Part shown: piece by piece, positions 1 through 64,000 of the stretch | Layout of the letters: every line of letters starts with the position of its first letter | Numbering within the stretch: the first letter of the stretch is position 1 | Source: Vibrio gallaecicus | Lineage (GTDB): Bacteria; Pseudomonadota; Gammaproteobacteria; Enterobacterales; Vibrionaceae | Assembly (NCBI RefSeq): GCF_024347495.1 | Contig: NZ_AP025490.1 | Location: forward strand, 558,001-622,000 | Direction: 5' to 3' | DNA: 64,000 nucleotides | Made by a program: the position numbers and the translations under genes | The notes under the pieces: model-generated | What the model was told of the DNA's origin: nothing | Seen by the model: the letters and a program-made list of their open reading frames with translations, nothing else | Database searches by the model: none

Positions 1-1962
1 GCTTCCCCTGATTTGATCTATTACCGGAATGAAGAGGGTGTTTTTTCTGGGTGTAATCGGGCGGTTGAGGAGCTAACTGGAAAGAAAGAAAAAGATCTGG
101 TGGGTTTAACGCCTTGGGATGTATACAGCAAAGAAGTGGCACAACAAGTTGTTGAGACCGATGAGAAAGTTTTTGCCGATAACCAAGCCTTAACTTATGA
201 ACAGTGGCTGGAGTACCCCGATGGTCGTAAAAATTATTTCGAATTACGTAAGGTGCCATTCTATAGCAAAGAAGGTCGTCATTTAGGGTTAGTCGGTTTT
301 GGGCGAGACATTACTGAGCGTAAAGAACATCAAGAATCATTAGAAAAAGCGAGCCGAGATAAAACAACCTTTATCTCGACCATTAGCCATGAATTAAGAA
401 CGCCACTAAACGGTATTATTGGCTTAAGTCGAATGCTGCTTGATAGCCATTTAACCCAAGAGCAGCGTAAGCATATGCAGACGATTAAAGTCAGTGCTGT
501 GACTTTAGGTAATATCTTTAATGACATTATCGACATGGATAAGTTTGATCGTCGCAAATTGGAATTGCTGCCTACGCCTGTGAATTTTGAAGACTTTGTC
601 GTAGAGATGGAAAGTATCTCTGGGTTAATGGCAGAGCAAAAAGGGCTGAGATTTGATTTAGAGAGATTGTCTGAACTTCCTCTTGCGATTGAAGTTGATG
701 GCACTCGCTTAAGACAAGTGCTTTGGAATTTAGTCAGTAACGCAATGAAGTTTACCAAAGACGGTGGTGTGGTGATGACGGTCAGCGCTGATGTTGAAGA
801 CGGATTTGCCAATATAGTGATGGAAGTTGAAGATACCGGCATTGGTATACCTGAAGCGGAAGTTGATAAGATTTTCGCGATGTATTATCAGGTAAAATCT
901 GGCGCTGATAACTTACACGCAGTCGGAACTGGTATAGGTTTAGCCGTTTCTAAGCAGCTGATTAATATGATGAATGGTGATATTGATGTCACCAGTGAAG
1001 AAGGCTTTGGTAGTACATTTACTGTTTCAATTCGCGTTCCCGTTCATAACGATCAAAAAGTGCTGCTCAAAACTCCGAGAAAGCAGTCTCAATTGAATAT
1101 TTTCATGGTTGAGGATATTGAACTTAATGTAACGGTTGCTCGTTCATTACTTGAAAGTTTAGGTCACACAGTCAAAGTTGCGATGACAGGGAAAGATGCA
1201 CAAATTGAGTTTACCCCAGAAGAATATGATTTAGTTCTATTGGATATCCAGCTTCCAGATATGACAGGCTTTGATGTGGCTCAGTACTACCGCGACAAAT
1301 ATCCAGAGTTACCGCCATTAGTAGCACTCACTGCTAATGTACTGAGTGACAAACAAGAATACTTCCAAAAAGGAATGGATGAGGCGATCAGTAAACCCTT
1401 ATCGGTAAAAGCGATTCAAGACGTGATTGCCGAGTTAGTTGAAGTTGTTCCTCATGATATTAAAAGTAATGAGCCGTTAAGCTCTAACGTTTCCCACTCT
1501 AAGCTATCTGACACGTATCCAAAAGATGCTGATTCAGACGATTTTTTGGGTGAAGATGCGAAAGCGAATAAGAAGTGTCTTGAGTCAGTAACACAGGAGA
1601 ATCCTGCTTCGATTGATACCAGTTTACTTGATATCGACATGCTAGAGTCTTATGTTGATATTGTCGGGTCAAAGCCTGTTCTTGATAGTATAAAAATGTT
1701 TGAAGATATGATGCCCGGGTATATGGACATTTTAAATGCAAATATGGCAGCAAAAGATCAAGCAAGTATTGTTTCAGAGGCTCATAAAATTAAAGGTGCT
1801 GCGGGTTCTATTGGCTTAAAACGAATCCAGAAAACAGCTCAAAAAGCTCAATCACCAGATATGCCAGGATGGTGGGATAGCGTATCTGGGTGGGTTGATT
1901 CAATAAATAATGAATATCAACACGATATTGAAGTTCTCAAAAGTTGGTTAAACCAAAGGTAG
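1..1962 (+). CDS. arcB: Aerobic respiration control sensor histidine kinase ArcB (5' truncated by window edge)
   Basis: Membrane-bound hybrid sensor kinase that reads quinone redox state and phosphorylates ArcA. The reading frame is open to base 1, so the N-terminal membrane segments and part of the PAS region (roughly 160 residues by comparison with E. coli ArcB) lie outside. Counting from the TTG at base 13, one sees a PAS domain (about 1-105), a histidine-kinase dimerisation box ISHELRTP with the phospho-His near residue 126, an ATPase domain with the DTGIGIP motif, a receiver domain (VLLDIQLPDMTG), a long linker, and a C-terminal HPt domain (AHKIKGAAGS). This is the full ArcB phosphorelay. 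It is convergent with arcA, an arrangement typical of vibrios but not of E. coli. Confidence 0.95.
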   Translation, partial: ASPDLIYYRNEEGVFSGCNRAVEELTGKKEKDLVGLTPWDVYSKEVAQQVVETDEKVFADNQALTYEQWLEYPDGRKNYFELRKVPFYSKEGRHLGLVGFGRDITERKEHQESLEKASRDKTTFISTISHELRTPLNGIIGLSRMLLDSHLTQEQRKHMQTIKVSAVTLGNIFNDIIDMDKFDRRKLELLPTPVNFEDFVVEMESISGLMAEQKGLRFDLERLSELPLAIEVDGTRLRQVLWNLVSNAMKFTKDGGVVMTVSADVEDGFANIVMEVEDTGIGIPEAEVDKIFAMYYQVKSGADNLHAVGTGIGLAVSKQLINMMNGDIDVTSEEGFGSTFTVSIRVPVHNDQKVLLKTPRKQSQLNIFMVEDIELNVTVARSLLESLGHTVKVAMTGKDAQIEFTPEEYDLVLLDIQLPDMTGFDVAQYYRDKYPELPPLVALTANVLSDKQEYFQKGMDEAISKPLSVKAIQDVIAELVEVVPHDIKSNEPLSSNVSHSKLSDTYPKDADSDDFLGEDAKANKKCLESVTQENPASIDTSLLDIDMLESYVDIVGSKPVLDSIKMFEDMMPGYMDILNANMAAKDQASIVSEAHKIKGAAGSIGLKRIQKTAQKAQSPDMPGWWDSVSGWVDSINNEYQHDIEVLKSWLNQR

Positions 1963-1966
1963 AAAA

Positions 1967-2407
1967 ATGAAAAAAATTGCATTGGTATGTGCGCTGGCTT
2001 TAGCTGGCTGTTCAACAACTCAAGTCGAGTGGCAACAAGACAATCAAATTAAAGTTGCAGAAGCGACGGTCGTGCTGAAAAGTAACTTATGGATAAATAA
2101 AATGCCAAGCATTGGTGAAGCACAAGACCAAATGCTGCATGGAGCTATTTATCTTCAAGCCACGTCAGAATTACCGGCGGAGCTAGCTGTTGAAGGGCTT
2201 ACAATTAAGCAGGGTGCTGAAACTTGGCTGATTGATGGTAACGATTTGGAATTAAGAACACATGGTGAAACTCAATGGGAAGTCGCTTTTAAATGGCAGT
2301 TAGAGGTCGATGATACACAGCCTGTTGATGTTGCTGTTCAACTAAAAGATGGTGAAGCGGTAAAGTGGTTGGTTGAGCATGATGTGAAGGTTGATACTGT
2401 TTACTAA
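1967..2407 (+). CDS. Small putative lipoprotein downstream of arcB
   Basis: A 146-residue protein with a short signal sequence and a clear lipobox (LAGC, lipidated Cys near residue 15), so it is predicted to be an exported lipoprotein. The rest is soluble and beta-rich, with no motif I recognise. It starts four bases after the arcB stop and is probably co-transcribed with arcB; it is followed by a strong terminator shared with convergent arcA. I do not recognise a function. A link to ArcB signalling would be guesswork based on position alone. Confidence 0.85.
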   Translation: MKKIALVCALALAGCSTTQVEWQQDNQIKVAEATVVLKSNLWINKMPSIGEAQDQMLHGAIYLQATSELPAELAVEGLTIKQGAETWLIDGNDLELRTHGETQWEVAFKWQLEVDDTQPVDVAVQLKDGEAVKWLVEHDVKVDTVY

Positions 2408-2430
2408 ATTATTAAGTATAAATCTAAAAA

Positions 2431-2458
2431 AGGAGCCTGTTATGCAGGCTCCTTTTTC
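2431..2458. terminator. Bidirectional intrinsic terminator between arcB-lipoprotein and arcA
   Basis: Perfect 9-bp stem AGGAGCCTG/CAGGCTCCT with a 5-nt loop, flanked by an A-run on the left and a T-run on the right, so it can end transcription from either side. It sits between convergent genes. Confidence 0.9.
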
Positions 2459-2507
2459 ATTATTAGAAAACAAAACACTTTCTAAAACTAACTTACCGTA
2501 AAGGTGG

Positions 2508-3224
2508 TTAGTCTTCTAGGTCACCACAGAAGCGGTAGCCTTCACCGTGAATCGTAGCAATGATTTCTGGAGTACCAGAAATTGATTCAAAGTGTTTACG
2601 AATACGACGAATCGTTACATCAACAGTACGGTCATGTGGTTTAAGCTCACGACCAGTCATCTTCTTAAGAAGGTCTGCACGTGTTTGTATCTTCCCTGGG
2701 TTTTCACAGAAGTGAAGTAACGCACGGAATTCAGAACGTGGCAGTTTGTAACCTTCGCCATCAGGGCTAACAAGAGAACGGCTGTTGATATCAAGAACCC
2801 AACCATTGAACTCGTATTTTTCTACGCTGCGTTTTTCTTCAGTTGTAGCACTTGTGCTCATTGAACGGTTTAGAAGGTTACGTGCACGAATAGTTAATTC
2901 ACGAGGGTTAAATGGCTTAGTGATGTAGTCATCAGCACCGATTTCGAGGCCGAGGATCTTATCTACTTCATTATCACGACCAGTTAAGAACATAAGTGCT
3001 ACGTTTGCTTGTTCTCTTAACTCTCGAGCTAATAAAAGACCATTTTTACCAGGAAGGTTAATGTCCATAATAACCAGGTTTACTTGGTTGTCAGAAAGCA
3101 CTTGATGCATTTCTTCACCATCGCTGGCCTCAAAAACAGCATATCCCTCTGCTTCAAAAATACTCTTAAGAGTGTTACGAGTTACTTGCTCATCTTCAAC
3201 GATAAGAATCTGCGGGGTTTGCAT
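2508..3224 (-). CDS. arcA: Two-component response regulator ArcA
   Basis: OmpR-family response regulator, 238 residues, partner of ArcB; represses aerobic respiratory genes under low oxygen. An N-terminal receiver domain (phospho-Asp in [12 protein letters not shown], Lys in TKPF) is followed by a winged-helix DNA-binding domain. The longest open frame extends to 3329, but the start at 3224 ([13 protein letters not shown]) matches the E. coli protein and family length, so the extra 35 codons are not coding. The gene is monocistronic between a bidirectional terminator and a long upstream region holding an FNR-type site. Confidence 0.97.
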
Positions 3225-3801
3225 TTGGCGGTACCTAAATTTGTGACTAAACTGTGCTAATAGAATAAATTCTAGGCAAAAAAATAACATACAGGTAATG
3301 TAATTTTGATGATAACTCAAAGTTTTCAAAAAAACACTTACTTCCCGCTATCCGCCTTCCTTGCAGCTTTGCCCAATAACGTATATCCAAGTACGCCTAT
3401 ACTATTCTGTTAGTGATTGCTACGAATTCTATAATGTTAACAGCATGCTAACAATGCGAGAATGTTAATTCCATTCACTTTGTTGATTTATATCAATTGC
3501 TGATTTGCAACAAACGCTAATAGTATGGCTACAAGTTAAGCTGTATGTTAATTGACTAGTTAATTAACATATTGGAATTTTTATACATGAAAGAATTGTA
3601 GATGACTTGTAGAGTTTTGTCGGAAGATCTTGTAATACCGTCGGTAAAAGAGATTAGGATAACGATAAAACACGCAAAAACTCATTTAATAAATTATAAA
3701 GCCTGCTTTGTAACTGAATGTGTTTTATAACTGGTTAAACTGTATAACTAAAGATGCATAATGCTATGCCACTTCGCATAGTTTAATCTCATGGAGGATA
3801 T
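3225..3801. promoter_or_regulatory. Divergent regulatory region between arcA and the rraA-like gene
   Basis: 577 bases without a gene. It is AT-rich and contains a perfect FNR-type palindrome at 3483-3496, and several GTTAA elements: GTTAACAGCATGCTAAC at 3436-3452, GTTAA at 3464 and a GTTAA pair at 3547 and 3559. ArcA boxes are built from direct GTTAA-type repeats about 11 bp apart; the pair here is 12 bp apart, so ArcA autoregulation is possible but weakly supported. I see no convincing small ORF. Confidence 0.55.
3483..3496. promoter_or_regulatory. FNR-type binding site upstream of arcA
   Basis: TTGATTTATATCAA matches the FNR consensus TTGAT-N4-ATCAA at all ten defined positions. It lies about 260 bp upstream of the arcA start. 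In E. coli arcA is activated anaerobically by FNR from upstream promoters, so this placement is plausible. The site could also serve the divergent rraA-like gene. Confidence 0.65.
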
Positions 3802-4284
3802 ATGCACGATATAACACCGGACTTGTGTGACCAATTTGAAAGTAAAGTTACTTTACTTCGACTTCCTACTCAAAACTACGGTCAAAAAGGTGCGTTCTGG
3901 GGTGAAATTGTCACAGTACGTTGCTATCACGATAATTCTAAAGTACGCGAAATGCTCGAAAAAGATGGGACTGGCAAAGTATTATTTGTAGATGGTAACG
4001 GTTCTTGCCAGAAGGCTCTTTTGGGAGATCAGTTAGCAATTTTAGCCATTGAAAATGGATGGGAAGGGGTAGTTGTAAACGGTGCTATTAGAGATGTTGC
4101 AATGATGTCTCAAATGGAACTTGGTGTTCAAGCTCTTGGTGCTTGTCCATTTAAAACAGAGAAACGAGGCGCTGGAGAGGTGAATGTGACACTCTCTATT
4201 CATAACCAGCTAATACAGCCGGGTGATTATATTTATGCAGATTGGAATGGCATTTTATTATCATCAGAGAAGTTAATCGCCTAG
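3802..4284 (+). CDS. RraA-family protein
   Basis: A 160-residue protein of the RraA fold, a family that includes RNase E inhibitor RraA and HMG/CHA aldolases. The family glycine-rich region is visible ([25 protein letters not shown]), followed by the conserved segment near [12 protein letters not shown]. An excellent ribosome binding site (GGAGG, 6 nt upstream) sets the start. It stands alone between arcA and the threonine locus and is not in the menA-rraA context of enterobacterial rraA, so it may be a paralogue; I do not assign the symbol. Annotation databases often call such proteins putative 4-hydroxy-4-methyl-2-oxoglutarate aldolase, which sequence alone cannot prove. Confidence 0.85.
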
Positions 4285-4298
4285 TGTATTTATTGGCG

Positions 4299-4760
4299 CT
4301 AAAAGCGAAAACCTAAACCCACTTCAATGCCTTTCTGCCACTCTTCATAGTCAAGAGTGGCATGAATATCTAGATTGTCTGTCACTCTCATTCGGCTGGA
4401 TACTTCAGCAGTTACCACATTTTCATTTTCATTTTCGTTGTTGGTGTTATAAGTGTGAAATGCACTTTTTACAGATACTTTTTCTGTTAGTTGGTAGCTG
4501 ACGCCGCTTAAAAAGCCTTTTTCAGACTTAAGAGAAGACGTGTTTATTCTTGCCCCTACATATAAATCAACGTTGTTGAAAACATTGTATGAGTAGCCAC
4601 CATCTACTTGCCATACGTCAAAATTATCATTTGATGTATTTTGGCTAGAAATAAAGAGCTTATGTGGGGACTCGATATCTTGTCCTGGAAGGAGGGGAAG
4701 CTGATTGGCAAAACAAACTGAGGGCGCAGCAAAAATCACAAGAAATAGTATTCTTCTCAC
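4299..4760 (-). CDS. Small outer-membrane beta-barrel-like protein
   Basis: A 153-residue protein with a cleavable signal peptide (residues 1-18, ending in CFA-N), alternating hydrophobic/polar strands throughout and a C-terminal aromatic residue (LGFRF), the usual signature of an outer-membrane barrel of about eight strands. The start is GTG, supported by GGAG six bases upstream. A run of Asn-Glu repeats near residues 108-114 lies in a predicted loop. It is convergent with the rraA-like gene (only 14 bp apart). I do not recognise a specific family or substrate. Confidence 0.8.
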   Translation of the reverse strand: MRRILFLVIFAAPSVCFANQLPLLPGQDIESPHKLFISSQNTSNDNFDVWQVDGGYSYNVFNNVDLYVGARINTSSLKSEKGFLSGVSYQLTEKVSVKSAFHTYNTNNENENENVVTAEVSSRMRVTDNLDIHATLDYEEWQKGIEVGLGFRF

Positions 4761-4999
4761 TCTCCACTCCTTTGTCCGAAATTATTATTTTTAACAGCCT
4801 CATAATTAAAGCACACAAATAATAAGCTAGCTTTAAAATTGACCGAATATCTGAATATTATGTGATATGCACCATGACTCACTGGTGTGTAGGGAATGTG
4901 TACTCAGAACTATTCTTCGCAACTGTTAAGTGTAATTTTCATTGAAATGAAGCTCAGCCCCTAAAAAACGTCTGAATATAAAAAAAACGCAACTTTTGA

Positions 5000-5028
5000 T
5001 TGACGGCACGCATGAAAAATTGATACAC
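5000..5028 (+). promoter_or_regulatory. Candidate threonine operon promoter
   Basis: TTGACG at 5000-5005 is a good -35 element. The -10 region about 17 bp later (ATACAC) is a poor match, so the exact start point is uncertain. The location just before thrL fits an operon promoter. Confidence 0.4.
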
Positions 5029-5058
5029 GTAGAGGTAAGCAAACATAGAGAATTTAAT

Positions 5059-5136
5059 ATGCAGCACACACGCCACCTAGTAATGACCACCACCATTATT
5101 ATTACCGACATTATTATTGTTGGGGCAGGCTGCTAA
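5059..5136 (+). CDS. thrL: thr operon leader peptide
   Basis: A 25-residue leader ORF too short for usual gene callers. Its core reads TTTIIITDIIIVGAGC, with five Thr and six Ile codons, which matches the logic of the E. coli thr leader (stalling when Thr- or Ile-tRNA is short). It is followed at once by an intrinsic terminator (5153-5189) and then thrA. The ATG at 5059 has a modest GAG element upstream; an internal ATG at 5083 would give a shorter peptide but has no ribosome binding site. Confidence 0.9.
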   Translation: MQHTRHLVMTTTIIITDIIIVGAGC

Positions 5137-5152
5137 GTAACGGATTAACAAG

Positions 5153-5189
5153 AAAAGGCCTGTATCCAACAAGATACAGGCCTTTTTTT
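5153..5189 (+). terminator. thr operon attenuator terminator
   Basis: A 14-bp A/T-extended stem (AGGCCTGTATC/GATACAGGCCT core) with a 6-nt loop followed by seven T residues, 17 nt after the thrL stop codon and 31 nt before the thrA start. Its place between a Thr/Ile-rich leader and thrA identifies it as the attenuator. Confidence 0.92.
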
Positions 5190-5220
5190 ATACCATTTTT
5201 TTGATTTTATGGAGAAAGGG

Positions 5221-7680
5221 ATGCGAGTTCTAAAATTTGGAGGTTCATCGTTAGCTGATGCTGATCGTTTTTTACGAGCTGCAGATATCATTGCTAACAA
5301 TGCTCAACAAGAAGAAGTAGCGGTTGTTTTATCAGCCCCAGGCAAAACAACGAATAAACTGGTTGCGGTTATTGAAGCAGCTTTGAATAACGGTGAAGCT
5401 GAACATCAAATCACCGAGCTTGAATCGTCATTCGAGTCTCTGTTTAATGAGATCAAAACGGTATTACCCTCTATTGATGGCGAGGCATTTGAAGAGCAAG
5501 TGAAAGTCTCGCTGGCTCAACTTCGTCAATTTGTTCATGGTATTAACCTTTTGGGCATGTGCCCGAATCACGTTAATGCACGTATCATCAGTAAAGGTGA
5601 GCGTATCTCTATTCAGTTAATGAAGGCTGCATTAGAGGCAAAAGGACAGGCTGCGAGCCTAATTGACCCTGTACAATACCTATTTGCTCAAGGTGATCAC
5701 CTTGAAGCTATGGTTGATGTTGAGGTTTCTACACAAAACTTCCGCCAATCTCCTCTTCCACAAGGTCACGTTAATATCATGCCTGGTTTCACTGCCGGCA
5801 ATGATAAAGGCGAACTGGTTACACTTGGTCGTAATGGTTCTGACTATTCAGCCGCTGTACTTGCTGCTTGTTTACGTGCTGATTGTTGTGAAATTTGGAC
5901 GGATGTAGATGGCGTTTATAACTGCGATCCTCGTTTAGTCGATGATGCTCGATTACTGAAATCTCTGAGCTACCAAGAAGCAATGGAACTTTCATATTTC
6001 GGTGCGTCGGTTTTACACCCAAAAACAATCGCCCCGATTGCCCAGTTCCACATTCCATGCCTGATTAAAAATAGTTTTAACCCTCAAGGCGCTGGCACGC
6101 TCATTGGTCAAGATACCGGTGAAGATAACCTGGCGATTAAAGGCATTACGACACTTAGCGATCTAACCATGGTCAATGTGTCTGGCCCTGGCATGAAAGG
6201 CATGGTCGGCATGGCGAGTCGCGTCTTTGGTGCTATGTCTTCAGCGGGTGTGTCGATTGTTCTTATTACTCAATCTTCTTCTGAATACAGCATTAGTTTC
6301 TGTATTGAATCTGCTGATAAAGCTAAAGCTCAAAGAGTGCTTTCTGAAACGTTTGAGCTGGAATTAAAAGACAGCTTACTTGAACCTGTCGAGTTTATGG
6401 ACAACGTTGCCATCGTGACTCTTGTTGGCGATGGTATGCGAACTTCTCGCGGCGTTGCTTCTCAGTTCTTCTCATCACTAGCTGAAGTGAATGTAAATAT
6501 TGTCGCGATTGCTCAAGGATCATCTGAGCGAGCAATTTCAGCGGTAATCCCAGAAGATAAAATTTCTGAAGCGATTAAAGCGTGTCACGAGAACCTATTT
6601 AACTCGAAGCATTTCCTAGATGTATTCGTTGTTGGTATTGGTGGTGTTGGTGGTGAACTTGTTGACCAAATTAAGCGCCAGCAAACTAAGCTAGCTGAGA
6701 AAGGCATTGTGATTCGTGTTTGTGGTCTAGCAAACAGTAAAGGTCTACTACTGGATAGTGAAGGTTTACCTCTAGAACAGTGGCGTGACCGTATGTCGAG
6801 TGCAACTGAAGAATTTAGTCTGTCTCGCTTAGTAGCATTAGTACAGCGAAACCACATCATTAACCCAGTTCTTGTAGATTGTACATCCAGTGAAACTATT
6901 GCTGATCAATATGCTGATTTCTTAGCGGCTGGTTTCCACGTGGTTACACCTAACAAGAAAGCCAATACAGCAAGCATGTCTTACTATCACCAGTTGCGTG
7001 AAGTTGCGCGTAGCTCTCGTCGTAAATTGATGTATGAGACAACCGTAGGCGCAGGTCTACCTGTAATCGAAAACCTGCAGAACTTAATTGCAGCAGGTGA
7101 TGAATTAGAGAAATTCAACGGTATCTTATCTGGCTCGTTATCTTATATTTTCGGTAAGTTAGACGATGGCATGACGCTAAGCCAAGCAACGAATATCGCA
7201 AAAGATAATGGCTTCACTGAACCAGATCCTCGTGATGATCTTTCAGGTATGGATGTTGCGCGTAAACTACTGATTCTTGCTCGTGAAGCAGGAATGGCAT
7301 TAGAACTTGAAGATGTAGAAGTTGACCAAGCGCTTCCACCTGGTTTTGATGATTCAGGTAGTGTTGAAGAGTTTATGGCTCGCTTACCTGAAGCGGATGC
7401 TTACTTCCAAGAACAATCGGCAATTGCTGCTGAAGAAGGGAAAGTATTACGTTACGTAGGTGAAATCGCTGATGGTAAATGTAAAGTTCGCATTGCTGCT
7501 GTCGATGGTGATGATCCAATGTTTAAGATTAAAGACGGTGAAAACGCATTAGCCTTTTACAGTCGTTACTATCAGCCAATTCCACTGGTACTGCGTGGCT
7601 ATGGTGCAGGTACTGAAGTTACTGCGGCAGGTGTATTCTCAGATGTAATGCGTACTCTTGGTTGGAAGTTAGGGGTTTAG
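5221..7680 (+). CDS. thrA: Bifunctional aspartokinase I / homoserine dehydrogenase I
   Basis: Catalyses the first and third steps from aspartate to threonine. 819 residues, as expected for ThrA. The N-terminal aspartokinase domain starts with the KFGGSS motif, two ACT regulatory domains follow (around 310-450, including [14 protein letters not shown]), and the C-terminal homoserine dehydrogenase begins with the nucleotide-binding [10 protein letters not shown] near residue 465. The ATG at 5221 is preferred over the one at 5209 because GGAGAAAGG sits just before it and MRVLKFGG matches E. coli. First structural gene of thrABC, behind the attenuator. Confidence 0.97.
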
Positions 7681-7697
7681 TAATGAGTTCAAGTGAT

Positions 7698-8654
7698 ATG
7701 GATGTGGTGGTCTACGCACCGGCTTCAATCGGTAATGTGAGTGTTGGCTTTGATGTTTTGGGGGCCGCAGTCTCACCTATAGATGGCACACTATTAGGTG
7801 ACCGAGTATTGGTTAAAGCTGGTGGTGAACCATTTACTCTGAAAACAGCAGGCAGTTTTGTTGCTAAATTGCCGACGGAAGCAAAAGACAATATTGTTTA
7901 CGATTGCTGGGTTGTATTTGCTCGTGAGTTGGCTAAAAAAGGCGTTGAGCTGAAGCCACTAGAAATGACTCTTGAGAAAAATATGCCAATTGGTTCTGGT
8001 TTAGGTTCAAGTGCTTGCTCGATTGTCGCAGCTCTTGATGCGCTCAATCGTTTTCATGCTCAGCCATTGAATGAGATGGAACTGCTCGCGCTGATGGGAG
8101 AAATGGAAGGCAAAATTTCGGGTGGAATTCACTACGATAATGTTGCTCCATGTTACCTCGGTGGTTTACAGCTTATGCTGGAAGAGTTGGGCATCATCAG
8201 CCAAGAAGTACCATGTTTTGATGAGTGGTATTGGGTAATGGCGTACCCGGGTATTACTGTTTCAACGGCTGAAGCTCGTGAGATCTTACCTTCGCAATAT
8301 CGTCGACAAGATGTCATTGCTCATGGTCGTAACCTCGCTGGTTTTATTCATGCTTGCCATTCTGGTCAGCCAGAGCTTGCTGCTAAAATGATCAAAGACG
8401 TGATCGCAGAACCGTATCGTGAGAAACTGCTTCCAGGTTTTGCTGATGCTCGTAAATTTGCATTATCAGCTGGAGCGCTTGCTACTGGAATATCAGGGAG
8501 CGGTCCGACCTTATTTAGCATTTGCAAAGATAAAGATGTCGCTGAGCGTGTTGCACGCTGGTTAGAACAAAATTACGTACAAAATAAAGAAGGATTCGTT
8601 CACGTTTGTCGTTTAGATAAACAGGGTTCGATCGTTACAGGAAGTGAGCTATGA
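7698..8654 (+). CDS. thrB: Homoserine kinase
   Basis: Phosphorylates homoserine using ATP, the fourth step of threonine synthesis. GHMP-kinase family: N-terminal [17 protein letters not shown] and the ATP-binding motif [12 protein letters not shown] are clear, as is [11 protein letters not shown] near the C-terminus. The ATG at 7698 gives 318 residues, the length I recall for vibrio ThrB; an in-frame ATG at 7683 (2 bp after the thrA stop) has a GGGG element upstream and would add five residues, so the start is not settled. It overlaps thrC by 4 bp (ATGA), implying coupling. Confidence 0.93.
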
Positions 8655-9934
8655 AGCTGTACAACATAAAAGAAAATGATGAACAAGTCTCTTTTGGTCA
8701 AGCCGTTCGCCAAGGGCTAGGTCGTAACCAAGGTCTATTTTTCCCATCTGAACTGCCTAAGTTTGATGATATCGATGCGCTTCTTGAAGAAGATCTCGTA
8801 TCTCGCAGCAGTAAAATTCTATCAGCCTTAATTGGTGATGAACTTCCTGCAGAGCAAGTAAACCAGCTGGTTGATGCTGCATTTCAGTTCCCTGCGCCAA
8901 TCAAACAAGTTAAAGATGGCGTTTACGCTCTGGAGCTTTTCCATGGTCCAACATTAGCGTTTAAAGATTTTGGTGGCCGTTTTATGGCGCAATCTTTAGC
9001 TGCTGTGTCTGATGGCGGAAAAATCACTATTTTGACTGCTACATCTGGTGATACCGGTGCTGCTGTTGCCCATGCTTTCTATGGTATGGAAGATATTAAT
9101 GTCGTGATTCTTTATCCGAATGGAAAAATCAGCCCACTGCAAGAAAAACTGTTTTGTACATTAGGCGGAAACATCCACACCGTTGCTATCGATGGTGATT
9201 TTGATGCTTGTCAGTCATTGGTTAAACAAGCATTTGATGATGCTGAGCTTCGTAAAGAAATTGGTCTGAACTCGGCTAACTCTATCAATATCAGTCGTTT
9301 AATGGCTCAGATTTGCTACTACTTTGAAGCGGCTTCTCAGCTGACAAAAGAACAGCGTGAGAATTTAGTTATCTCTGTACCAAGTGGTAACTTTGGTAAC
9401 TTAACTGCTGGCTTATTGGCAAAAGCACTTGGCTTGCCAATAAAACGCTTTATTGCTGCAACTAATGAAAATGATACGGTTCCACGTTACCTAGAAACTG
9501 GCAAGTGGGACCCTAAACCAACGGTCGCAACGACTTCTAATGCAATGGATGTTAGCCAGCCAAACAACTGGCCACGTATTGAAGAACTTTGCCAGTTAAA
9601 AGGTTGGGGTTTAGATACTTTAGGCAAAGGAAAGGTTTCTGACGATCAAAGTGCTGAGTCGGTACGTGATTTACAAGCTCAAGGCTACTTATGTGAGCCT
9701 CATGGCGCTATTGCTTACCGACTACTGGATGAGCAACTTCAGGAAGGTGAAACAGGTTTATTCCTATGTACTGCTCACCCTGCTAAATTTAAAGAAGTGG
9801 TCGATGATATTTTAGGTACAGATATTGATTTACCAGCGCCTCTTGCTAAGCATGCTGCGATGGATCTTTTATCAGAAAACCTTGCGAACGATTTTGATGC
9901 TCTTAAAACGGTTTTACGTCGAGTACAAAAATAG
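8651..9934 (+). CDS. thrC: Threonine synthase
   Basis: PLP enzyme converting O-phosphohomoserine to threonine, the last step of the pathway. 427 residues, typical of the E. coli-type enzyme. The PLP-lysine motif [11 protein letters not shown] is visible near residue 100, with the phosphate-binding [15 protein letters not shown] segment after it. The start overlaps the thrB stop (ATGA), so translation is probably coupled. It ends the operon before a strong terminator at 10021. Confidence 0.97.
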
Positions 9935-10017
9935 AATCGTTTTAATTTAGTGGCTTTCGTTAGGAAGCCATTAGTTCTTGTGACCTCTTTGTGTAAGAGG
10001 TTGGAAAAAATAGATAA

Positions 10018-10048
10018 AGAAACGGCGCTCATTGAGCGCCGTTTTTGT
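10018..10048. terminator. Intrinsic terminator after thrC / grcA
   Basis: Perfect 10-bp stem AACGGCGCTC/GAGCGCCGTT with a 3-nt loop followed by T residues, with A-rich sequence on the other side. It separates thrC from convergent grcA and may act in both directions. Confidence 0.9.
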
Positions 10049-10087
10049 ATTTGGTCTTTAGCGATTGCTTAAGAGGTGAGTTCTAAA

Positions 10088-10465
10088 TTATAGAGACTCT
10101 GTGAACGTACGTGCGATAACATCACGTTGCTGTTCAGTAGTTAAAGAGTTGAAGCGAACAGCGTAACCCGATACACGGATAGTTAACTGTGGGTATTTTT
10201 CTGGGTGTGCAACTGCGTCTTCTAATGTTTCACGCTTAAGAACGTTCACGTTTAGGTGTTGACCACCTTCGATACGTGGTGCGCTCTCGATTGCAACTTC
10301 ACGGCTTTCGTATTCACCTAAGTCAGCAGCGGCAATAACTTGATCTGCTTCGTAACCAGCAGAAGCAACAACACAGCGAGCTTCGTTCTTCTCGCTGTCT
10401 AGTAGCCAGATTGAGTTAAGTAGGTCGTCGTTTGCTGCTTTAGTAATTTGAATACCTTGGATCAT
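10088..10465 (-). CDS. grcA: Autonomous glycyl radical cofactor GrcA (YfiD)
   Basis: Small stand-in for the C-terminal domain of pyruvate formate-lyase; it can carry the glycyl radical and rescue oxygen-cleaved PflB. 125 residues, nearly the same length as E. coli YfiD. The glycyl radical motif RVSGYAVRF is at residues about 98-106, and the C-terminus RTFTESL matches. Like E. coli it sits near ung. A good ribosome binding site (GGAG) precedes the ATG. Two FNR-type sites lie upstream with the E. coli-like spacing, predicting strong anaerobic induction. Confidence 0.97.
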
Positions 10466-10535
10466 ATCTATCTCCTAGTCCACTAAGATTGTGGTTTGAT
10501 TATGGTGTTAACTTTCGTTTTTTATTGAGCTGGGT

Positions 10536-10632
10536 AATATATACCTAAATTGGGTTATCTAGATATTGATTTAAGTCAAAAAACAACCAAAAACCTTATT
10601 TTTTAAAAGGTAATTTTATTGAGATAAATCAA
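10536..10632 (-). promoter_or_regulatory. grcA promoter with tandem FNR-type sites
   Basis: Proximal site TTGATTTAAGTCAA at 10566-10579 and distal site TTGAGATAAATCAA at 10619-10632, each one mismatch from TTGAT-N4-ATCAA, centres 53 bp apart. On the minus strand a TATATT -10 element lies at 10536-10541, placing the proximal site at about -41.5. E. coli yfiD has FNR sites at about -40.5 and -93.5, also 53 bp apart, the upstream one tuning expression down when FNR is abundant. Confidence 0.85.
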
Positions 10633-10793
10633 TAAAACCTTTGAAAACAATATGATTACAAAATATTTAAAATTATAAAGAATATTTAACGAGTCAGTTT
10701 GTTGTAAATTTACTACATTATTTGTATTTTTATTGAACTGACATAGATTACAGCAAGCATTTACCATGTATTCTGAAAGTGTGAAGTGATTTA

Positions 10794-11687
10794 ATGACAA
10801 GCAAATTATCATCTGATGAACAAAAATTTATAGGGGCTCATGTCTCTGCTGCCGGTGGCGTTGACCAAGCGCCAATGAGAGCTCGTGAAATTGGGGCTAA
10901 TGCCTTCGCTCTGTTTACTAAAAACCAAAGGCAATGGGCAGCAAAACCTCTAGAAGAGAAGACCATTAGCGCATTTAAAGCCAATTGCAAAATGTTGGGG
11001 TTTGGCGCCGATCAAATTCTTCCTCACGATTCTTACCTGATAAACCTAGGAGCACCAGAAGAAGAAAAGTTAGAAAAGTCTCGTGCAGCCTTTATTGACG
11101 AAATGGAACGCTGTAATCAACTTGGTTTGAAGCTTCTCAATTTTCATCCTGGGAGTCATTTAAAGAAAATTTCTGAAAATGAGTGTTTAGCTAAAATCGC
11201 AGAGTCGATAAACCTTGCCCATCAAGCTGTGCCTGATGTGATTGCTGTTATCGAGAATACTTCTGGTCAAGGCAGTAACCTTGGGTGGAGGTTTGAACAT
11301 TTGGCTGAAATTATTGAGCAGGTAGAAGATAAATCAAGAGTTGCGGTGTGCCTAGATACCTGTCACACCTTTACCGCTGGATATGACCTACGTACTAAAG
11401 AGGCATGCGAACATACTTTTTCAGAGTTTGATCGTATCGTTGGTATGCACTACCTCAGAGCAATGCACATCAATGATTCAAAAGCTGAATTTGCTAGTCG
11501 GGTTGATAGACATCATTCGTTGGGTAAAGGTGAAATCGGTTGGGATTGTTTTGAATATATTGCAAGCGATCCAAGGTTTGATGGTATCCCATTGATTTTA
11601 GAAACAATTGATCCATCTTTATGGGTTTCTGAAATTCAGCAATTAAGAAAATTCCATAAAGATTACAAAGATAATATGGGCGAGTAG
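10794..11687 (+). CDS. nfo: Endonuclease IV (AP endonuclease)
   Basis: Cleaves abasic sites and 3'-blocked ends in base excision repair. 297 residues, slightly longer than the E. coli enzyme because of an 11-residue N-terminal extension before [11 protein letters not shown]. Metal-ligand motifs of the TIM barrel are intact: [43 protein letters not shown] and LILETI. A GAAGTGA element precedes the ATG. It is divergent from grcA and two genes from ung, giving a small repair neighbourhood. Confidence 0.95.
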
Positions 11688-11770
11688 GTAAAAACGCCTA
11701 AAAGTTGGCACCTTTCTTTCATAGTGTTTAGTGAATATGTAGAACACTAATCAATAGAGGAGGGTGCCTT

Positions 11771-11887
11771 ATGTATTCTTTATCACATACCCCAGAACTT
11801 CAAATTCAACCTGCTAGCCGTCTCCCGGCTCCAAATCGCCATAACCACAATCATGGTCATCATCGAACGCAGCAAAAAAGTGGTTAG
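11771..11887 (+). CDS. Candidate 38-residue His-rich small protein
   Basis: Short ORF beginning MYSLSHTPELQIQ and ending in a histidine cluster (NRHNHNHGHHR). It has one of the best ribosome binding sites in the window (GAGGAGGG, 6 nt before the ATG). No transmembrane segment or signal peptide. I do not recognise it. Expression is suggested only by the ribosome binding site; the His cluster could bind metal or make it a His-sensing leader, but no terminator follows it closely. Confidence 0.5.
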   Translation: MYSLSHTPELQIQPASRLPAPNRHNHNHGHHRTQQKSG

Positions 11888-12005
11888 AAAACCCCTCTGA
11901 CTCTTGAAATCACTTTGTCCTCAACATAATTTGTTCTAAGCACAATTTCTTATAAATAGTGGAATGGGGTATAACTAGCCCCCTTCGCTATTTTAAGAAG
12001 CACTC

Positions 12006-12056
12006 AAATTTTAGAACCAATTAAATTTTAGAAGCAAGCAAAGTTCTGAAAGCTTC
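12006..12056. repeat. Three imperfect 17-bp tandem repeats
   Basis: Copies begin at 12006, 12023 and 12040; the first two share AAATTTTAGAA, the third is diverged (AAAGTTCTGAA). Intergenic, upstream of ung. Confidence 0.65.
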
Positions 12057-12129
12057 TTAATGTGTGAAGTTAAGAAATTTAGTGTCGAAAGCTAAATAAT
12101 CCAGGTAGTCGTGTTGATAGAGGCAATAA

Positions 12130-12807
12130 ATGAATTCGTTGAATACATGGGAAACGATCATCGATGATGAGCGCAGTAAAGATTACTTTAAAGAAGTGAT
12201 CGCGTTTGTCGAAAATGAACGAAATACAGGTAAGGTGATTTTTCCACTTGAAGAGCATGTATTTAGTGCGTTTGAAATGACGCCTTTTAAAGATGTGAAA
12301 GTCGTCATTATTGGGCAAGATCCTTATCACGGCCCAGATCAGGCCCATGGGCTGGCTTTTTCTGTATTACCAGGTGTTAAGATTCCTCCTTCACTACGTA
12401 ATATGTATAAAGAGCTACAGCAAGATATTGATGGTTTTGTCGTTCCTTCCCATGGGTATTTAAATACTTGGGCTTCTCAAGGGGTTCTCATGCTCAATAC
12501 GGTACTGACTGTCGAGCAGGGGAAAGCCCACTCTCATGCTAAATGTGGATGGGAGATCTTTACTGATGCCATTGTTGAACGCCTTAATGAAAGAGAAGAA
12601 CCTATCATATTTTTACTTTGGGGAGCCCATGCTCAAAAGAAGGGGCAAGCTATTAATGTAGAAAAGCACCATGTACTAACTGCTCCTCACCCTTCTCCTT
12701 TATCGGCTCGTCGTGGCTTCTTTGGATGTCAGCACTTTTCTAAAGTTAATCAAATCTTAAGTGGAGGTGATCAGCCTATTATTGATTGGTCTCTGCCAGA
12801 AGAGTAA
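12130..12807 (+). CDS. ung: Uracil-DNA glycosylase
   Basis: Removes uracil from DNA. 225 residues, family-typical. The catalytic water-activating motif GQDPYHG (around residues 61-67) and the C-terminal [14 protein letters not shown] loop that inserts into the minor groove are intact. A GAGG element seven bases upstream supports the ATG. It follows nfo in the same direction, separated by 442 bp, so it probably has its own promoter. Confidence 0.97.
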
Positions 12808-12896
12808 ACCTTTGGTTGTTTTTCGACCAGCGTCAAAGCGTATTCATTACTCTTCATATACACTTACTTATAGTAGGTGTAATGGAGTGCAATACT

Positions 12897-13448
12897 ATGA
12901 TGATTGAAAGGATAAGACGCGAGCATAGCTACATGGTGCAATTGTTGGTGATTTTGAGGAACAAAACAGCACAGTTGAAAGCGGGTGAAACAATAAACTA
13001 CAGTTTAGTTTTTGAAATTGTTAGCTATTTAATGAACCATTCAGAAAAAGTACATCACCCTAAAGAAGACATTATTTACCACCATTACTTAAAGTATTAT
13101 GGTGAAACACAAAATATTGAAAACTTAGAGTCGGAACATAAACGCTTGTCTGACATTACGGCTGAGTTTTTATTAGTCGTTGAGATGATCCTACAAGATG
13201 CAGTGGTTCCTCAGCAGGTCTTTATTAGTCAGCTCGAAGGGTTTGTGAGTGCACAAAAGGCACATTTAGAGCTAGAAGAAAGGCATATACTGCCGATGAT
13301 CGTCGATACCTTCACTATGAAAGATTGGCAAATGGTCGAGTCGCAATGGGCTCAACCTGAAGATGATCCTGTTTTTGGCAATACTATTGCAGACCAATAT
13401 AGACAGTTAGCGGCAAGAGTTCGCCAGAATGCTGAAGAGTGCGTTTAA
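12897..13448 (+). CDS. Hemerythrin HHE-domain protein
   Basis: 183-residue, mostly helical protein with the hemerythrin-like pattern of His and Glu ligands: REHSYMVQLL, KVHHPKEDIIYHHYLKYY, ESEHKRL and KAHLELEERHILPMI. Such proteins bind a di-iron centre and are linked to oxygen, NO or iron handling. The open frame runs back to 12786, overlapping ung, but the ATG at 12897 has GGAG nine bases upstream and begins at the domain edge. No partner gene is evident. The specific ligand is unknown. Confidence 0.85.
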   Translation: MMIERIRREHSYMVQLLVILRNKTAQLKAGETINYSLVFEIVSYLMNHSEKVHHPKEDIIYHHYLKYYGETQNIENLESEHKRLSDITAEFLLVVEMILQDAVVPQQVFISQLEGFVSAQKAHLELEERHILPMIVDTFTMKDWQMVESQWAQPEDDPVFGNTIADQYRQLAARVRQNAEECV

Positions 13449-13511
13449 AAACGCTAGCGAGTTGAGTTATACGCTGTATTAATACCGGCACTCAAGAAGC
13501 AGAATAGAAAC

Positions 13512-13540
13512 AAAAAAGGCACTAAATAAGTGCCTTTTTC
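13512..13540. terminator. Intrinsic terminator after the hemerythrin gene
   Basis: Stem AAAAAGGCACT/AGTGCCTTTTT with a 5-nt loop; symmetrical A and T runs allow action in both directions. Confidence 0.9.
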
Positions 13541-13634
13541 TTAATTCAGTTTTTGAACTAAAAATAATTGAGCGAACTAAAGCTTCAGCTAATGTTTCTT
13601 AAGGCATTATGTATCCTTAAATATATATTCATTC

Positions 13635-13823
13635 TTATAGCTTTATATCTTCAATCCCAAAATCTAAGCCTAGATTCATATCCATGAGTTCTTTTTGCAA
13701 GCGTTTACGGTCATTGATTTCCTCTATCTCACGCCACTTACGTTTAAGTGGTTTTGCACGGCTCTTTTGAGTATGTCTAGGCATTTCTAGTTCTGCGATA
13801 TCATCAAATTGAAAGTTATCCAT
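13635..13823 (-). CDS. DUF3545 family protein
   Basis: A 62-residue, highly charged protein with the core KPLKRKWREIEEINDRKRLQKEL, which fits my memory of the DUF3545 family common in Vibrio and Shewanella. Acidic ends flank the basic core. GGAATATAG lies before the ATG. Function unknown. It is convergent with the hemerythrin gene. Confidence 0.75.
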   Translation of the reverse strand: MDNFQFDDIAELEMPRHTQKSRAKPLKRKWREIEEINDRKRLQKELMDMNLGLDFGIEDIKL

Positions 13824-14493
13824 AAGCTATATTCCATCCGTGGTTGAGTCTTTTCGAACTATTAAGTATCACATTTAGCTTCACCTTAACTTTGATTTGT
13901 TTCGCATTTGTTTCATGTATATGAAGGTTTTGTGTGTGTTTTACATGTGTGCTCACATATTGTCGAACTAAGTGCGGTTAAAAAATAAGCAAACGCACTT
14001 AAGTAAACGATTAAATTCGTTGGCTTAGAATGTTAATTCATTGTGCGAAGGGAATAGCATTTTAATCACAATGCTCCTAAGTGCATATTATTGATCAGTT
14101 AATGGTGGATCAATGTGCCTATCAAAATAAGAAAAAGTAAGCCATACCTTATATAGCCTAGCTCTGCGGTACATTTAAGGAGCGCTATTCTGCTATTGAG
14201 GGGGCATTGGGAGTTGTTGATGTGATGTCTGGATAATGTAACTTCTATTGGGGTGGGTTGTTGATTTTTGTGTTAATGAAGTGTGGTTTTATAGTGAAAT
14301 GTCGCATTAAAATGCATTTTAGTGCATATTGATTTTTGCTTCATCTCGCTGCATTATCCGCCCGTCAAAAAATACACTGATACGTAAAATGGATGCATGA
14401 AGCGACATTTACAGTCTAAATTGCAGCAATAATATAAAAACTAATGCCGACACAACATTGACACTGGCATAGGCAATTTAGAGGAGGGCTAGG
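13824..14493. promoter_or_regulatory. Long region upstream of the agcS-type symporter gene
   Basis: 670 bases without a conventional gene. It holds several inverted repeats: TAAGTGCG/CGCACTTA (13969-14001), AGCATT/AATGCT (near 14056-14075), ATTGATC/GATCAAT (14090-14114), and AAATGTCGC/GCGACATTT (14297-14410). A good promoter, TTGATT-17 bp-CATTAT, is at 14329-14357. The transcript leader from about 14364 can fold a hairpin (14417-14480) directly before the next ribosome binding site. No glycine-riboswitch core is present. Confidence 0.55.
14329..14357 (+). promoter_or_regulatory. Candidate agcS promoter
   Basis: TTGATT and CATTAT hexamers separated by exactly 17 bp, predicting a start near 14364 and a leader of about 130 nt before the mini-ORF. 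It lies inside the loop of a 9-bp inverted repeat (arms 14297-14305 and 14402-14410). Confidence 0.55.
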
Positions 14494-14535
14494 ATGCAAG
14501 ATCAGTGCTTAAACTCAATTACGAGGTTCACGTGA
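14494..14535 (+). CDS. Candidate 13-residue leader ORF overlapping agcS start
   Basis: ATG at 14494 is preceded by GAGGAGGG and opens a 13-codon frame (MQDQCLNSITRFT). Its TGA stop overlaps the GTG start of the symporter (GTGA). The symporter's own GAGG lies inside this frame. This layout predicts translational coupling or leader-mediated control. Confidence 0.6.
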   Translation: MQDQCLNSITRFT

Positions 14536-15959
14536 CAGATTTAATTAATTTAATGAATGATCTCCTGTGGGGATCTATTTTAGTTTACTTACTTGTTGGT
14601 GTTGGTATTTACTTCACTGTACGACTAGGTTTCATTCAATTCCGCCATTTCGGCCACATGTTCTCTGTTTTGAAGAACAGCCGTAAAGCAGACAGTGCTG
14701 GTATCTCTTCTTTCCAAGCTCTTTGTACTAGCCTAGCTGCTCGTGTAGGTACAGGTAATATGGCTGGTGTTGCTGTTGCTCTTACTGCTGGTGGCCCTGG
14801 TGCTATCTTCTGGATGTGGCTAATTGCCATGCTGGGTATGGCTACATCATTTGCGGAAAGTACGCTGGCACAGCTATACAAAACGCGTGATAACGACGGC
14901 AACTACCGTGGTGGTCCAGCTTACTACATGGAAAAAGGCTTAGGCATGCGTTGGATGGGGGTTCTATTCTCTATCTTCCTTATCATCGCATTCGGTCTTG
15001 TATTCAATGCAGTACAAGCAAACGCAATTGCAAGTGCAATGAATACAGCATTTGACCTTGAGCGTAGCTATGTTGGTGTTGGTATTGTTGTGATTTCTGC
15101 ATTCGTTATCTTCGGTGGTATCCGTAAGATTGCACGTACTGCTGAAATCATCGTTCCAATTATGGCTCTTGCTTATCTAGCTATCGCTATCTACGTAATG
15201 TTAATGAACATTGAGAAAGTGCCTGAAGTTCTGGCTCTTATCTTCAAGAGTGCATTTGGCTTACAAGAAGCTGCTGCTGGTGGCTTAGGTTACGCAATTG
15301 CTCAAGCGATGATTAACGGTATTAAACGTGGTTTGTTCTCGAACGAAGCTGGTATGGGTTCTGCGCCAAATGCTGCGGCATCGGCAACTCCTTATCCGCC
15401 GCACCCAGCATCACAAGGTTATGTGCAAATGCTAGGCGTGTTCATGGATACCATCGTTATCTGTTCTGCAACTGTAGCAATTATCCTGATGTCTGGTGAG
15501 TATGTGCCACACGGTGAGGTTACAGGTATCGAGCTAACTCAACGTGCATTAACAGCACAAGTTGGCGAGTGGGGCGGCATCTTTGTAGCGGTAGCGATTT
15601 TCTTCTTCGCTTTCACTTCAATCATTGCAAACTACTCGTACGCTGAAACGAACCTTATCTTCTTAGAGCACAACAATAAGAAAGGCCTAGTACTTTTCCG
15701 TATTGTGGTACTAGGTATGGTTATGTTCGGTTCTCTTGCGACATTGCCGACGGTATGGGCTCTTGCAGATGTATCCATGGGCTTGATGGCAATTGTCAAC
15801 TTGGTAGCGATTATCCTGCTTTCTGGCATCGTGATTAAGCTTGCGAAAGATTACAACCGTCAACTAGACGAAGGTAAAGTACCAACATTCGATTCGAATG
15901 ACTTCCCTGAGCTTAAATCTCAACTAGAAGATGGTATTTGGGATAACACTAAGAAGTAA
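14532..15959 (+). CDS. AgcS-type Na+/alanine(glycine) symporter
   Basis: Inner-membrane amino-acid:cation symporter of the alanine or glycine:cation symporter (AGCS) family with about eleven transmembrane segments. Family signatures are visible: GFIQFRHFGHMF, AARVGTGNMAGVA, GGPGAIFWMW, GGPAYYMEKGLG and FSNEAGMGSAPNAAA. The GTG at 14532 has GAGG five bases upstream and gives 475 residues; a GTG at 14505 is possible but has no ribosome binding site in the right place. It is monocistronic, with a structured leader and mini-ORF before it and a terminator after it. Confidence 0.92.
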   Translation: MTDLINLMNDLLWGSILVYLLVGVGIYFTVRLGFIQFRHFGHMFSVLKNSRKADSAGISSFQALCTSLAARVGTGNMAGVAVALTAGGPGAIFWMWLIAMLGMATSFAESTLAQLYKTRDNDGNYRGGPAYYMEKGLGMRWMGVLFSIFLIIAFGLVFNAVQANAIASAMNTAFDLERSYVGVGIVVISAFVIFGGIRKIARTAEIIVPIMALAYLAIAIYVMLMNIEKVPEVLALIFKSAFGLQEAAAGGLGYAIAQAMINGIKRGLFSNEAGMGSAPNAAASATPYPPHPASQGYVQMLGVFMDTIVICSATVAIILMSGEYVPHGEVTGIELTQRALTAQVGEWGGIFVAVAIFFFAFTSIIANYSYAETNLIFLEHNNKKGLVLFRIVVLGMVMFGSLATLPTVWALADVSMGLMAIVNLVAIILLSGIVIKLAKDYNRQLDEGKVPTFDSNDFPELKSQLEDGIWDNTKK

Positions 15960-15990
15960 GTTTATTTTACTTAACGTTTCCTAAATGAAT

Positions 15991-16022
15991 AAGACCAAGG
16001 CTTTATGCTTTGGTCTTTTTTT
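15991..16022 (+). terminator. Intrinsic terminator after agcS
   Basis: Stem AAGACCAAGGC/GCTTTGGTCTT (one wobble pair), 5-nt loop, then a run of seven or more T residues. Confidence 0.88.
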
Positions 16023-16145
16023 GTTTTCTACAAAACCCGATTGCTGTAAACCTATTGAAGTAATAGAAATAGCCATAAAGACAAAATGTGATTTTTTCTA
16101 TACTCTAGCTGCCATACAGTTATCTTTATTAGTAAGGTCAAAGTT

Positions 16146-16922
16146 ATGTTAGTTGTCGTTTCCCCTGCAAAAACATTAGATTACGAGTCATCATTGGCGA
16201 CAGAGCGCTTTAGCCAGCCTGAGTTTGTTGAGCATTCAGCAGAGCTAATCGAAGTGTGCCGCAAGTTGACGCCGGCTGATGTATCAGCTTTGATGAAAGT
16301 GAGCGATAAAATTGCTGGTTTGAATGTTGCTCGCTTTGAGCAGTGGAGTGAAACTTTCACTCAAGAAAATGCACGCCAAGCGATTCTGGCTTTTAAAGGG
16401 GATGTCTACACAGGGCTAGATGCAGAAACGCTAACTGACGCAGATTTTGACTACGCACAAAGCCACCTACGCATGCTTTCAGGGTTGTATGGTTTACTAA
16501 AACCGTTAGATCTGATGCAACCTTACCGTTTAGAAATGGGTACTCGCTTAGCGAATGAGCGTGGTACGAACTTATACCAATTCTGGGGTAACCTGATCAC
16601 AGATAAGCTTAATGAAGCACTGAACGCACAAGGTGATAATGTGCTAGTTAACCTTGCTTCTAATGAATACTTTAAAGCGGTGAAGCCAAAGGCGTTAGAT
16701 GGGCAAATTATCACGCCAGTATTTAAAGACTGCAAAAATGGTCAATATAAGGTGATCAGCTTCTACGCTAAAAAAGCGCGAGGCATGATGGCTCGTTACA
16801 TCATTGAGAATAAAATTGATTCGATTGAAGCATTAACAAAGTTTGATACTGCGGGTTATTACTTTGTTGAAGAAGAGTCGAATGCTAAAGAATTAGTGTT
16901 TAAGCGCGAAGAGCAAAAATAA
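16146..16922 (+). CDS. yaaA: Peroxide stress protein YaaA
   Basis: 258-residue DUF328/YaaA protein; in E. coli it limits free intracellular iron during hydrogen peroxide stress and has a DNA-binding fold. Family motifs are clear: N-terminal [13 protein letters not shown], the central [26 protein letters not shown], and [12 protein letters not shown]. It is flanked by terminators on both sides, so it is monocistronic. Start ATG has AAGGTC upstream, acceptable but weak. Confidence 0.95.
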
Positions 16923-16960
16923 CCGATTAAACTCGTTAGATTCCTAAAGCTTCAGTTATA

Positions 16961-16999
16961 AAAAAGCCCCTTGTAGTAATAAACGACAAGGGGCTTTTT
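16961..16999. terminator. Bidirectional terminator between yaaA and srmB
   Basis: Perfect 14-bp stem AAAAAGCCCCTTGT/ACAAGGGGCTTTTT with an 11-nt loop between convergent genes. Confidence 0.92.
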
Positions 17000-17056
17000 A
17001 GTCAGTCTTTCAAGCTAGTCGGTATGTAAAGCTAGCCAGCTATTAAAGTAAGATGA

Positions 17057-18304
17057 TTACTTTTTCTTAGCGGCTTTCTTTTTCTTCGCGATTTTTTGTT
17101 TCGCTACTGCTTTTTTATCTTCTTTCTTTGGCTTTTTCTTTTTCGTTACCGCTGGCTTTTTGTGTGTTGGACGCATGCCATCAATGAAGCGTTCTTTGAT
17201 GACATCTTTAGTGTAGCGAGCCACACGTTCGATCATCAGTTGGTCATGAGCCTCAACAATTGAAACAGCATTACCTTTTTTACCTGCGCGAGCGGTACGA
17301 CCAATACGGTGAAGGTAAACGTCTGCAGTGCGTGGCATGTCGTAGTTGATTACGTGGCTTACGTCAGGAAGGTCGATACCACGAGCCGCTACATCCGTTG
17401 CCAATAGTACATTTACAGAACCATCACGAAAACGCGCTATTGCGTTGTTACGGCGATCTTGAGGCATTTCACCTTGGATCCATGCACATGGGATTTTCGC
17501 GCTTTCAAGTTGAGCTCGAAGATCACCTAAGCGATCTCGTGTTTTTAGGAACACGATTGAACGTTCAGCTTGCTCAGTAATAATATGTTTAAGCAGGTTC
17601 AGTTTGTGTTCTGGTGTATCAGCACGGTGGTACCACTGCGTAATCTTCTTACGCTCACGTAATGAAGGTTGAGCACTTATCTCTGCTGGGTTATTTAGAA
17701 GGTCTTCAGTGAAACCTTCAATACCTTTACCTTCCAGAGTTGCTGAGAAAAGTAAGGTTTGCTTACGCCAGCGACATTCCGCAGATAAGCGATCAACGAC
17801 AGGACCAAAGCCCATGTCTAGCATACGGTCGGCTTCATCTAGGATTAGCCATTCAATTGCGCGGCAATCGAAACGCTCACCTTCAATGTATTCCATTAAA
17901 CGACCAGGTGTTGCAACAACGATGTCTTGAGTCGTGCTCAGTATGTCGGCGTGCTCTTGGTACATCACACCACCAGTAATAGTGAAGATATTCAAGCTGG
18001 TATATTTTGCTAATTCACGCGCTTGCTCAGTAATTTGCATTGCTAGTTCGCGTGTTGGCGTAAGGATCAGCATACGAGCTGGACCAGCCTTCTTACGAGG
18101 GAAGTCTTGCAAGTACTGTAGAGCTGGAAGTACGAAAGAGGCTGTTTTACCTGTGCCTGTTGGTGCAGAAGCTAAAACGTCTTTTCCATCTAACGCTTGT
18201 GGGATCGCTTCAGCTTGTATCTGTGTTGGGCGCTCATAGCCCATTTCGTCGATTGCTTTTAGCAGCTCTTGGTTTAGATCGAGTTCTGCAAAGGTTCTGA
18301 TCAC
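17057..18304 (-). CDS. srmB: ATP-dependent RNA helicase SrmB
   Basis: DEAD-box helicase that aids early 50S ribosome assembly. Motifs in order: Q motif, APTGTGKTA (Walker A), PTRELA, ATPGR, DEAD in LILDEADRMLD, SAT, and HRIGRTARAG. 415 residues ending in a lysine-rich tail (repeated KKKK blocks after residue 375), typical of an RNA-binding extension. I chose GTG at 18304 because GGAG is eight bases upstream and VIRTFAEL aligns with E. coli SrmB; the longer frame to 18343 lacks support. Divergent from trmN6, as in E. coli. Confidence 0.94.
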   Translation of the reverse strand: MIRTFAELDLNQELLKAIDEMGYERPTQIQAEAIPQALDGKDVLASAPTGTGKTASFVLPALQYLQDFPRKKAGPARMLILTPTRELAMQITEQARELAKYTSLNIFTITGGVMYQEHADILSTTQDIVVATPGRLMEYIEGERFDCRAIEWLILDEADRMLDMGFGPVVDRLSAECRWRKQTLLFSATLEGKGIEGFTEDLLNNPAEISAQPSLRERKKITQWYHRADTPEHKLNLLKHIITEQAERSIVFLKTRDRLGDLRAQLESAKIPCAWIQGEMPQDRRNNAIARFRDGSVNVLLATDVAARGIDLPDVSHVINYDMPRTADVYLHRIGRTARAGKKGNAVSIVEAHDQLMIERVARYTKDVIKERFIDGMRPTHKKPAVTKKKKPKKEDKKAVAKQKIAKKKKAAKKK

Positions 18305-18412
18305 TGTTGTTTCTCCACAAGCAATAGGGTTTCTGCCACTCATTAGGCAGAAGATAAAAAAGAGTAGTCGGACATTATAGAAGCATTAGTGATTAGGATC
18401 ACATGGTATTTG

Positions 18413-19129
18413 CTACATCTTGAGATAAAAATCTTTAGTCAGCTTAATAAAGGGATCGCTATAACCGCCATTACTATGAATTGTGAGTTGTTCACGCTCC
18501 GTAATTACTAATTTATTAGGATCTTTTACTAATTCAAAAAGAAGGCGAGAAGGGGATTTTTTTTCTGTTGTTTTGACTTCAAGCCTGCGTGAAACAGACC
18601 ATCCAGATGCGTTTGCGAGATTAATGAAAACTTCGCCTTCTGGAGTGGGAAGAATGAAATAAGCGCTAGCGCCTTCTGTCGTGATATTAAAACAATGCTC
18701 GATAAGGGCGTTATGAGCAAGAGTATGAGTGTGCCTTGCCGTGGCGCGTTGGCTATTTTTCGCCTGCTCTCCGCTATTGAAGTAAGGAGGGTTACATATA
18801 ACGCCATCGAACTTCTCGTTAAAAGGCAAAGCAGTAACATCACCATGATGCAGGGTGATTCGCTCTTTCCATGGAGAATTATTGATATTAATGGTGGCGG
18901 CTTCAATTGCATGCCGGTCGATATCAACTGCATCAATCGAAGCTGATACATAGCGCTGTGCGATCATCAGTGAAAGCAGTCCTGTGCCAGACCCAATATC
19001 AATGATTCTATTTTTATTAGCAAAATTTGCCCACGCTCCAAGTAAAACGCCATCAGTGCTAACTGGCATGCCACTTTGTCCTCCAAAAATGGAAAACTGT
19101 TTAAAATTGAAGCTCTTGGTTTCAATCAT
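18413..19129 (-). CDS. trmN6: tRNA1(Val) (adenine(37)-N6)-methyltransferase TrmN6 (YfiC)
   Basis: SAM-dependent methyltransferase that makes m6A37 in tRNA-Val. The SAM-binding motif [14 protein letters not shown] and the catalytic NPPYF motif of N6-adenine methyltransferases are present. The ATG at 19129 ([15 protein letters not shown]) gives 238 residues; a GTG at 19141 would add four codons but has no ribosome binding site. It lies just upstream of srmB in the same direction, whereas the usual enterobacterial pair is divergent; the gap of 109 bp contains no clear terminator, so they could share a transcript. Confidence 0.92.
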
Positions 19130-19492
19130 GATCTTTTTCACTAATATTCTATTTATTTAAATAATTTAAGTGATTACCTCTAATGTTAATCACTTGTGTG
19201 GTTATGCGTTCTATTTGTTGGTGGCTTGTTGTGGTCTTTGTGTGGTTTATAGTTTCAGCTATTTTTAATAAAGCAGTGTAATTCACTAGTTATTGGTTAT
19301 AAATGCAAATTAATATAGTGTTTTTTTGTGCTGACTTGCAGCTTGATGAGTGTTTCGTCATTATGCGCGACTATTTTATAGATTGAGTGCACGTTTTTAG
19401 CGTAGAAGCTCACATAAATAGTAATGATAAGTCACGGAAGAATAATTCGTGCAAACACAACATCAATTCAAAAATAAAATTAAGGATTATCT
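19130..19492. promoter_or_regulatory. Divergent region between trmN6 and brnQ
   Basis: 363 AT-rich bases expected to carry both promoters. I see no strong operator, leader peptide or terminator. The 60-codon frame starting at 19387 overlaps brnQ out of frame and is not convincing. Confidence 0.4.
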
Positions 19493-20806
19493 GTGAAACA
19501 GAGTTTAAAAATAACAGATATTACGGCATTGGGCTTTATGCTTTTTGCGTTTTTCTTGGGTGCGGGTAACATCATTTTCCCACCTCTTGCTGGCCAATTA
19601 GCCGGTGATCACTATTTACCAGCTATGTTTGGTTTCCTATTAACAGCGGTTGGACTTCCTCTTATTACCATTATTGCTATCGCTGTTGCTGGTGGTACTT
19701 GGGGGCACTTAACTCAAGATCTTCCTAAGCGTGCTGCATCAATCATGGCTGTGTTGATTTTTATCATCATTGGTCCTGCATTTGCTGCCCCGCGTACAGG
19801 TTTAGTTGCGTATGAAATGGCGGTGAAACCGTTCTTCATTGATGCCGTTCAAGCGCACCTGACTATATTCTCTATTGCCTTTTTTGCTATTGCGATGTTT
19901 TTCGCATGGTCTCAAGGCAAGCTAATTGACGTCATTGGCAAGGTACTCACGCCAGTTCTATTTGTTGGACTTGTCATTTTAGCGGTTGCGGTATTTATTA
20001 ATCCGCAAGATAGTATTTTATTGGCTCAAGGCGAGTACTTAACTCAGCCGTTAACCAAAGGTTTTCTTGAAGGTTATAACACCATGGATACCTTTGGAGC
20101 ATTGATGTTCGGTATGCTAATTGTGGATGCTATTCGCAATAAAGGTATTACGGACCGTGCTGCTACAACAAAATACCTAATTAGTGCAGGTTGTATCGCG
20201 GCGGCTGGTTTAGCGTTCGTTTACATTTCACTATTCTATTTAGGAGCAACAAGTTCGGTAGTGGCTGCTGGCGCTGATAACGGTGGCATAGTGTTAAGCC
20301 AATACGTTCAAGCTCTATTTGGTCCATCAGGTCAAATTGTATTATCTGTAATCGTATTGCTTGCTTGTTTAACAACGGCAATTGGTCTTATTTCAGCTTG
20401 TTCTGAGTGCTTTAGCTCATTGACGCCTATCTCTTACAAAAAATGGGTCATCATTAATGGTGTAGCTTGTGCGATTGTTGCGAATGTAGGTTTAGCTCAA
20501 CTGATTTCGCTTTCAGTTCCTGTGTTGTTTGCTCTATATCCAGTAGCTATCGCGTTAGTAGCGTTAACTTTCATTCGTAAGAAATTACCGAATACCAAAG
20601 TGGCTTACCGCGTAGTTCTGCTAGTTTCTTTGATGTTTGCTTTGATTGATGCAGCTAAAATTGCAGGTGTTGATGTTTCTGCATTCAGCATGCTGCCATT
20701 GTTTGAAATTGGCATGGGCTGGTTAATGCCAACAGTAGCCGCGATTATTTGTATGTTCTTTATTGGTAAGACAGAGCAAGAAGAGTTCACTGAAGAAGTG
20801 GCTTAA
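19493..20806 (+). CDS. brnQ: Branched-chain amino acid transport system II carrier protein
   Basis: Na+- or H+-coupled importer of leucine, isoleucine and valine in the inner membrane. 437 residues with about twelve transmembrane segments and the LIVCS-family N-terminal motif GFMLFAFFLGAGNIIFPP. The central motif GPAFAAPRTGLVAYEMA is also conserved. The GTG start has AAGGAT seven bases upstream. Monocistronic with a strong terminator. Confidence 0.95.
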   Translation: MKQSLKITDITALGFMLFAFFLGAGNIIFPPLAGQLAGDHYLPAMFGFLLTAVGLPLITIIAIAVAGGTWGHLTQDLPKRAASIMAVLIFIIIGPAFAAPRTGLVAYEMAVKPFFIDAVQAHLTIFSIAFFAIAMFFAWSQGKLIDVIGKVLTPVLFVGLVILAVAVFINPQDSILLAQGEYLTQPLTKGFLEGYNTMDTFGALMFGMLIVDAIRNKGITDRAATTKYLISAGCIAAAGLAFVYISLFYLGATSSVVAAGADNGGIVLSQYVQALFGPSGQIVLSVIVLLACLTTAIGLISACSECFSSLTPISYKKWVIINGVACAIVANVGLAQLISLSVPVLFALYPVAIALVALTFIRKKLPNTKVAYRVVLLVSLMFALIDAAKIAGVDVSAFSMLPLFEIGMGWLMPTVAAIICMFFIGKTEQEEFTEEVA

Positions 20807-20864
20807 TCGAGGCGAAGAGCCTGTGTTTAGAGTGAATCACTTTAAATATCGGATACAAGAATAG

Positions 20865-20898
20865 AAAAAGGGTAGGTGCCAACGCATCTACCCTTTTT
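20865..20898. terminator. Terminator between brnQ and fldB
   Basis: 15-bp stem (AAAAAGGGTAGGTGC against GCATCTACCCTTTTT, one wobble) with a CAAC loop; usable from both convergent genes. Confidence 0.92.
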
Positions 20899-20932
20899 AA
20901 TATCTATGTGCTGTCTCAATAGAGATTTAAAA

Positions 20933-21454
20933 CTACAGTTTGTCGTGCAGCTCAACCAATACTTGTTCACACCACTTTTCAATGCGTTCGTCGCTTAATT
21001 CATACTGTGAGTCTTCATCTAGCGCGAGACCTACAAATTGAGACTTATCTTCTGTGAGAGCTTTAGACGCTTCAAACTCGTAGCTGTCGTCGTTTGGCCA
21101 GTAGCCAATCATTTCTGCGCCAGCAATTTTTAACTCATCATGAAGCAGCCCCATTGCGTCTAGGAACCATTCACCATAGCCTTCTTGATCACCTAAACCA
21201 AACAAGGCAATCGCTTTGCCTTTTACAGGTGTGGTTGCAATATCTTCCCAGGCCTCGTTCCAATCTTCCTGAATTTCACCAAAATCCCACGTAGAGATTC
21301 CGAGTAATAACAGGTCGTAATCTGCCATTAACGAAAGTGGGCTTTCTTTCACGTTATGGATGTCGACAAGGTCTTCACCAATGATGGCTCTGATTTTTTC
21401 TGCAGCCATCTCTGTATAGCAAGTGGTTGAGCCGTAAAATAATCCAATTTTCAT
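20933..21454 (-). CDS. fldB: Flavodoxin FldB
   Basis: 173-residue long-chain flavodoxin carrying FMN as a low-potential electron carrier. The phosphate-binding loop is [11 protein letters not shown] near the N-terminus, and the isoalloxazine-facing segments [12 protein letters not shown] and [12 protein letters not shown] are conserved. Divergent from xerD, as in E. coli where fldB, xerD, dsbC, recJ, prfB and lysS occur in the same order. This position distinguishes it from FldA. Confidence 0.93.
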
Positions 21455-21605
21455 AGCAAATATTCGGTTTTAGTTTGGGATGGGGGATTCTACCCACAAA
21501 TTGCTTTTGATTGCAGCGATTATCCGCCCAACTCGTAATTTTTATAGCAATCAATAGTGCACTAGCTTACTCTCAAATGTGTTTTAAATATTATGAGCAA
21601 ACGCT

Positions 21606-22523
21606 ATGCAGTCGCCATCTCAAGGGCAGAGTTTAGATCATGGAATCGTAGAGCAGTTTTTAGACGCGATGTGGATGGAGCGAGGGCTTTCTGAGAACAC
21701 ATTAGTGTCTTATCGCACGGATTTGTCTAAATTATTAGTTTGGATGGAAAAGAATAACTATCGCCTCGATTTCATCAGCCTTTCTGGTTTGCAGGATTAC
21801 CAAAGCTGGCTAGCAGATCAAGATTTTAAACAAACGTCTCGTGCTCGTATGCTTTCTGCTATTCGCCGCTTATTTCAATATTTGCACCGTGAAAAAATAC
21901 GAGCAGATGATCCCAGCGCTTTGCTCATTAGTCCCAAGTTGCCAAAGCGTTTACCTAAAGACTTAAGTGAAGAACAGGTTGATGCTTTGCTTGAAGCTCC
22001 AGACCCTAATGACCCGATCGAACTTCGTGATAAAGCGATGCTTGAATTACTTTATGCGACAGGCTTACGTGTGACTGAACTGGTGAGTTTGACCATGGAA
22101 AACATCAGTTTACGCCAAGGGGTTGTTCGCGTAACCGGTAAAGGTGGTAAGGAGCGTTTAGTGCCGTTGGGCGAGAATGCTGTTGATTGGATAGAAACAT
22201 TCATTGAGCAAGGTCGCCCACAATTATTAGGTGATAATAGTTCAGATGTTGTTTTTCCGAGTAAACGTGCTCGCCAAATGACCAGACAAACATTCTGGTA
22301 TCGTATTAAGCATTATGCGGTACTGGCGGGAATTGACACGGAATTACTATCGCCTCATGTACTTCGTCATGCTTTTGCTACGCATTTACTGAACTATGGA
22401 GCGGATCTAAGAGTCGTACAAATGCTATTAGGGCATAGTGACTTATCTACGACCCAAATTTATACTCACGTGGCAACTGAAAGGCTGAAGCAAATTCATG
22501 CTCAGCATCACCCTCGTGCTTAA
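21606..22523 (+). CDS. xerD: Site-specific tyrosine recombinase XerD
   Basis: Partner of XerC in resolving chromosome dimers at dif. 305 residues with an N-terminal SAM-like core-binding domain and a C-terminal catalytic domain. Catalytic residues visible: Arg in TGLRVTEL, Lys in VTGKGGKERLVP, HVLRHAFATHLL, GHSDLSTTQ and the nucleophile Tyr in IYTHV. First gene of an xerD-dsbC-recJ cluster with 26-67 bp gaps, probably one operon. Confidence 0.97.
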   Translation: MQSPSQGQSLDHGIVEQFLDAMWMERGLSENTLVSYRTDLSKLLVWMEKNNYRLDFISLSGLQDYQSWLADQDFKQTSRARMLSAIRRLFQYLHREKIRADDPSALLISPKLPKRLPKDLSEEQVDALLEAPDPNDPIELRDKAMLELLYATGLRVTELVSLTMENISLRQGVVRVTGKGGKERLVPLGENAVDWIETFIEQGRPQLLGDNSSDVVFPSKRARQMTRQTFWYRIKHYAVLAGIDTELLSPHVLRHAFATHLLNYGADLRVVQMLLGHSDLSTTQIYTHVATERLKQIHAQHHPRA

Positions 22524-22549
22524 TTCAATTTTATTTTAAGGTGAACTAA

Positions 22550-23353
22550 ATGAGCGTATTACGCCGTCTTCCTTTATTGGCTTTACCCTTTTTTATCACA
22601 GCATGTAATGCGTCAGAAGAAACGAAAAAAGTAGATGAGACACAGGTTACTGAATCTCAAGCGTCTGCGCAGCCCTCTGATGTATCAGAAGCAATTACAA
22701 AATCGCTGACAACTCGTTTTGAGAAGATTGGTATTAAAGTTCTGAAAATCATTCCATCAGATATTGATGGTTTGCTGGAAGTTCAAACCAATAACGGCAT
22801 CATTTTTTCATCACCTAACGGTGACCATTTTCTAGCAGGCACTTTGTATTCGCTTGATGAAAATGGAAAGTTCAGCGATGTGTTGGCTGAACGTCAGGCT
22901 CCTTTGAATGCAGGTAAAATTGCAGCTCTTGCGGATAAAACTATTGAATACAAAGCTGACAATGAAAAATATGTCGTAACGGTTTTCACTGATATTACCT
23001 GTGGTTACTGTGTTCGTTTACATAGCCAAATGAACGGTTATAACGAGTTAGGTATTACTGTTCGCTACATGGCTTACCCTCGTCAAGGTGCGACGGGTCA
23101 AGTTGCTGACCAAATGGCAGGTATTTGGGCGGCACAAGATCCACAAACCGCTATGCATGATGCGAAGGTAAACCGTAAATTTGCAGCTAATGTTGCGAAT
23201 ATTGAAAAATCAAAACAAGATATTAAACAGCAATACGCATTAGGTCGTGATCTTGGTATTAGCGGTACACCTGCAATATTTTTACCAAGCGGTGAGCTTG
23301 TAAGTGGTTACTTACCACCAGCTCAACTTCTGGCTCGACTAGAGCAACAATAA
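22550..23353 (+). CDS. dsbC: Disulfide isomerase DsbC, predicted lipoprotein form
   Basis: Periplasmic thiol:disulfide isomerase. 267 residues: signal sequence ending in a lipobox-like ITAC (Cys19), a Ser/Glu/Gln-rich linker of about 30 residues, the DsbC dimerisation domain (about 48-110) and a thioredoxin-like domain with active site CGYC at 151-154 and cis-Pro loop SGTPAIFL. Unlike E. coli DsbC, which has a second disulfide, there are no other cysteines after the active site. The ribosome binding site AAGGTG is good. Lies between xerD and recJ as in E. coli. Confidence 0.94.
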   Translation: MSVLRRLPLLALPFFITACNASEETKKVDETQVTESQASAQPSDVSEAITKSLTTRFEKIGIKVLKIIPSDIDGLLEVQTNNGIIFSSPNGDHFLAGTLYSLDENGKFSDVLAERQAPLNAGKIAALADKTIEYKADNEKYVVTVFTDITCGYCVRLHSQMNGYNELGITVRYMAYPRQGATGQVADQMAGIWAAQDPQTAMHDAKVNRKFAANVANIEKSKQDIKQQYALGRDLGISGTPAIFLPSGELVSGYLPPAQLLARLEQQ

Positions 23354-23420
23354 ACCGACTTAGCATTATTTACCCAACTTGATTTAAGGAGGCTTAACCA
23401 AGTGTTAGGCCTAAGGAACT

Positions 23421-25157
23421 ATGATAGAGATCCAACGTAGACCCGATGTTGATACCAGTGCATTGCCTGCTGAATTACCTGAACTTCTCAAGCGTATTTA
23501 TGTAAGCCGTGGTATCAATAATGCCAGTCAGTTAGAAACGGCGGCCAAAGGTCTTCATTCTTATCAAAAGTTGGGCGGCATCGATACTGCTGTTGAGTTG
23601 CTATTCAATGCTATTCAGCAGCAAAAACGTATCATCATTGTGGGTGATTTTGATGCCGATGGCGCGACAAGTTCTGCATTGTCTGTGCTTGCCCTGCGTA
23701 TGTTGGGAAGTTCCAACGTTGACTACCTTGTTCCAAACCGTTTTGAGGATGGTTATGGCTTGAGCCCTGAGGTTGTTGAACAAGCCATTGAACTTGGCGC
23801 TGAAGTGATCATGACAGTCGATAATGGTGTTTCTTCGATTGAAGGTGTTCGTTTCGCGAAAGAGAAAGGGTTAGATGTTTTGGTAACAGACCATCACTTG
23901 CCTGGTTACGAACTACCAATTGCCGATGCAATGGTTAACCCCAACCTTGAAAGCTGCGCATTTCCTTCAAAAGCACTAGCGGGCGTTGGTGTCGCTTTCT
24001 ATTTGATGATGGCTTTGTGTGTTCATATGCGTAAGTTAGGCTGGTTTGCTCAACACGGTATGACAGAGCCTAAACTAATGGAGCTGATTGATCTTGTAGC
24101 GCTAGGTACTGTTGCTGATGTGGTGCCTCTTGATGAGAACAATCGAATTTTGGTTCATCAAGGTTTGCAGCGTATTCGAGCAGGTAAAGCGCGCCCAGGA
24201 ATTCAAGCATTAATCGAAATCGCTAAGCGAGATGCTAAGCGATTAGTGGCGTCTGACTTTGGTTTTGCTCTTGGTCCTCGTATCAATGCAGCTGGCCGAT
24301 TGGATGATATGTCGTTTGGTGTTGAGCTTCTGATGAGTAACAACATTCATGCCGCGCGTCGAATGGCCAGCGAGCTAGATGGCTTGAACCAAACTCGTAA
24401 AGAGATTGAAGAAGGCATGAAACAAGAAGCGATGGCTTTTTGTGAACGTCTTGAGTTTGGTAAAGACGATTTACCTTCCGGTTTAGCCTTATTTCAAAGA
24501 GATTGGCACCAAGGCGTGATTGGGATACTTGCTTCTCGAATTAAAGATAAATACCACCGACCTGTTATTGCTTTCGCAGATGGCGGGGAGGGCAGCATTA
24601 AAGGGTCATGCCGATCAATTCCTGGTTTGCATATGCGCGATGCATTAGACCGAATCGATACTCAAAACCCTGGTTTAATTTTGAAGTTTGGTGGGCATGC
24701 TATGGCAGCAGGTTTGACCATTATGGAAAAAGACTTCGATCGCTTTAGTAAGCTCTTCAATGAAGGTGTTAAAAAAGAACTCGGAGAAACGGCGCTTAAA
24801 GGTATTATTTTATCTGATGGTGAGTTGTTACCTGAAGAGTTTTCCATGCATACCGCAGAAACTTTACGTGCTGGTGGTCCGTGGGGACAAGCTTTTCCTG
24901 AGCCTATCTTTGATGGTGAATTTAAGGTACTTCACCAAAAACTTGTGGGTGAGAAACACTTAAAGTTGATGCTGGAACCTTTATATAAAGGTCACCCAAC
25001 CAATGTCATGATTGATGGTATCGCTTTTAACGTTGATCTAAGGCGTTGGCCTGATGCATCTGTTAAAACTGTCCATCTAGCATATAAGCTTGATATAAAT
25101 GAATTTCGCGGGAATCAGTCCCTTCAACTAATGGTTGATCATTTAGATGCGAAATAA
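23421..25157 (+). CDS. recJ: Single-stranded-DNA-specific exonuclease RecJ
   Basis: 5'-3' ssDNA exonuclease used in RecF-pathway recombination, mismatch repair and base excision repair. 578 residues, family-typical. The DHH-family metal motifs are intact: VGDFDADGATSSALS, TVDNGVSS, VTDHHLPG, and the downstream DHHA1 motif GGHAMAAGLT. The start has CTAAGGA seven bases before the ATG. Third gene of the xerD-dsbC-recJ cluster. A degenerate 15-bp tandem repeat begins in its last codons. Confidence 0.96.
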   Translation: MIEIQRRPDVDTSALPAELPELLKRIYVSRGINNASQLETAAKGLHSYQKLGGIDTAVELLFNAIQQQKRIIIVGDFDADGATSSALSVLALRMLGSSNVDYLVPNRFEDGYGLSPEVVEQAIELGAEVIMTVDNGVSSIEGVRFAKEKGLDVLVTDHHLPGYELPIADAMVNPNLESCAFPSKALAGVGVAFYLMMALCVHMRKLGWFAQHGMTEPKLMELIDLVALGTVADVVPLDENNRILVHQGLQRIRAGKARPGIQALIEIAKRDAKRLVASDFGFALGPRINAAGRLDDMSFGVELLMSNNIHAARRMASELDGLNQTRKEIEEGMKQEAMAFCERLEFGKDDLPSGLALFQRDWHQGVIGILASRIKDKYHRPVIAFADGGEGSIKGSCRSIPGLHMRDALDRIDTQNPGLILKFGGHAMAAGLTIMEKDFDRFSKLFNEGVKKELGETALKGIILSDGELLPEEFSMHTAETLRAGGPWGQAFPEPIFDGEFKVLHQKLVGEKHLKLMLEPLYKGHPTNVMIDGIAFNVDLRRWPDASVKTVHLAYKLDINEFRGNQSLQLMVDHLDAK

Positions 25158-25203
25158 CTAGATGCGAATTAATTAGACGCAACATCGCTAGAAGCAAAAG
25201 CGA
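25144..25203. repeat. Four imperfect 15-bp tandem repeats at the recJ 3' end
   Basis: Copies start at 25144, 25159, 25174 and 25189; each begins TAGA and keeps a GC near position 6-7. The first copy holds the last recJ codons and stop. Confidence 0.65.
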
Positions 25204-25225
25204 GTACGTATTCCGTATCACTAAT

Positions 25226-25267
25226 ATTCACCTTATTCAGTCAGATCTAATGACTGAATAAGTGAAT
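25226..25267. repeat. Large inverted repeat between recJ and prfB
   Basis: Arms ATTCA-C-CTTATTCAGTCA (25226-25243) and TGACTGAATAAG-TGAAT (25251-25267) give a 17-bp stem with one bulged base and a 7-nt loop. There is no T-run on either side, so it is not a standard intrinsic terminator. Confidence 0.8.
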
Positions 25268-25443
25268 AGCGTCATTCAATCGTGTTTCAAAAGTAAATCA
25301 AACTCGATGATTTTAGCGTCGGGTTTACATTCTACGTACAAGTCTGCGATCTCTTCTTTATCCAACCTAAAAAATTCTGTATCTCCGTCACACTTTTGAG
25401 TACAATTCTTCGGTTAAATTCTACTCATAAATGATGAGCTAAA

Positions 25444-26542
25444 ATGTTTGAAATCAATCCTATAAAAAACCGTCTGCAGGATGTGTCTGAGCGCACAAAT
25501 ATCCTGAGGGGGTATCTTTGACTATGACGCTAAGAAAGAGCGTCTAGAAGAAGTAAACGCAGAACTAGAACAACCGGATGTATGGAACGAACCTGAGCGT
25601 GCACAAGCACTGGGTAAAGAACGTTCATCACTAGAGGCAGTAGTTGAAACTATCGACCATCTTGACCAAGGTGTTGAGGATGTTGAAGGGCTACTTGAGC
25701 TAGCGGTTGAAGAAGAAGATCAAGAAACGTTTGACGAAATCGAACCAGAATTAGCAGAGCTAGAAGCTAAGCTAGAAAAGCTGGAATTCCGTCGTATGTT
25801 TGCTGGTGATCACGATGCATCAGATTGCTATATCGACTTACAGTCAGGCTCGGGCGGTACAGAAGCTCAAGACTGGACTTCAATGATGCTCCGCATGTAC
25901 TTGCGTTGGGCTGATTCGAAAGGCTTCAAGACAGAAGTTATCGAAATGTCGGATGGTGATGTGGCAGGTCTGAAAGGCGCGACTGTACGTATCTCTGGTG
26001 AGTATGCTTACGGTTGGTTGCGTACTGAAACTGGTGTTCACCGTTTGGTTCGTAAATCACCTTTTGATTCAAGTGGTCGTCGTCATACTTCATTTGCATC
26101 TGCGTTTATCTACCCAGAGATTGATGACAATATTACGATTGATATTAATCCTTCTGACTTACGCATTGACGTTTACCGTGCCTCTGGTGCTGGTGGTCAA
26201 CACGTAAACACGACAGAATCAGCGGTACGTATTACTCACGTTCCGACTAACACTGTCGTTCAATGTCAGAATGACCGTTCGCAGCATAAGAACAAAGATC
26301 AGGCGATGAAGCAGCTACGTGCTAAGCTTTTTGAACTTGAGATTCAAAAACAAAATGCTGAAAAACAAGCGAGCGAAGAAACGAAATCAGACATAGGTTG
26401 GGGCAGTCAGATCCGCTCTTACGTACTGGATGATTCACGTATCAAAGATTTACGCACCGGCATTGAAAACCGTAATACTCAAGCGGTTCTTGATGGTGAC
26501 TTAGACAAGTTTATTGAAGCTAGCCTGAAATCAGGTTTGTAA
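25444..26542 (+). CDS. prfB: Peptide chain release factor 2 (programmed +1 frameshift)
   Basis: RF2, recognising UGA and UAA stops. The product is made by a +1 frameshift: frame one runs 25444-25518, meets an in-frame UGA at 25519-25521, and translation continues from 25520 in the second frame to 26542, giving 365 residues, the normal RF2 length. The shift site has the classic AGGGGG Shine-Dalgarno-like element, then TAT CTT TGA C. The specificity tripeptide SPF (in [11 protein letters not shown]) and the catalytic GGQ (SGAGGQHVN) are intact. Followed by lysS, as in E. coli. Confidence 0.97.
25507..25522 (+). promoter_or_regulatory. prfB programmed frameshift site
   Basis: AGGGGG at 25507-25512, three bases later CTT (25516-25518) followed by TGA C. 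This is the autoregulatory RF2 shift signal: low RF2 slows reading of the UGA and favours the shift. Confidence 0.97.
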
Positions 26543-26623
26543 GCTTTACCAACTATATTTGTAAAAATGCCTATATTTGAAAAAATATAGCTGTCCAAAT
26601 TATAAAAGCAGGGTACATCTCTA

Positions 26624-28156
26624 ATGACTGATGCTGTTCAAAATGAAAACGCACAAGAAGCTTCTTCACCTGAAGAGAACAAACTAATCGCTGAGCGCCG
26701 CAGCAAGCTGGATCACATCCGCCAAAACTGCAAAGCTAACGGTCACCCAAATGACTTTCGTCGTGAGCACCTAGCGGGCGATCTTCAAGCAGAATTCGGT
26801 GAGAAGACTAAGGAAGAGCTAGAAGAGCTTAACCACATCGTTGCGATCGCTGGTCGTGTTATGGCGAAGCGTGGTCCATTCCTTGCGATTCAAGAAACTT
26901 CTGGTCGTATCCAAGCATACGCAGCGAAAGATGTACAAAAAGTACTGAAAGAGAAGTACCAAGGCCTAGATATCGGTGACATCATCGGTGTTAAAGGTGC
27001 GCTTCACAAATCAGGTAAAGGCGATCTTTACGTGAACATGGAAGAGTTTGAATTGCTAACTAAAGCACTTCGTCCTCTACCAGAGAAGTTCCACGGTCTA
27101 ACTGACCAAGAAATGCGTTACCGCCAGCGTTACGTTGACTTAATCGTGAACGAAGATTCTCGTAAGACATTCATTGTGCGTTCTAAGCTTGTGTCTTCAA
27201 TTCGTAACTTCATGAGCTCAAAAGGCTACCTAGAAGTTGAAACGCCAATGATGCATGTGATCCCAGGTGGTGCAACAGCACGTCCATTCATCACTCATCA
27301 CAACGCACTAGACATCGACATGTACCTACGTGTTGCACCTGAGCTTTACCTTAAGCGCCTAGTGGTTGGTGGTTTTGACCGTGTATTCGAGATTAACCGT
27401 AACTTCCGTAATGAAGGTCTTTCTCCACGTCACAACCCAGAATTCACAATGATGGAATTCTACCAAGCTTACTCTGACTACAAAGATCTAATGGATCTAA
27501 CGGAAGAGATGCTAAGCACAGCAGCTATGGACGTTCTTGGTTCGACTTCTATGCCTTACGGTGACGAAACAGTTGAGTTCGGTGGCACTTACGCTCGCAT
27601 GAGCATGTTCGATGCAATCAAACACTACACACCTGAAAATGCAAACATTCAAGCTCTTACTGAAGACGATCTTCAGAACAGAGAATTGATGGTTAAAATT
27701 GCAGAAGAAGTGGGTCTGTACGTTGAGAAGTTCTGGACATGTGGTCAGCTTCTTGAAGAGATCTTTGGTGAAACGGCTGAGCCTCAACTAATTCAACCAA
27801 CGTTCATCACGGGTTACCCAGCGGACATCTCTCCACTGGCTCGTCGTAGCGACAGCAACCCATTCTTCACAGACCGCTTTGAGTTTTTCATCGGTGGCCG
27901 TGAAGTGGCGAATGGTTTCTCTGAGCTTAATGATGCACAAGACCAAGACGAGCGTTTCAAAGCACAAGTTAACGCAAAAGACGCGGGTGATGATGAAGCG
28001 ATGTACTACGATGCAGATTATATTACTGCACTAGAGCACGGCTTACCGCCAACAGCGGGCCAAGGCATCGGTATCGACCGCCTAGCAATGCTATTTACAA
28101 ACACGCACACTATCCGTGACGTAATCTTGTTCCCAGCAATGCGCCCACAAGCTTAA
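26624..28156 (+). CDS. lysS: Lysyl-tRNA synthetase
   Basis: Class II aminoacyl-tRNA synthetase. 510 residues: N-terminal OB-fold anticodon-binding domain (about 65-150) and a catalytic domain with motif 2 [20 protein letters not shown] and motif 3 [12 protein letters not shown]. Lies 81 bp downstream of prfB, as in E. coli, with no terminator between them. It ends at a strong terminator. Codon use is typical of highly expressed genes (frequent GGT, CGT, AAC). Confidence 0.97.
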
Positions 28157-28184
28157 TTGATAAATCAATAAGTTATAAATATCT

Positions 28185-28208
28185 AAAACCACCTTCGGGT
28201 GGTTTTTT
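28185..28208 (+). terminator. Terminator after lysS
   Basis: AAAACCACC/GGTGGTTTT stem around a stable TTCG tetraloop, followed by a T-run. Confidence 0.93.
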
Positions 28209-28397
28209 GTTTTTATAGAAAAATCGTATATAGCCCGCACTATTTATTCGAAACATCACTGAATATGACATAGTCTTACTATTGAGACTGGTTATCTTGG
28301 ATAGTCTCATTACTGTAACGTTTGTATTTTTAATGCGACTAAGACTTATTTTAGTTTTTGTTGATGAATTTAATCATAAATAAAGTAAGGAAATAGG

Positions 28398-29732
28398 ATG
28401 GGAACTCAATTCAAGATGGATTCCTTACCAGGTTCTCTTATCGTCGTGGGTGGTGCGTATGAACCTTGGCTATCTGTTTTAGAACAGGTTGGCTGGCAAT
28501 GCACACAATGTGCTGATTTACGTAAAGCGGATGCCTTAATTACCAGTACAGGTCCATGTATTGGTATCGTTGATTTAAGCCACGATGAATTCAGTTTAAA
28601 TGGGATAGCGAACCTAGTTAGTACGCATAAACAAGTTCGCTGGCTGGCTTTTATCCGAGAGTCGCAATTAGGTTCGGATACTATTTGCCAATTTATCGTT
28701 AATTTCTGTATCGACTTTTTCACAGCTCCGATCCCAGATGCCCAATTATTAAATACTATTGGCCATCAGCTTGGCATGCTTAAGCTAGAAAAAAAGGTAT
28801 GGCCTAATTATGGTAATAGCCATGATATGGGGCTACTTGGTGAATCTGTAGCCGTTAAGCGATTAAGAGATCAAGTCAAACGCATCGGTCCTACCGATGT
28901 CAGTATCTTAATTTATGGTGAGAGTGGTTCGGGGAAAGAAACCGTTGCTAGGGCGATTCACAATACTTCTTCACGAGCACATAACCCTTTTCTTGTTGTT
29001 AATTGCCGAGCCTTATCCGAGGAAAGGATCGAGTCGGATTTATTCGGGGTATCTCATAGTCATAACCCTAAAACCTCAATATTAGAACAGGCAAATGGTG
29101 GAACGGTTTTATTAAATGATGCTCTTGCTATGCCAAAATCTCAGCAAATGAATCTATTGAGATTTTTACAGGAAGGGAAAGTTGATACTCCGACAGGTTC
29201 AAAAGCTGTCGATGTCCGTATTCTTGCCGCGAACTCTTCGGATATAGAAAAAGCACTGATTGACGGTGAGTTTAACGAAGAGCTGTATCATTACATCAAT
29301 GTGCTAAGAATTAATGTACCTAGCCTCAAAGAGCGTGCTGGGGATATTTCTATTCTGTCCGGTTATTACTTACAAGAGTATTCAAAAGAGTTTAATGCGC
29401 AAGCTCGTAGCTTTTCTGAAGATGCGATGAAAGCACTCACTCGTTACCATTGGCCTGGCAATATTCGTGAACTCATGAATCAACTAAAACGTGCAGTACT
29501 TATGTCGGACTCGGTAATGATTGATGAAGCAGCATTAGAGCTACCAAAGCATAATGATGGAAAGCGGAGTCTTAAAAGTATCCGTGAACGCTCTGAAAAG
29601 GATGCTTTAATTCTTGTCTTAGAATCACATTGTGGGCAAGTGTCATTAGCGGCAAAAGAGCTAGGGGTATCAAGAGCAACAATGTATCGTTTGTTGAATA
29701 AGCACAGCTTAATATCTGAAAGCACTATATAG
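28398..29732 (+). CDS. vpsR: VpsR-type enhancer-binding-like transcription regulator
   Basis: NtrC-like activator; in V. cholerae VpsR binds c-di-GMP and turns on exopolysaccharide and biofilm genes. 444 residues: receiver-like domain with Asp at residue 59, the VpsR phospho-acceptor number; an AAA+ domain with Walker A GESGSGKE; and a C-terminal Fis-type helix-turn-helix (LAAKELGVSRATMYRLL). The GAFTGA loop needed for sigma-54 contact is missing (DLFGVSHSHNPKT instead) and Walker B reads GGTVLLND. This fits a sigma-70-dependent regulator. The lysS-vpsR order is as in V. cholerae. Confidence 0.93.
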   Translation: MGTQFKMDSLPGSLIVVGGAYEPWLSVLEQVGWQCTQCADLRKADALITSTGPCIGIVDLSHDEFSLNGIANLVSTHKQVRWLAFIRESQLGSDTICQFIVNFCIDFFTAPIPDAQLLNTIGHQLGMLKLEKKVWPNYGNSHDMGLLGESVAVKRLRDQVKRIGPTDVSILIYGESGSGKETVARAIHNTSSRAHNPFLVVNCRALSEERIESDLFGVSHSHNPKTSILEQANGGTVLLNDALAMPKSQQMNLLRFLQEGKVDTPTGSKAVDVRILAANSSDIEKALIDGEFNEELYHYINVLRINVPSLKERAGDISILSGYYLQEYSKEFNAQARSFSEDAMKALTRYHWPGNIRELMNQLKRAVLMSDSVMIDEAALELPKHNDGKRSLKSIRERSEKDALILVLESHCGQVSLAAKELGVSRATMYRLLNKHSLISESTI

Positions 29733-29740
29733 AGAAATCG

Positions 29741-29766
29741 AGCCACGTATCTAGCGTGGCTTTTTC
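29741..29766 (+). terminator. Terminator after vpsR
   Basis: 7-bp stem AGCCACG/CGTGGCT with a 7-nt loop, followed by TTTTT. Confidence 0.88.
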
Positions 29767-29989
29767 GTTTCAGCGATATATTCTTTAGTTTTTATATAGC
29801 TCATATGAATATGTTATATTTAAATGGATATGCAACAATTTACTAGGTGAATACTTTGTTTTCATAATGTTATAAATTTATAGGTTGAATTTTATACTCA
29901 TTTGAATAGAATTCAACCGTGAAAGCAAAGTTATCTCTGCTTTATACATCATCATATATTTGGATTTTTTAGTTAGCTTGGAGGCGTAA

Positions 29990-30112
29990 ATGAAACATTT
30001 TAATTTTATTCATCACATTTACGCATCGTCGGATTGTAGCAAAGATATGCCTGCTTACATGGCTGGTACATTTATGACTACTGATCTAGCCACCCAAGAT
30101 AAATCTAACTAA
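29990..30112 (+). CDS. Candidate 40-residue small protein
   Basis: Short ORF (begins MKHFNFIHHIYASSDCS) with a strong ribosome binding site GGAGG six bases before the ATG. No signal peptide or membrane segment is clear. I do not recognise it. The next gene, a DUF1127 protein, starts 110 bp downstream in the same direction and no clear terminator lies between, so the two may share a transcript. Confidence 0.5.
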   Translation: MKHFNFIHHIYASSDCSKDMPAYMAGTFMTTDLATQDKSN

Positions 30113-30221
30113 CAGATCCGTACCCTTATTTGGCTGCGGAAATAGCAGCTAAATGGGAACCTATCCCTTATCTCATCTAGAACGCTATTTTCTCAGTTAA
30201 TCCTATTACTGGAGAATTATT

Positions 30222-30473
30222 ATGCGTCACTCAATTTATTTAAAACTTGCGACTGTTCTTGTTCGTGCTGATCTACGCCGAGAAGAAAGAGAATGGCAAC
30301 GAAAAGTTCGCCGTAGTTCATTTGATTTACCATGGGAAAACAAACATTTACTAAGAGATATTGGCTTGGAAAGTGATGGTCGACCTATTGCGTTTTCTGA
30401 ACCTGAAGCTGTAACTATTGAGCGTCGAGTTCGTCATCTACGCCGAGTTTTAAGTGCACGAATACCAACGTAA
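30222..30473 (+). CDS. DUF1127-like small basic protein
   Basis: 83-residue, arginine-rich protein. The segment SSFDLPWENKHLLRDIGLESDG resembles the DUF1127 (YjiS-like) signature, in which a conserved LLRDIGL motif follows an aromatic/charged helix. TGGAG eight bases upstream supports the ATG. Members are small RNA-binding or stress-linked proteins in some bacteria; the function here is not known. Confidence 0.75.
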   Translation: MRHSIYLKLATVLVRADLRREEREWQRKVRRSSFDLPWENKHLLRDIGLESDGRPIAFSEPEAVTIERRVRHLRRVLSARIPT

Positions 30474-30572
30474 TATATGGGGTTGAGATACCTTCAGCCC
30501 CTAAATTGTATTGTGAGATATTTATTATGGTGTCGGGATTATTAGAGTGATCTTGAATGAATATCAAATTGA

Positions 30573-30603
30573 AAAGAGAAGTGGTTACTCACTTCTCTTT
30601 TTA
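30573..30603 (+). terminator. Terminator after the DUF1127-like gene
   Basis: 11-bp perfect stem AAAGAGAAGTG/CACTTCTCTTT, 6-nt loop, T-run on the right. Confidence 0.9.
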
Positions 30604-30673
30604 CGTTTCAAATGTATTTTTTAGCAAAGTAAATGACTTCAACTAAGCTTGAATAGAGCAGTGGAGGTGAATC

Positions 30674-30985
30674 ATGCAAAAACATCAATTAGACATGTGG
30701 TTACACGGGCATCACAAGGAGTCTTATCAACCACCTAAAGTGTATGTGATTGGGTGTTCGGATGTGACTGAATACTTATTGGCAGTTGAATATAAGCATA
30801 AACTTGAACCAGTAAAAAAAGGCGGGGAGCCGCTACATTTCGGATCTTTGGATCAAGTAAAAGAAGAACTAGTGCGATTGGGTATAGAGAAAGCGTATTT
30901 ACGATTACACAATACGTACGATGAGTTCGGCTCTACACCAAGCCAGCCCTATTGTGATATAGAGCTGTCATTAACTACGCATTAA
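30674..30985 (+). CDS. Small conserved hypothetical protein (DUF6482-like)
   Basis: 103-residue soluble protein starting MQKHQLDMWLHGHHK. I associate this N-terminus with the DUF6482 family found in vibrios and relatives, from memory and with moderate confidence. GGAGGTGA directly precedes the ATG, a near-perfect ribosome binding site. It is convergent with mutH, 40 bp away. No function can be assigned. Confidence 0.7.
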   Translation: MQKHQLDMWLHGHHKESYQPPKVYVIGCSDVTEYLLAVEYKHKLEPVKKGGEPLHFGSLDQVKEELVRLGIEKAYLRLHNTYDEFGSTPSQPYCDIELSLTTH

Positions 30986-31025
30986 TTAAAAAAACCTTCA
31001 GATATATAGATTAAAGGCTAAATAA

Positions 31026-31691
31026 TTATAGGTAATGTGCCGTTAAAATTTGATGAGTAAATTGCGTTCTTAAATAGAAGCCTCTTGGCTTAGTTTTTAT
31101 TGGTTTTCCATTTATGCCATAAGCTTCTGTGAGAACTCGGCTATTGGCTGCTTTTGGACGTAAGTGCAGAGCCTCTCCGTGCCGGGCGGTGATTTGCTGT
31201 ATGTTACCGAGCACTATAACTTCCATTAGCTCTTCCCAGTCTCTTCTTAACACGTCCTCTTCTTCAGAGCTTGGTGTCCAAAGCAAAGGCGATCCAACTC
31301 TTCTATCCGCTAAAGGAATTTCTCTTTCTCCTTCAACTGGTATCCACAGCACTTTAGATAACTTATTTCGCACATGGCTGGTTTCCCAAGTTAAACCTTG
31401 TACACCGATTAGTGGAGCAACACAGACAAAAGTTGTCTCTAGTGGCTTTCCGCTATAACTGATAGGAATGCTTTTTAATTCGATCCCTAAGTTAACAAAA
31501 TCTTGTTGAGGTTTACTGCCGGCGAGCGCTCCTAAATGCCATTCAAGTAACTGCCCAACCCAACCTTTATCTCGTTTAAGATCTGGTGGTACATCCATCT
31601 TGGCTTCGTTGGCTAACTCTTGAAATGACAATCCAGCAATAGCATTGGCTCTTTCTAGTAATTCTTCTTGGGTTTTAGGTTCTGGTTTCAT
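31026..31691 (-). CDS. mutH: DNA mismatch repair endonuclease MutH
   Basis: Nicks the unmethylated strand at hemimethylated GATC sites in MutS/MutL-directed repair. 221 residues. The PD-(D/E)XK-type active site is intact: Asp in [12 protein letters not shown] and its downstream Glu-x-Lys. Presence of MutH implies Dam methylation in this organism. The gene is divergent from rppH across a 611-bp gap rich in DnaA boxes, as next to the E. coli DARS2 locus. Confidence 0.95.
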
Positions 31692-31792
31692 AATAAAGAG
31701 GCAATATAAAAAATGAATTTTATCAGAAGTTATTGGAAATGATTACCGGTTAATAAACGATCTTGCTGTGCATCCTTTGATCAAAATTAAGG

Positions 31793-32194
31793 TTATCCAC
31801 AGATTAGTTACGTAAAAATAAAAATAATTGTGATCTGTATAAATAAACAGGCATTTTAAGATGAATGAATACTTGCTATATCAAGAGTAAAATGAAGCTT
31901 TTAGTGTGCTGTGTGGATAAAGGTCACATTGGTTGATCTTTGACCGATTGTTTTTCTGTAAAGATCCTTCCGATTTTGTTTTAATTTTATTTTTTACTTT
32001 TAATTTAACTTGTTGATTTTTAATTGTTATATTTTAAAAGTTAAAATGCTCAATAACTTTTCAATCTATATGAAGATTATTGATAGCCAATTATTGTTAA
32101 TTCTTCACATAGTTATTCACAGAAAAGGTGAATAAATGTGGTCTATGTCTCACTCTTATGTGGGTAACTTAAATTTGAACAAAAGTTATCCAGA
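31793..32194. promoter_or_regulatory. DARS2-like cluster of DnaA boxes with IHF site in the mutH-rppH gap
   Basis: Two perfect DnaA boxes in opposite orientation, TTATCCACA at 31793-31801 and TGTGGATAA at 31912-31920; a third, TTATTCACA, at 32113-32121; a one-mismatch box TTATCCAGA at 32186-32194. Between them TAACTTGTTGATT at 32006-32018 matches the IHF consensus (YAA-N4-TTGATW on this strand) inside AT-rich DNA. E. coli DARS2, which regenerates ATP-DnaA and needs IHF, lies beside mutH. The rest of the 611-bp gap shows no gene. Confidence 0.7.
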
Positions 32195-32302
32195 ATTAAG
32201 AATAAAATCATAAATATCGGTTTAATCACATCACTAAGTTTGCTCCGCTTGGGGATATGTGGAAAAATCAATGTAATTAAAAATTTAGATAGAGGTTGGC
32301 CA

Positions 32303-32821
32303 GTGATAGATGGCGATGGTTACCGATTAAACGTTGGTATTGTAATCTGTAACAACCATGGTCAGGTCTTCTGGGCTAAACGGTACGGGCAACATTCTTG
32401 GCAGTTTCCCCAAGGGGGGATTGATGAAGGTGAAACTCCAGAGCAGGCAATGTTCCGAGAGTTATATGAAGAAGTTGGTCTAACAAAAAAGGATGTGAAA
32501 ATCGTTGCGACTAGTCGTCATTGGTTACGCTATAAGCTACCCAAACGCTTAGTTCGATGGGATTCAAAACCTGTCTGTATTGGACAAAAACAGAAGTGGT
32601 TTCTTCTACGACTAGATTGCGATGAATCTCGTATTAATATGCAGCGTGGAAGTACACCTGAATTTGATGGTTGGCGCTGGGTAAGCTATTGGTACCCAGT
32701 AAGACAAGTCGTTTCTTTTAAGCGAGATGTGTATCGTCGAGCAATGAAAGAATTCGCATCTTTAGCAATGCCGTTTAAAGAGCGAAAGACAAAAGGAAAA
32801 CGTAAACAACGTAGAGGGTAA
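32303..32821 (+). CDS. rppH: RNA pyrophosphohydrolase RppH
   Basis: Removes pyrophosphate from the 5' end of mRNAs, starting 5'-dependent decay. 172 residues. The Nudix box [20 protein letters not shown] is complete, and [12 protein letters not shown] and [17 protein letters not shown] match E. coli RppH. I chose GTG at 32303, with GAGG seven bases upstream, because the protein then begins [12 protein letters not shown] like E. coli MIDDDGYRPNVG; the longer frame to 32240 is not supported. Only 2 bp separate it from ptsP. Confidence 0.95.
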
Positions 32822-32823
32822 GC

Positions 32824-35073
32824 ATGCTCAGTCAACTAAGGGACATAGTTGAACAAGTTTCAAGGGTTGAAGATGTTTATACTGCCCTTGATATTTTAGT
32901 AAAAGAGACATGCAGCGCGATGCAGACTGAATGCTGCACCGTGTACCTTGCTAACGATGAAATGCAGCGCCTTGAGTTGATGGCAACTCAAGGTCTGAAT
33001 TTTAAAACTGACAGTATTCATATTAATTTTTCGGAAGGTTTAGTTGGTCTTGTTAAGCGCAGTGCTGAACCTATTAACCTTGCCGAAGTCTCAAATCATC
33101 CTGCTTATAAGTTTTTCCCTGAATTAGGTGAAGATGTTTATCACTCTTTTTTAGGCACTCCAATTATCTATCGCAAGCAAGTGCTTGGCGTACTGGTTAT
33201 TCAACAAAAGTCACCCCGTTTATTCAGTGAAATGGAAGAATCTTTCCTTGTCACTCTTTCTGCCCAGCTAGCAGTGATTGTTGCCCATGCACAAACGCAA
33301 GGTTTATGGCGTTTAGAGCAACAGCAGCGTTTATCAAGCAAAGGTATCGCAGCTTCTTCGGGTGTAGCAATTGGCGATCTTTGGTGGGACAACACTCAAC
33401 CTGAACTGACTGACGTCTATCCGGCCTCTACGCTTAATATTGAAAAAGAGCATGAGCAGTTGGTAGTGGCTATTGAAAATGCGCTGAGTGATTTTAGGCG
33501 TATGAGAAAGCGTTTAGATAGTGATATTAATAAAGATGCTTTGGCGATCTTTGATTTATTTACTCACTTACTGAACGATCCAATGCTTCGTAAAGATCTG
33601 AAATCTCAGATTCAAAAAGGTGATAGGGCGGATTGGGCACTAAGGCAAGTCGTTGAAAGTTATTCAAACCGCTTCGCTAGAATGTCGGATGTGTACCTAA
33701 GAGAACGTGCTCAAGATATTCGCGAATTAGGACAAAGGTTACTCTACTTTCTCCATAATACTGAATATGAACAGCGTTCTTTAGAAAAGCCGATAATTTT
33801 AGTCGTTCGAGAGTTAACCGCTTCTGTTTTAGCTTCTATCCCTAAAGGGAAGTTATTAGCAGTGGTTTCTCTTGAAGGGGCAGCAAACTCTCATGCTGCT
33901 ATTTTGTCTCGTGCTTTAGGCGTACCAGCAGTCATGGGGCTGAGCCTGAACCTCGAACAAATAAATGGTAAGCAAGCCATTGTTGACGGTTACAGCGGTG
34001 AAGTGTTCATTGAACCTGATAGTAACTTACTGAGTGAATATGGTGAGTTAGTGTTAGAGGAGAGTGAGCTCTCTTCAATGGTCAATCAAGAGCTGTTTAA
34101 ACCGGCACTGACACAAGACGGCAGGCATGTTGATATTTTGTTGAATGCGGGGCTGAGTGCTGATACCAACATTGCACTTAATCAAGGTGTTGATGGCGTT
34201 GGCTTGTATCGAACTGAAATCTCTTTTCTTTTACAGCAGCGCTTCCCTTCAGAAGATGAGCAAGTGAAGCAGTATTGTTCAGTCTTGGAGAGCTACCCGA
34301 ATAAACAAGTGGTTATGAGAACGCTTGATATTGGTGGAGATAAAGCCTTGCCGTATTTTCCAATTGAGGAAGATAACCCATTCTTAGGCTGGCGTGGGAT
34401 TCGTTTTACACTCGATCATCCCGATATTTTTATCATTCAATTACGCGCAATGCTTAGAGCAAGCTGTGACAGTCAGAATTTAAGTATTTTACTTCCGATG
34501 ATCTCTGGTGCACAGGAACTTGATGATGCCATCAAACTTATTGAACAAGCTTATGATGAAGTGAGTTTGTTGGATAGCCGAGTGAGAATGCCGCGTATAG
34601 GGATTATGCTGGAAGTGCCTTCAATCGTGTATTTACTGCCTCTTATTGCTAATAAAGTGGATTTTGTATCAGTTGGCACCAACGATTTAACTCAATATTT
34701 ATTAGCCGTAGACCGGAACAATTCACGTGTAGCGAGTGTCTATGAATCTATGCACCCTGCAGTGATTATGGCTTTGAAACAAATACACGATACTTGTAAA
34801 CAACATTCATTACCTGTCTGTATATGTGGTGAGCTTGCAGGGGACCCGATGGGAGCCTTGTTATTAGTTGGGTTAGGGTATGACACCCTAAGTATGAACA
34901 CCTCTAATGTTGCAAGAACTAAGTATTTGATTCGCCAATCTACGCATCAAGAGCTACAAGATTTGGCGAATAAAGCATTATCACAGCCCTACGGAAGTAG
35001 CATCTATAGTATGATGTTACGTTATTTTGAAGAACGAGAGTTTACTGGCTTTATTCGAGCGGGTAAGAAATAG
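32824..35073 (+). CDS. ptsP: Phosphoenolpyruvate-protein phosphotransferase EI-Ntr
   Basis: First enzyme of the nitrogen-related PTS phosphorelay, PEP to EI-Ntr to NPr to EIIA-Ntr. 749 residues: N-terminal GAF domain (about 1-150), an EI N-terminal domain with the phospho-His motif EGAANSHAAILSRALGVPA, and a PEP-binding barrel with GVGLYRTEI, RTLDIGGDKALPYF and CGELAGDP. Follows rppH by 2 bp with AGAGGG before the ATG. Part of the conserved rppH-ptsP-lgt-thyA block. Confidence 0.96.
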   Translation: MLSQLRDIVEQVSRVEDVYTALDILVKETCSAMQTECCTVYLANDEMQRLELMATQGLNFKTDSIHINFSEGLVGLVKRSAEPINLAEVSNHPAYKFFPELGEDVYHSFLGTPIIYRKQVLGVLVIQQKSPRLFSEMEESFLVTLSAQLAVIVAHAQTQGLWRLEQQQRLSSKGIAASSGVAIGDLWWDNTQPELTDVYPASTLNIEKEHEQLVVAIENALSDFRRMRKRLDSDINKDALAIFDLFTHLLNDPMLRKDLKSQIQKGDRADWALRQVVESYSNRFARMSDVYLRERAQDIRELGQRLLYFLHNTEYEQRSLEKPIILVVRELTASVLASIPKGKLLAVVSLEGAANSHAAILSRALGVPAVMGLSLNLEQINGKQAIVDGYSGEVFIEPDSNLLSEYGELVLEESELSSMVNQELFKPALTQDGRHVDILLNAGLSADTNIALNQGVDGVGLYRTEISFLLQQRFPSEDEQVKQYCSVLESYPNKQVVMRTLDIGGDKALPYFPIEEDNPFLGWRGIRFTLDHPDIFIIQLRAMLRASCDSQNLSILLPMISGAQELDDAIKLIEQAYDEVSLLDSRVRMPRIGIMLEVPSIVYLLPLIANKVDFVSVGTNDLTQYLLAVDRNNSRVASVYESMHPAVIMALKQIHDTCKQHSLPVCICGELAGDPMGALLLVGLGYDTLSMNTSNVARTKYLIRQSTHQELQDLANKALSQPYGSSIYSMMLRYFEEREFTGFIRAGKK

Positions 35074-35081
35074 GATATAAC

Positions 35082-35873
35082 GTGACATATGAACTAATAG
35101 GCTTGCTAGTAGTATTAGGTGCGGTAGTTGGCGTATTAGCAGGTTTACTGGGTATTGGTGGCGGGCTACTTGTTGTTCCTGCTCTCCTTTTTCTCCTTCC
35201 GAAATCTGGGATATCCCCTGATATTGCTATGCAAATGGCACTGGCAACCTCTTTAGCCACAATAATAGTGACTTCAGGTTCATCCGCTTTAAATCATCTA
35301 AAGCTGGGTAATGTTGATATATTTGTTATTAAGTGGTTGATGCCAGGGGTCGTGATAGGGGGCTTCATGGGGTCTTTTATTGCAGATGTCATCCCTACGG
35401 AATACCTTCCTAAAGTTTTTGGTTTCATTGTGTTGCTACTTGCACTGCAAATGCTGCTATCGATTCGTTCGACCAGTCAAAAGTCTATGCCGAGTTCAGC
35501 TAAAACCATCATCTATGGTAGTGGGATTGGTGTTATTTCAAGCCTAGCTGGAATCGGTGGTGGATCATTGTCTGTGCCTTTTTTAAATTATCATGGCATA
35601 GAGATGCGTAAAGCTGTGGGTTCGTCCTCAGTGTGCGGTTGTGTGATTGCTTTATCAGGCATGCTTGGGTTTGTTTGGCATGGCTCATCCGTCGAACATT
35701 TACCTGAATACAGTGTTGGCTATGTGTACCTACCTGCTTTAGTTGCCGTAGCGAGTGCTTCTGTGCTGACAACTCGCATAGGGGCAAAGCTTGCTACTCA
35801 ATTACCGACATCGGTTTTAAAAAAATTCTTTGCTGTATTTTTAATGTTCATTGCTGGCGCTATGTTGCTGTAG
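35082..35873 (+). CDS. TSUP (TauE/SafE) family membrane transporter
   Basis: 263-residue inner-membrane protein with about eight transmembrane segments in two repeats. Each repeat has a glycine-rich motif, GLLGIGGGLLVVPAL and SLAGIGGGSLSVPFL, the hallmark of the TSUP family thought to export sulfite or organosulfur anions. GTG at 35082 has AGGAT upstream; the ATG two codons later is possible. It lies between ptsP and lgt and is probably in the same operon. The substrate is unknown. Confidence 0.85.
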   Translation: MTYELIGLLVVLGAVVGVLAGLLGIGGGLLVVPALLFLLPKSGISPDIAMQMALATSLATIIVTSGSSALNHLKLGNVDIFVIKWLMPGVVIGGFMGSFIADVIPTEYLPKVFGFIVLLLALQMLLSIRSTSQKSMPSSAKTIIYGSGIGVISSLAGIGGGSLSVPFLNYHGIEMRKAVGSSSVCGCVIALSGMLGFVWHGSSVEHLPEYSVGYVYLPALVAVASASVLTTRIGAKLATQLPTSVLKKFFAVFLMFIAGAMLL

Positions 35874-35944
35874 TCCCATTTCAGTATTCTTAGTCCGCGC
35901 GTTTCATTCATTGTTATTCATTTTATTGTTATAGAGAGTCGAGT

Positions 35945-36748
35945 ATGTCTCAGGGGTTTATTGAATTCCCAAATATTGATCCTGTTCTTATCGAACTAGG
36001 TCCTATTGCTGTTCGTTGGTACGGGTTGATGTACCTTGTTGGTTTTATGTTTGCTATGTGGTTAGCGAACCGCCGAGCTGATAAGCCGAATAGTGGATGG
36101 ACGAGAGAGCAAGTGTCTGACTTATTGTTCGCTGGCTTTCTTGGGGTAGTGATTGGTGGGCGTGTTGGTTACGTTCTGTTTTACAACTTTGATTTGTTTT
36201 TGCAAGACCCGCTATATCTGTTCAAAGTATGGACCGGTGGTATGTCTTTCCACGGTGGTTTACTCGGTGTTATTAGCGCAATGTTCTGGTATGCACGCAA
36301 GAACGGTCGACCATTCTTTGGCGTGGCTGATTTTATCGCACCTTTAGTTCCGTTTGGTTTAGGGATGGGACGCCTAGGTAATTTCATGAACAGTGAATTA
36401 TGGGGACGTGTAACAGATGTTCCATGGGGTATTGTTTTCCCTAACGGTGGACCATTGCCTCGCCATCCATCTCAGTTGTATGAGATGGCATTGGAAGGTA
36501 TTGTTTTATTCTTCATCCTCAATTGGTTTATTCGTAAACCTCGCCCGTTAGGTTCTGTTTCTGGTCTGTTCTTGATGGGGTACGGTTCTTTCCGCTTCCT
36601 TGTTGAGTATGTACGAGAGCCTGATGCCCACCTTGGTTTGTTTGGTGACTTCATCTCTATGGGGCAAATATTATCGCTACCAATGGTGATTTTAGGTGCG
36701 TTGATGGTGGCGTGGGCATACAAATCAAACAGTAAAATTGTTCAGTAG
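35945..36748 (+). CDS. lgt: Prolipoprotein diacylglyceryl transferase
   Basis: Inner-membrane enzyme transferring diacylglycerol to the lipobox cysteine, the first step in lipoprotein maturation. 267 residues with about seven transmembrane segments. Family motifs are present: [23 protein letters not shown] and the signature [21 protein letters not shown] precedes the ATG. It lies just before thyA, as in E. coli. Confidence 0.97.
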
Positions 36749-36774
36749 AATTCATTTTTGTTAGGAAAGTTATC

Positions 36775-37626
36775 GTGAAGCAGTATTTAGATCTTTGTCA
36801 GCGTATCGTAGATGATGGTGTGTGGATTGAAAATGAGCGGACAGGTAAGCGCTGTCTTACCGTGGTTAATGCCGATCTAACCTACAATGTTGGTCAGAAT
36901 CAATTCCCGCTAGTGACAACTCGTAAAAGTTTTTGGAAAGCGGCTGTTGCAGAGCTCCTTGGTTACATCCGAGGTTACGATAATGCAGAAGACTTCAGAA
37001 AGCTTGGTACCAAGACTTGGGATGCCAATTCAAACTTAAATGACGCCTGGCTAAATAATCCTTACCGTAAAGGTGAAGATGATATGGGGCGAGTTTACGG
37101 TGTTCAAGGTCGAGCATGGGCTAAACCTGATGGCGGTCATATCGATCAATTGAAGAAAATTGTGGATGACTTGACTCGCGGTGTTGACGACCGGGGGGAG
37201 ATTCTTAATTTTTATAATCCAGGTGAATTCCACATGGGTTGCTTAAGACCGTGTATGTATAGCCATCATTTTTCTTTATTGGGTGACACTTTATATTTAA
37301 ATAGCACTCAGCGCTCTTGTGACGTGCCACTTGGACTTAATTTCAATATGGTTCAGGTTTATGTGTTTTTGGCTATCATCGCTCAAATTACAGGTAAGAA
37401 GCCTGGCGTGGCTTATCATAAAATTGTGAATGCCCATATATATGAAGATCAACTGGCGCCAATGAAAGACATTCAGTTGAAAAGAGAGCCGCTAGCTGCT
37501 CCTACTTTTCATATTAACCCTGAAATTAAGTCACTTGAAGATTTAGAAACTTGGGTGACATTAGATGATTTTTGGGTCGAAGGCTATGAATGCCATGATG
37601 CAATTAAGTATCCATTTTCGGTTTAA
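36775..37626 (+). CDS. thyA: Thymidylate synthase
   Basis: Converts dUMP to dTMP with methylene-THF. 283 residues, the slightly longer form found in vibrios. The catalytic Cys lies in [12 protein letters not shown], followed by the dUMP/folate-binding segment [13 protein letters not shown] and VNAHIYEDQ. The start is GTG, with AGGAAAG upstream, 26 bp after the lgt stop, so it is probably co-transcribed. Two terminators follow. Confidence 0.96.
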
Positions 37627-37716
37627 CCTTTCCTAGTTGTTCTTTTGTTAAAGCTAGAAAGAATGGGAAAGGAGAGAAGTAATCTTCGATAGATAACTTT
37701 AGATAAAGAAATAATG

Positions 37717-37749
37717 AAAAGGTTGGCTAGAAATAGCCAACCTTTTTTT
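37717..37749 (+). terminator. Terminator after thyA
   Basis: 13-bp stem AAAAGGTTGGCTA/TAGCCAACCTTTT with GAAA loop and a T-run. Confidence 0.93.
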
Positions 37750-37775
37750 GTATCTGGAACTTTATCTTTGGATAC

Positions 37776-37809
37776 AAAAATCCCCGCCTCAATGAGAGCG
37801 GGGATTTTT
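37776..37809. terminator. Terminator for nptA (bidirectional)
   Basis: Stem AAAAATCCCCGC/GCGGGGATTTTT with a small inner CTC/GAG pairing. A-run on one side and T-run on the other; mainly ends the minus-strand transporter gene. Confidence 0.9.
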
Positions 37810-37840
37810 ATTTACTATCGTATTTTATGAAAGGTAATGT

Positions 37841-38986
37841 CTATGCTGTTAGAGCAAGAATAGTACCTGGCATTACGATGAATACTGCAGCTAAGTAACC
37901 AGCAACAACAGCTTTGTTTTTTACTGCCATGTCAGATATGAAATCTGCGCCCTTAACCGGCAGCTCACGTAGGAACGGAATACCATAGATGAATACTGTA
38001 GCCATCAAGTTAAACACTAAGTGAACAAGGGCAATCTGGAGTGCAAATACTGCGAACTCACCGGAAACGGCTGTTGCTGCAAGTAAAGCGGTAATACATG
38101 TACCGATGTTAGCACCAAGAGTGAACGGGTAAACATCACGAACCTTAAGGACACCCGTACCTACAAGTGGAACCATTAAGCTTGTCGTTGTAGAAGATGA
38201 CTGTACTAGAATCGTTACAATTGAACCTGAAGCGATACCGTGAAGAGGACCACGACCAATTGCATTCTTTAGAATTTCACGAGCACGACCAACCATCAAA
38301 CTCTTCATAAGTTTACCCATCACAGTGATTGCGATGAAGATAGTTGCGATACCCAATACAATCAGCATAACGCCGCCGACAGTATCACCAAATGTTGATA
38401 GAGGCTCTTTAATCGCGCTCACAACAGGCTTAGTAATAGGCTTGATGAAGTTAAAGCCTTTAATGCTCATATCACCAGTTGCTAGCATTGGAGAAACCAA
38501 CCAATGAGAAATCTTTTCTAACATACCAAACATCATTTCTATTGGTAAGAAGATGGCAACGGCAAGGAGATTAAAGAAATCGTGAATAGTAGCACTTGCA
38601 AAAGCACGCTTAAACTCATCTTTACAACGTACATGACCAAGGCTAACTAGCGTATTAGTTACTGTTGTACCAATGTTAGCACCCATAATCATAGGGATAG
38701 CGACTTCAACTGGTAAACCACCAGCAACTAAGCCAACAATAATTGAAGTAACAGTACTTGATGATTGAATAAGAGCCGTAGCGGTTAAACCGATCATTAA
38801 GCCAGCAACAGGGTGAGATGCAAATTCAAATAAAACTTTTGCTTGTTCGCCCGTTGCCCATTTAAAGCCTGTACCTACCATTGAAACAGAAAGTAGTAGT
38901 AGGTAAAGCATGAATGCCAAGTTAGCCCAGCGTAGCCAGCGAGTAGTGCTCGCCATTGGCGCTGCTGCAGTAGTAGCTTGGTTCAT
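37841..38986 (-). CDS. nptA: Na+/phosphate symporter (NptA/PNaS family)
   Basis: Inner-membrane Na+-dependent phosphate importer. 381 residues with about eight transmembrane segments and two inverted-repeat QSSST motifs: ALIQSSSTVTSIIV and ILVQSSSTTTSLMV, each followed by a GANIGT motif. These are diagnostic for the Na/Pi cotransporter (PNaS) family; V. cholerae NptA is in the same chromosomal position near nhaR and hlyU. Monocistronic, divergent from nhaR. Confidence 0.9.
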   Translation of the reverse strand: MNQATTAAAPMASTTRWLRWANLAFMLYLLLLSVSMVGTGFKWATGEQAKVLFEFASHPVAGLMIGLTATALIQSSSTVTSIIVGLVAGGLPVEVAIPMIMGANIGTTVTNTLVSLGHVRCKDEFKRAFASATIHDFFNLLAVAIFLPIEMMFGMLEKISHWLVSPMLATGDMSIKGFNFIKPITKPVVSAIKEPLSTFGDTVGGVMLIVLGIATIFIAITVMGKLMKSLMVGRAREILKNAIGRGPLHGIASGSIVTILVQSSSTTTSLMVPLVGTGVLKVRDVYPFTLGANIGTCITALLAATAVSGEFAVFALQIALVHLVFNLMATVFIYGIPFLRELPVKGADFISDMAVKNKAVVAGYLAAVFIVMPGTILALTA

Positions 38987-39372
38987 AATGTATTCTCCAT
39001 TTGACTGTAAGAGTCTGTGTTAAGTCTATGAGTTAATCTGAGCGTGATGTTAGAGGGGAAATATTTCAGTAATATTACATTTTTATGAGGTCTCTTTTTT
39101 TTCGTGATGTTTTAACTGTGAAATATGTAAATATAAAATGACACTCTAGTATCTGTATGTTTTTAAAGGTTTTATTTTGGTTTTTGTTCGGTGGGATCTA
39201 GCTCGATTATTTGAATTTTTTTTCGGTTTTTATTTTTAATATGACAATGTGAAAATTGATATGTAGGAAAAACTATCGTTATTGTTCATTTTTGTAGGTT
39301 TTTACGAACTATTTGAGGGGGCGTGTCATATTTGATATAAATAGAGGTGAATCCCACGATAACTGAGTCTCT
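38987..39372. promoter_or_regulatory. Divergent nptA-nhaR intergenic region
   Basis: 386 AT-rich bases that must carry both promoters. I see no clear operator, leader ORF or hairpin in it. Confidence 0.35.
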
Positions 39373-40263
39373 ATGTCGCACCTAAATTATAACCACCTTT
39401 ACTATTTTTGGATGGTCTGCAAGCAAGGGTCTGTTACTAAAGCTGCTGAAGCATTGTTTTTAACACCTCAAACAGTAACTGGTCAGATTAAAGCGCTTGA
39501 AGAAAGAATGGATGGCAAATTAACGAAGCGAAATGGTCGTAGTGTTGAACCCACAGAGCTCGGTCAGTTAGTTTTCAAATATGCAGATCGTATGTTTGGC
39601 TTAAGCTACGAGATGCTTGATATCGTTAACTATAGTCAGCATTCCAATATTTTATTTGATGTAGGCGTAGCGGATGCTTTGTCTAAAAGGTTTGTCAGTA
39701 AAATATTAATGACTACCATTCCTGATGACAGCCGAATCCATTTACGTTGTTTTGAGTCTACTCATGAATTGCTACTTGAACAGTTATCACAGCATAAGCT
39801 AGACATGATTTTATCTGACTGTCCTGTTGATTCAGGGAAAAGCCCTGGGTTATTCAGCAAAAAGCTAGGTGAAAGCGGTATGAGCTTTTTCTGCTCTGGG
39901 GACATCGAAGGTGTCAGTTTCCCTGCAGTATTAGAACAAAAAAAATTACTCATTCCTGGAAGTCGAACATCAATGGGCAGAAAGGTATTACAGTGGTTTG
40001 ATAGGCAAGGGCTAAAGCCAGATATTCTTGGTGAGTTTGATGATGTTGCATTGATGAAGGCTTTTGCTCGTTATCATCCAGATGTGATCTTATTGGCACC
40101 AACGGTTTATATATCAGAACTTGAAGAAGACATCTCTTTACAATTACTTGGTAATATTGAAGAGTTTAAAGAAGAGTACTACGTCATATTTGCTGAAAGA
40201 ATGATTCAGCACCCGGCAGTAAAAAATGTGTGTGATGCTGATTTCAGTAAGTTGTTTGAATAG
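39373..40263 (+). CDS. nhaR: LysR-family transcriptional activator NhaR
   Basis: Na+-responsive activator, known in E. coli for nhaA and some stress genes. 296 residues: N-terminal winged helix ([40 protein letters not shown]) shown here only as the region of residues 5-44, and a C-terminal LysR effector domain. In E. coli nhaR is next to rpsT with nhaA; here nhaA is absent and a Na/Pi symporter lies divergent instead. The ribosome binding site is weak. Confidence 0.9.
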
Positions 40264-40394
40264 CTTTATCTATAAATGAATAGTTTGGAAATACATCAAT
40301 TTGGATTATTATTCCAAGTATATTAGTAGTAAATCGTATTAGTAACATCGAATTTTCTGGTTATGAATGTCAGAAGTTGTATAGGAGTCGGCTT

Positions 40395-40688
40395 ATGAAC
40401 TTGAAAGATATGGAACAAAATTCATCTCAAGCGGTGATTTTGTTAAAAGCGATGGCTAATGAGCGACGTTTACAAATTTTATGCTTACTGCACAACTCTG
40501 AACTATCTGTTGGTGAACTGTGTGGGATGCTGGAATTAAGCCAATCTGCTCTATCTCAACATTTAGCGTGGTTACGCCGAGATGGTTTAGTCCAAACGCG
40601 TAAGGAAGCACAAACTGTTTATTACACATTAAGTAGTGGTGAAGTGAAGGCAATGATTGAACTTCTACACAGCATCTACTGTGAGTAA
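40395..40688 (+). CDS. hlyU: ArsR/SmtB-family regulator HlyU
   Basis: Small winged-helix regulator; in pathogenic vibrios HlyU relieves H-NS silencing of haemolysin and RTX toxin genes and responds to oxidation. 97 residues. The recognition helix ELSQSALSQHLAWLRRDGLV and the N-terminal KAMANERRLQILCLL match V. cholerae HlyU. ATG at 40395 is chosen over 40377 because AGGAG lies seven bases upstream. Cysteines in ILCLL and GELCGM are those linked to redox control in the family. No toxin gene is in the window. Confidence 0.9.
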   Translation: MNLKDMEQNSSQAVILLKAMANERRLQILCLLHNSELSVGELCGMLELSQSALSQHLAWLRRDGLVQTRKEAQTVYYTLSSGEVKAMIELLHSIYCE

Positions 40689-40848
40689 AGAAACGAGCTG
40701 TAAATAAAAACTAAGTATCGAGCCCTGAAGTGAAGAAGTTGAAGGTTAAAAGATGCATCAGGCTCTATTAGAAAAATAGAAATAAGCTTAAGTGCGAATT
40801 AACGGCTTAAGCCAGGTGGTAAAAGCGAGATACTCAAATTTCAGATAT

Positions 40849-40875
40849 AAAAAAACCGGCCAAGGCCGGTTTTTT
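40849..40875. terminator. Terminator between hlyU and rpsT
   Basis: AACCGGCC/GGCCGGTT stem with AA loop, long A and T runs; serves convergent genes. Confidence 0.92.
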
Positions 40876-40902
40876 CGTTAAGCGTTGTAATCGCAGTTCT
40901 AA

Positions 40903-41163
40903 TTAAAGAGCTTTGATTGCAGCAGCGAAACGAGACTTATGACGAGCAGCTTTATTCTTATGAATAAGGCCTTTAACCGCCATACGGTCTAGAAGTGGTG
41001 TAACTTCTACAAGAGCTGCAGTTGCAGCTTCTTTATTGCCAGCTTCAATAGCTGCAATAGTTTTTTTCATGTAAGTGCGCATCATAGAACGACGACTAGC
41101 ATTGTGCTGGCGACGTTTCTCAGCTTGGATAGCGCGCTTCTTAGCAGATTTACTGTTTGCCAA
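40903..41163 (-). CDS. rpsT: 30S ribosomal protein S20 (UUG start)
   Basis: Primary-binding small-subunit ribosomal protein. 86 residues, basic, with [20 protein letters not shown] and [14 protein letters not shown]. The start is the TTG at 41163, with GGGAG eight bases upstream, giving (M)[10 protein letters not shown] as in E. coli S20, whose natural start is also UUG. The longer frame from 41178 would read through the ribosome binding site. In E. coli the UUG start is part of S20 autoregulation. Confidence 0.95.
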
Positions 41164-41414
41164 GGGTCTAACTCCCAAAAACTTAGTTCGGTGACAATTT
41201 AAGGGCGAGGACTATCCCTCATTAGCGCTTAATTGTCAAATGATTTGTGCAAAAACCCAGCTAAGCCAAACAATATTTGGATTGGAAGAGTCATCGCGGT
41301 TAAGATGGCGGGGATTCTAACAGCATTTGTAGACCAATGCTAATAAATATACCTTCAAGAATAGGATAGTATTTATCCTTGCCTAAAAGTAATCAACCAG
41401 TGTCAGAGGTTTTT

Positions 41415-42977
41415 GTGAGTAAACGACTGTTAAAGTCAGGCATGATCGTCAGTGCAATGACGTTTGTTTCCCGAGTGTTAGGGCTTGTACGAGATGTTGT
41501 CGTCGCCAATTTAATGGGGGCTGGAGCAAGTGCCGATGTCTTTTTCTTCGCAAATAAAATACCCAATTTTTTGCGTCGCTTATTTGCCGAAGGGGCATTT
41601 TCTCAAGCTTTTGTTCCTGTATTAACTGAATACCATGCAAAAGGTGATAAAGATAAAACCCGTGATTTGATTGCTAAAGTGTCAGGTACCTTAGGTGTCT
41701 TAGTTTCCATTGTGACTATTGCTGGTGTTTTAGGCTCTGGGGTTATAACGGCCATGTTCGGAGCCGGGTGGTTTATTGATTGGCTTAATGATGGACCGGC
41801 AGCTCCTAAGTTTGAATTGGCGAGCTTTATGCTCAAAATTACTTTTCCATATTTATGGTTTATCACTTTTGTTGCTTTGTCTGGAGCCATTCTTAATACC
41901 CTAGGTAAATTTGCTGTTTCATCATTTACACCTGTTTTTTTGAATGTGATGATTATCGGCAGTGCGTGGTTTATCTCTCCTAATCTTGCTCAGCCTGAAA
42001 TTGGCTTAGCAATCGGCGTATTTTTAGGTGGCTTAGTCCAATTTCTTTTCCAAATGCCCTTTCTTATCAAAGCTGGAGTATTGGTTAAGCCTAAATGGGG
42101 GTGGCGAGATCCGGGGGTTGTAAAGATCCGCACATTAATGATCCCAGCCTTATTTGGTGTATCTGTCAGTCAAATTAATCTGTTGTTTGACACATTCATC
42201 GCGAGTTTCTTAGCAACAGGCTCTATCAGTTGGCTTTATTACGCAGATAGATTACTCGAATTCCCCCTCGGTCTATTTGGTATCGCAATTGCGACCGTGA
42301 TTCTTCCTGCTCTATCCCGTAAGCACGTTAATTCACAAGGTGATGGCTTTGCTCACACCATGGATTGGGGTGTTCGTATGGTTCTTTTATTAGGAATTCC
42401 AGCAATGTTGGGGCTGATAGTCTTAGCTAAACCAATGTTGATGGTTTTATTCATGCGAGGAGAATTTACACCGCATGATGTAGACCAAGCTTCAATGTCT
42501 CTTGTTGCTTATGCTTCTGGGCTGTTGAACTTTATGTTGATTAAGGTATTAGCCCCTGGATATTACTCACGACAAGATACAAAAACGCCAGTGAAATACG
42601 GCATTATCGCCATGACCACTAATATGGTGTTCAACGCTATCTTTGCTTATTTTTATGGTTATGTAGGGTTAGCCATTGCCACTGCACTTTCAGCATTCGT
42701 AAATATGGCATTACTTTACAGAGGCTTGCATCGAGCGGGTGTTTATCAGCTAACTAAGACCACTTTAATATTCAGTGCTAAATTGGTGTTAGCTGGTGGT
42801 GTTATGGTGTCGGCAATATTATGGCAGCTAGAAAGCTCCCAGCAGTGGCTATCTTGGACCTTTGCTCACCGAGCATTTATGTTGGCTGCGTTAATTGGTT
42901 TTGGTGCGGCAGCTTATATCGCTTCAGTGCTTGTTCTAGGTGTCCGAGTAAAACATTTAAAAGCCGCGACAGATTAA
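41415..42977 (+). CDS. murJ: Lipid II flippase MurJ (MviN)
   Basis: Flips lipid II across the inner membrane for peptidoglycan synthesis. 520 residues with about fourteen transmembrane segments, MOP superfamily. Conserved motifs: FVSRVLGLVRDVVVA, FFFANKIPNFLRRLFAEGAF, and VLAPGYYSRQDTKTPVK. I chose GTG at 41415, with AGAGG five bases upstream; a TTG at 41379 opens the frame but lacks support. It is divergent from rpsT, as in vibrios, and leads toward ribF. Confidence 0.94.
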   Translation: MSKRLLKSGMIVSAMTFVSRVLGLVRDVVVANLMGAGASADVFFFANKIPNFLRRLFAEGAFSQAFVPVLTEYHAKGDKDKTRDLIAKVSGTLGVLVSIVTIAGVLGSGVITAMFGAGWFIDWLNDGPAAPKFELASFMLKITFPYLWFITFVALSGAILNTLGKFAVSSFTPVFLNVMIIGSAWFISPNLAQPEIGLAIGVFLGGLVQFLFQMPFLIKAGVLVKPKWGWRDPGVVKIRTLMIPALFGVSVSQINLLFDTFIASFLATGSISWLYYADRLLEFPLGLFGIAIATVILPALSRKHVNSQGDGFAHTMDWGVRMVLLLGIPAMLGLIVLAKPMLMVLFMRGEFTPHDVDQASMSLVAYASGLLNFMLIKVLAPGYYSRQDTKTPVKYGIIAMTTNMVFNAIFAYFYGYVGLAIATALSAFVNMALLYRGLHRAGVYQLTKTTLIFSAKLVLAGGVMVSAILWQLESSQQWLSWTFAHRAFMLAALIGFGAAAYIASVLVLGVRVKHLKAATD

Positions 42978-43048
42978 TGCTGATTAGTATATAATCCGTC
43001 GGTTTCACACAATAAATGATGCAAAATTACAGGTTTTAGCTGGTTATA

Positions 43049-43984
43049 ATGGAACTTATCCGAGGCATTCACAATATTAAAGCGCAGCATCATGGCTGTG
43101 TATTAACCATAGGTAACTTTGATGGTGTTCATTTAGGGCATCAGGAAGTTTTACAACAAGTATCGCGTCAAGCTGACTTGTTAGCGTTACCTTCTGTCGT
43201 TATGACATTTGAACCGCAACCTATGGAATTTTTTGCTAGGGATAAAGCGCCGGCGCGCCTGACTCGCTTGCGAGATAAGTTTGTTCAGCTCAGTAAACTT
43301 GATATTAATCGATTGCTGTGTGTGAATTTCAATCAGTATTTTTCGAGTTTATCCGCCGAAGCATTTATTAAAGAATTGCTTGTCGATAAGCTTGGCGTTA
43401 AGTTTTTAGTTGTTGGTGACGACTTCTGCTTTGGTAAAGGTCGTACCGGTAATTTCGCTATGTTAAAGCAAGCGGGTGATAAATATGGTTTTGAGGTGGT
43501 GAGCACCCAAAGCTATTGTTTAGATAAACGCCGCGTGAGTAGCACGGAAATACGAAATGCATTAGCTGCAGATGATTTTGCAAATAGTGCTACGATGCTA
43601 GGGCGTGATTACAGTATCAGTGGTCGCGTTTCTCATGGTCGTAAATTAGGAAGAACGATAGGTTTTCCTACGGCTAATATTCCTCTTAAACGCTGTGTCT
43701 CTCCTGTATCTGGAGTCTATGTTGTGCAAGTTCTCGATCTTGATGGGGTGACCGTCGGTGGAGTGGCTAACATAGGGCAAAGACCAACAGTTGATGGAAT
43801 TAGGCAACAACTAGAAGTACACTTTTTTGACTTTAAAGCCAATTTATATGGTAAACAGTTAGAAGTAGTACTTTTACATAAATTGCGTGATGAAAAGAAA
43901 TTTGAATCATTTGACGCACTTAAAAATCAAATAGAATTAGATGCTGAAGCTGCAAGGGTGTTGTTGCTTCAGTTAAAGAATTAA
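43049..43984 (+). CDS. ribF: Bifunctional riboflavin kinase / FAD synthetase
   Basis: Makes FMN from riboflavin, then FAD. 311 residues: N-terminal nucleotidyltransferase domain with GNFDGVHLGHQ and the SSTEIR motif, C-terminal flavokinase with GRTIGFPTANI. No clear ribosome binding site is seen before the ATG. 71 bp after murJ and 63 bp before ileS; the ribF-ileS-lspA-fkpB-ispH order is the same as in E. coli. Confidence 0.96.
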   Translation: MELIRGIHNIKAQHHGCVLTIGNFDGVHLGHQEVLQQVSRQADLLALPSVVMTFEPQPMEFFARDKAPARLTRLRDKFVQLSKLDINRLLCVNFNQYFSSLSAEAFIKELLVDKLGVKFLVVGDDFCFGKGRTGNFAMLKQAGDKYGFEVVSTQSYCLDKRRVSSTEIRNALAADDFANSATMLGRDYSISGRVSHGRKLGRTIGFPTANIPLKRCVSPVSGVYVVQVLDLDGVTVGGVANIGQRPTVDGIRQQLEVHFFDFKANLYGKQLEVVLLHKLRDEKKFESFDALKNQIELDAEAARVLLLQLKN

Positions 43985-44047
43985 CCGGATGATTCCACTG
44001 GTTAAAATAATGTCTAACCTCGCCCAATATGACGGAATTAAGAATCG

Positions 44048-46924
44048 ATGAGTGATTATAAAGATACCCTGAACTTACCTGAAACAGGGTTTCCAATGCG
44101 CGGCAACCTGGCTAATCGTGAGCCAGAAATGCTTAAACGTTGGTACAAAGAAGATCTTTACGGTGAAATCCGTAAAGCAAAGAAAGGTAAAAAGTCTTTC
44201 GTACTACATGATGGCCCTCCATACGCGAACGGCGATATTCATATTGGTCACGCGCTGAACAAGATTCTTAAAGACATTATTATTAAATCTAAGACCCTTT
44301 CTGGTTTTGACGCACCGTACATTCCAGGTTGGGACTGTCACGGTCTTCCAATTGAATTAATGGTTGAGAAGAAGAAAGGTAAGCCTGGTCAGAAGATCTC
44401 TGCTGCTGAATTCCGCGAAGAGTGTCGTAAGTACGCAGCAGGTCAAGTTGAAGATCAGAAAGAGAGCTTCAAGCGTCTTGGTATCATGGGTGAGTGGGAC
44501 AAACCTTACCGCACTATGGATTTTGGCACTGAAGCGAACATCATTCGTTCTCTAGGCAAAATTGCAGACAAAGGTCACCTTCTTAAAGGTTTCAAACCTG
44601 TTCACTGGTGTACTGACTGTGGTTCTGCTCTAGCTGAAGCTGAAGTTGAATACAAAGATAAAGTTTCTCCATCTATCGATGTGAAGTTTTCTGCAGCTGA
44701 CGAAGAGGCGCTTCTAGAGAAGTTTACTCTAGCTGAAGGACACGCTGGACAAGGCGAAATCTCTATCGTTATCTGGACGACAACACCATGGACTCTGCCT
44801 GCAAACCGCGCAGTATGTCTACGTGATGATCTAGAATACGTACTTATTCAAGTTGAAGAGAATGGCGAACAGCCAGCCCAACGTATCGTTGTTGCTTCTG
44901 AACTAGCAAAAGACGTAATGGACCGTGCAGGTATCGATCACTTCCATAACCTTGGTTTTGCTACTGGTACTGATCTTGAGCTTTCTCAGTTCAACCACCC
45001 GTTCTACGACTTCACGGTTCCTGCTGTTCTTGGCGATCACGTAACAACTGACTCTGGTACTGGTGTGGTTCATACCGCTCCTGGTCACGGTCAAGAAGAT
45101 TTCGTGGTTGGTAAGAAGTACAACCTAGAAATCGCTAACCCAGTAGGTTCTAACGGCGTTTACCTGCCAGACACTGAGCTATTTTCTGGTCAGCACGTAT
45201 TCAAAGCGAACGACTCTGTTTTAGAAGTTCTAAAAGAGAAAGGTGCACTGCTGCACCACCACGCTTACGAGCACAGCTACCCACATTGTTGGAGACACAA
45301 AACTCCAATCATCTTCCGTGCAACACCACAATGGTTCATCTCTATGGATCAAGCTGGTCTACGTGCTAAAGCACTAGAGTCAACGAAGAATGTTGAGTGG
45401 ATGCCTGAGTGGGGTCAAAGCCGTATCGAAGGTATGATCGAAGGTCGCCCTGAATGGTGTATCTCTCGTCAACGTACTTGGGGTGTACCAATTGCTCTGT
45501 TCGTTCATAAAGAAACGTCAGAACTTCACCCAGAAAGCCCAGCTCTTATTGAAAAAGTAGCAAAACTTGTTGAAGAGAAAGGCATCCAAGCTTGGTGGGA
45601 TGTAGATGCTGCTGAACTTATGAGCGCTGAAGACGCTGATAAGTACGAAAAAGTAATGGATACGCTAGATGTATGGTTTGACTCTGGTGTTACGCACTTC
45701 TCGGTTGTGGATTCTCGTGAAGAGTACAACTTCCCGAATGAAGAAAGAACGCACAGTGCTGATCTTTACCTTGAAGGTTCTGACCAACACCGTGGCTGGT
45801 TCCAGTCATCTTTGATTTCATCTATCGCGATGAAAGACGAAGCACCATACAAGCAAGTGCTAACGCACGGTTTCGTGGTTGATGGTAACGGCCGTAAGAT
45901 GTCTAAATCTATCGGTAATGTTGTTGCTCCTAAAGATGTAACTAACAAGCTAGGTGCGGATATTCTGCGTCTATGGGTTGCTTCTACGGACTACACAAAC
46001 GAAGTCGCGGTTTCTGATGAGATCCTTAAGCGTTCAGCTGATGCGTACCGCCGTATTCGTAACACAGCTCGTTTCTTCCTTGCGAACTTAAACGGTTTCA
46101 ACCCTGCAACTGATCTGGTTCCTGCTGATGAAATGGTAGCACTTGATCGTTGGGCTGTGGGCCGTGCTCAAGCTGCACAAGAAGAGATTGTTAAAGCATA
46201 CGGCGAGTACAACACTCACGGTGTGACTCAGCGTCTAATGCAGTTCTGTTCTATCGAAATGGGTTCTTTCTACCTTGACGTAATTAAAGACCGTCAGTAC
46301 ACAGCGAAGCAGGGCAGCCATGCTCAACGTAGCTGTCAAACTGCGCTTTACTACATCGTAGAAGCACTAGTTCGTTGGATGGCACCTATCATGTCATTCA
46401 CAGCTGATGAAATCTGGAACGAAATGCCAAGCTCTTTACCAACTGGAGAGCAGCGCGACACGTTCGTATTCACTGGTGAATGGTTCGAAGATCTATTCGG
46501 TCTTGCAGAAGGTGAAGAACTAAGCAACGAATTCTGGGCTGAAATCCAGTCAGTTCGTGGCGCAGTGAACAAGCTTCTTGAAGACGCGCGTAAAGAAAAA
46601 ACAATCGGTGGCGCACTGCAGGCTGAAGTAACTCTGTACGCTGACGACGCACTAGCGGCGAAAATCAACAAACTAGAAGATGAGCTACGTTTCGTACTGA
46701 TTACTTCTGCAGCTGTTGTTAAGCCACTTAGCGAGAAGTCTGATACTGCTCAAGCAACGGACGTTGAAGGTCTATTTGTTGAAGTAGCCGCAACAGAAGC
46801 TGAGAAGTGTGACCGTTGTTGGCACCATACTCCAGATGTAGGCACAATTGAAGGTCACGAAAAAGTATGTGGTCGTTGTGTGACAAACGTCGATGGTGAA
46901 GGTGAAGTGCGTAAATACGCATAA
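44048..46924 (+). CDS. ileS: Isoleucyl-tRNA synthetase
   Basis: Class I aminoacyl-tRNA synthetase with editing domain. 958 residues, slightly longer than in E. coli. HIGH motif in [16 protein letters not shown] motif in [10 protein letters not shown], the editing-site segment [11 protein letters not shown], and a C-terminal zinc finger (CDRCWHHTP and CGRC). Codon use is that of a highly expressed gene. Sits in the ribF-ileS-lspA-fkpB-ispH operon. Confidence 0.97.
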
Positions 46925-46961
46925 TTTGCTAGCAAGCAACTGAACTTTTTAGAAATATTAT

Positions 46962-46989
46962 AGCCCCAGTATCTACTGGGGTTATTTTT
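46962..46989 (+). terminator. Weak hairpin between ileS and lspA
   Basis: CCCCAGT/ACTGGGG stem with ATCT loop, followed by TTATTTTTA. It lies within the operon, so it may only attenuate or stabilise the message. Confidence 0.45.
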
Positions 46990-47006
46990 AGGTTTTAGGA
47001 AAAGGT

Positions 47007-47513
47007 ATGAGTGAACAATCACTAACATTAAAACAATCTGGTGTACGTTGGTTATGGTTAGCTCTGCTAGTCTTTATTGCTGATATCGCCATTAAGTTAG
47101 TTGTTATGGATAATATGGGATACGGCTGGGCAAATCGAATTGAGATCCTACCGTTTTTTAACTTACTGTATGTTCATAACTACGGTGCTGCTTTTAGCTT
47201 CTTAAGCGATCAAGGCGGATGGCAGCGTTGGCTATTTACCGGTATCGCTTTTGTGGTAACAGGCATGCTGACTTACTGGATGAGTAAGCTTCCAGCATCG
47301 GAGAAGTGGAATAACATCGCTTATGCAATCATCATTGGCGGTGCGGTTGGTAATGTATTTGACCGTGTTGTGCATGGCTTTGTCGTGGATTACCTAGACT
47401 TCTACTGGGGCGCATACCACTGGCCTGCGTTTAACTTAGCGGATATGGGGATCTGTATCGGCGCTGCGATGATTATATTAGATGGTTTTCGTAAGAAAGA
47501 TGAAAGTAAATAA
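47007..47513 (+). CDS. lspA: Lipoprotein signal peptidase (signal peptidase II)
   Basis: Aspartyl protease that removes the signal peptide of lipidated prolipoproteins. 168 residues with four transmembrane segments. The catalytic Asp pair lies in [10 protein letters not shown] and [20 protein letters not shown] precedes the ATG. It complements Lgt, encoded 10 kb away, which acts one step earlier. Confidence 0.96.
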
Positions 47514-47557
47514 GCTGCTCTGAAGTCAGTCTATGACTCACAGATTAGAATAGCCCT

Positions 47558-47592
47558 AAGCGCTGTCGGTTGATTCCAACAGCGCTTTTTGT
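47558..47592 (+). terminator. Terminator after lspA
   Basis: AAGCGCTGT/ACAGCGCTT stem, 12-nt loop with a possible GTTG/CAAC extension, T-run after it. Confidence 0.8.
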
Positions 47593-47663
47593 TTATGCTG
47601 CACAGGATAAGACAATCAAATAAAACTGTTCTTCCAATAATAAAGAAATCTAAGGAAAGTCAC

Positions 47664-48095
47664 GTGGTAGCAATTAAAAAAGATTCAGCAGTAACTCTAC
47701 ATTTTACTATCAAAATGCAAGATGGATCTGTTGCCGATAGTACTCAGAATATGGGCAAGCCAGCGAAATTTATTATGGGTGATGGAAGCCTGAGTGAGAA
47801 TTTTGAGCAATGCTTGATCGGCTTAGAAGCTGGTACAAAAAAGTCGATTGAATTAAAAGCAGAAGATGCGTTTGGTATGCCGAACCCTGACCATATTCAT
47901 CACATGGATCGTGCGAAATTCGTTGGTGATGCAGAAGTTGAAGTCGGTACTATCATGGCGTTTTCAGGTCCTGACGGTATGGAAATTCCAGGTATTATTA
48001 CTGAAATCGCTGGTGACTCGGTGACGGTTGATTTTAATCACCCCCTCGCGGGACAAGATGTTACTTTCGACGTGGATATTTTAGAAGTTGAATAG
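47664..48095 (+). CDS. fkpB: FKBP-type peptidyl-prolyl isomerase FkpB (SlpA)
   Basis: Cytosolic SlyD-like prolyl isomerase/chaperone. 143 residues with FKBP motifs TLHFTIKMQDGSVADST and VDFNHPLAGQDVTFDV, the second defining the SlpA/SlyD group. I chose GTG at 47664, with AAGGA seven bases upstream and alignment to E. coli FkpB; the longer frame from 47589 runs into the preceding terminator. Between lspA and ispH, as in E. coli. Confidence 0.93.
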   Translation: MVAIKKDSAVTLHFTIKMQDGSVADSTQNMGKPAKFIMGDGSLSENFEQCLIGLEAGTKKSIELKAEDAFGMPNPDHIHHMDRAKFVGDAEVEVGTIMAFSGPDGMEIPGIITEIAGDSVTVDFNHPLAGQDVTFDVDILEVE

Positions 48096-48315
48096 AGATT
48101 GATTGGCAAGGTTAAGAGGTTCTAGCCTTGCCTTCAGATAGACATAGCACCTTACAGTCGATTCTAACCAAGCGCTTCACTGTTTTTGAGCTTCACTGTA
48201 GAATGCAAGCTTCGCTAATCGCGAACTCCATGGAAACGATTTTAGCCCCGCTTTAAGCTTATAGCCTCTGCGTTAAGCTATGGGTATGTAAAGTGACAAT
48301 GAATTGAGCAATAAA

Positions 48316-49260
48316 ATGAAAATAATGTTAGCTAACCCTCGTGGCTTTTGTGCCGGTGTTGATCGTGCGATCAGTATTGTTGAACGTGCACTTGAGATGT
48401 ATCAGCCGCCTATTTATGTTCGTCATGAAGTGGTTCATAACCGTTTTGTTGTTGAAGGGTTAAAACAGCGTGGTGCTATCTTTGTTGAAGAAATCAGTGA
48501 AGTGCCTGATGATAATATCGTGATCTTTTCTGCCCATGGTGTATCACAAGCTGTTCGCAAAGAAGCGAAAGAGCGCGAACTTACCGTTTTTGATGCGACT
48601 TGCCCGTTGGTAACGAAAGTTCATATGGAAGTGGCTCGTGCAAGCCGCAAAGATATGGAAGTGGTATTGATTGGTCATGCTGGTCACCCTGAAGTCGAAG
48701 GTACTATGGGGCAATACGCTAGTAAGTCAGGTGGTATGTATTTGGTAGAGAAACCGGAAGACGTTCAACATTTGGTAGTTAATGATGCGTCCAACTTGCA
48801 CTATGTCAGCCAAACGACATTATCGGTTGATGAAACCGCTGATGTGATTGAAGAGCTGCGCCGTGTTTTTCCTGAGATCCAAGGTCCACGTAAAGACGAT
48901 ATTTGTTACGCGACACAAAACCGACAAGATGCCGTTCGTGAAATGGCGAATGATGTAGATGTGGTTATTGTTGTTGGTTCTAAGAACTCATCAAATTCCA
49001 CAAGACTAAAAGAATTAGCCGAAAAGTTAGGTACGCCAGGTTATCTAACAGATTGCCCAGAAGACATAAAACCAGAATGGGTCGAAGGCAAGGTTAAGAT
49101 AGGTGTTACAGCCGGTGCATCAGCTCCTGAAGAGCTTGTGAATCAGATCCTTGATCGTATTCGAGAGTTAGGTGCTGAGGGAATTGAAGAGATTCAAGGG
49201 CGTGAAGAAAATATGTTTTTCGAAGTGCCTAAAGAGTTACAAATAAAACAGATAGACTAA
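48316..49260 (+). CDS. ispH: 4-hydroxy-3-methylbut-2-enyl diphosphate reductase
   Basis: Last step of the MEP isoprenoid pathway, an iron-sulfur enzyme making IPP and DMAPP. 314 residues. The three cluster cysteines are visible in [22 protein letters not shown] and [14 protein letters not shown] at 48316 is chosen because the protein then starts [12 protein letters not shown] as in E. coli; a TTG at 48304 is the alternative. The 220 bp before it hold a GGCAAGG/CCTTGCC hairpin but no T-run. Confidence 0.96.
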
Positions 49261-49270
49261 CGATTCTAAA

Positions 49271-49303
49271 TGGGGTTTGAGTGTAAGTCGTACTCAAATC
49301 CCA
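49271..49303. other. Hairpin between convergent ispH and btsR
   Basis: 12-bp stem TGGGGTTTGAGT/ACTCAAATCCCA (one wobble), 9-nt loop. No T-run follows on either strand, so terminator activity is uncertain. Confidence 0.5.
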
Positions 49304-49341
49304 TGACTCGTCCATACTTGCCTTATGAACATACCCGCCCA

Positions 49342-50073
49342 CTATTGAATCCCTAACTGCTCTTTTAATACTTTCAAATAGCGCCGGCTCACTGGGATCT
49401 CAAAGCCAGTTGAAGTGATGATTTCAGCCAAACCATTCTCTAAAAGCTTTATTTCTTGAATCCATTGTATATTCACTAAAAACTGCCTGTGACAGCGAAT
49501 CAAATGAGTTTTTTCCTCTAGTACCTTTAGTGTCAGTTGTGAGCAAGCAGTTTGTGTTGAGCTTCTTACATGAACACCACTAATATCAGAGTAAGCGCAC
49601 TCGACTGATTTACTCGACATAATCACAATTCTGTTATGCCCAATACAGGGAATTTGCTCTAAATTTTCAGGTGCGATTTCATTAACACTTTGCACTGGTA
49701 GAGTGAGCCCTTGGTTGTGCACCTTACTTAATCTAGTCACGCTTTTTTTCAGGCGCTGTGGTTCTACGGGTTTAAGCAAGTAATCAAAAGCATTGTCTTC
49801 AAAAGCTTGAATCGCATATTGATCGTAGGCAGTAACAAAAACAACGTAAGGCATAGAATCAGGGTCGAGCATGCTAAGTAATTCAATTCCAGTAACCTGT
49901 GGCATTTGAATATCAAGATAAACCACATCGGGCTTGAGTTGGTTTATTTTCTTCAAACCTTCAATCGCATTACTTGCTGAGCCAATCACTTCCACACCGC
50001 CAGTTTCAAGAAGCAGCTCCGTTAACTCCTCTCGTGCAAACTGTTCGTCGTCGATGACTAATGCCTTCAACAT
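49342..50073 (-). CDS. btsR: LytTR-family response regulator BtsR (YehT-like)
   Basis: Response regulator partnered with BtsS; in E. coli the pair senses extracellular pyruvate and activates the pyruvate transporter gene btsT (yjiY). 243 residues: receiver domain with phospho-Asp in VVYLDIQMPQVTG and Lys in LLKPVEPQ; C-terminal LytTR DNA-binding domain (about 140-243). AAGGAG before the ATG, 73 bp after btsS. The cstA-type gene nearby has upstream repeats fitting the BtsR motif. Confidence 0.9.
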   Translation of the reverse strand: MLKALVIDDEQFAREELTELLLETGGVEVIGSASNAIEGLKKINQLKPDVVYLDIQMPQVTGIELLSMLDPDSMPYVVFVTAYDQYAIQAFEDNAFDYLLKPVEPQRLKKSVTRLSKVHNQGLTLPVQSVNEIAPENLEQIPCIGHNRIVIMSSKSVECAYSDISGVHVRSSTQTACSQLTLKVLEEKTHLIRCHRQFLVNIQWIQEIKLLENGLAEIITSTGFEIPVSRRYLKVLKEQLGIQ

Positions 50074-50146
50074 ACTTGCTCCTTAAGAATAAGCGTGCCG
50101 TGTAAAGCTATCTTCGCTTGTAAAAGTCTCGTTCCTTGTGACATTT

Positions 50147-51847
50147 CTAAACCTGATTATGAGTATGTGATTGGAAATGATCTTGCTTAGGGATCATAAA
50201 GCTCATTCGGGTAAATTGCTGTGGAATACATTCTATTTTTAATGAAGATTGAGCGCCAAATAGATGAGTGAGTCGCTTATCTACAATTTCCATGCCTAGC
50301 CCTTGATGGTTATCCTCGGGATCTTGGTAATTACCAGCATTGTCTTCGACTGTAATTTTAAAACCATGAGCAGTTTCTTGGCTGTATATTCGAATGCATC
50401 CACCTTCGAGTAAGTTCGATATCCCATGTTTAATGGCGTTTTCAACCAAAGGTTGCAAAGTGAAGCTTGGAATCTTCAAGTCATATAAACTCGGGTCTAT
50501 CTCCCAAATAATTTCAAGCCGATCAGTAAAGCGAGCTTTCTCAATCGTAAGATAGGAATTGACGTGAGCAAGTTCATCTTTGACCGTTACCGAGCTGATG
50601 TTTTGCTTGAGGTTACTGCGGAAAAATTGAGAAAGGTGCTGTATTAATCCTCGCGCTGTATCCGGATCTTTTCTTGTAACTGCACTAATGGTATTCAAAG
50701 CATTGAACAAAAAATGTGGGTTTACCTGTGCGTGTAAAAGCTTTATTTCGGCTTGAGTAAGTAAGGTTTGCTGTTGCTGATAATTACTAAAAAGTAGTTG
50801 GCTTGAAAGCAGTTGGGCAATACCTTCAGCCATAGACATGTTGATGGTAGAAAATAACTTTAGCTTAGGTTCGTACAGCTTTATTGTGCCGACCACCTCA
50901 TCACCTGAACGTAATGGAATAATGAGTGCAGATCCTAATTTACAATTGGCAGATAAGGAGCATTGGTATGGAGTATCTTTACCATCCAGATAAATAATAT
51001 CGTTTTTATTCATTGCTTCGAGGGTGGAATGCGAAGAAATTGGCGTATTGGGTTTATGGTGTTCATCGCCAATGCCTACAAAAGCTAAAATTTTCTCTCT
51101 ATCGGTAATAGCGACAGCACCAACATTGGTTTCCTCATAGACAATACGAACAATTTGCTCTGCGTTTTTTGAATTAAACCCACCATGTAGTATCCCCACA
51201 GAGCGCTCTGCAATGGTCAAAGCTCGGCGAGAGAAGGTCGCAGAATACTTCTCAAAAATGGTTTTTTTATCTTGGATAATGCTCATAAAGAGTGCAGCAC
51301 CACATGAGTTTGCGATAATCATTGGCGCAGCAATATCAGAAACAAGCGCGTAAGACTGAGCAAAAGGCTTGGCAACGATCAGTAAGACGAGCATTTGGAT
51401 AATTTCGGCAAACAATGTGATTGAGAAAACAACCATAGGGTTAAATAGTTGCTCCGTTTTATTCCTGCGAACTAAATAAATATGAAGTAGCCCGCCAATT
51501 AGACCTTCGGCTGTGGTAGAAATGGCACAAGCAAGGTCGGTAAAGCCCCCTAATGAATATCGATGAATTCCTCCTGTTAGCCCAACGGCGAAGCCAACTA
51601 CAGGACCTCCAAATAACCCGCCCATGACCGCTCCAATCGCTCGTGTATTAGCAATGGCGTCATTGATTTGCAAGCCAAAATACGTACCCATGATACAAAA
51701 TAATGAGAATACGACGTAGAGACTGAACTTATGTCTTAGTCGAGAAGAAACATTGAGTAAAGGAAGGAAAATTGGCGTTTTACTTAGCATGTAAGCAAGT
51801 ACTAAGTAGACGCACATTTGTTGAAGTAAGGAGAGAACCAGTTCCAT
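50147..51847 (-). CDS. btsS: LytS-type sensor histidine kinase BtsS (YehU-like)
   Basis: Membrane histidine kinase, pyruvate sensor by analogy with E. coli. 566 residues: an N-terminal 5TM-LYT domain (about 1-195, with GGLFGGPVVGFAVGLTGGIHR region), a GAF domain (about 215-345), and a His_kinase domain with phospho-His in QVNPHFLFNALN, then an ATPase domain with PLVENAIKHGI. AAGGG precedes the ATG. Immediately upstream of btsR; the two form an operon. Confidence 0.91.
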   Translation of the reverse strand: MELVLSLLQQMCVYLVLAYMLSKTPIFLPLLNVSSRLRHKFSLYVVFSLFCIMGTYFGLQINDAIANTRAIGAVMGGLFGGPVVGFAVGLTGGIHRYSLGGFTDLACAISTTAEGLIGGLLHIYLVRRNKTEQLFNPMVVFSITLFAEIIQMLVLLIVAKPFAQSYALVSDIAAPMIIANSCGAALFMSIIQDKKTIFEKYSATFSRRALTIAERSVGILHGGFNSKNAEQIVRIVYEETNVGAVAITDREKILAFVGIGDEHHKPNTPISSHSTLEAMNKNDIIYLDGKDTPYQCSLSANCKLGSALIIPLRSGDEVVGTIKLYEPKLKLFSTINMSMAEGIAQLLSSQLLFSNYQQQQTLLTQAEIKLLHAQVNPHFLFNALNTISAVTRKDPDTARGLIQHLSQFFRSNLKQNISSVTVKDELAHVNSYLTIEKARFTDRLEIIWEIDPSLYDLKIPSFTLQPLVENAIKHGISNLLEGGCIRIYSQETAHGFKITVEDNAGNYQDPEDNHQGLGMEIVDKRLTHLFGAQSSLKIECIPQQFTRMSFMIPKQDHFQSHTHNQV

Positions 51848-51950
51848 TACAAACCCTTAAAGATCAGATGTTATAAGTTTAAGTGATTGATTAGTATTAA
51901 ACAAAACAAATAAGGGATTAGATGGAAAGGCTTAACCTTGGCGTAGGTAA

Positions 51951-51997
51951 TGATTAAAGTTAGGTAGAAAACAGATGTTATGACCTAACTTTAATCA
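51951..51997. repeat. Perfect 15-bp inverted repeat upstream of btsS
   Basis: Arms TGATTAAAGTTAGGT (51951-51965) and ACCTAACTTTAATCA (51983-51997) with a 17-nt loop. No T-run on either side. Confidence 0.85.
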
Positions 51998-52052
51998 CTA
52001 CTGTCTCAGTGTTTTAACCCACTGTTTAATTCATTTGTAGAGCACTGAAAGA

Positions 52053-52112
52053 TCAGTAGAAAATGAATAATTCAGAGGTATCAAATAACTTAAAAAATGA
52101 AAAATCTTCCAT
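52053..52112 (-). CDS. Candidate 19-residue Phe-rich leader-like ORF
   Basis: Starts at 52112 with AGGAG six bases upstream and reads MEDFSFFKLFDTSELFIFY, six Phe in nineteen residues. It resembles an amino-acid leader peptide in composition, but the next gene on this strand is btsS, not a Phe biosynthesis gene. Two hairpins follow. No homologue is known to me. Confidence 0.45.
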   Translation of the reverse strand: MEDFSFFKLFDTSELFIFY

Positions 52113-52249
52113 GTTTTTCTCCTAGCACTAGAGTATTTAGGCGTTTGGTTTTTATCGTTATCTATTTAACCCTAGTGCAGGTCATGGTGGTTTTCCATGC
52201 CTATTTCTATTCTTATTTGTTGCTTTAGCAATGCATTGTTTTTAGTTAG

Positions 52250-52281
52250 GAAAAACTAAGCCCATCATATGATGGGCTTAG
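52250..52281 (-). terminator. Terminator after cstA
   Basis: Perfect 26-bp palindrome at 52256-52281 (half CTAAGCCCATCAT). On the minus strand it is followed by TTTTT, fitting an intrinsic terminator 91 bp beyond the cstA stop. Confidence 0.88.
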
Positions 52282-52371
52282 AAGGGGTTATTTAAGCTTT
52301 AGATAAACCCAAGTTGCAAGCAAAGGTGTTACTTATTATTGAAGCTGCTGTGATTGTTGAGATCATTGTCT

Positions 52372-53871
52372 CTATGCAGTTTTAGTGACTGCTTTATTTT
52401 CATCAGCTGATTCATCTTGTTCATTTGCGTAGTCACGTTCGCCTTTCCCTTTGGAAATCTTGATGACATAAGCGGTAATCAATAGTGCAGATACAACGCC
52501 GACAATAGTCGATAATTGCATTGGTAAGCCAAAACCAAGTTGGCTGTTACTTAAAATAAAGGTGATACATACTGTTGTCATGAAAATAGCTGGAACGGTT
52601 GTTATCCAGTGCAATTTATTATGGCGTAGTAGGTATGCGGATGCTGTCCACAGCATCATGACTGCGGTTGATTGGTTAGCAAAACCAAAGTAGCGCCAGA
52701 TAATACCGAAATCTACTTGAGTCAAAATGCCACCTAAAACAAACAGAGGTAATGCCATTAGTAGGCGGTTACGCAGTGTTTTCTGTTCCATGTTGAAGTA
52801 TTCAGCAAGGATAAGACGGCTTGAACGGAAAGCTGTGTCACCAGAAGTGATTGGTAGAATAACCACGCCAAGGAAAGCAAGGATACCACCAAATACACCC
52901 AGCAAACCAAATGAAGCGCTGTATACCACGTTACCCGGACCACCGTTTGCAATCGCGTCAGACAGAGATTCAACTGAACCGAAGAACGATAGAGCAAGTG
53001 CACACCAGATTAGAGCAATGATACCCTCACCAATCATTGCACCGTAGAAAACGAAACGGCCGTTCTTTTCATTTTCCATACAACGCGCCATAAGTGGTGA
53101 CTGAGTCGCGTGGAAACCTGATATAGCGCCACAAGCAATAGTGATGAATAGTGCAGGCCAAAGTGGTAGGTCATTTGGATTCATGTTGGTGAACATGTCT
53201 TTCATCTCAAAGCCACCCATGATTTGGTGCTCGTCTGATAAGCCAATAGCAGTGATTAATCCAACAGACATGAAAATCAGCAGTGCGCCAAATAGTGGGT
53301 AGAAACGACCAATAATCTTATCTACAGGGACAACAGTAGCGATGATGTAGTAGGCAAAGATAATTACAACCATTGTAGACATCGACATGGTGAAATCAGT
53401 TTGGTCATTGACTAGGTTAGTAATCATACCTGCAGGTGCTGAAACAAAAACAACCCCAACAAGAAGTAGTAGGACAATGGCAAAGATATTCATAAAGTGT
53501 TTTGCGCCATTACCTAAGTAACGTCCAGTGATAGTAGGAACTGAAGCTCCGCCATTACGGATAGATAACATGCCAGAGAAGTAGTCGTGAACTGCGCCTG
53601 CAAATACACAGCCTAGAACAATCCATAACATTGCAGCAGGACCGTATAAAGCCCCCATAATAGGTCCAAATATTGGTCCAACACCTGCGATGTTAAGTAA
53701 TTGAACTAAATATACTTTAGGTGTCGACATGGGTACGAAATCCACGCCATCTTGTTTGGTAATTGCTGGGGTTTTACGGTTTTCATTGATACCGAAAACC
53801 TTTTCGATAAAAGTACCGTAAATAAAATAGCCACCAATTAAAGCTGCTACGCAAGTTAGAAACCACATCAT
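52372..53871 (-). CDS. cstA: CstA-family pyruvate/peptide transporter
   Basis: Inner-membrane carbon starvation protein family. E. coli members CstA and BtsT import pyruvate (CstA was first linked to peptides). 499 residues, the short form found in vibrios, with about thirteen transmembrane segments. Family motifs: LLNIAGVGPIFGPIMGALYGP, VHDYFSGMLSIRNGG and GAISGFHATQSPLMAR. The C-terminus is an acidic tail. It lies next to btsSR, and the 5' region has seven BtsR-like half-sites, so pyruvate-induced expression is likely. It could equally be named btsT; sequence alone does not decide. Confidence 0.9.
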   Translation of the reverse strand: MMWFLTCVAALIGGYFIYGTFIEKVFGINENRKTPAITKQDGVDFVPMSTPKVYLVQLLNIAGVGPIFGPIMGALYGPAAMLWIVLGCVFAGAVHDYFSGMLSIRNGGASVPTITGRYLGNGAKHFMNIFAIVLLLLVGVVFVSAPAGMITNLVNDQTDFTMSMSTMVVIIFAYYIIATVVPVDKIIGRFYPLFGALLIFMSVGLITAIGLSDEHQIMGGFEMKDMFTNMNPNDLPLWPALFITIACGAISGFHATQSPLMARCMENEKNGRFVFYGAMIGEGIIALIWCALALSFFGSVESLSDAIANGGPGNVVYSASFGLLGVFGGILAFLGVVILPITSGDTAFRSSRLILAEYFNMEQKTLRNRLLMALPLFVLGGILTQVDFGIIWRYFGFANQSTAVMMLWTASAYLLRHNKLHWITTVPAIFMTTVCITFILSNSQLGFGLPMQLSTIVGVVSALLITAYVIKISKGKGERDYANEQDESADENKAVTKTA

Positions 53872-53951
53872 AACGTGTTATCCCTGAGTTGAATGAGTAA
53901 GTCAGAGTGCATACTAGAATAAGGAAATAGAAGCTTCACGCGATACTGAAG

Positions 53952-54080
53952 CGAGTGGTCGAATGGCGAGTTTAGTGGTGCTTATCTGAATTAAGTGGTT
54001 TGGAGGAAGCTTGAGTGGTTTAGGGTAAGTGCGAGTGGCTAAATAAAATGTCTAAGTGGTTATTAACCTATTTAAGTGGT
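53952..54080 (-). promoter_or_regulatory. Array of seven BtsR-like half-sites upstream of cstA
   Basis: AGTGGY elements on the plus strand start at 53954, 53974, 53994, 54014, 54034, 54055 and 54075, i.e. steps of 20, 20, 20, 20, 21 and 20 bp. On the cstA strand they read ACCACT(T/C)A or close variants; four are exact matches to the E. coli BtsR motif ACC(G/A)CT(C/T)A as I recall it. E. coli uses two such half-sites 13 bp apart. A candidate -10 TATTCT lies at 53916-53921 on the minus strand, putting the array from about -45 to -170. Confidence 0.85.
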
Positions 54081-54271
54081 TCTATCTTTTAGGTTGCCAG
54101 CTTTTACAAATATCTAACGCTTTACTATATCGAGAGTTTCACTAATGCTTAATTTGTTGGAACACTCTAGACCAATGCAAATATGACTACTGATTAAAAG
54201 GGATTTAAATCGTTCACTGGTTATTATTGCCTTTTAGTGGCAACCTATAGTTATAAAAGTAAGGGATTGAA
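54081..54271. other. Remainder of cstA-lipoprotein divergent region
   Basis: Beyond the BtsR-like array, the gap to the DUF2799 gene shows no further repeats, hairpins or ORFs that I can support. Confidence 0.4.
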
Positions 54272-54616
54272 ATGAAAAGAATAACAACGTGTTTATTGGC
54301 TATGGCTGCATTGTCAGGTTGTACGGCAAACCTTCAAGATCTAGCAAATGAAGGTGACTGGGTAGAAATAGGTTATCGAGACGGTGTGAAAGGAAACCCT
54401 CAACGTCTATATAGTGAGTTATCAGCATTAGGCAGTGTTGATCAAGCGAGTTATGAAACTGGTTATCAGCAAGGTGTAGAAGAGTTTTGCGATCCGAACC
54501 ATGCCTTTCAAATTGGGCTGTCAGGTCAGTATTACGAAGGAGTATGCGCAGGCTTCGAGCATGCTCAGCAGTTCCGTATGGAGTGGCAACGTGGTTGGAC
54601 TGAATACAGTAACTAG
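54272..54616 (+). CDS. DUF2799 family lipoprotein
   Basis: 114-residue exported lipoprotein: signal sequence with lipobox LSGC (lipidated Cys about residue 17), followed by a DUF2799-like domain recognised by repeated GYRDGVKG, GYQQGVEEFC and Y-E-G-V-C-A-G-F motifs. Two cysteines in the mature part (EEFC and EGVC) could form a disulfide. AAGGGA precedes the ATG. Function unknown. Confidence 0.8.
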   Translation: MKRITTCLLAMAALSGCTANLQDLANEGDWVEIGYRDGVKGNPQRLYSELSALGSVDQASYETGYQQGVEEFCDPNHAFQIGLSGQYYEGVCAGFEHAQQFRMEWQRGWTEYSN

Positions 54617-54654
54617 GCTTTTCTTTTCAAGATTTAGTTGAGTACATTCAACTT

Positions 54655-54705
54655 AACGCGCTTTTTATCTTTAAGACGATTAGAGATGCAAAGCGCGTTT
54701 TGTTT
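54655..54705. terminator. Putative terminator after the DUF2799 gene
   Basis: AACGCGCTTT/AAAGCGCGTT 10-bp stem with a 25-nt loop, followed by TTGTTTTT. Confidence 0.6.
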
Positions 54706-54710
54706 TTAAC

Positions 54711-55719
<1,009 letters not shown>

Positions 55720-56835
55720 TCAGTCTGCATAATATAAAACACCCAAAGAGGCGAGCTTACTCGCCCCAGTCACTTCAGGTAAATTACTAGGTAAGTTATG
55801 AATTCGTCGTTGGGCAAGCCATGCGAAAGCCATTGCTTCCATATAATCAGCGCTGACACCTTTTGAATCTGTGGAGGCAACATTCCAATTAGGGAGTAAT
55901 CGTGTAAGCCTTTCCATTATGAGTGGGTTACAGGCGCCACCGCCACAAACCAGTAATTCAGGTTCGGTGCCCAAGTGATAGCGGTTAACTTCGTTTGCTA
56001 TTGTGGTTGCGGTAAATTCACAAAGTGTACATTGAACATCTTCAGGTGATAAATGGGTAAATTGAGATAACTGTTTTTCGAGCCAAGGTAAATTAAATAG
56101 TTCTCGCCCAGTACTTTTTGGAGGACGTTGCTCGAAATAAGCGTTACGTAGTAGTTGTTCTAATAATGGTTCGTGAGTAGATCCTTGCTTAGCAAATTGT
56201 GCATCACGATCGAACTTCTGGTTGAGGTGTTTATCAACCCAAGCGTCCATGAGCATGTTGCCAGGTCCGGTGTCATAGCCAAGTACTGGGTGATTTGGTC
56301 GCAGAACGGAAATGTTGGCAATGCCACCAATATTTAGAACGATAACTGAGCTAGAGCTTGCTTTGAATATCGTGTGATGAAATGCAGGGACTAAAGGTGC
56401 ACCTTGCCCGCCTAACGCCATATCTTTTCGTCTAAAGTCAGCAATCGTTTGAATACCTGTTTTGGTCGCAATGACGTTGGCATCACCTAACTGCATAGTA
56501 AAGGGAGAAGAGCCTGTAGGTTGATGAAAAACCGTTTGACCATGGTTACCTACCGCAGTGATATCTTTTGCAGAGTAGCCAGACCTTTCGAGTAAATCTA
56601 ATACGGCATCAGCAAAGAGGTGACCAAGCTGGTGGTCTATTTCACCAATGGCTTTTAAATCTGTAGCTTGACCAATACAAACATTGAGTAAGCTTTGTTT
56701 AAGACTATTAGGCATTGGGTGTTCACCATGGGCAATAAGGGAAATTTTATTGCCACTAATGCTGACTAATGCTGTGTCGACTCCATCCATGCTAGTGCCA
56801 GACATCACACCAATATAAAGCTCTCTCTGTTTCAT
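55720..56835 (-). CDS. anmK: Anhydro-N-acetylmuramic acid kinase
   Basis: Opens and phosphorylates anhydro-MurNAc to MurNAc-6-P in peptidoglycan recycling. 371 residues from ATG 56835, supported by GGAAGAG upstream and the E. coli-like start just before YIGVMSGTSMDGVD (phosphate-binding loop). Other motifs: NHGQTVFHQP, LNIGGIANIS and GYDTGPGNMLMD. Upstream of murQ and divergent from nagZ, so three recycling genes sit together. Confidence 0.95.
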   Translation of the reverse strand: MKQRELYIGVMSGTSMDGVDTALVSISGNKISLIAHGEHPMPNSLKQSLLNVCIGQATDLKAIGEIDHQLGHLFADAVLDLLERSGYSAKDITAVGNHGQTVFHQPTGSSPFTMQLGDANVIATKTGIQTIADFRRKDMALGGQGAPLVPAFHHTIFKASSSSVIVLNIGGIANISVLRPNHPVLGYDTGPGNMLMDAWVDKHLNQKFDRDAQFAKQGSTHEPLLEQLLRNAYFEQRPPKSTGRELFNLPWLEKQLSQFTHLSPEDVQCTLCEFTATTIANEVNRYHLGTEPELLVCGGGACNPLIMERLTRLLPNWNVASTDSKGVSADYMEAMAFAWLAQRRIHNLPSNLPEVTGASKLASLGVLYYAD

Positions 56836-56935
56836 TCCTAAACTCTTCCGACATTGGGTTAAAAACATTGTAATGCAAAATCAAAGCGAATAATCTCGAT
56901 AAGTTTATGAATTTTAGGCTTAGTAAGGGATAAAT

Positions 56936-57925
56936 ATGGGACCGTTATGGCTCGATGTCGCAGGTTGTGAATTGACGGCAGAAGATAAAGAAGTTTTGGA
57001 GCATCCAACCGTAGGTGGTGTCATATTATTTGCTCGTAACTATTATGATAGTGAGCAGCTTCTAGCCTTGAATACCGCTATAAGAAAAGCGGCTAAGCGT
57101 CCTATTTTAATTGGTGTTGACCAAGAAGGCGGAAGAGTTCAGCGTTTTCGTGACGCGTTTTCTATCATTCCTGCTGCTCAAGAATTTGCGAAACATAAAA
57201 ATGGTGAAGAATTAGCTGAGCAAGCTGGCTGGCTAATGGCGGCTGAGCTGATTGCTCACGATATTGATTTAAGCTTCGCGCCTGTTTTGGATAAAGGTCA
57301 TGAGTGCAAAGCGATAGGAAACCGTGCTTTCGGCGATAATATTGAGACTATTGTTCGCCACAGCAGTGCATTTATATCGGGGATGAAATCCGTAGGGATG
57401 GCTACAACAGGTAAACACTTCCCTGGGCATGGTGGTGTGATTGCTGATTCTCACTTAGAAACCCCTTATGACGAGCGCCATGATATTTTTGAAACAGATA
57501 TGGCTATCTTTAAGGCTCAAATTGAAGCGGGCATTCTTGATGCAATGATGCCAGCGCATGTGATTTATCCCAATTACGATAGCCAGCCAGCTAGTGGTTC
57601 TAAATACTGGCTTCAGACTGTACTTAAGCAGCAGTTAGGGTTCAAAGGGCTCATTTTCTCTGATGACTTAACTATGGAAGGGGCGGCAATTATGGGTGGA
57701 CCCGCCGACAGAGCGAAGGCTGCTTTGAATGCGGGTTGTGACATGGTGTTGATGTGTAATAAACGAAATGCACAAATTGAAGCTCTTGATCACTTAGCTA
57801 TTCAAGAGGTGCCTTTAGCTAACTCATTGCTTAAAAAACGCAACTTTGATTTACCAACTCTTCATTCGGATAGCCGATGGAAAGAGGCTTCAGAACAAAT
57901 TAAGCGAATGCTAAACGCTGGGTGA
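56936..57925 (+). CDS. nagZ: Beta-N-acetylhexosaminidase NagZ
   Basis: Cytosolic glycoside hydrolase family 3 enzyme removing GlcNAc from GlcNAc-anhydroMurNAc peptides; its product feeds anmK and murQ next door. 329 residues. GH3 motifs: [12 protein letters not shown], the catalytic acid/base loop KHFPGHGGV (Asp-His dyad downstream), and the nucleophile Asp in [17 protein letters not shown] precedes the ATG. NagZ activity also controls AmpC-type beta-lactamase induction in some bacteria. Confidence 0.96.
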
Positions 57926-57952
57926 TAAATAAACACTCAATAAGTTTTAAGG

Positions 57953-57981
57953 AGGCGATATGAGAAATATCGTCTTTTTTG
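57953..57981 (+). terminator. Terminator after nagZ
   Basis: AGGCGATAT/ATATCGTCT stem (one wobble), GAGAA loop, six T residues. Confidence 0.85.
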
Positions 57982-58037
57982 TATGTGTGAGACGCGGTTT
58001 AGAACTATTTGTATCTTATAACTAATTAAAATCTTAG

Positions 58038-58162
58038 TGTAAATATTAATTTACACTAAATGTTTTTTATTATTTACACTTGCAATCGTTTTTATAGCTG
58101 TTATTTTAGTTTCTAAAGATTGTTAGCCCATATGGATGTCTGGGTGTAAAAATAAATATACA
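58038..58162 (+). promoter_or_regulatory. aroF promoter region with three TyrR-type boxes
   Basis: Box 1 at 58038-58055, TGTAAA-N6-TTTACA, is a perfect TyrR consensus. Box 2 at 58061-58078 (TGTTTT-N6-TTTACA) is weak. Box 3 at 58145-58162 (TGTAAA-N6-TATACA) has one mismatch and lies just before the aroF start. A promoter TTGCAA-16 bp-TATTTT sits at 58080-58107. This layout of a strong and a weak adjacent box near the promoter is typical of TyrR repression by tyrosine. Confidence 0.85.
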
Positions 58163-58171
58163 GGTTGAGTT

Positions 58172-59245
58172 ATGCAAAAAAGTGAATTAAGCAATGTCAA
58201 TATTATCGACGAACAGGTACTGATTACTCCTGAAGAACTTAAAGAAAAACTGCCTTTAAGTGATAACGCTCGTCGCTTTATTCAAGAGTCTCGCGAAACT
58301 ATCGCTAATATCATTCATAAGAAAGATCACCGTATGCTTGTAGTGTGTGGTCCTTGTTCTATTCATGATCTAGAAGCTGCGAAAGAGTACGCGAAACGCC
58401 TTAAAGCATTGTCTGAAGAGCTTAGTGACCAACTGTATATTGTGATGCGTGTGTACTTTGAAAAGCCAAGAACTACCGTTGGCTGGAAAGGTTTAATCAA
58501 TGACCCGCATTTAGATGGCACTTTCGATATAGAGCATGGTTTGCATGTAGGTCGTGAGCTTCTTGTTGAACTAGCAGAGATGGAAATTCCATTAGCGACA
58601 GAGGCACTTGATCCTATTAGCCCACAATACTTAGCCGATACTTTTAGCTGGGCGGCCATTGGTGCTCGTACTACCGAGTCACAAACACACCGTGAAATGG
58701 CAAGTGGTCTATCTATGCCAATCGGCTTCAAAAATGGTACCGATGGCAACTTAGGAACGGCAATTAACGCAATGCAAGCTGCGTCTTCAAGCCACCGTTT
58801 CATGGGTATTAGCCGTGAAGGTCAAGTTGCACTATTGACGACTCAAGGCAACCCAAATGGTCATGTGATTTTACGTGGTGGCAAGCAGACTAACTACGAT
58901 TCAGTATCCGTTCATGAGTGTGAGCAAGAGCTTCAAAAAACAGGTCTTGATGCTGCATTAATGGTGGATTGCAGCCATGCAAACTCTCGTAAAGATTACC
59001 GACGTCAGCCATTGGTTGCTGAAGATGTGATTCACCAAATTCGTGAAGGTAATAAATCTATTATTGGCCTAATGATCGAGAGTCATTTGAACGAAGGTAA
59101 CCAGTCTTCTGATATCCCTCTAAATGAAATGAAGTATGGTGTTTCAATTACGGATGCATGTATCAATTGGGATTCAACTGAGGCACTATTAAAACATGCA
59201 CATACGGAGTTAGTCCCGTTCTTAGAAAACCGCCTGAAAGGTTAG
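58172..59245 (+). CDS. aroF: 3-deoxy-7-phosphoheptulonate synthase, Tyr-sensitive type
   Basis: Class I DAHP synthase, first step of the shikimate pathway. 357 residues. Active-site motifs: VVCGPCSIHD, KPRTTVGWKG and MVDCSHANSRKDYRRQ. Position upstream of tyrA and the TyrR boxes point to the tyrosine-regulated isozyme AroF rather than AroG or AroH; sequence alone does not prove which amino acid inhibits it. 165 bp separate it from tyrA, with no terminator, so they are probably one transcript. Confidence 0.94.
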   Translation: MQKSELSNVNIIDEQVLITPEELKEKLPLSDNARRFIQESRETIANIIHKKDHRMLVVCGPCSIHDLEAAKEYAKRLKALSEELSDQLYIVMRVYFEKPRTTVGWKGLINDPHLDGTFDIEHGLHVGRELLVELAEMEIPLATEALDPISPQYLADTFSWAAIGARTTESQTHREMASGLSMPIGFKNGTDGNLGTAINAMQAASSSHRFMGISREGQVALLTTQGNPNGHVILRGGKQTNYDSVSVHECEQELQKTGLDAALMVDCSHANSRKDYRRQPLVAEDVIHQIREGNKSIIGLMIESHLNEGNQSSDIPLNEMKYGVSITDACINWDSTEALLKHAHTELVPFLENRLKG

Positions 59246-59410
59246 TTAGCTACAAGTTAAGGTTTTTAACTAAAACTTTTTAATTAAGATGTTAGCTAAA
59301 GTTTATTAGTCAGAGTTTAAAGTTTAGGTGCCTCATTGATTTGGGGCATTTAAAGATCTGTCGTTAGTGAGATTCGGACTAGCACAGGCTTATAGATAGT
59401 AAGGAATAAA
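59246..59410. other. aroF-tyrA gap with degenerate AT-rich repeats
   Basis: Contains imperfect direct repeats such as TTAGCTAAAGTTTA (59292-59305) next to TTAGTCAGAGTTTA (59306-59319). No terminator or ORF is seen. Confidence 0.45.
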
Positions 59411-60538
59411 ATGGCCGTTGAACTGAACGCATTACGCGACCAAATCGATGCAGTCGATAAACAAATGTTGGATTTACTGGCTCAGCGCCTTTCTTTAGTT
59501 GAGAAAGTCGGAGAGGTTAAAAGTGAGCACGGTTTGCCTATTTATGTACCAGAGCGCGAAGCCGCAATGCTTGCCTCGCGTCGTAAAGAAGCTGAAAAAA
59601 TTGGTGTACCACCACGGTTAATCGAAGATATTTTACGCCGTACTATGCGTGAGTCCTATGCCAGTGAGAAAGACTCTGGTTTTAAGTGCCTTAAGCCAGA
59701 ATTGCGTTCAGTTGTTATTGTTGGTGGTAATGGTCAACTTGGTGGCTTGTTTGGACGTATGTTCAAGCTTTCAGGTTACGATGTGAAAATCTTAGGAAGT
59801 AAAGACTGGGATAAAGCTGATGAGCTACTAGACAATGCTGGTCTTGTTGTTGTTACAGTGCCAATCCACTTGACGGAAGGTGTAATTGAAAAGCTAGGTA
59901 ACTTGCCGAGTGACTGTATCTTATGTGATTTAACATCCATTAAGTCTAAGCCTCTGCAAACTATGCTTAACATGCATTCAGGTCCTGTTGTGGGTTTACA
60001 CCCGATGTTTGGTCCTGACGTTCCAAGCCTTGCTAAACAAGTGATTGTTTACAGTGATGGTCGTGATGAAGAAAGCTACCAGTGGCTATTAAAACAATTT
60101 GGTATTTGGGGTGCTAGCCTATGCCAAATGGATGCCGCTGAACATGATCATGGTATGACCTTAATTCAAGCACTCCGCCACTTCACTTCATATGCTTACG
60201 GTCTTCATTTAAGTAAAGAAAACCCTAACATTGATCAGTTGTTGAAACTTAGCTCGCCAATTTACCGATTGGAAATTGCGATGGTTGGTCGTTTGTTTGC
60301 ACAAGACCCTAACCTATACGGTGACATCATTCTTTCATCGGATGAAAATATTGAGATGATTAGACGTTTCCATAATTGTTTTGGGGAAGCATTGAATATT
60401 TTAGATGGTAAGGATAAGGAAACCTTTGTTCAAAGCTTCAATCAAGTTAGTGATTGGTTTGGTGATTACTCTCAACAGTTTTTAGAAGAAAGTCAGAACC
60501 TATTAAAGCAAGCCCATGACTCTATTCATAGAGGCTAG
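59411..60538 (+). CDS. tyrA: Bifunctional chorismate mutase / prephenate dehydrogenase
   Basis: Carries chorismate through prephenate to 4-hydroxyphenylpyruvate in tyrosine synthesis. 375 residues: N-terminal AroQ chorismate mutase ([19 protein letters not shown], then RPERE-like VPEREAAML), then a dehydrogenase domain with the NAD-binding motif [17 protein letters not shown] near residue 105 and [17 protein letters not shown] before the ATG. Second gene of aroF-tyrA. Confidence 0.96.
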
Positions 60539-60555
60539 AATCGTTTTTAAATCAT

Positions 60556-60588
60556 AAAAAAGAGCGACCATTTGGTCGCTCTTTTTTT
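60556..60588 (+). terminator. Terminator after tyrA
   Basis: A-run, AGAGCGACCA/TGGTCGCTCT stem with TT loop, then seven T residues. Confidence 0.94.
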
Positions 60589-60614
60589 GTATTGAATGTC
60601 TAGACAGCATTCGG

Positions 60615-60714
60615 TCTATAGTAGGCCAGAAGCAATTCGCTCATAGTAGACTAGAAGTAATTAGCTCATCATAGCCCTAAAGCAATTAGATCATCATAGG
60701 CTAATTAGTCGTGA
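60615..60714. repeat. Imperfect 25-bp tandem repeats between tyrA and the M23 peptidase
   Basis: Units start at 60615, 60640, 60665 and 60690 (the last degraded and overlapping the peptidase gene stop). Units share a (T/C)(T/C)CAT..TAG core and an AG(C/T)AATT element repeating at exactly 25-bp steps (60631, 60656, 60681). Confidence 0.75.
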
Positions 60715-61720
60715 TAGGCTTTTTGCTATCTTCACTCGATACCGTTTCAATACTTGAATCTTTGTATGGAACATTGGTTAAATTAATTTGCAGCCTAACC
60801 ACGTTATCAATTAATTGAACAAGTGGACCCCATTTCACTTTTGTTTCTTTTTCGAAAACGTAATTAAAGTTCTCGGGTGTCCAATCCATTAAGTACTGAG
60901 GGTTAAGTGAACGCCCTAAAAAGCGTACTTCATAGTGCAAATGAGGACCGGTAGAGTTACCAGAGTTACCACACTTTGCGATTACATCTCCTTTACTCAC
61001 AAATTGACCGCTGCGAACGTTAAACTTTTGCAAGTGAGCATATGAACTCATGAAACCAAAAGAGTGACGCATAGTTAGGAAGTTACCAAAGCCTTTTTTA
61101 CTTGGTCTGACGGTTTCGATCACCCCATCAGCAGGAGCAAGGATTTCTTCACCACGCTTACAAGTCAGGTCAATACCTGTATGAGTATGTCTCTTGCCCG
61201 TTATAGGATTAGTTCTTCGACCGTAAGATGATGAGATGCGTTGGTAAGCCATAGGGCTATCATTAGGAATCAAACGAAACATGGTCGCTCTTACCGCTGA
61301 ATCAATTGCAGCAGCATCAATACGATCTTCTAAAGTCGAATCATCCGCTAACAAGTCTTCATCGGCTAGACCTAAAACAGATTCGACATCAAAAACACGT
61401 TTTCCGAGCAGTTGAATTTTCCCTTCTTTTTCTGTTAATTCTTGTGATAAAGAGTGGTTGGTGTCTACCTGCTCTTGATACAGAGATTCCACTTCACCTT
61501 TTTCAATATGAAGTTGGCTAAGGGCACTTTCAAATTCAGCTTGTTTTTCAGAAGTTGTAATCTGTTGGTTTTGATTTTCTGAATATAAATATACAGATCC
61601 GCCTATTAAGACAGGCACAGATAATAGTGCAGAGGCAATTAATAGAAGGGATTTTCGACCAAAGTAAAACGTCTGTTTCCCTTGGCCAGAAGGAATAGTG
61701 ATAGAAACTTTTTGGGACAT
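60701..61720 (-). CDS. M23-family peptidoglycan endopeptidase, membrane-anchored
   Basis: 339-residue envelope protein: one N-terminal transmembrane segment (about 24-47) without a cleavage motif, a coiled-coil region (about 50-110), and a C-terminal LytM/M23 domain with the zinc ligands intact, HTGID and GPHLHYEVRF, so it is predicted active on peptidoglycan cross-links. Related to the MepM/NlpD/Shy group of vibrio endopeptidases; I cannot assign an exact name. It has no good ribosome binding site. A degraded tandem repeat overlaps its last codons. Confidence 0.88.
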   Translation of the reverse strand: MSQKVSITIPSGQGKQTFYFGRKSLLLIASALLSVPVLIGGSVYLYSENQNQQITTSEKQAEFESALSQLHIEKGEVESLYQEQVDTNHSLSQELTEKEGKIQLLGKRVFDVESVLGLADEDLLADDSTLEDRIDAAAIDSAVRATMFRLIPNDSPMAYQRISSSYGRRTNPITGKRHTHTGIDLTCKRGEEILAPADGVIETVRPSKKGFGNFLTMRHSFGFMSSYAHLQKFNVRSGQFVSKGDVIAKCGNSGNSTGPHLHYEVRFLGRSLNPQYLMDWTPENFNYVFEKETKVKWGPLVQLIDNVVRLQINLTNVPYKDSSIETVSSEDSKKPITTN

Positions 61721-61773
61721 AACTACATAACAAAATGGTTTATTTAACTAACTAGAGCATTTGCTTATTGAAT

Positions 61774-62139
61774 TTAGCTGCCTAGGTCGGATAGGTGTTC
61801 AATTTCGCGGTGAAGTAACTCATCATCACCGACATTAAGTTCAACTAAGCGTTTCAAATGACTAATACTATCAATATCTAAATGCTCTATGCGTAAACGC
61901 ATTGAGGTATTGTTGGTAGAAATAATTGAAGCTTCTAGTTGAATCACTACATCACTATCATTTAGCTGAAAGCTAACATGAAGAGGTAAAGAGTGATTGA
62001 ATAACAAAGCATCATCGCACTGCAGTAATACACCATGTAGCGATAAATCTTGAACAAAACCATTGAGTTGTAATCGGTCTTGTGAAGCTTTAGCTGGAAC
62101 CTGGTAAATGATTCGTGAAAATCGACGTCTTTCAACCAT
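61774..62139 (-). CDS. PilZ-domain protein (putative c-di-GMP receptor)
   Basis: 121-residue single PilZ domain. Both c-di-GMP-binding motifs are present: RRRFSR near the N-terminus (RxxxR) and DLSLHGV (D/NxSxxG). So it should bind c-di-GMP. V. cholerae has a PilZ gene in the corresponding position after aroF-tyrA (plzA by my recollection), so it may be its orthologue. It lies just upstream of the M23 gene in the same direction (53 bp), possibly co-transcribed. With VpsR, it is the second c-di-GMP effector in the window. Confidence 0.88.
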   Translation of the reverse strand: MVERRRFSRIIYQVPAKASQDRLQLNGFVQDLSLHGVLLQCDDALLFNHSLPLHVSFQLNDSDVVIQLEASIISTNNTSMRLRIEHLDIDSISHLKRLVELNVGDDELLHREIEHLSDLGS

Positions 62140-62232
62140 AGTAGTTCTCTCTCATGATTTATTATAAGTACGATGACTTGTAAATATCTAAGGTCGCGAT
62201 AATAGCGACCTTAGATTAAAATACAAGCAAAT

Positions 62233-63900
62233 TTACTTAGCGATACGCTTGTACTTAATACGGTGAGGCTCTGCAGCTTGTGCACCGATAGTCTGTTTTA
62301 GCCATTCAGTATAGTCAGTATAGTTGCCTTCGTAGAAGTTAACCTGACCTTCATCACGGTAATCTAGAATATGAGTAGCAATACGGTCTAAGAACCAACG
62401 GTCATGCGAGATAACCATTGCACAACCAGGGAACTCAAGAAGCGCTTCTTCAAGTGCTCGTAGTGTTTCAACATCTAGGTCATTGGTAGGCTCATCGAGT
62501 AGTAATACGTTACCACCCGCTTTTAGCAGTTTCGCTAAGTGAACACGGTTACGCTCACCACCAGACAATTCACCGATAATCTTCTGCTGATCGATACCCT
62601 TGAAGTTGAAGCGAGAGCAGTATGCACGTGCAGGGATTTCGAAGTTGTTGATCTTAATAATATCAGCGCCTTCAGAGATCTCTTGGAATACTGTTTTAGT
62701 GTCGTCCATGCTGTCACGGAACTGATCAACAGAAGCAAGCTTAACGGTTTCGCCCAGTTCAACTGTGCCTGAATCTGGCTGTTCAGCACCACTTAGCATC
62801 TTGAACAGAGTCGATTTACCTGCACCGTTAGCACCCACGATACCTACGATGGCACCCTTAGGCATGCTGAACGATAGGTCGTCGATAAGAACGCGATCAC
62901 CAAATGATTTTGTTAGGTTCTTAACTTCAAGAACTTTGTCGCCTAGACGCTCACCTGGCGGGATGAACAGTTCGTTGGTTTCGTTACGTTTCTGATATTG
63001 ACCAGTTGTTAGTTCTTCAAAACGAGCCATACGAGCTTTAGATTTAGCTTGACGACCTTTAGGGTTTTGACGAACCCATTCCAGTTCTTTCTCGATCGTC
63101 TTTTGACGAGCGCTTTCACCAGCTTTCTCTTGCTTCAAACGCTCATCTTTTTGCTCTAACCAAGATGTGTAGTTACCTTCCCATGGAATACCTTCGCCAC
63201 GGTCAAGTTCTAGAATCCAGCCAGCAGCGTTGTCTAGGAAGTAACGGTCGTGGGTAATCGCCACAACAGTACCGCTGTAATCAACAAGGAAGTGCTCAAG
63301 CCATGCTACTGATTCTGCATCCAAGTGGTTGGTTGGTTCATCAAGAAGCAGCATGTCAGGTTTTTCAAGAAGCAGACGACAGATAGCAACACGACGACGC
63401 TCACCACCTGATAGGAATTCAATTTTCGCATCCCACTCTGGAAGACGAAGTGCGTCAGCTGCACGCTCTAGAGCAGTCTCTAGGTTGTGACCGTCTTTTG
63501 CTTGAATTAGAGCTTCTAGCTCACCTTGTTCTTTAGCAAGAGCGTCGAAATCTGCATCTGGTTCTGCATAAGCAGCGTAAACCGCATCAATACGCTTAAG
63601 TGCATCAGCAACGTCAGAAACGGCTTCTTCAACGATTTCACGAACTGTTTTTGATTCATCAAGTACAGGCTCTTGCGGTAGGTAACCGACGTTAAGACCT
63701 TGCTGTGCGCGTGCCTCACCATCGATATCAGTATCAATACCAGCCATGATACGTAGTAGGGTAGATTTACCTGAACCATTTAGACCCAAAACACCGATTT
63801 TAGCGCCAGGAAAAAAGCTAAGAGAAATGTCTTTAAGAATTTGACGCTTAGGTGGAACAGTTTTGCTCACCCGAGACATGGTATATACGTATTCAGCCAT
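62233..63900 (-). CDS. ettA: Energy-dependent translational throttle protein EttA (ABC-F)
   Basis: Ribosome-associated ABC-F ATPase that gates initiation-to-elongation according to energy state. 555 residues: two ABC domains with Walker A GLNGSGKST and GANGAGKST, signature LSGGERRRV and LSGGERNRV, Walker B LLLDEPTNHLD and LLLDEPTNDLD. No transmembrane domain. N-terminus MAEYVYTMSRVSKTVPPKR matches E. coli EttA, distinguishing it from Uup or YheS. AGGAT lies upstream of the ATG. Confidence 0.96.
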   Translation of the reverse strand: MAEYVYTMSRVSKTVPPKRQILKDISLSFFPGAKIGVLGLNGSGKSTLLRIMAGIDTDIDGEARAQQGLNVGYLPQEPVLDESKTVREIVEEAVSDVADALKRIDAVYAAYAEPDADFDALAKEQGELEALIQAKDGHNLETALERAADALRLPEWDAKIEFLSGGERRRVAICRLLLEKPDMLLLDEPTNHLDAESVAWLEHFLVDYSGTVVAITHDRYFLDNAAGWILELDRGEGIPWEGNYTSWLEQKDERLKQEKAGESARQKTIEKELEWVRQNPKGRQAKSKARMARFEELTTGQYQKRNETNELFIPPGERLGDKVLEVKNLTKSFGDRVLIDDLSFSMPKGAIVGIVGANGAGKSTLFKMLSGAEQPDSGTVELGETVKLASVDQFRDSMDDTKTVFQEISEGADIIKINNFEIPARAYCSRFNFKGIDQQKIIGELSGGERNRVHLAKLLKAGGNVLLLDEPTNDLDVETLRALEEALLEFPGCAMVISHDRWFLDRIATHILDYRDEGQVNFYEGNYTDYTEWLKQTIGAQAAEPHRIKYKRIAK

Positions 63901-64000
63901 TGCCGATCGATCCTAATTATTGTTCAAAATTATTGGCTATTTTATACCAATATTGGGGAATATGTTACTCCCTGCCAATAAATCGTATTTTGATGCTTGT

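Follow-up and report, generated by a model that had tools for sequence, protein, structure and literature searches.

Why should the promoter of a single transporter gene carry seven copies of a half-site for one regulator? The question is raised by positions 53952-54080 of the window, that is, the 64,000-nucleotide stretch of Vibrio gallaecicus DNA analysed here, where seven cores of sequence AGTGG, or CCACT when read on the cstA strand, stand in a single orientation at plus-strand positions 53954, 53974, 53994, 54014, 54034, 54055 and 54075. The core-to-core steps are 20, 20, 20, 20, 21 and 20 bp in this order or, read towards the cstA gene, 20, 21, 20, 20, 20 and 20 bp. The half-site consensus of Escherichia coli BtsR is written ACC(G/A)CT(C/T)A; four of the seven 8-mers read on the cstA strand match it in full, two are one base off and one is two bases off. 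Counted from the promoter, the BtsR-like half-sites, all on the minus strand, are ACCACTCG (53952-53959, starting at -88 from the cstA ATG), ACCACTAA (53972-53979), ACCACTTA (53992-53999), which together with the first two forms a near-invariant triplet, ACCACTCA (54012-54019), GCCACTCG (54032-54039), the weakest copy, and ACCACTTA again as the sixth (54053-54060) and the distal seventh (54073-54080). The coordinates, copy number, orientation, steps and match tally given in the original prediction were all reproduced from the core positions and the comparison of 8-mers. The seven-copy phased array is real, and phased arrays at this promoter are conserved across the genus.

Chance was rejected as the origin of the array. 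The longest chain at steps of 19-22 bp numbers seven in the window and one or two in all 300 first-order Markov windows, for either core, and chains of pentamers at 20 or 21 bp reach at most three anywhere in the 64-kb window, apart from the AGTGG (seven) and GTGGT (four) of the array itself. Markov versions of the promoters reach a chain of two in 2 of 2880 cases, and the opposite strand has at most one site in a control set of 144 loci, seven of which repeat a genome and two of which come from other families. Among 880 background slices cut from 40 stretches, 13 contain at least three sites, these slices including the arrays themselves; 26 of the 40 stretches lack CstA and were excluded from all array counts. 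In the 5.13-Mb genome, the pattern CCACT-N15/16-CCACT-N15/16-CCACT has five matches, all within the array, so that no second array of this exact pattern is present (arrays built from CCGCT would escape it), and a scan for CCRCTYA-N12-14-CCRCTYA yields a single pair outside the array, located, judging by the layout of the locus, inside a 570-aa frame. This frame is presumably recG. The reversed triple-CCACT control pattern also matched in some genomes. Two genomes of the set, G177 and G198, have 41 and 19 triple-CCACT matches, far above the other genomes, perhaps because of an unrelated tandem repeat, and a further CCACT triple outside the cstA promoter (G066:C1:2411745-2411791) might be a second BtsR target or a chance match.

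Tandem duplication was likewise rejected as the main source of the copies. Tandem Repeats Finder (TRF) reports no tandem repeat at the site, and within arrays of at least five copies the similarity among spacers barely exceeds that of shuffled ones (identity of 0.295 vs 0.255), so the array is not a satellite-type repeat of similar whole units. Given such dissimilar spacers, few of the copies can be recent duplicates, and without selection they would be expected to decay; four arrays with one spacer pair each at 75% identity or more indicate occasional duplication of a unit.

The array lies upstream of a minus-strand gene encoding a 499-aa CstA-family transporter (52372-53871; Pfam CstA, PF02554), next to which stand, on the same strand, btsS for a LytS-type histidine kinase (50147-51847; Pfam 5TM-5TMR_LYT and His_kinase) and btsR for a response regulator with receiver and LytTR domains (49342-50073). 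The btsR product passes the NCBIfam equivalog model PRK11697.1 for BtsR (360.9 bits; cut-off, 246) and is 48% identical to BtsR of E. coli K-12. The array, originally placed a few hundred bases from btsSR, is in fact separated from btsS by about 2.1 kb and from btsR by 3.9 kb; the distance of about 0.5 kb to btsS is that of the cstA gene. BtsU, the pyruvate transporter of V. campbellii, is CstA-like, and its gene is reportedly controlled by BtsSR, as described by Going in 2021. By its position adjoining btsSR, the window gene is likely to be the counterpart of btsU. On the other side of the array, a divergent gene for a DUF2799 lipoprotein occupies 54272-54616 on the plus strand. Control of this gene was considered as the reason for the array and rejected, since all 14 named loci without a DUF2799 match in the flank keep three or four copies; the array is thus independent of the DUF2799 gene. 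A short 16-bp tandem repeat of about 2.6 copies follows this gene at 54705-54750.

A relative of the transporter (E-value of 1e-100) is encoded in 218 of the 227 Vibrio genomes and BtsR (1e-60) in 214: both are found in 213 genomes, the transporter only in five (G131, G155, G032, G118 and G240), BtsR only in one (G129, 79% complete, with no transporter match) and neither in eight. Upstream DNA was read for 216 of the 218 cstA-bearing genomes, G133 and G139 being omitted (cstA match without the N-terminus), and the chain was defined as the longest contiguous run of RCCRCT at 20 or 21 bp before cstA. Among the 211 genomes that also encode BtsR, chains of one, two, three, four, five, six, seven, nine and ten sites occur in 8, 26, 74, 43, 45, 5, 5, 1 and 4 genomes, respectively; hence at least two contiguous sites are present in 203, at least three in 177 and at least four in 103, and when one or two lost registers are allowed, at least three sites are found in 191. 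In the four ten-copy arrays every step is exactly 20 bp. In the five genomes with the transporter and without BtsR, by contrast, the chains number 1, 1, 0, 1 and 0 sites. The association between BtsR and the sites is significant by Fisher's test (p = 3e-7 for at least two sites and 1.5e-4 for at least three), a test that ignores kinship and involves a small BtsR-less group. The check proposed with the original prediction, a search of other cstA promoters, thus came out in its favor, and its fallback of chance expansion is contradicted by the conservation of the array in relatives together with its absence from all five BtsR-less cstA genomes. The phased array is most likely a conserved, expandable operator, and BtsR its regulator, as judged from the half-sites, which equal those of the E. 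coli YehT (BtsR) oligonucleotide and of K-12 btsT, from the BtsR equivalog encoded 3.9 kb away and from the co-occurrence of BtsR with at least two sites (203/211 vs 0/5). Long arrays are dispensable, given that 34 of the 211 BtsR genomes have fewer than three strict contiguous sites and eight have one.

Beyond Vibrio, 15 loci representing the family's other genera show chains of one (1 locus), two (4), three (7), four (2) and five (1), and two loci from other families show one and two sites. Among the named loci, that is, the best 80 of the 242 encoding a relative, ten copies are found in V. harveyi NBRC 15634, V. owensii and V. jasicida, seven in V. fortis, and three in Grimontia (2 loci), Enterovibrio (2) and 10 of 12 Photobacterium loci. 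A tree of the transporter gene, built quickly from these best 80 of 242 plus the window, places the window strain in a pair with Vibrio sp. 99-70-13A1, within a set of 18 rows that includes V. profundi and V. splendidus relatives. Arrays of at least five copies require at least 12 changes on this tree and arrays of at least seven at least four changes, three of them forced by starred branches; such repeated changes of copy number imply that the tails were lengthened or shortened repeatedly.

The E. coli operator was reportedly described with two half-sites by Kraxenberger in 2012, and the original prediction likewise held that two suffice in E. coli. At the sequence level this is incomplete: upstream of K-12 btsT (NC_000913.3) there are three phased sites, GCCGCTCA, ACCGCTTA and ACCACTCA, at -184, -164 and -143, with steps of 20 and 21 bp. 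The third in-phase site, GCCGCTCA at -184 from the btsT ATG, falls within the published binding oligonucleotide; the YehT oligonucleotide for yjiY, as given in the available text of PMC4847170, contains all three. The E. coli BtsR (YehT)-btsT (yjiY) system resembles the window in half-site, orientation, steps of 20-21 bp, CstA-type target and regulator family, and differs in having three sites (20 and 21 bp) and a 716-aa target, whereas the window has seven sites at mostly 20 bp and a 499-aa target near btsSR. The array shows what would be expected of a BtsR operator, namely half-sites in direct repeat, a step of about two turns (20-21 bp) and a place upstream of a CstA-family gene, except for a restriction to two half-sites, there being seven; as K-12 itself has three, such a restriction is unsound as a criterion. 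Across the wider order, 30 btsT-type loci, picked by similarity to E. coli BtsT as the best 30 of 44 genomes with BtsT or a paralog, have chains of three (6 loci), two (9), one (14) and zero (1), and 21-bp steps dominate (14 vs 7 of 20 bp); five of these loci (L449-L453), with 59-62% identity over the N-terminus, resemble paralogs. The ceiling in this set is three sites, and arrays of at least six were seen only in the genus Vibrio.

The promoter-proximal part of the array is tied to a fixed architecture. A -10-like element, TAGTAT (53911-53916, minus strand), lies at +43 from the start of the first half-site, and in 147 of 177 loci a TANNAT likewise begins exactly 43 bp away from where the proximal site starts, despite the variable distance of that site from the start codon; at +43, E. 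coli has CAACAT, not TANNAT. A consensus promoter scan of the window returned two sites, with 2.3 expected, none of them at TAGTAT. When 130 Vibrio genomes are aligned at the proximal site, sites 1-3 hardly vary, and two elements outside the known half-site are conserved as well: an AAA before site 3 and a CTATtCG block between sites 2 and 1 (53960-53966, minus strand; CCATTCG in the window), the conservation of which equals that of the half-sites at some positions. Chains were allowed steps of 20 and 21 bp only, which number 524 and 58, respectively, and 21-bp steps make up 4 of 203, 9 of 177, 27 of 103 and 14 of 60 in successive intervals starting from the proximal one. On the 5' side of the strict chain, in-phase sites with at most one mismatch are enriched, occurring at 20 bp in 39 of 177 loci, at 42 bp in 33 of 177, at 63 bp in 25 of 177, at 83 bp in 21 of 177 and at 103 bp in 26 of 176 (the median over distances is 1.7%), with strict sites lying beyond a lost register included in these counts. 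A scan for the CRP pattern TGTGA-N6-TCACA with at most one mismatch, run without a control set, matched 10 of 211 loci.

From sequence comparison and with good confidence, we interpret the array as a BtsR operator that expanded in Vibrio and consists of a three-site core and a cooperative tail. External pyruvate, the presumed signal and substrate in this strain, would be sensed by BtsS, which would activate BtsR; BtsR protomers would then bind the 8-bp half-sites, direct repeats 20 bp apart, each aiding its neighbor. The three promoter-proximal sites would be the core activation module, the nearest of them ending 35 bp upstream of the -10-like element, a position that would allow contact with RNA polymerase. 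The distal sites, of which there are four here and as many as seven in the V. harveyi group, would act as a cooperative extension stabilizing the proximal complex, such that the promoter might fire at a lower level of active BtsR or for longer.

The alternative that fares best against this interpretation, although we regard it as unlikely, is a BtsR operator in which only two or three proximal sites work and the distal copies are leftovers, neutral or weakly held, of a kind that readily appears where BtsR already binds a promoter. In its favor are the conservation of the proximal triplet, which far exceeds that of the remaining sites, the 74 of 211 genomes with exactly three sites and the 34 with fewer, the larger share of 21-bp steps in intervals 3 and 4 (27/103 and 14/60), and the frequent changes of copy number on the tree of the best 80 of 242 loci and the window (at least 12 changes for five or more copies). 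The comparison with the nearest relative points both ways. The fixed letters of the cores changed at 0 of 28 positions, the R positions at 2 of 14 and spacer letters at 16 of 85 (p = 0.011 for fixed letters vs spacers, a modest test from one pair of genomes), which speaks for the preferred interpretation; the most distal step of that relative, 19 bp, speaks for the leftovers. Leftovers are nevertheless hard to reconcile with at least four strictly phased sites in 103 of 211 genomes, with the four genomes that carry ten copies, each step exactly 20 bp, and with spacers too dissimilar for the copies to be mostly recent duplicates.

If the tail is indeed cooperative, as the preferred interpretation has it, how would BtsR be arranged on it? 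The E. coli paralog YpdB is, according to the accessible text of PMC4847170, a monomer in solution and occupies its two repeats one after the other and cooperatively, such that binding to the second depends on the first; by analogy, one protomer per half-site would be the natural extension. The BtsR-like operator upstream of a CstA-family transporter that was originally proposed holds, being conserved and co-occurring with BtsR, whereas the accompanying notions of several BtsR dimers on one helix face and of a steep switch are not supported. Vibrio arrays show neither an excess of even counts nor alternation of strict and loose intervals, either of which would be expected from pairing into dimers: among chains of at least three, odd lengths (3, 5, 7 and 9 in 74, 45, 5 and 1 genomes) outnumber even ones (4, 6 and 10 in 43, 5 and 4), and the first two intervals are both rigid (4/203 and 9/177 at 21 bp); no sign of loading in dimer pairs is thus apparent. 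A 20-bp step drifts by about 34 degrees on DNA of 10.5 bp per turn, and the 121 bp from the first to the last site of the window correspond to 11.52 turns at 10.5 bp per turn and to 12.1 turns at 10.0; strict phasing on one face thus fails at the former value and holds at the latter. Hence, the constant would be the step between neighbors rather than the face, unless DNA in the bound state has 10.0 bp per turn. As for steepness, in a toy nearest-neighbor lattice model with joint occupancy of the two proximal sites as the readout and a cooperativity of 50, the half-maximal activator level is 0.163, 0.079, 0.043 and 0.040 for 2, 3, 7 and 10 sites, and the Hill-type slopes are 1.71, 2.08, 1.95 and 1.90. 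The model predicts that sites beyond three or four would lower the threshold without steepening the response. A bolder version, which we put forward tentatively, is that BtsR polymerizes head to tail with one protomer per 20 bp, winding round the helix, with a rigid three-site module that activates and a Vibrio tail the length of which sets the pyruvate needed.

An improbable alternative is that the distal sites titrate or store active BtsR, as a local reservoir or decoy that shapes the duration of the expression pulse and not its onset. The transient induction of E. coli yjiY (PMC5552118, available part) and the rapid successive promoter clearance by YpdB (PMC4847170, in the sections accessible) are compatible with such a role, as is the fact that this array is the only BtsR-like one found in the genome by the triple-CCACT and CCRCTYA-pair scans; fixed-phase sites placed beside a promoter on the same DNA, however, are more than a decoy needs. 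Far less probable still is the use of the array by a regulator other than BtsR. It draws on the Vibrio BtsR motif being apparently given only in Fig 3B of PMC5552118, as far as the available text goes, and is opposed by half-sites identical to those of the E. coli YehT oligonucleotide, by the co-occurrence with BtsR and by btsSR adjoining the transporter gene. A functionless array produced by chance or simple tandem-repeat expansion has a negligible probability: the four arrays with one similar spacer pair each are outweighed by Markov windows with at most two sites, the lack of a TRF repeat and the conservation of the array in the same promoter genus-wide.

The expanded BtsR operator favored here has partial parallels among known systems. 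V. campbellii, with its BtsS/BtsR pair and single pyruvate transporter BtsU (PMC10653868, available text), and V. harveyi resemble the window in BtsS/BtsR and the transporter, V. harveyi NBRC 15634 having ten copies; the accessible parts of the literature on BtsSR-BtsU in these species yielded no statement of an array. The LytTR proteins RcoM1 and CoxC bind three direct repeats of 8 bp, spaced by about two turns, and efficient CoxC binding needs all of them, according to the available portion of PMC11347149; the half-site is unrelated to that of the window, and CoxC is a repressor. The tandem sites of YpdB at yhjX and of PlnC also show cooperative LytTR binding on direct repeats, but with two sites (PMC4847170, text available in part), and BldC forms cooperative multimers on direct repeats but is MerR-like and belongs to a different family (PMC5859096, likewise in part). 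No report of LytTR arrays of four to ten repeats was found in open-licence papers. Thus, BtsSR-BtsU and three-repeat LytTR operators are known, and an array of up to ten BtsR-like sites appears, as far as these papers go, to be new.

In the accessible text of PMC4847170 and PMC11347149, the number of repeats per LytTR operator is two and never exceeds three; here there are up to ten at one promoter. The presence of 3-10 copies in most relatives, compared to the two usually described, suggests that copy number is a setting adjusted by evolution, and the natural copy-number variants among the 211 genomes, which belong to different species, are a ready series for asking whether the extra sites affect threshold, steepness or duration. 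The Vibrio arrays also point to the third site in E. coli btsT, and should head-to-tail polymerization prove true, a LytTR regulator would form filaments, and the description of the E. coli operator with two sites would be a truncated view. V. harveyi, whose array is among the longest, also shows unusually high pyruvate release (2837 uM in the available text of PMC5552118, where its strain naming is mixed with that of V. campbellii), a link that we offer as a lead only.
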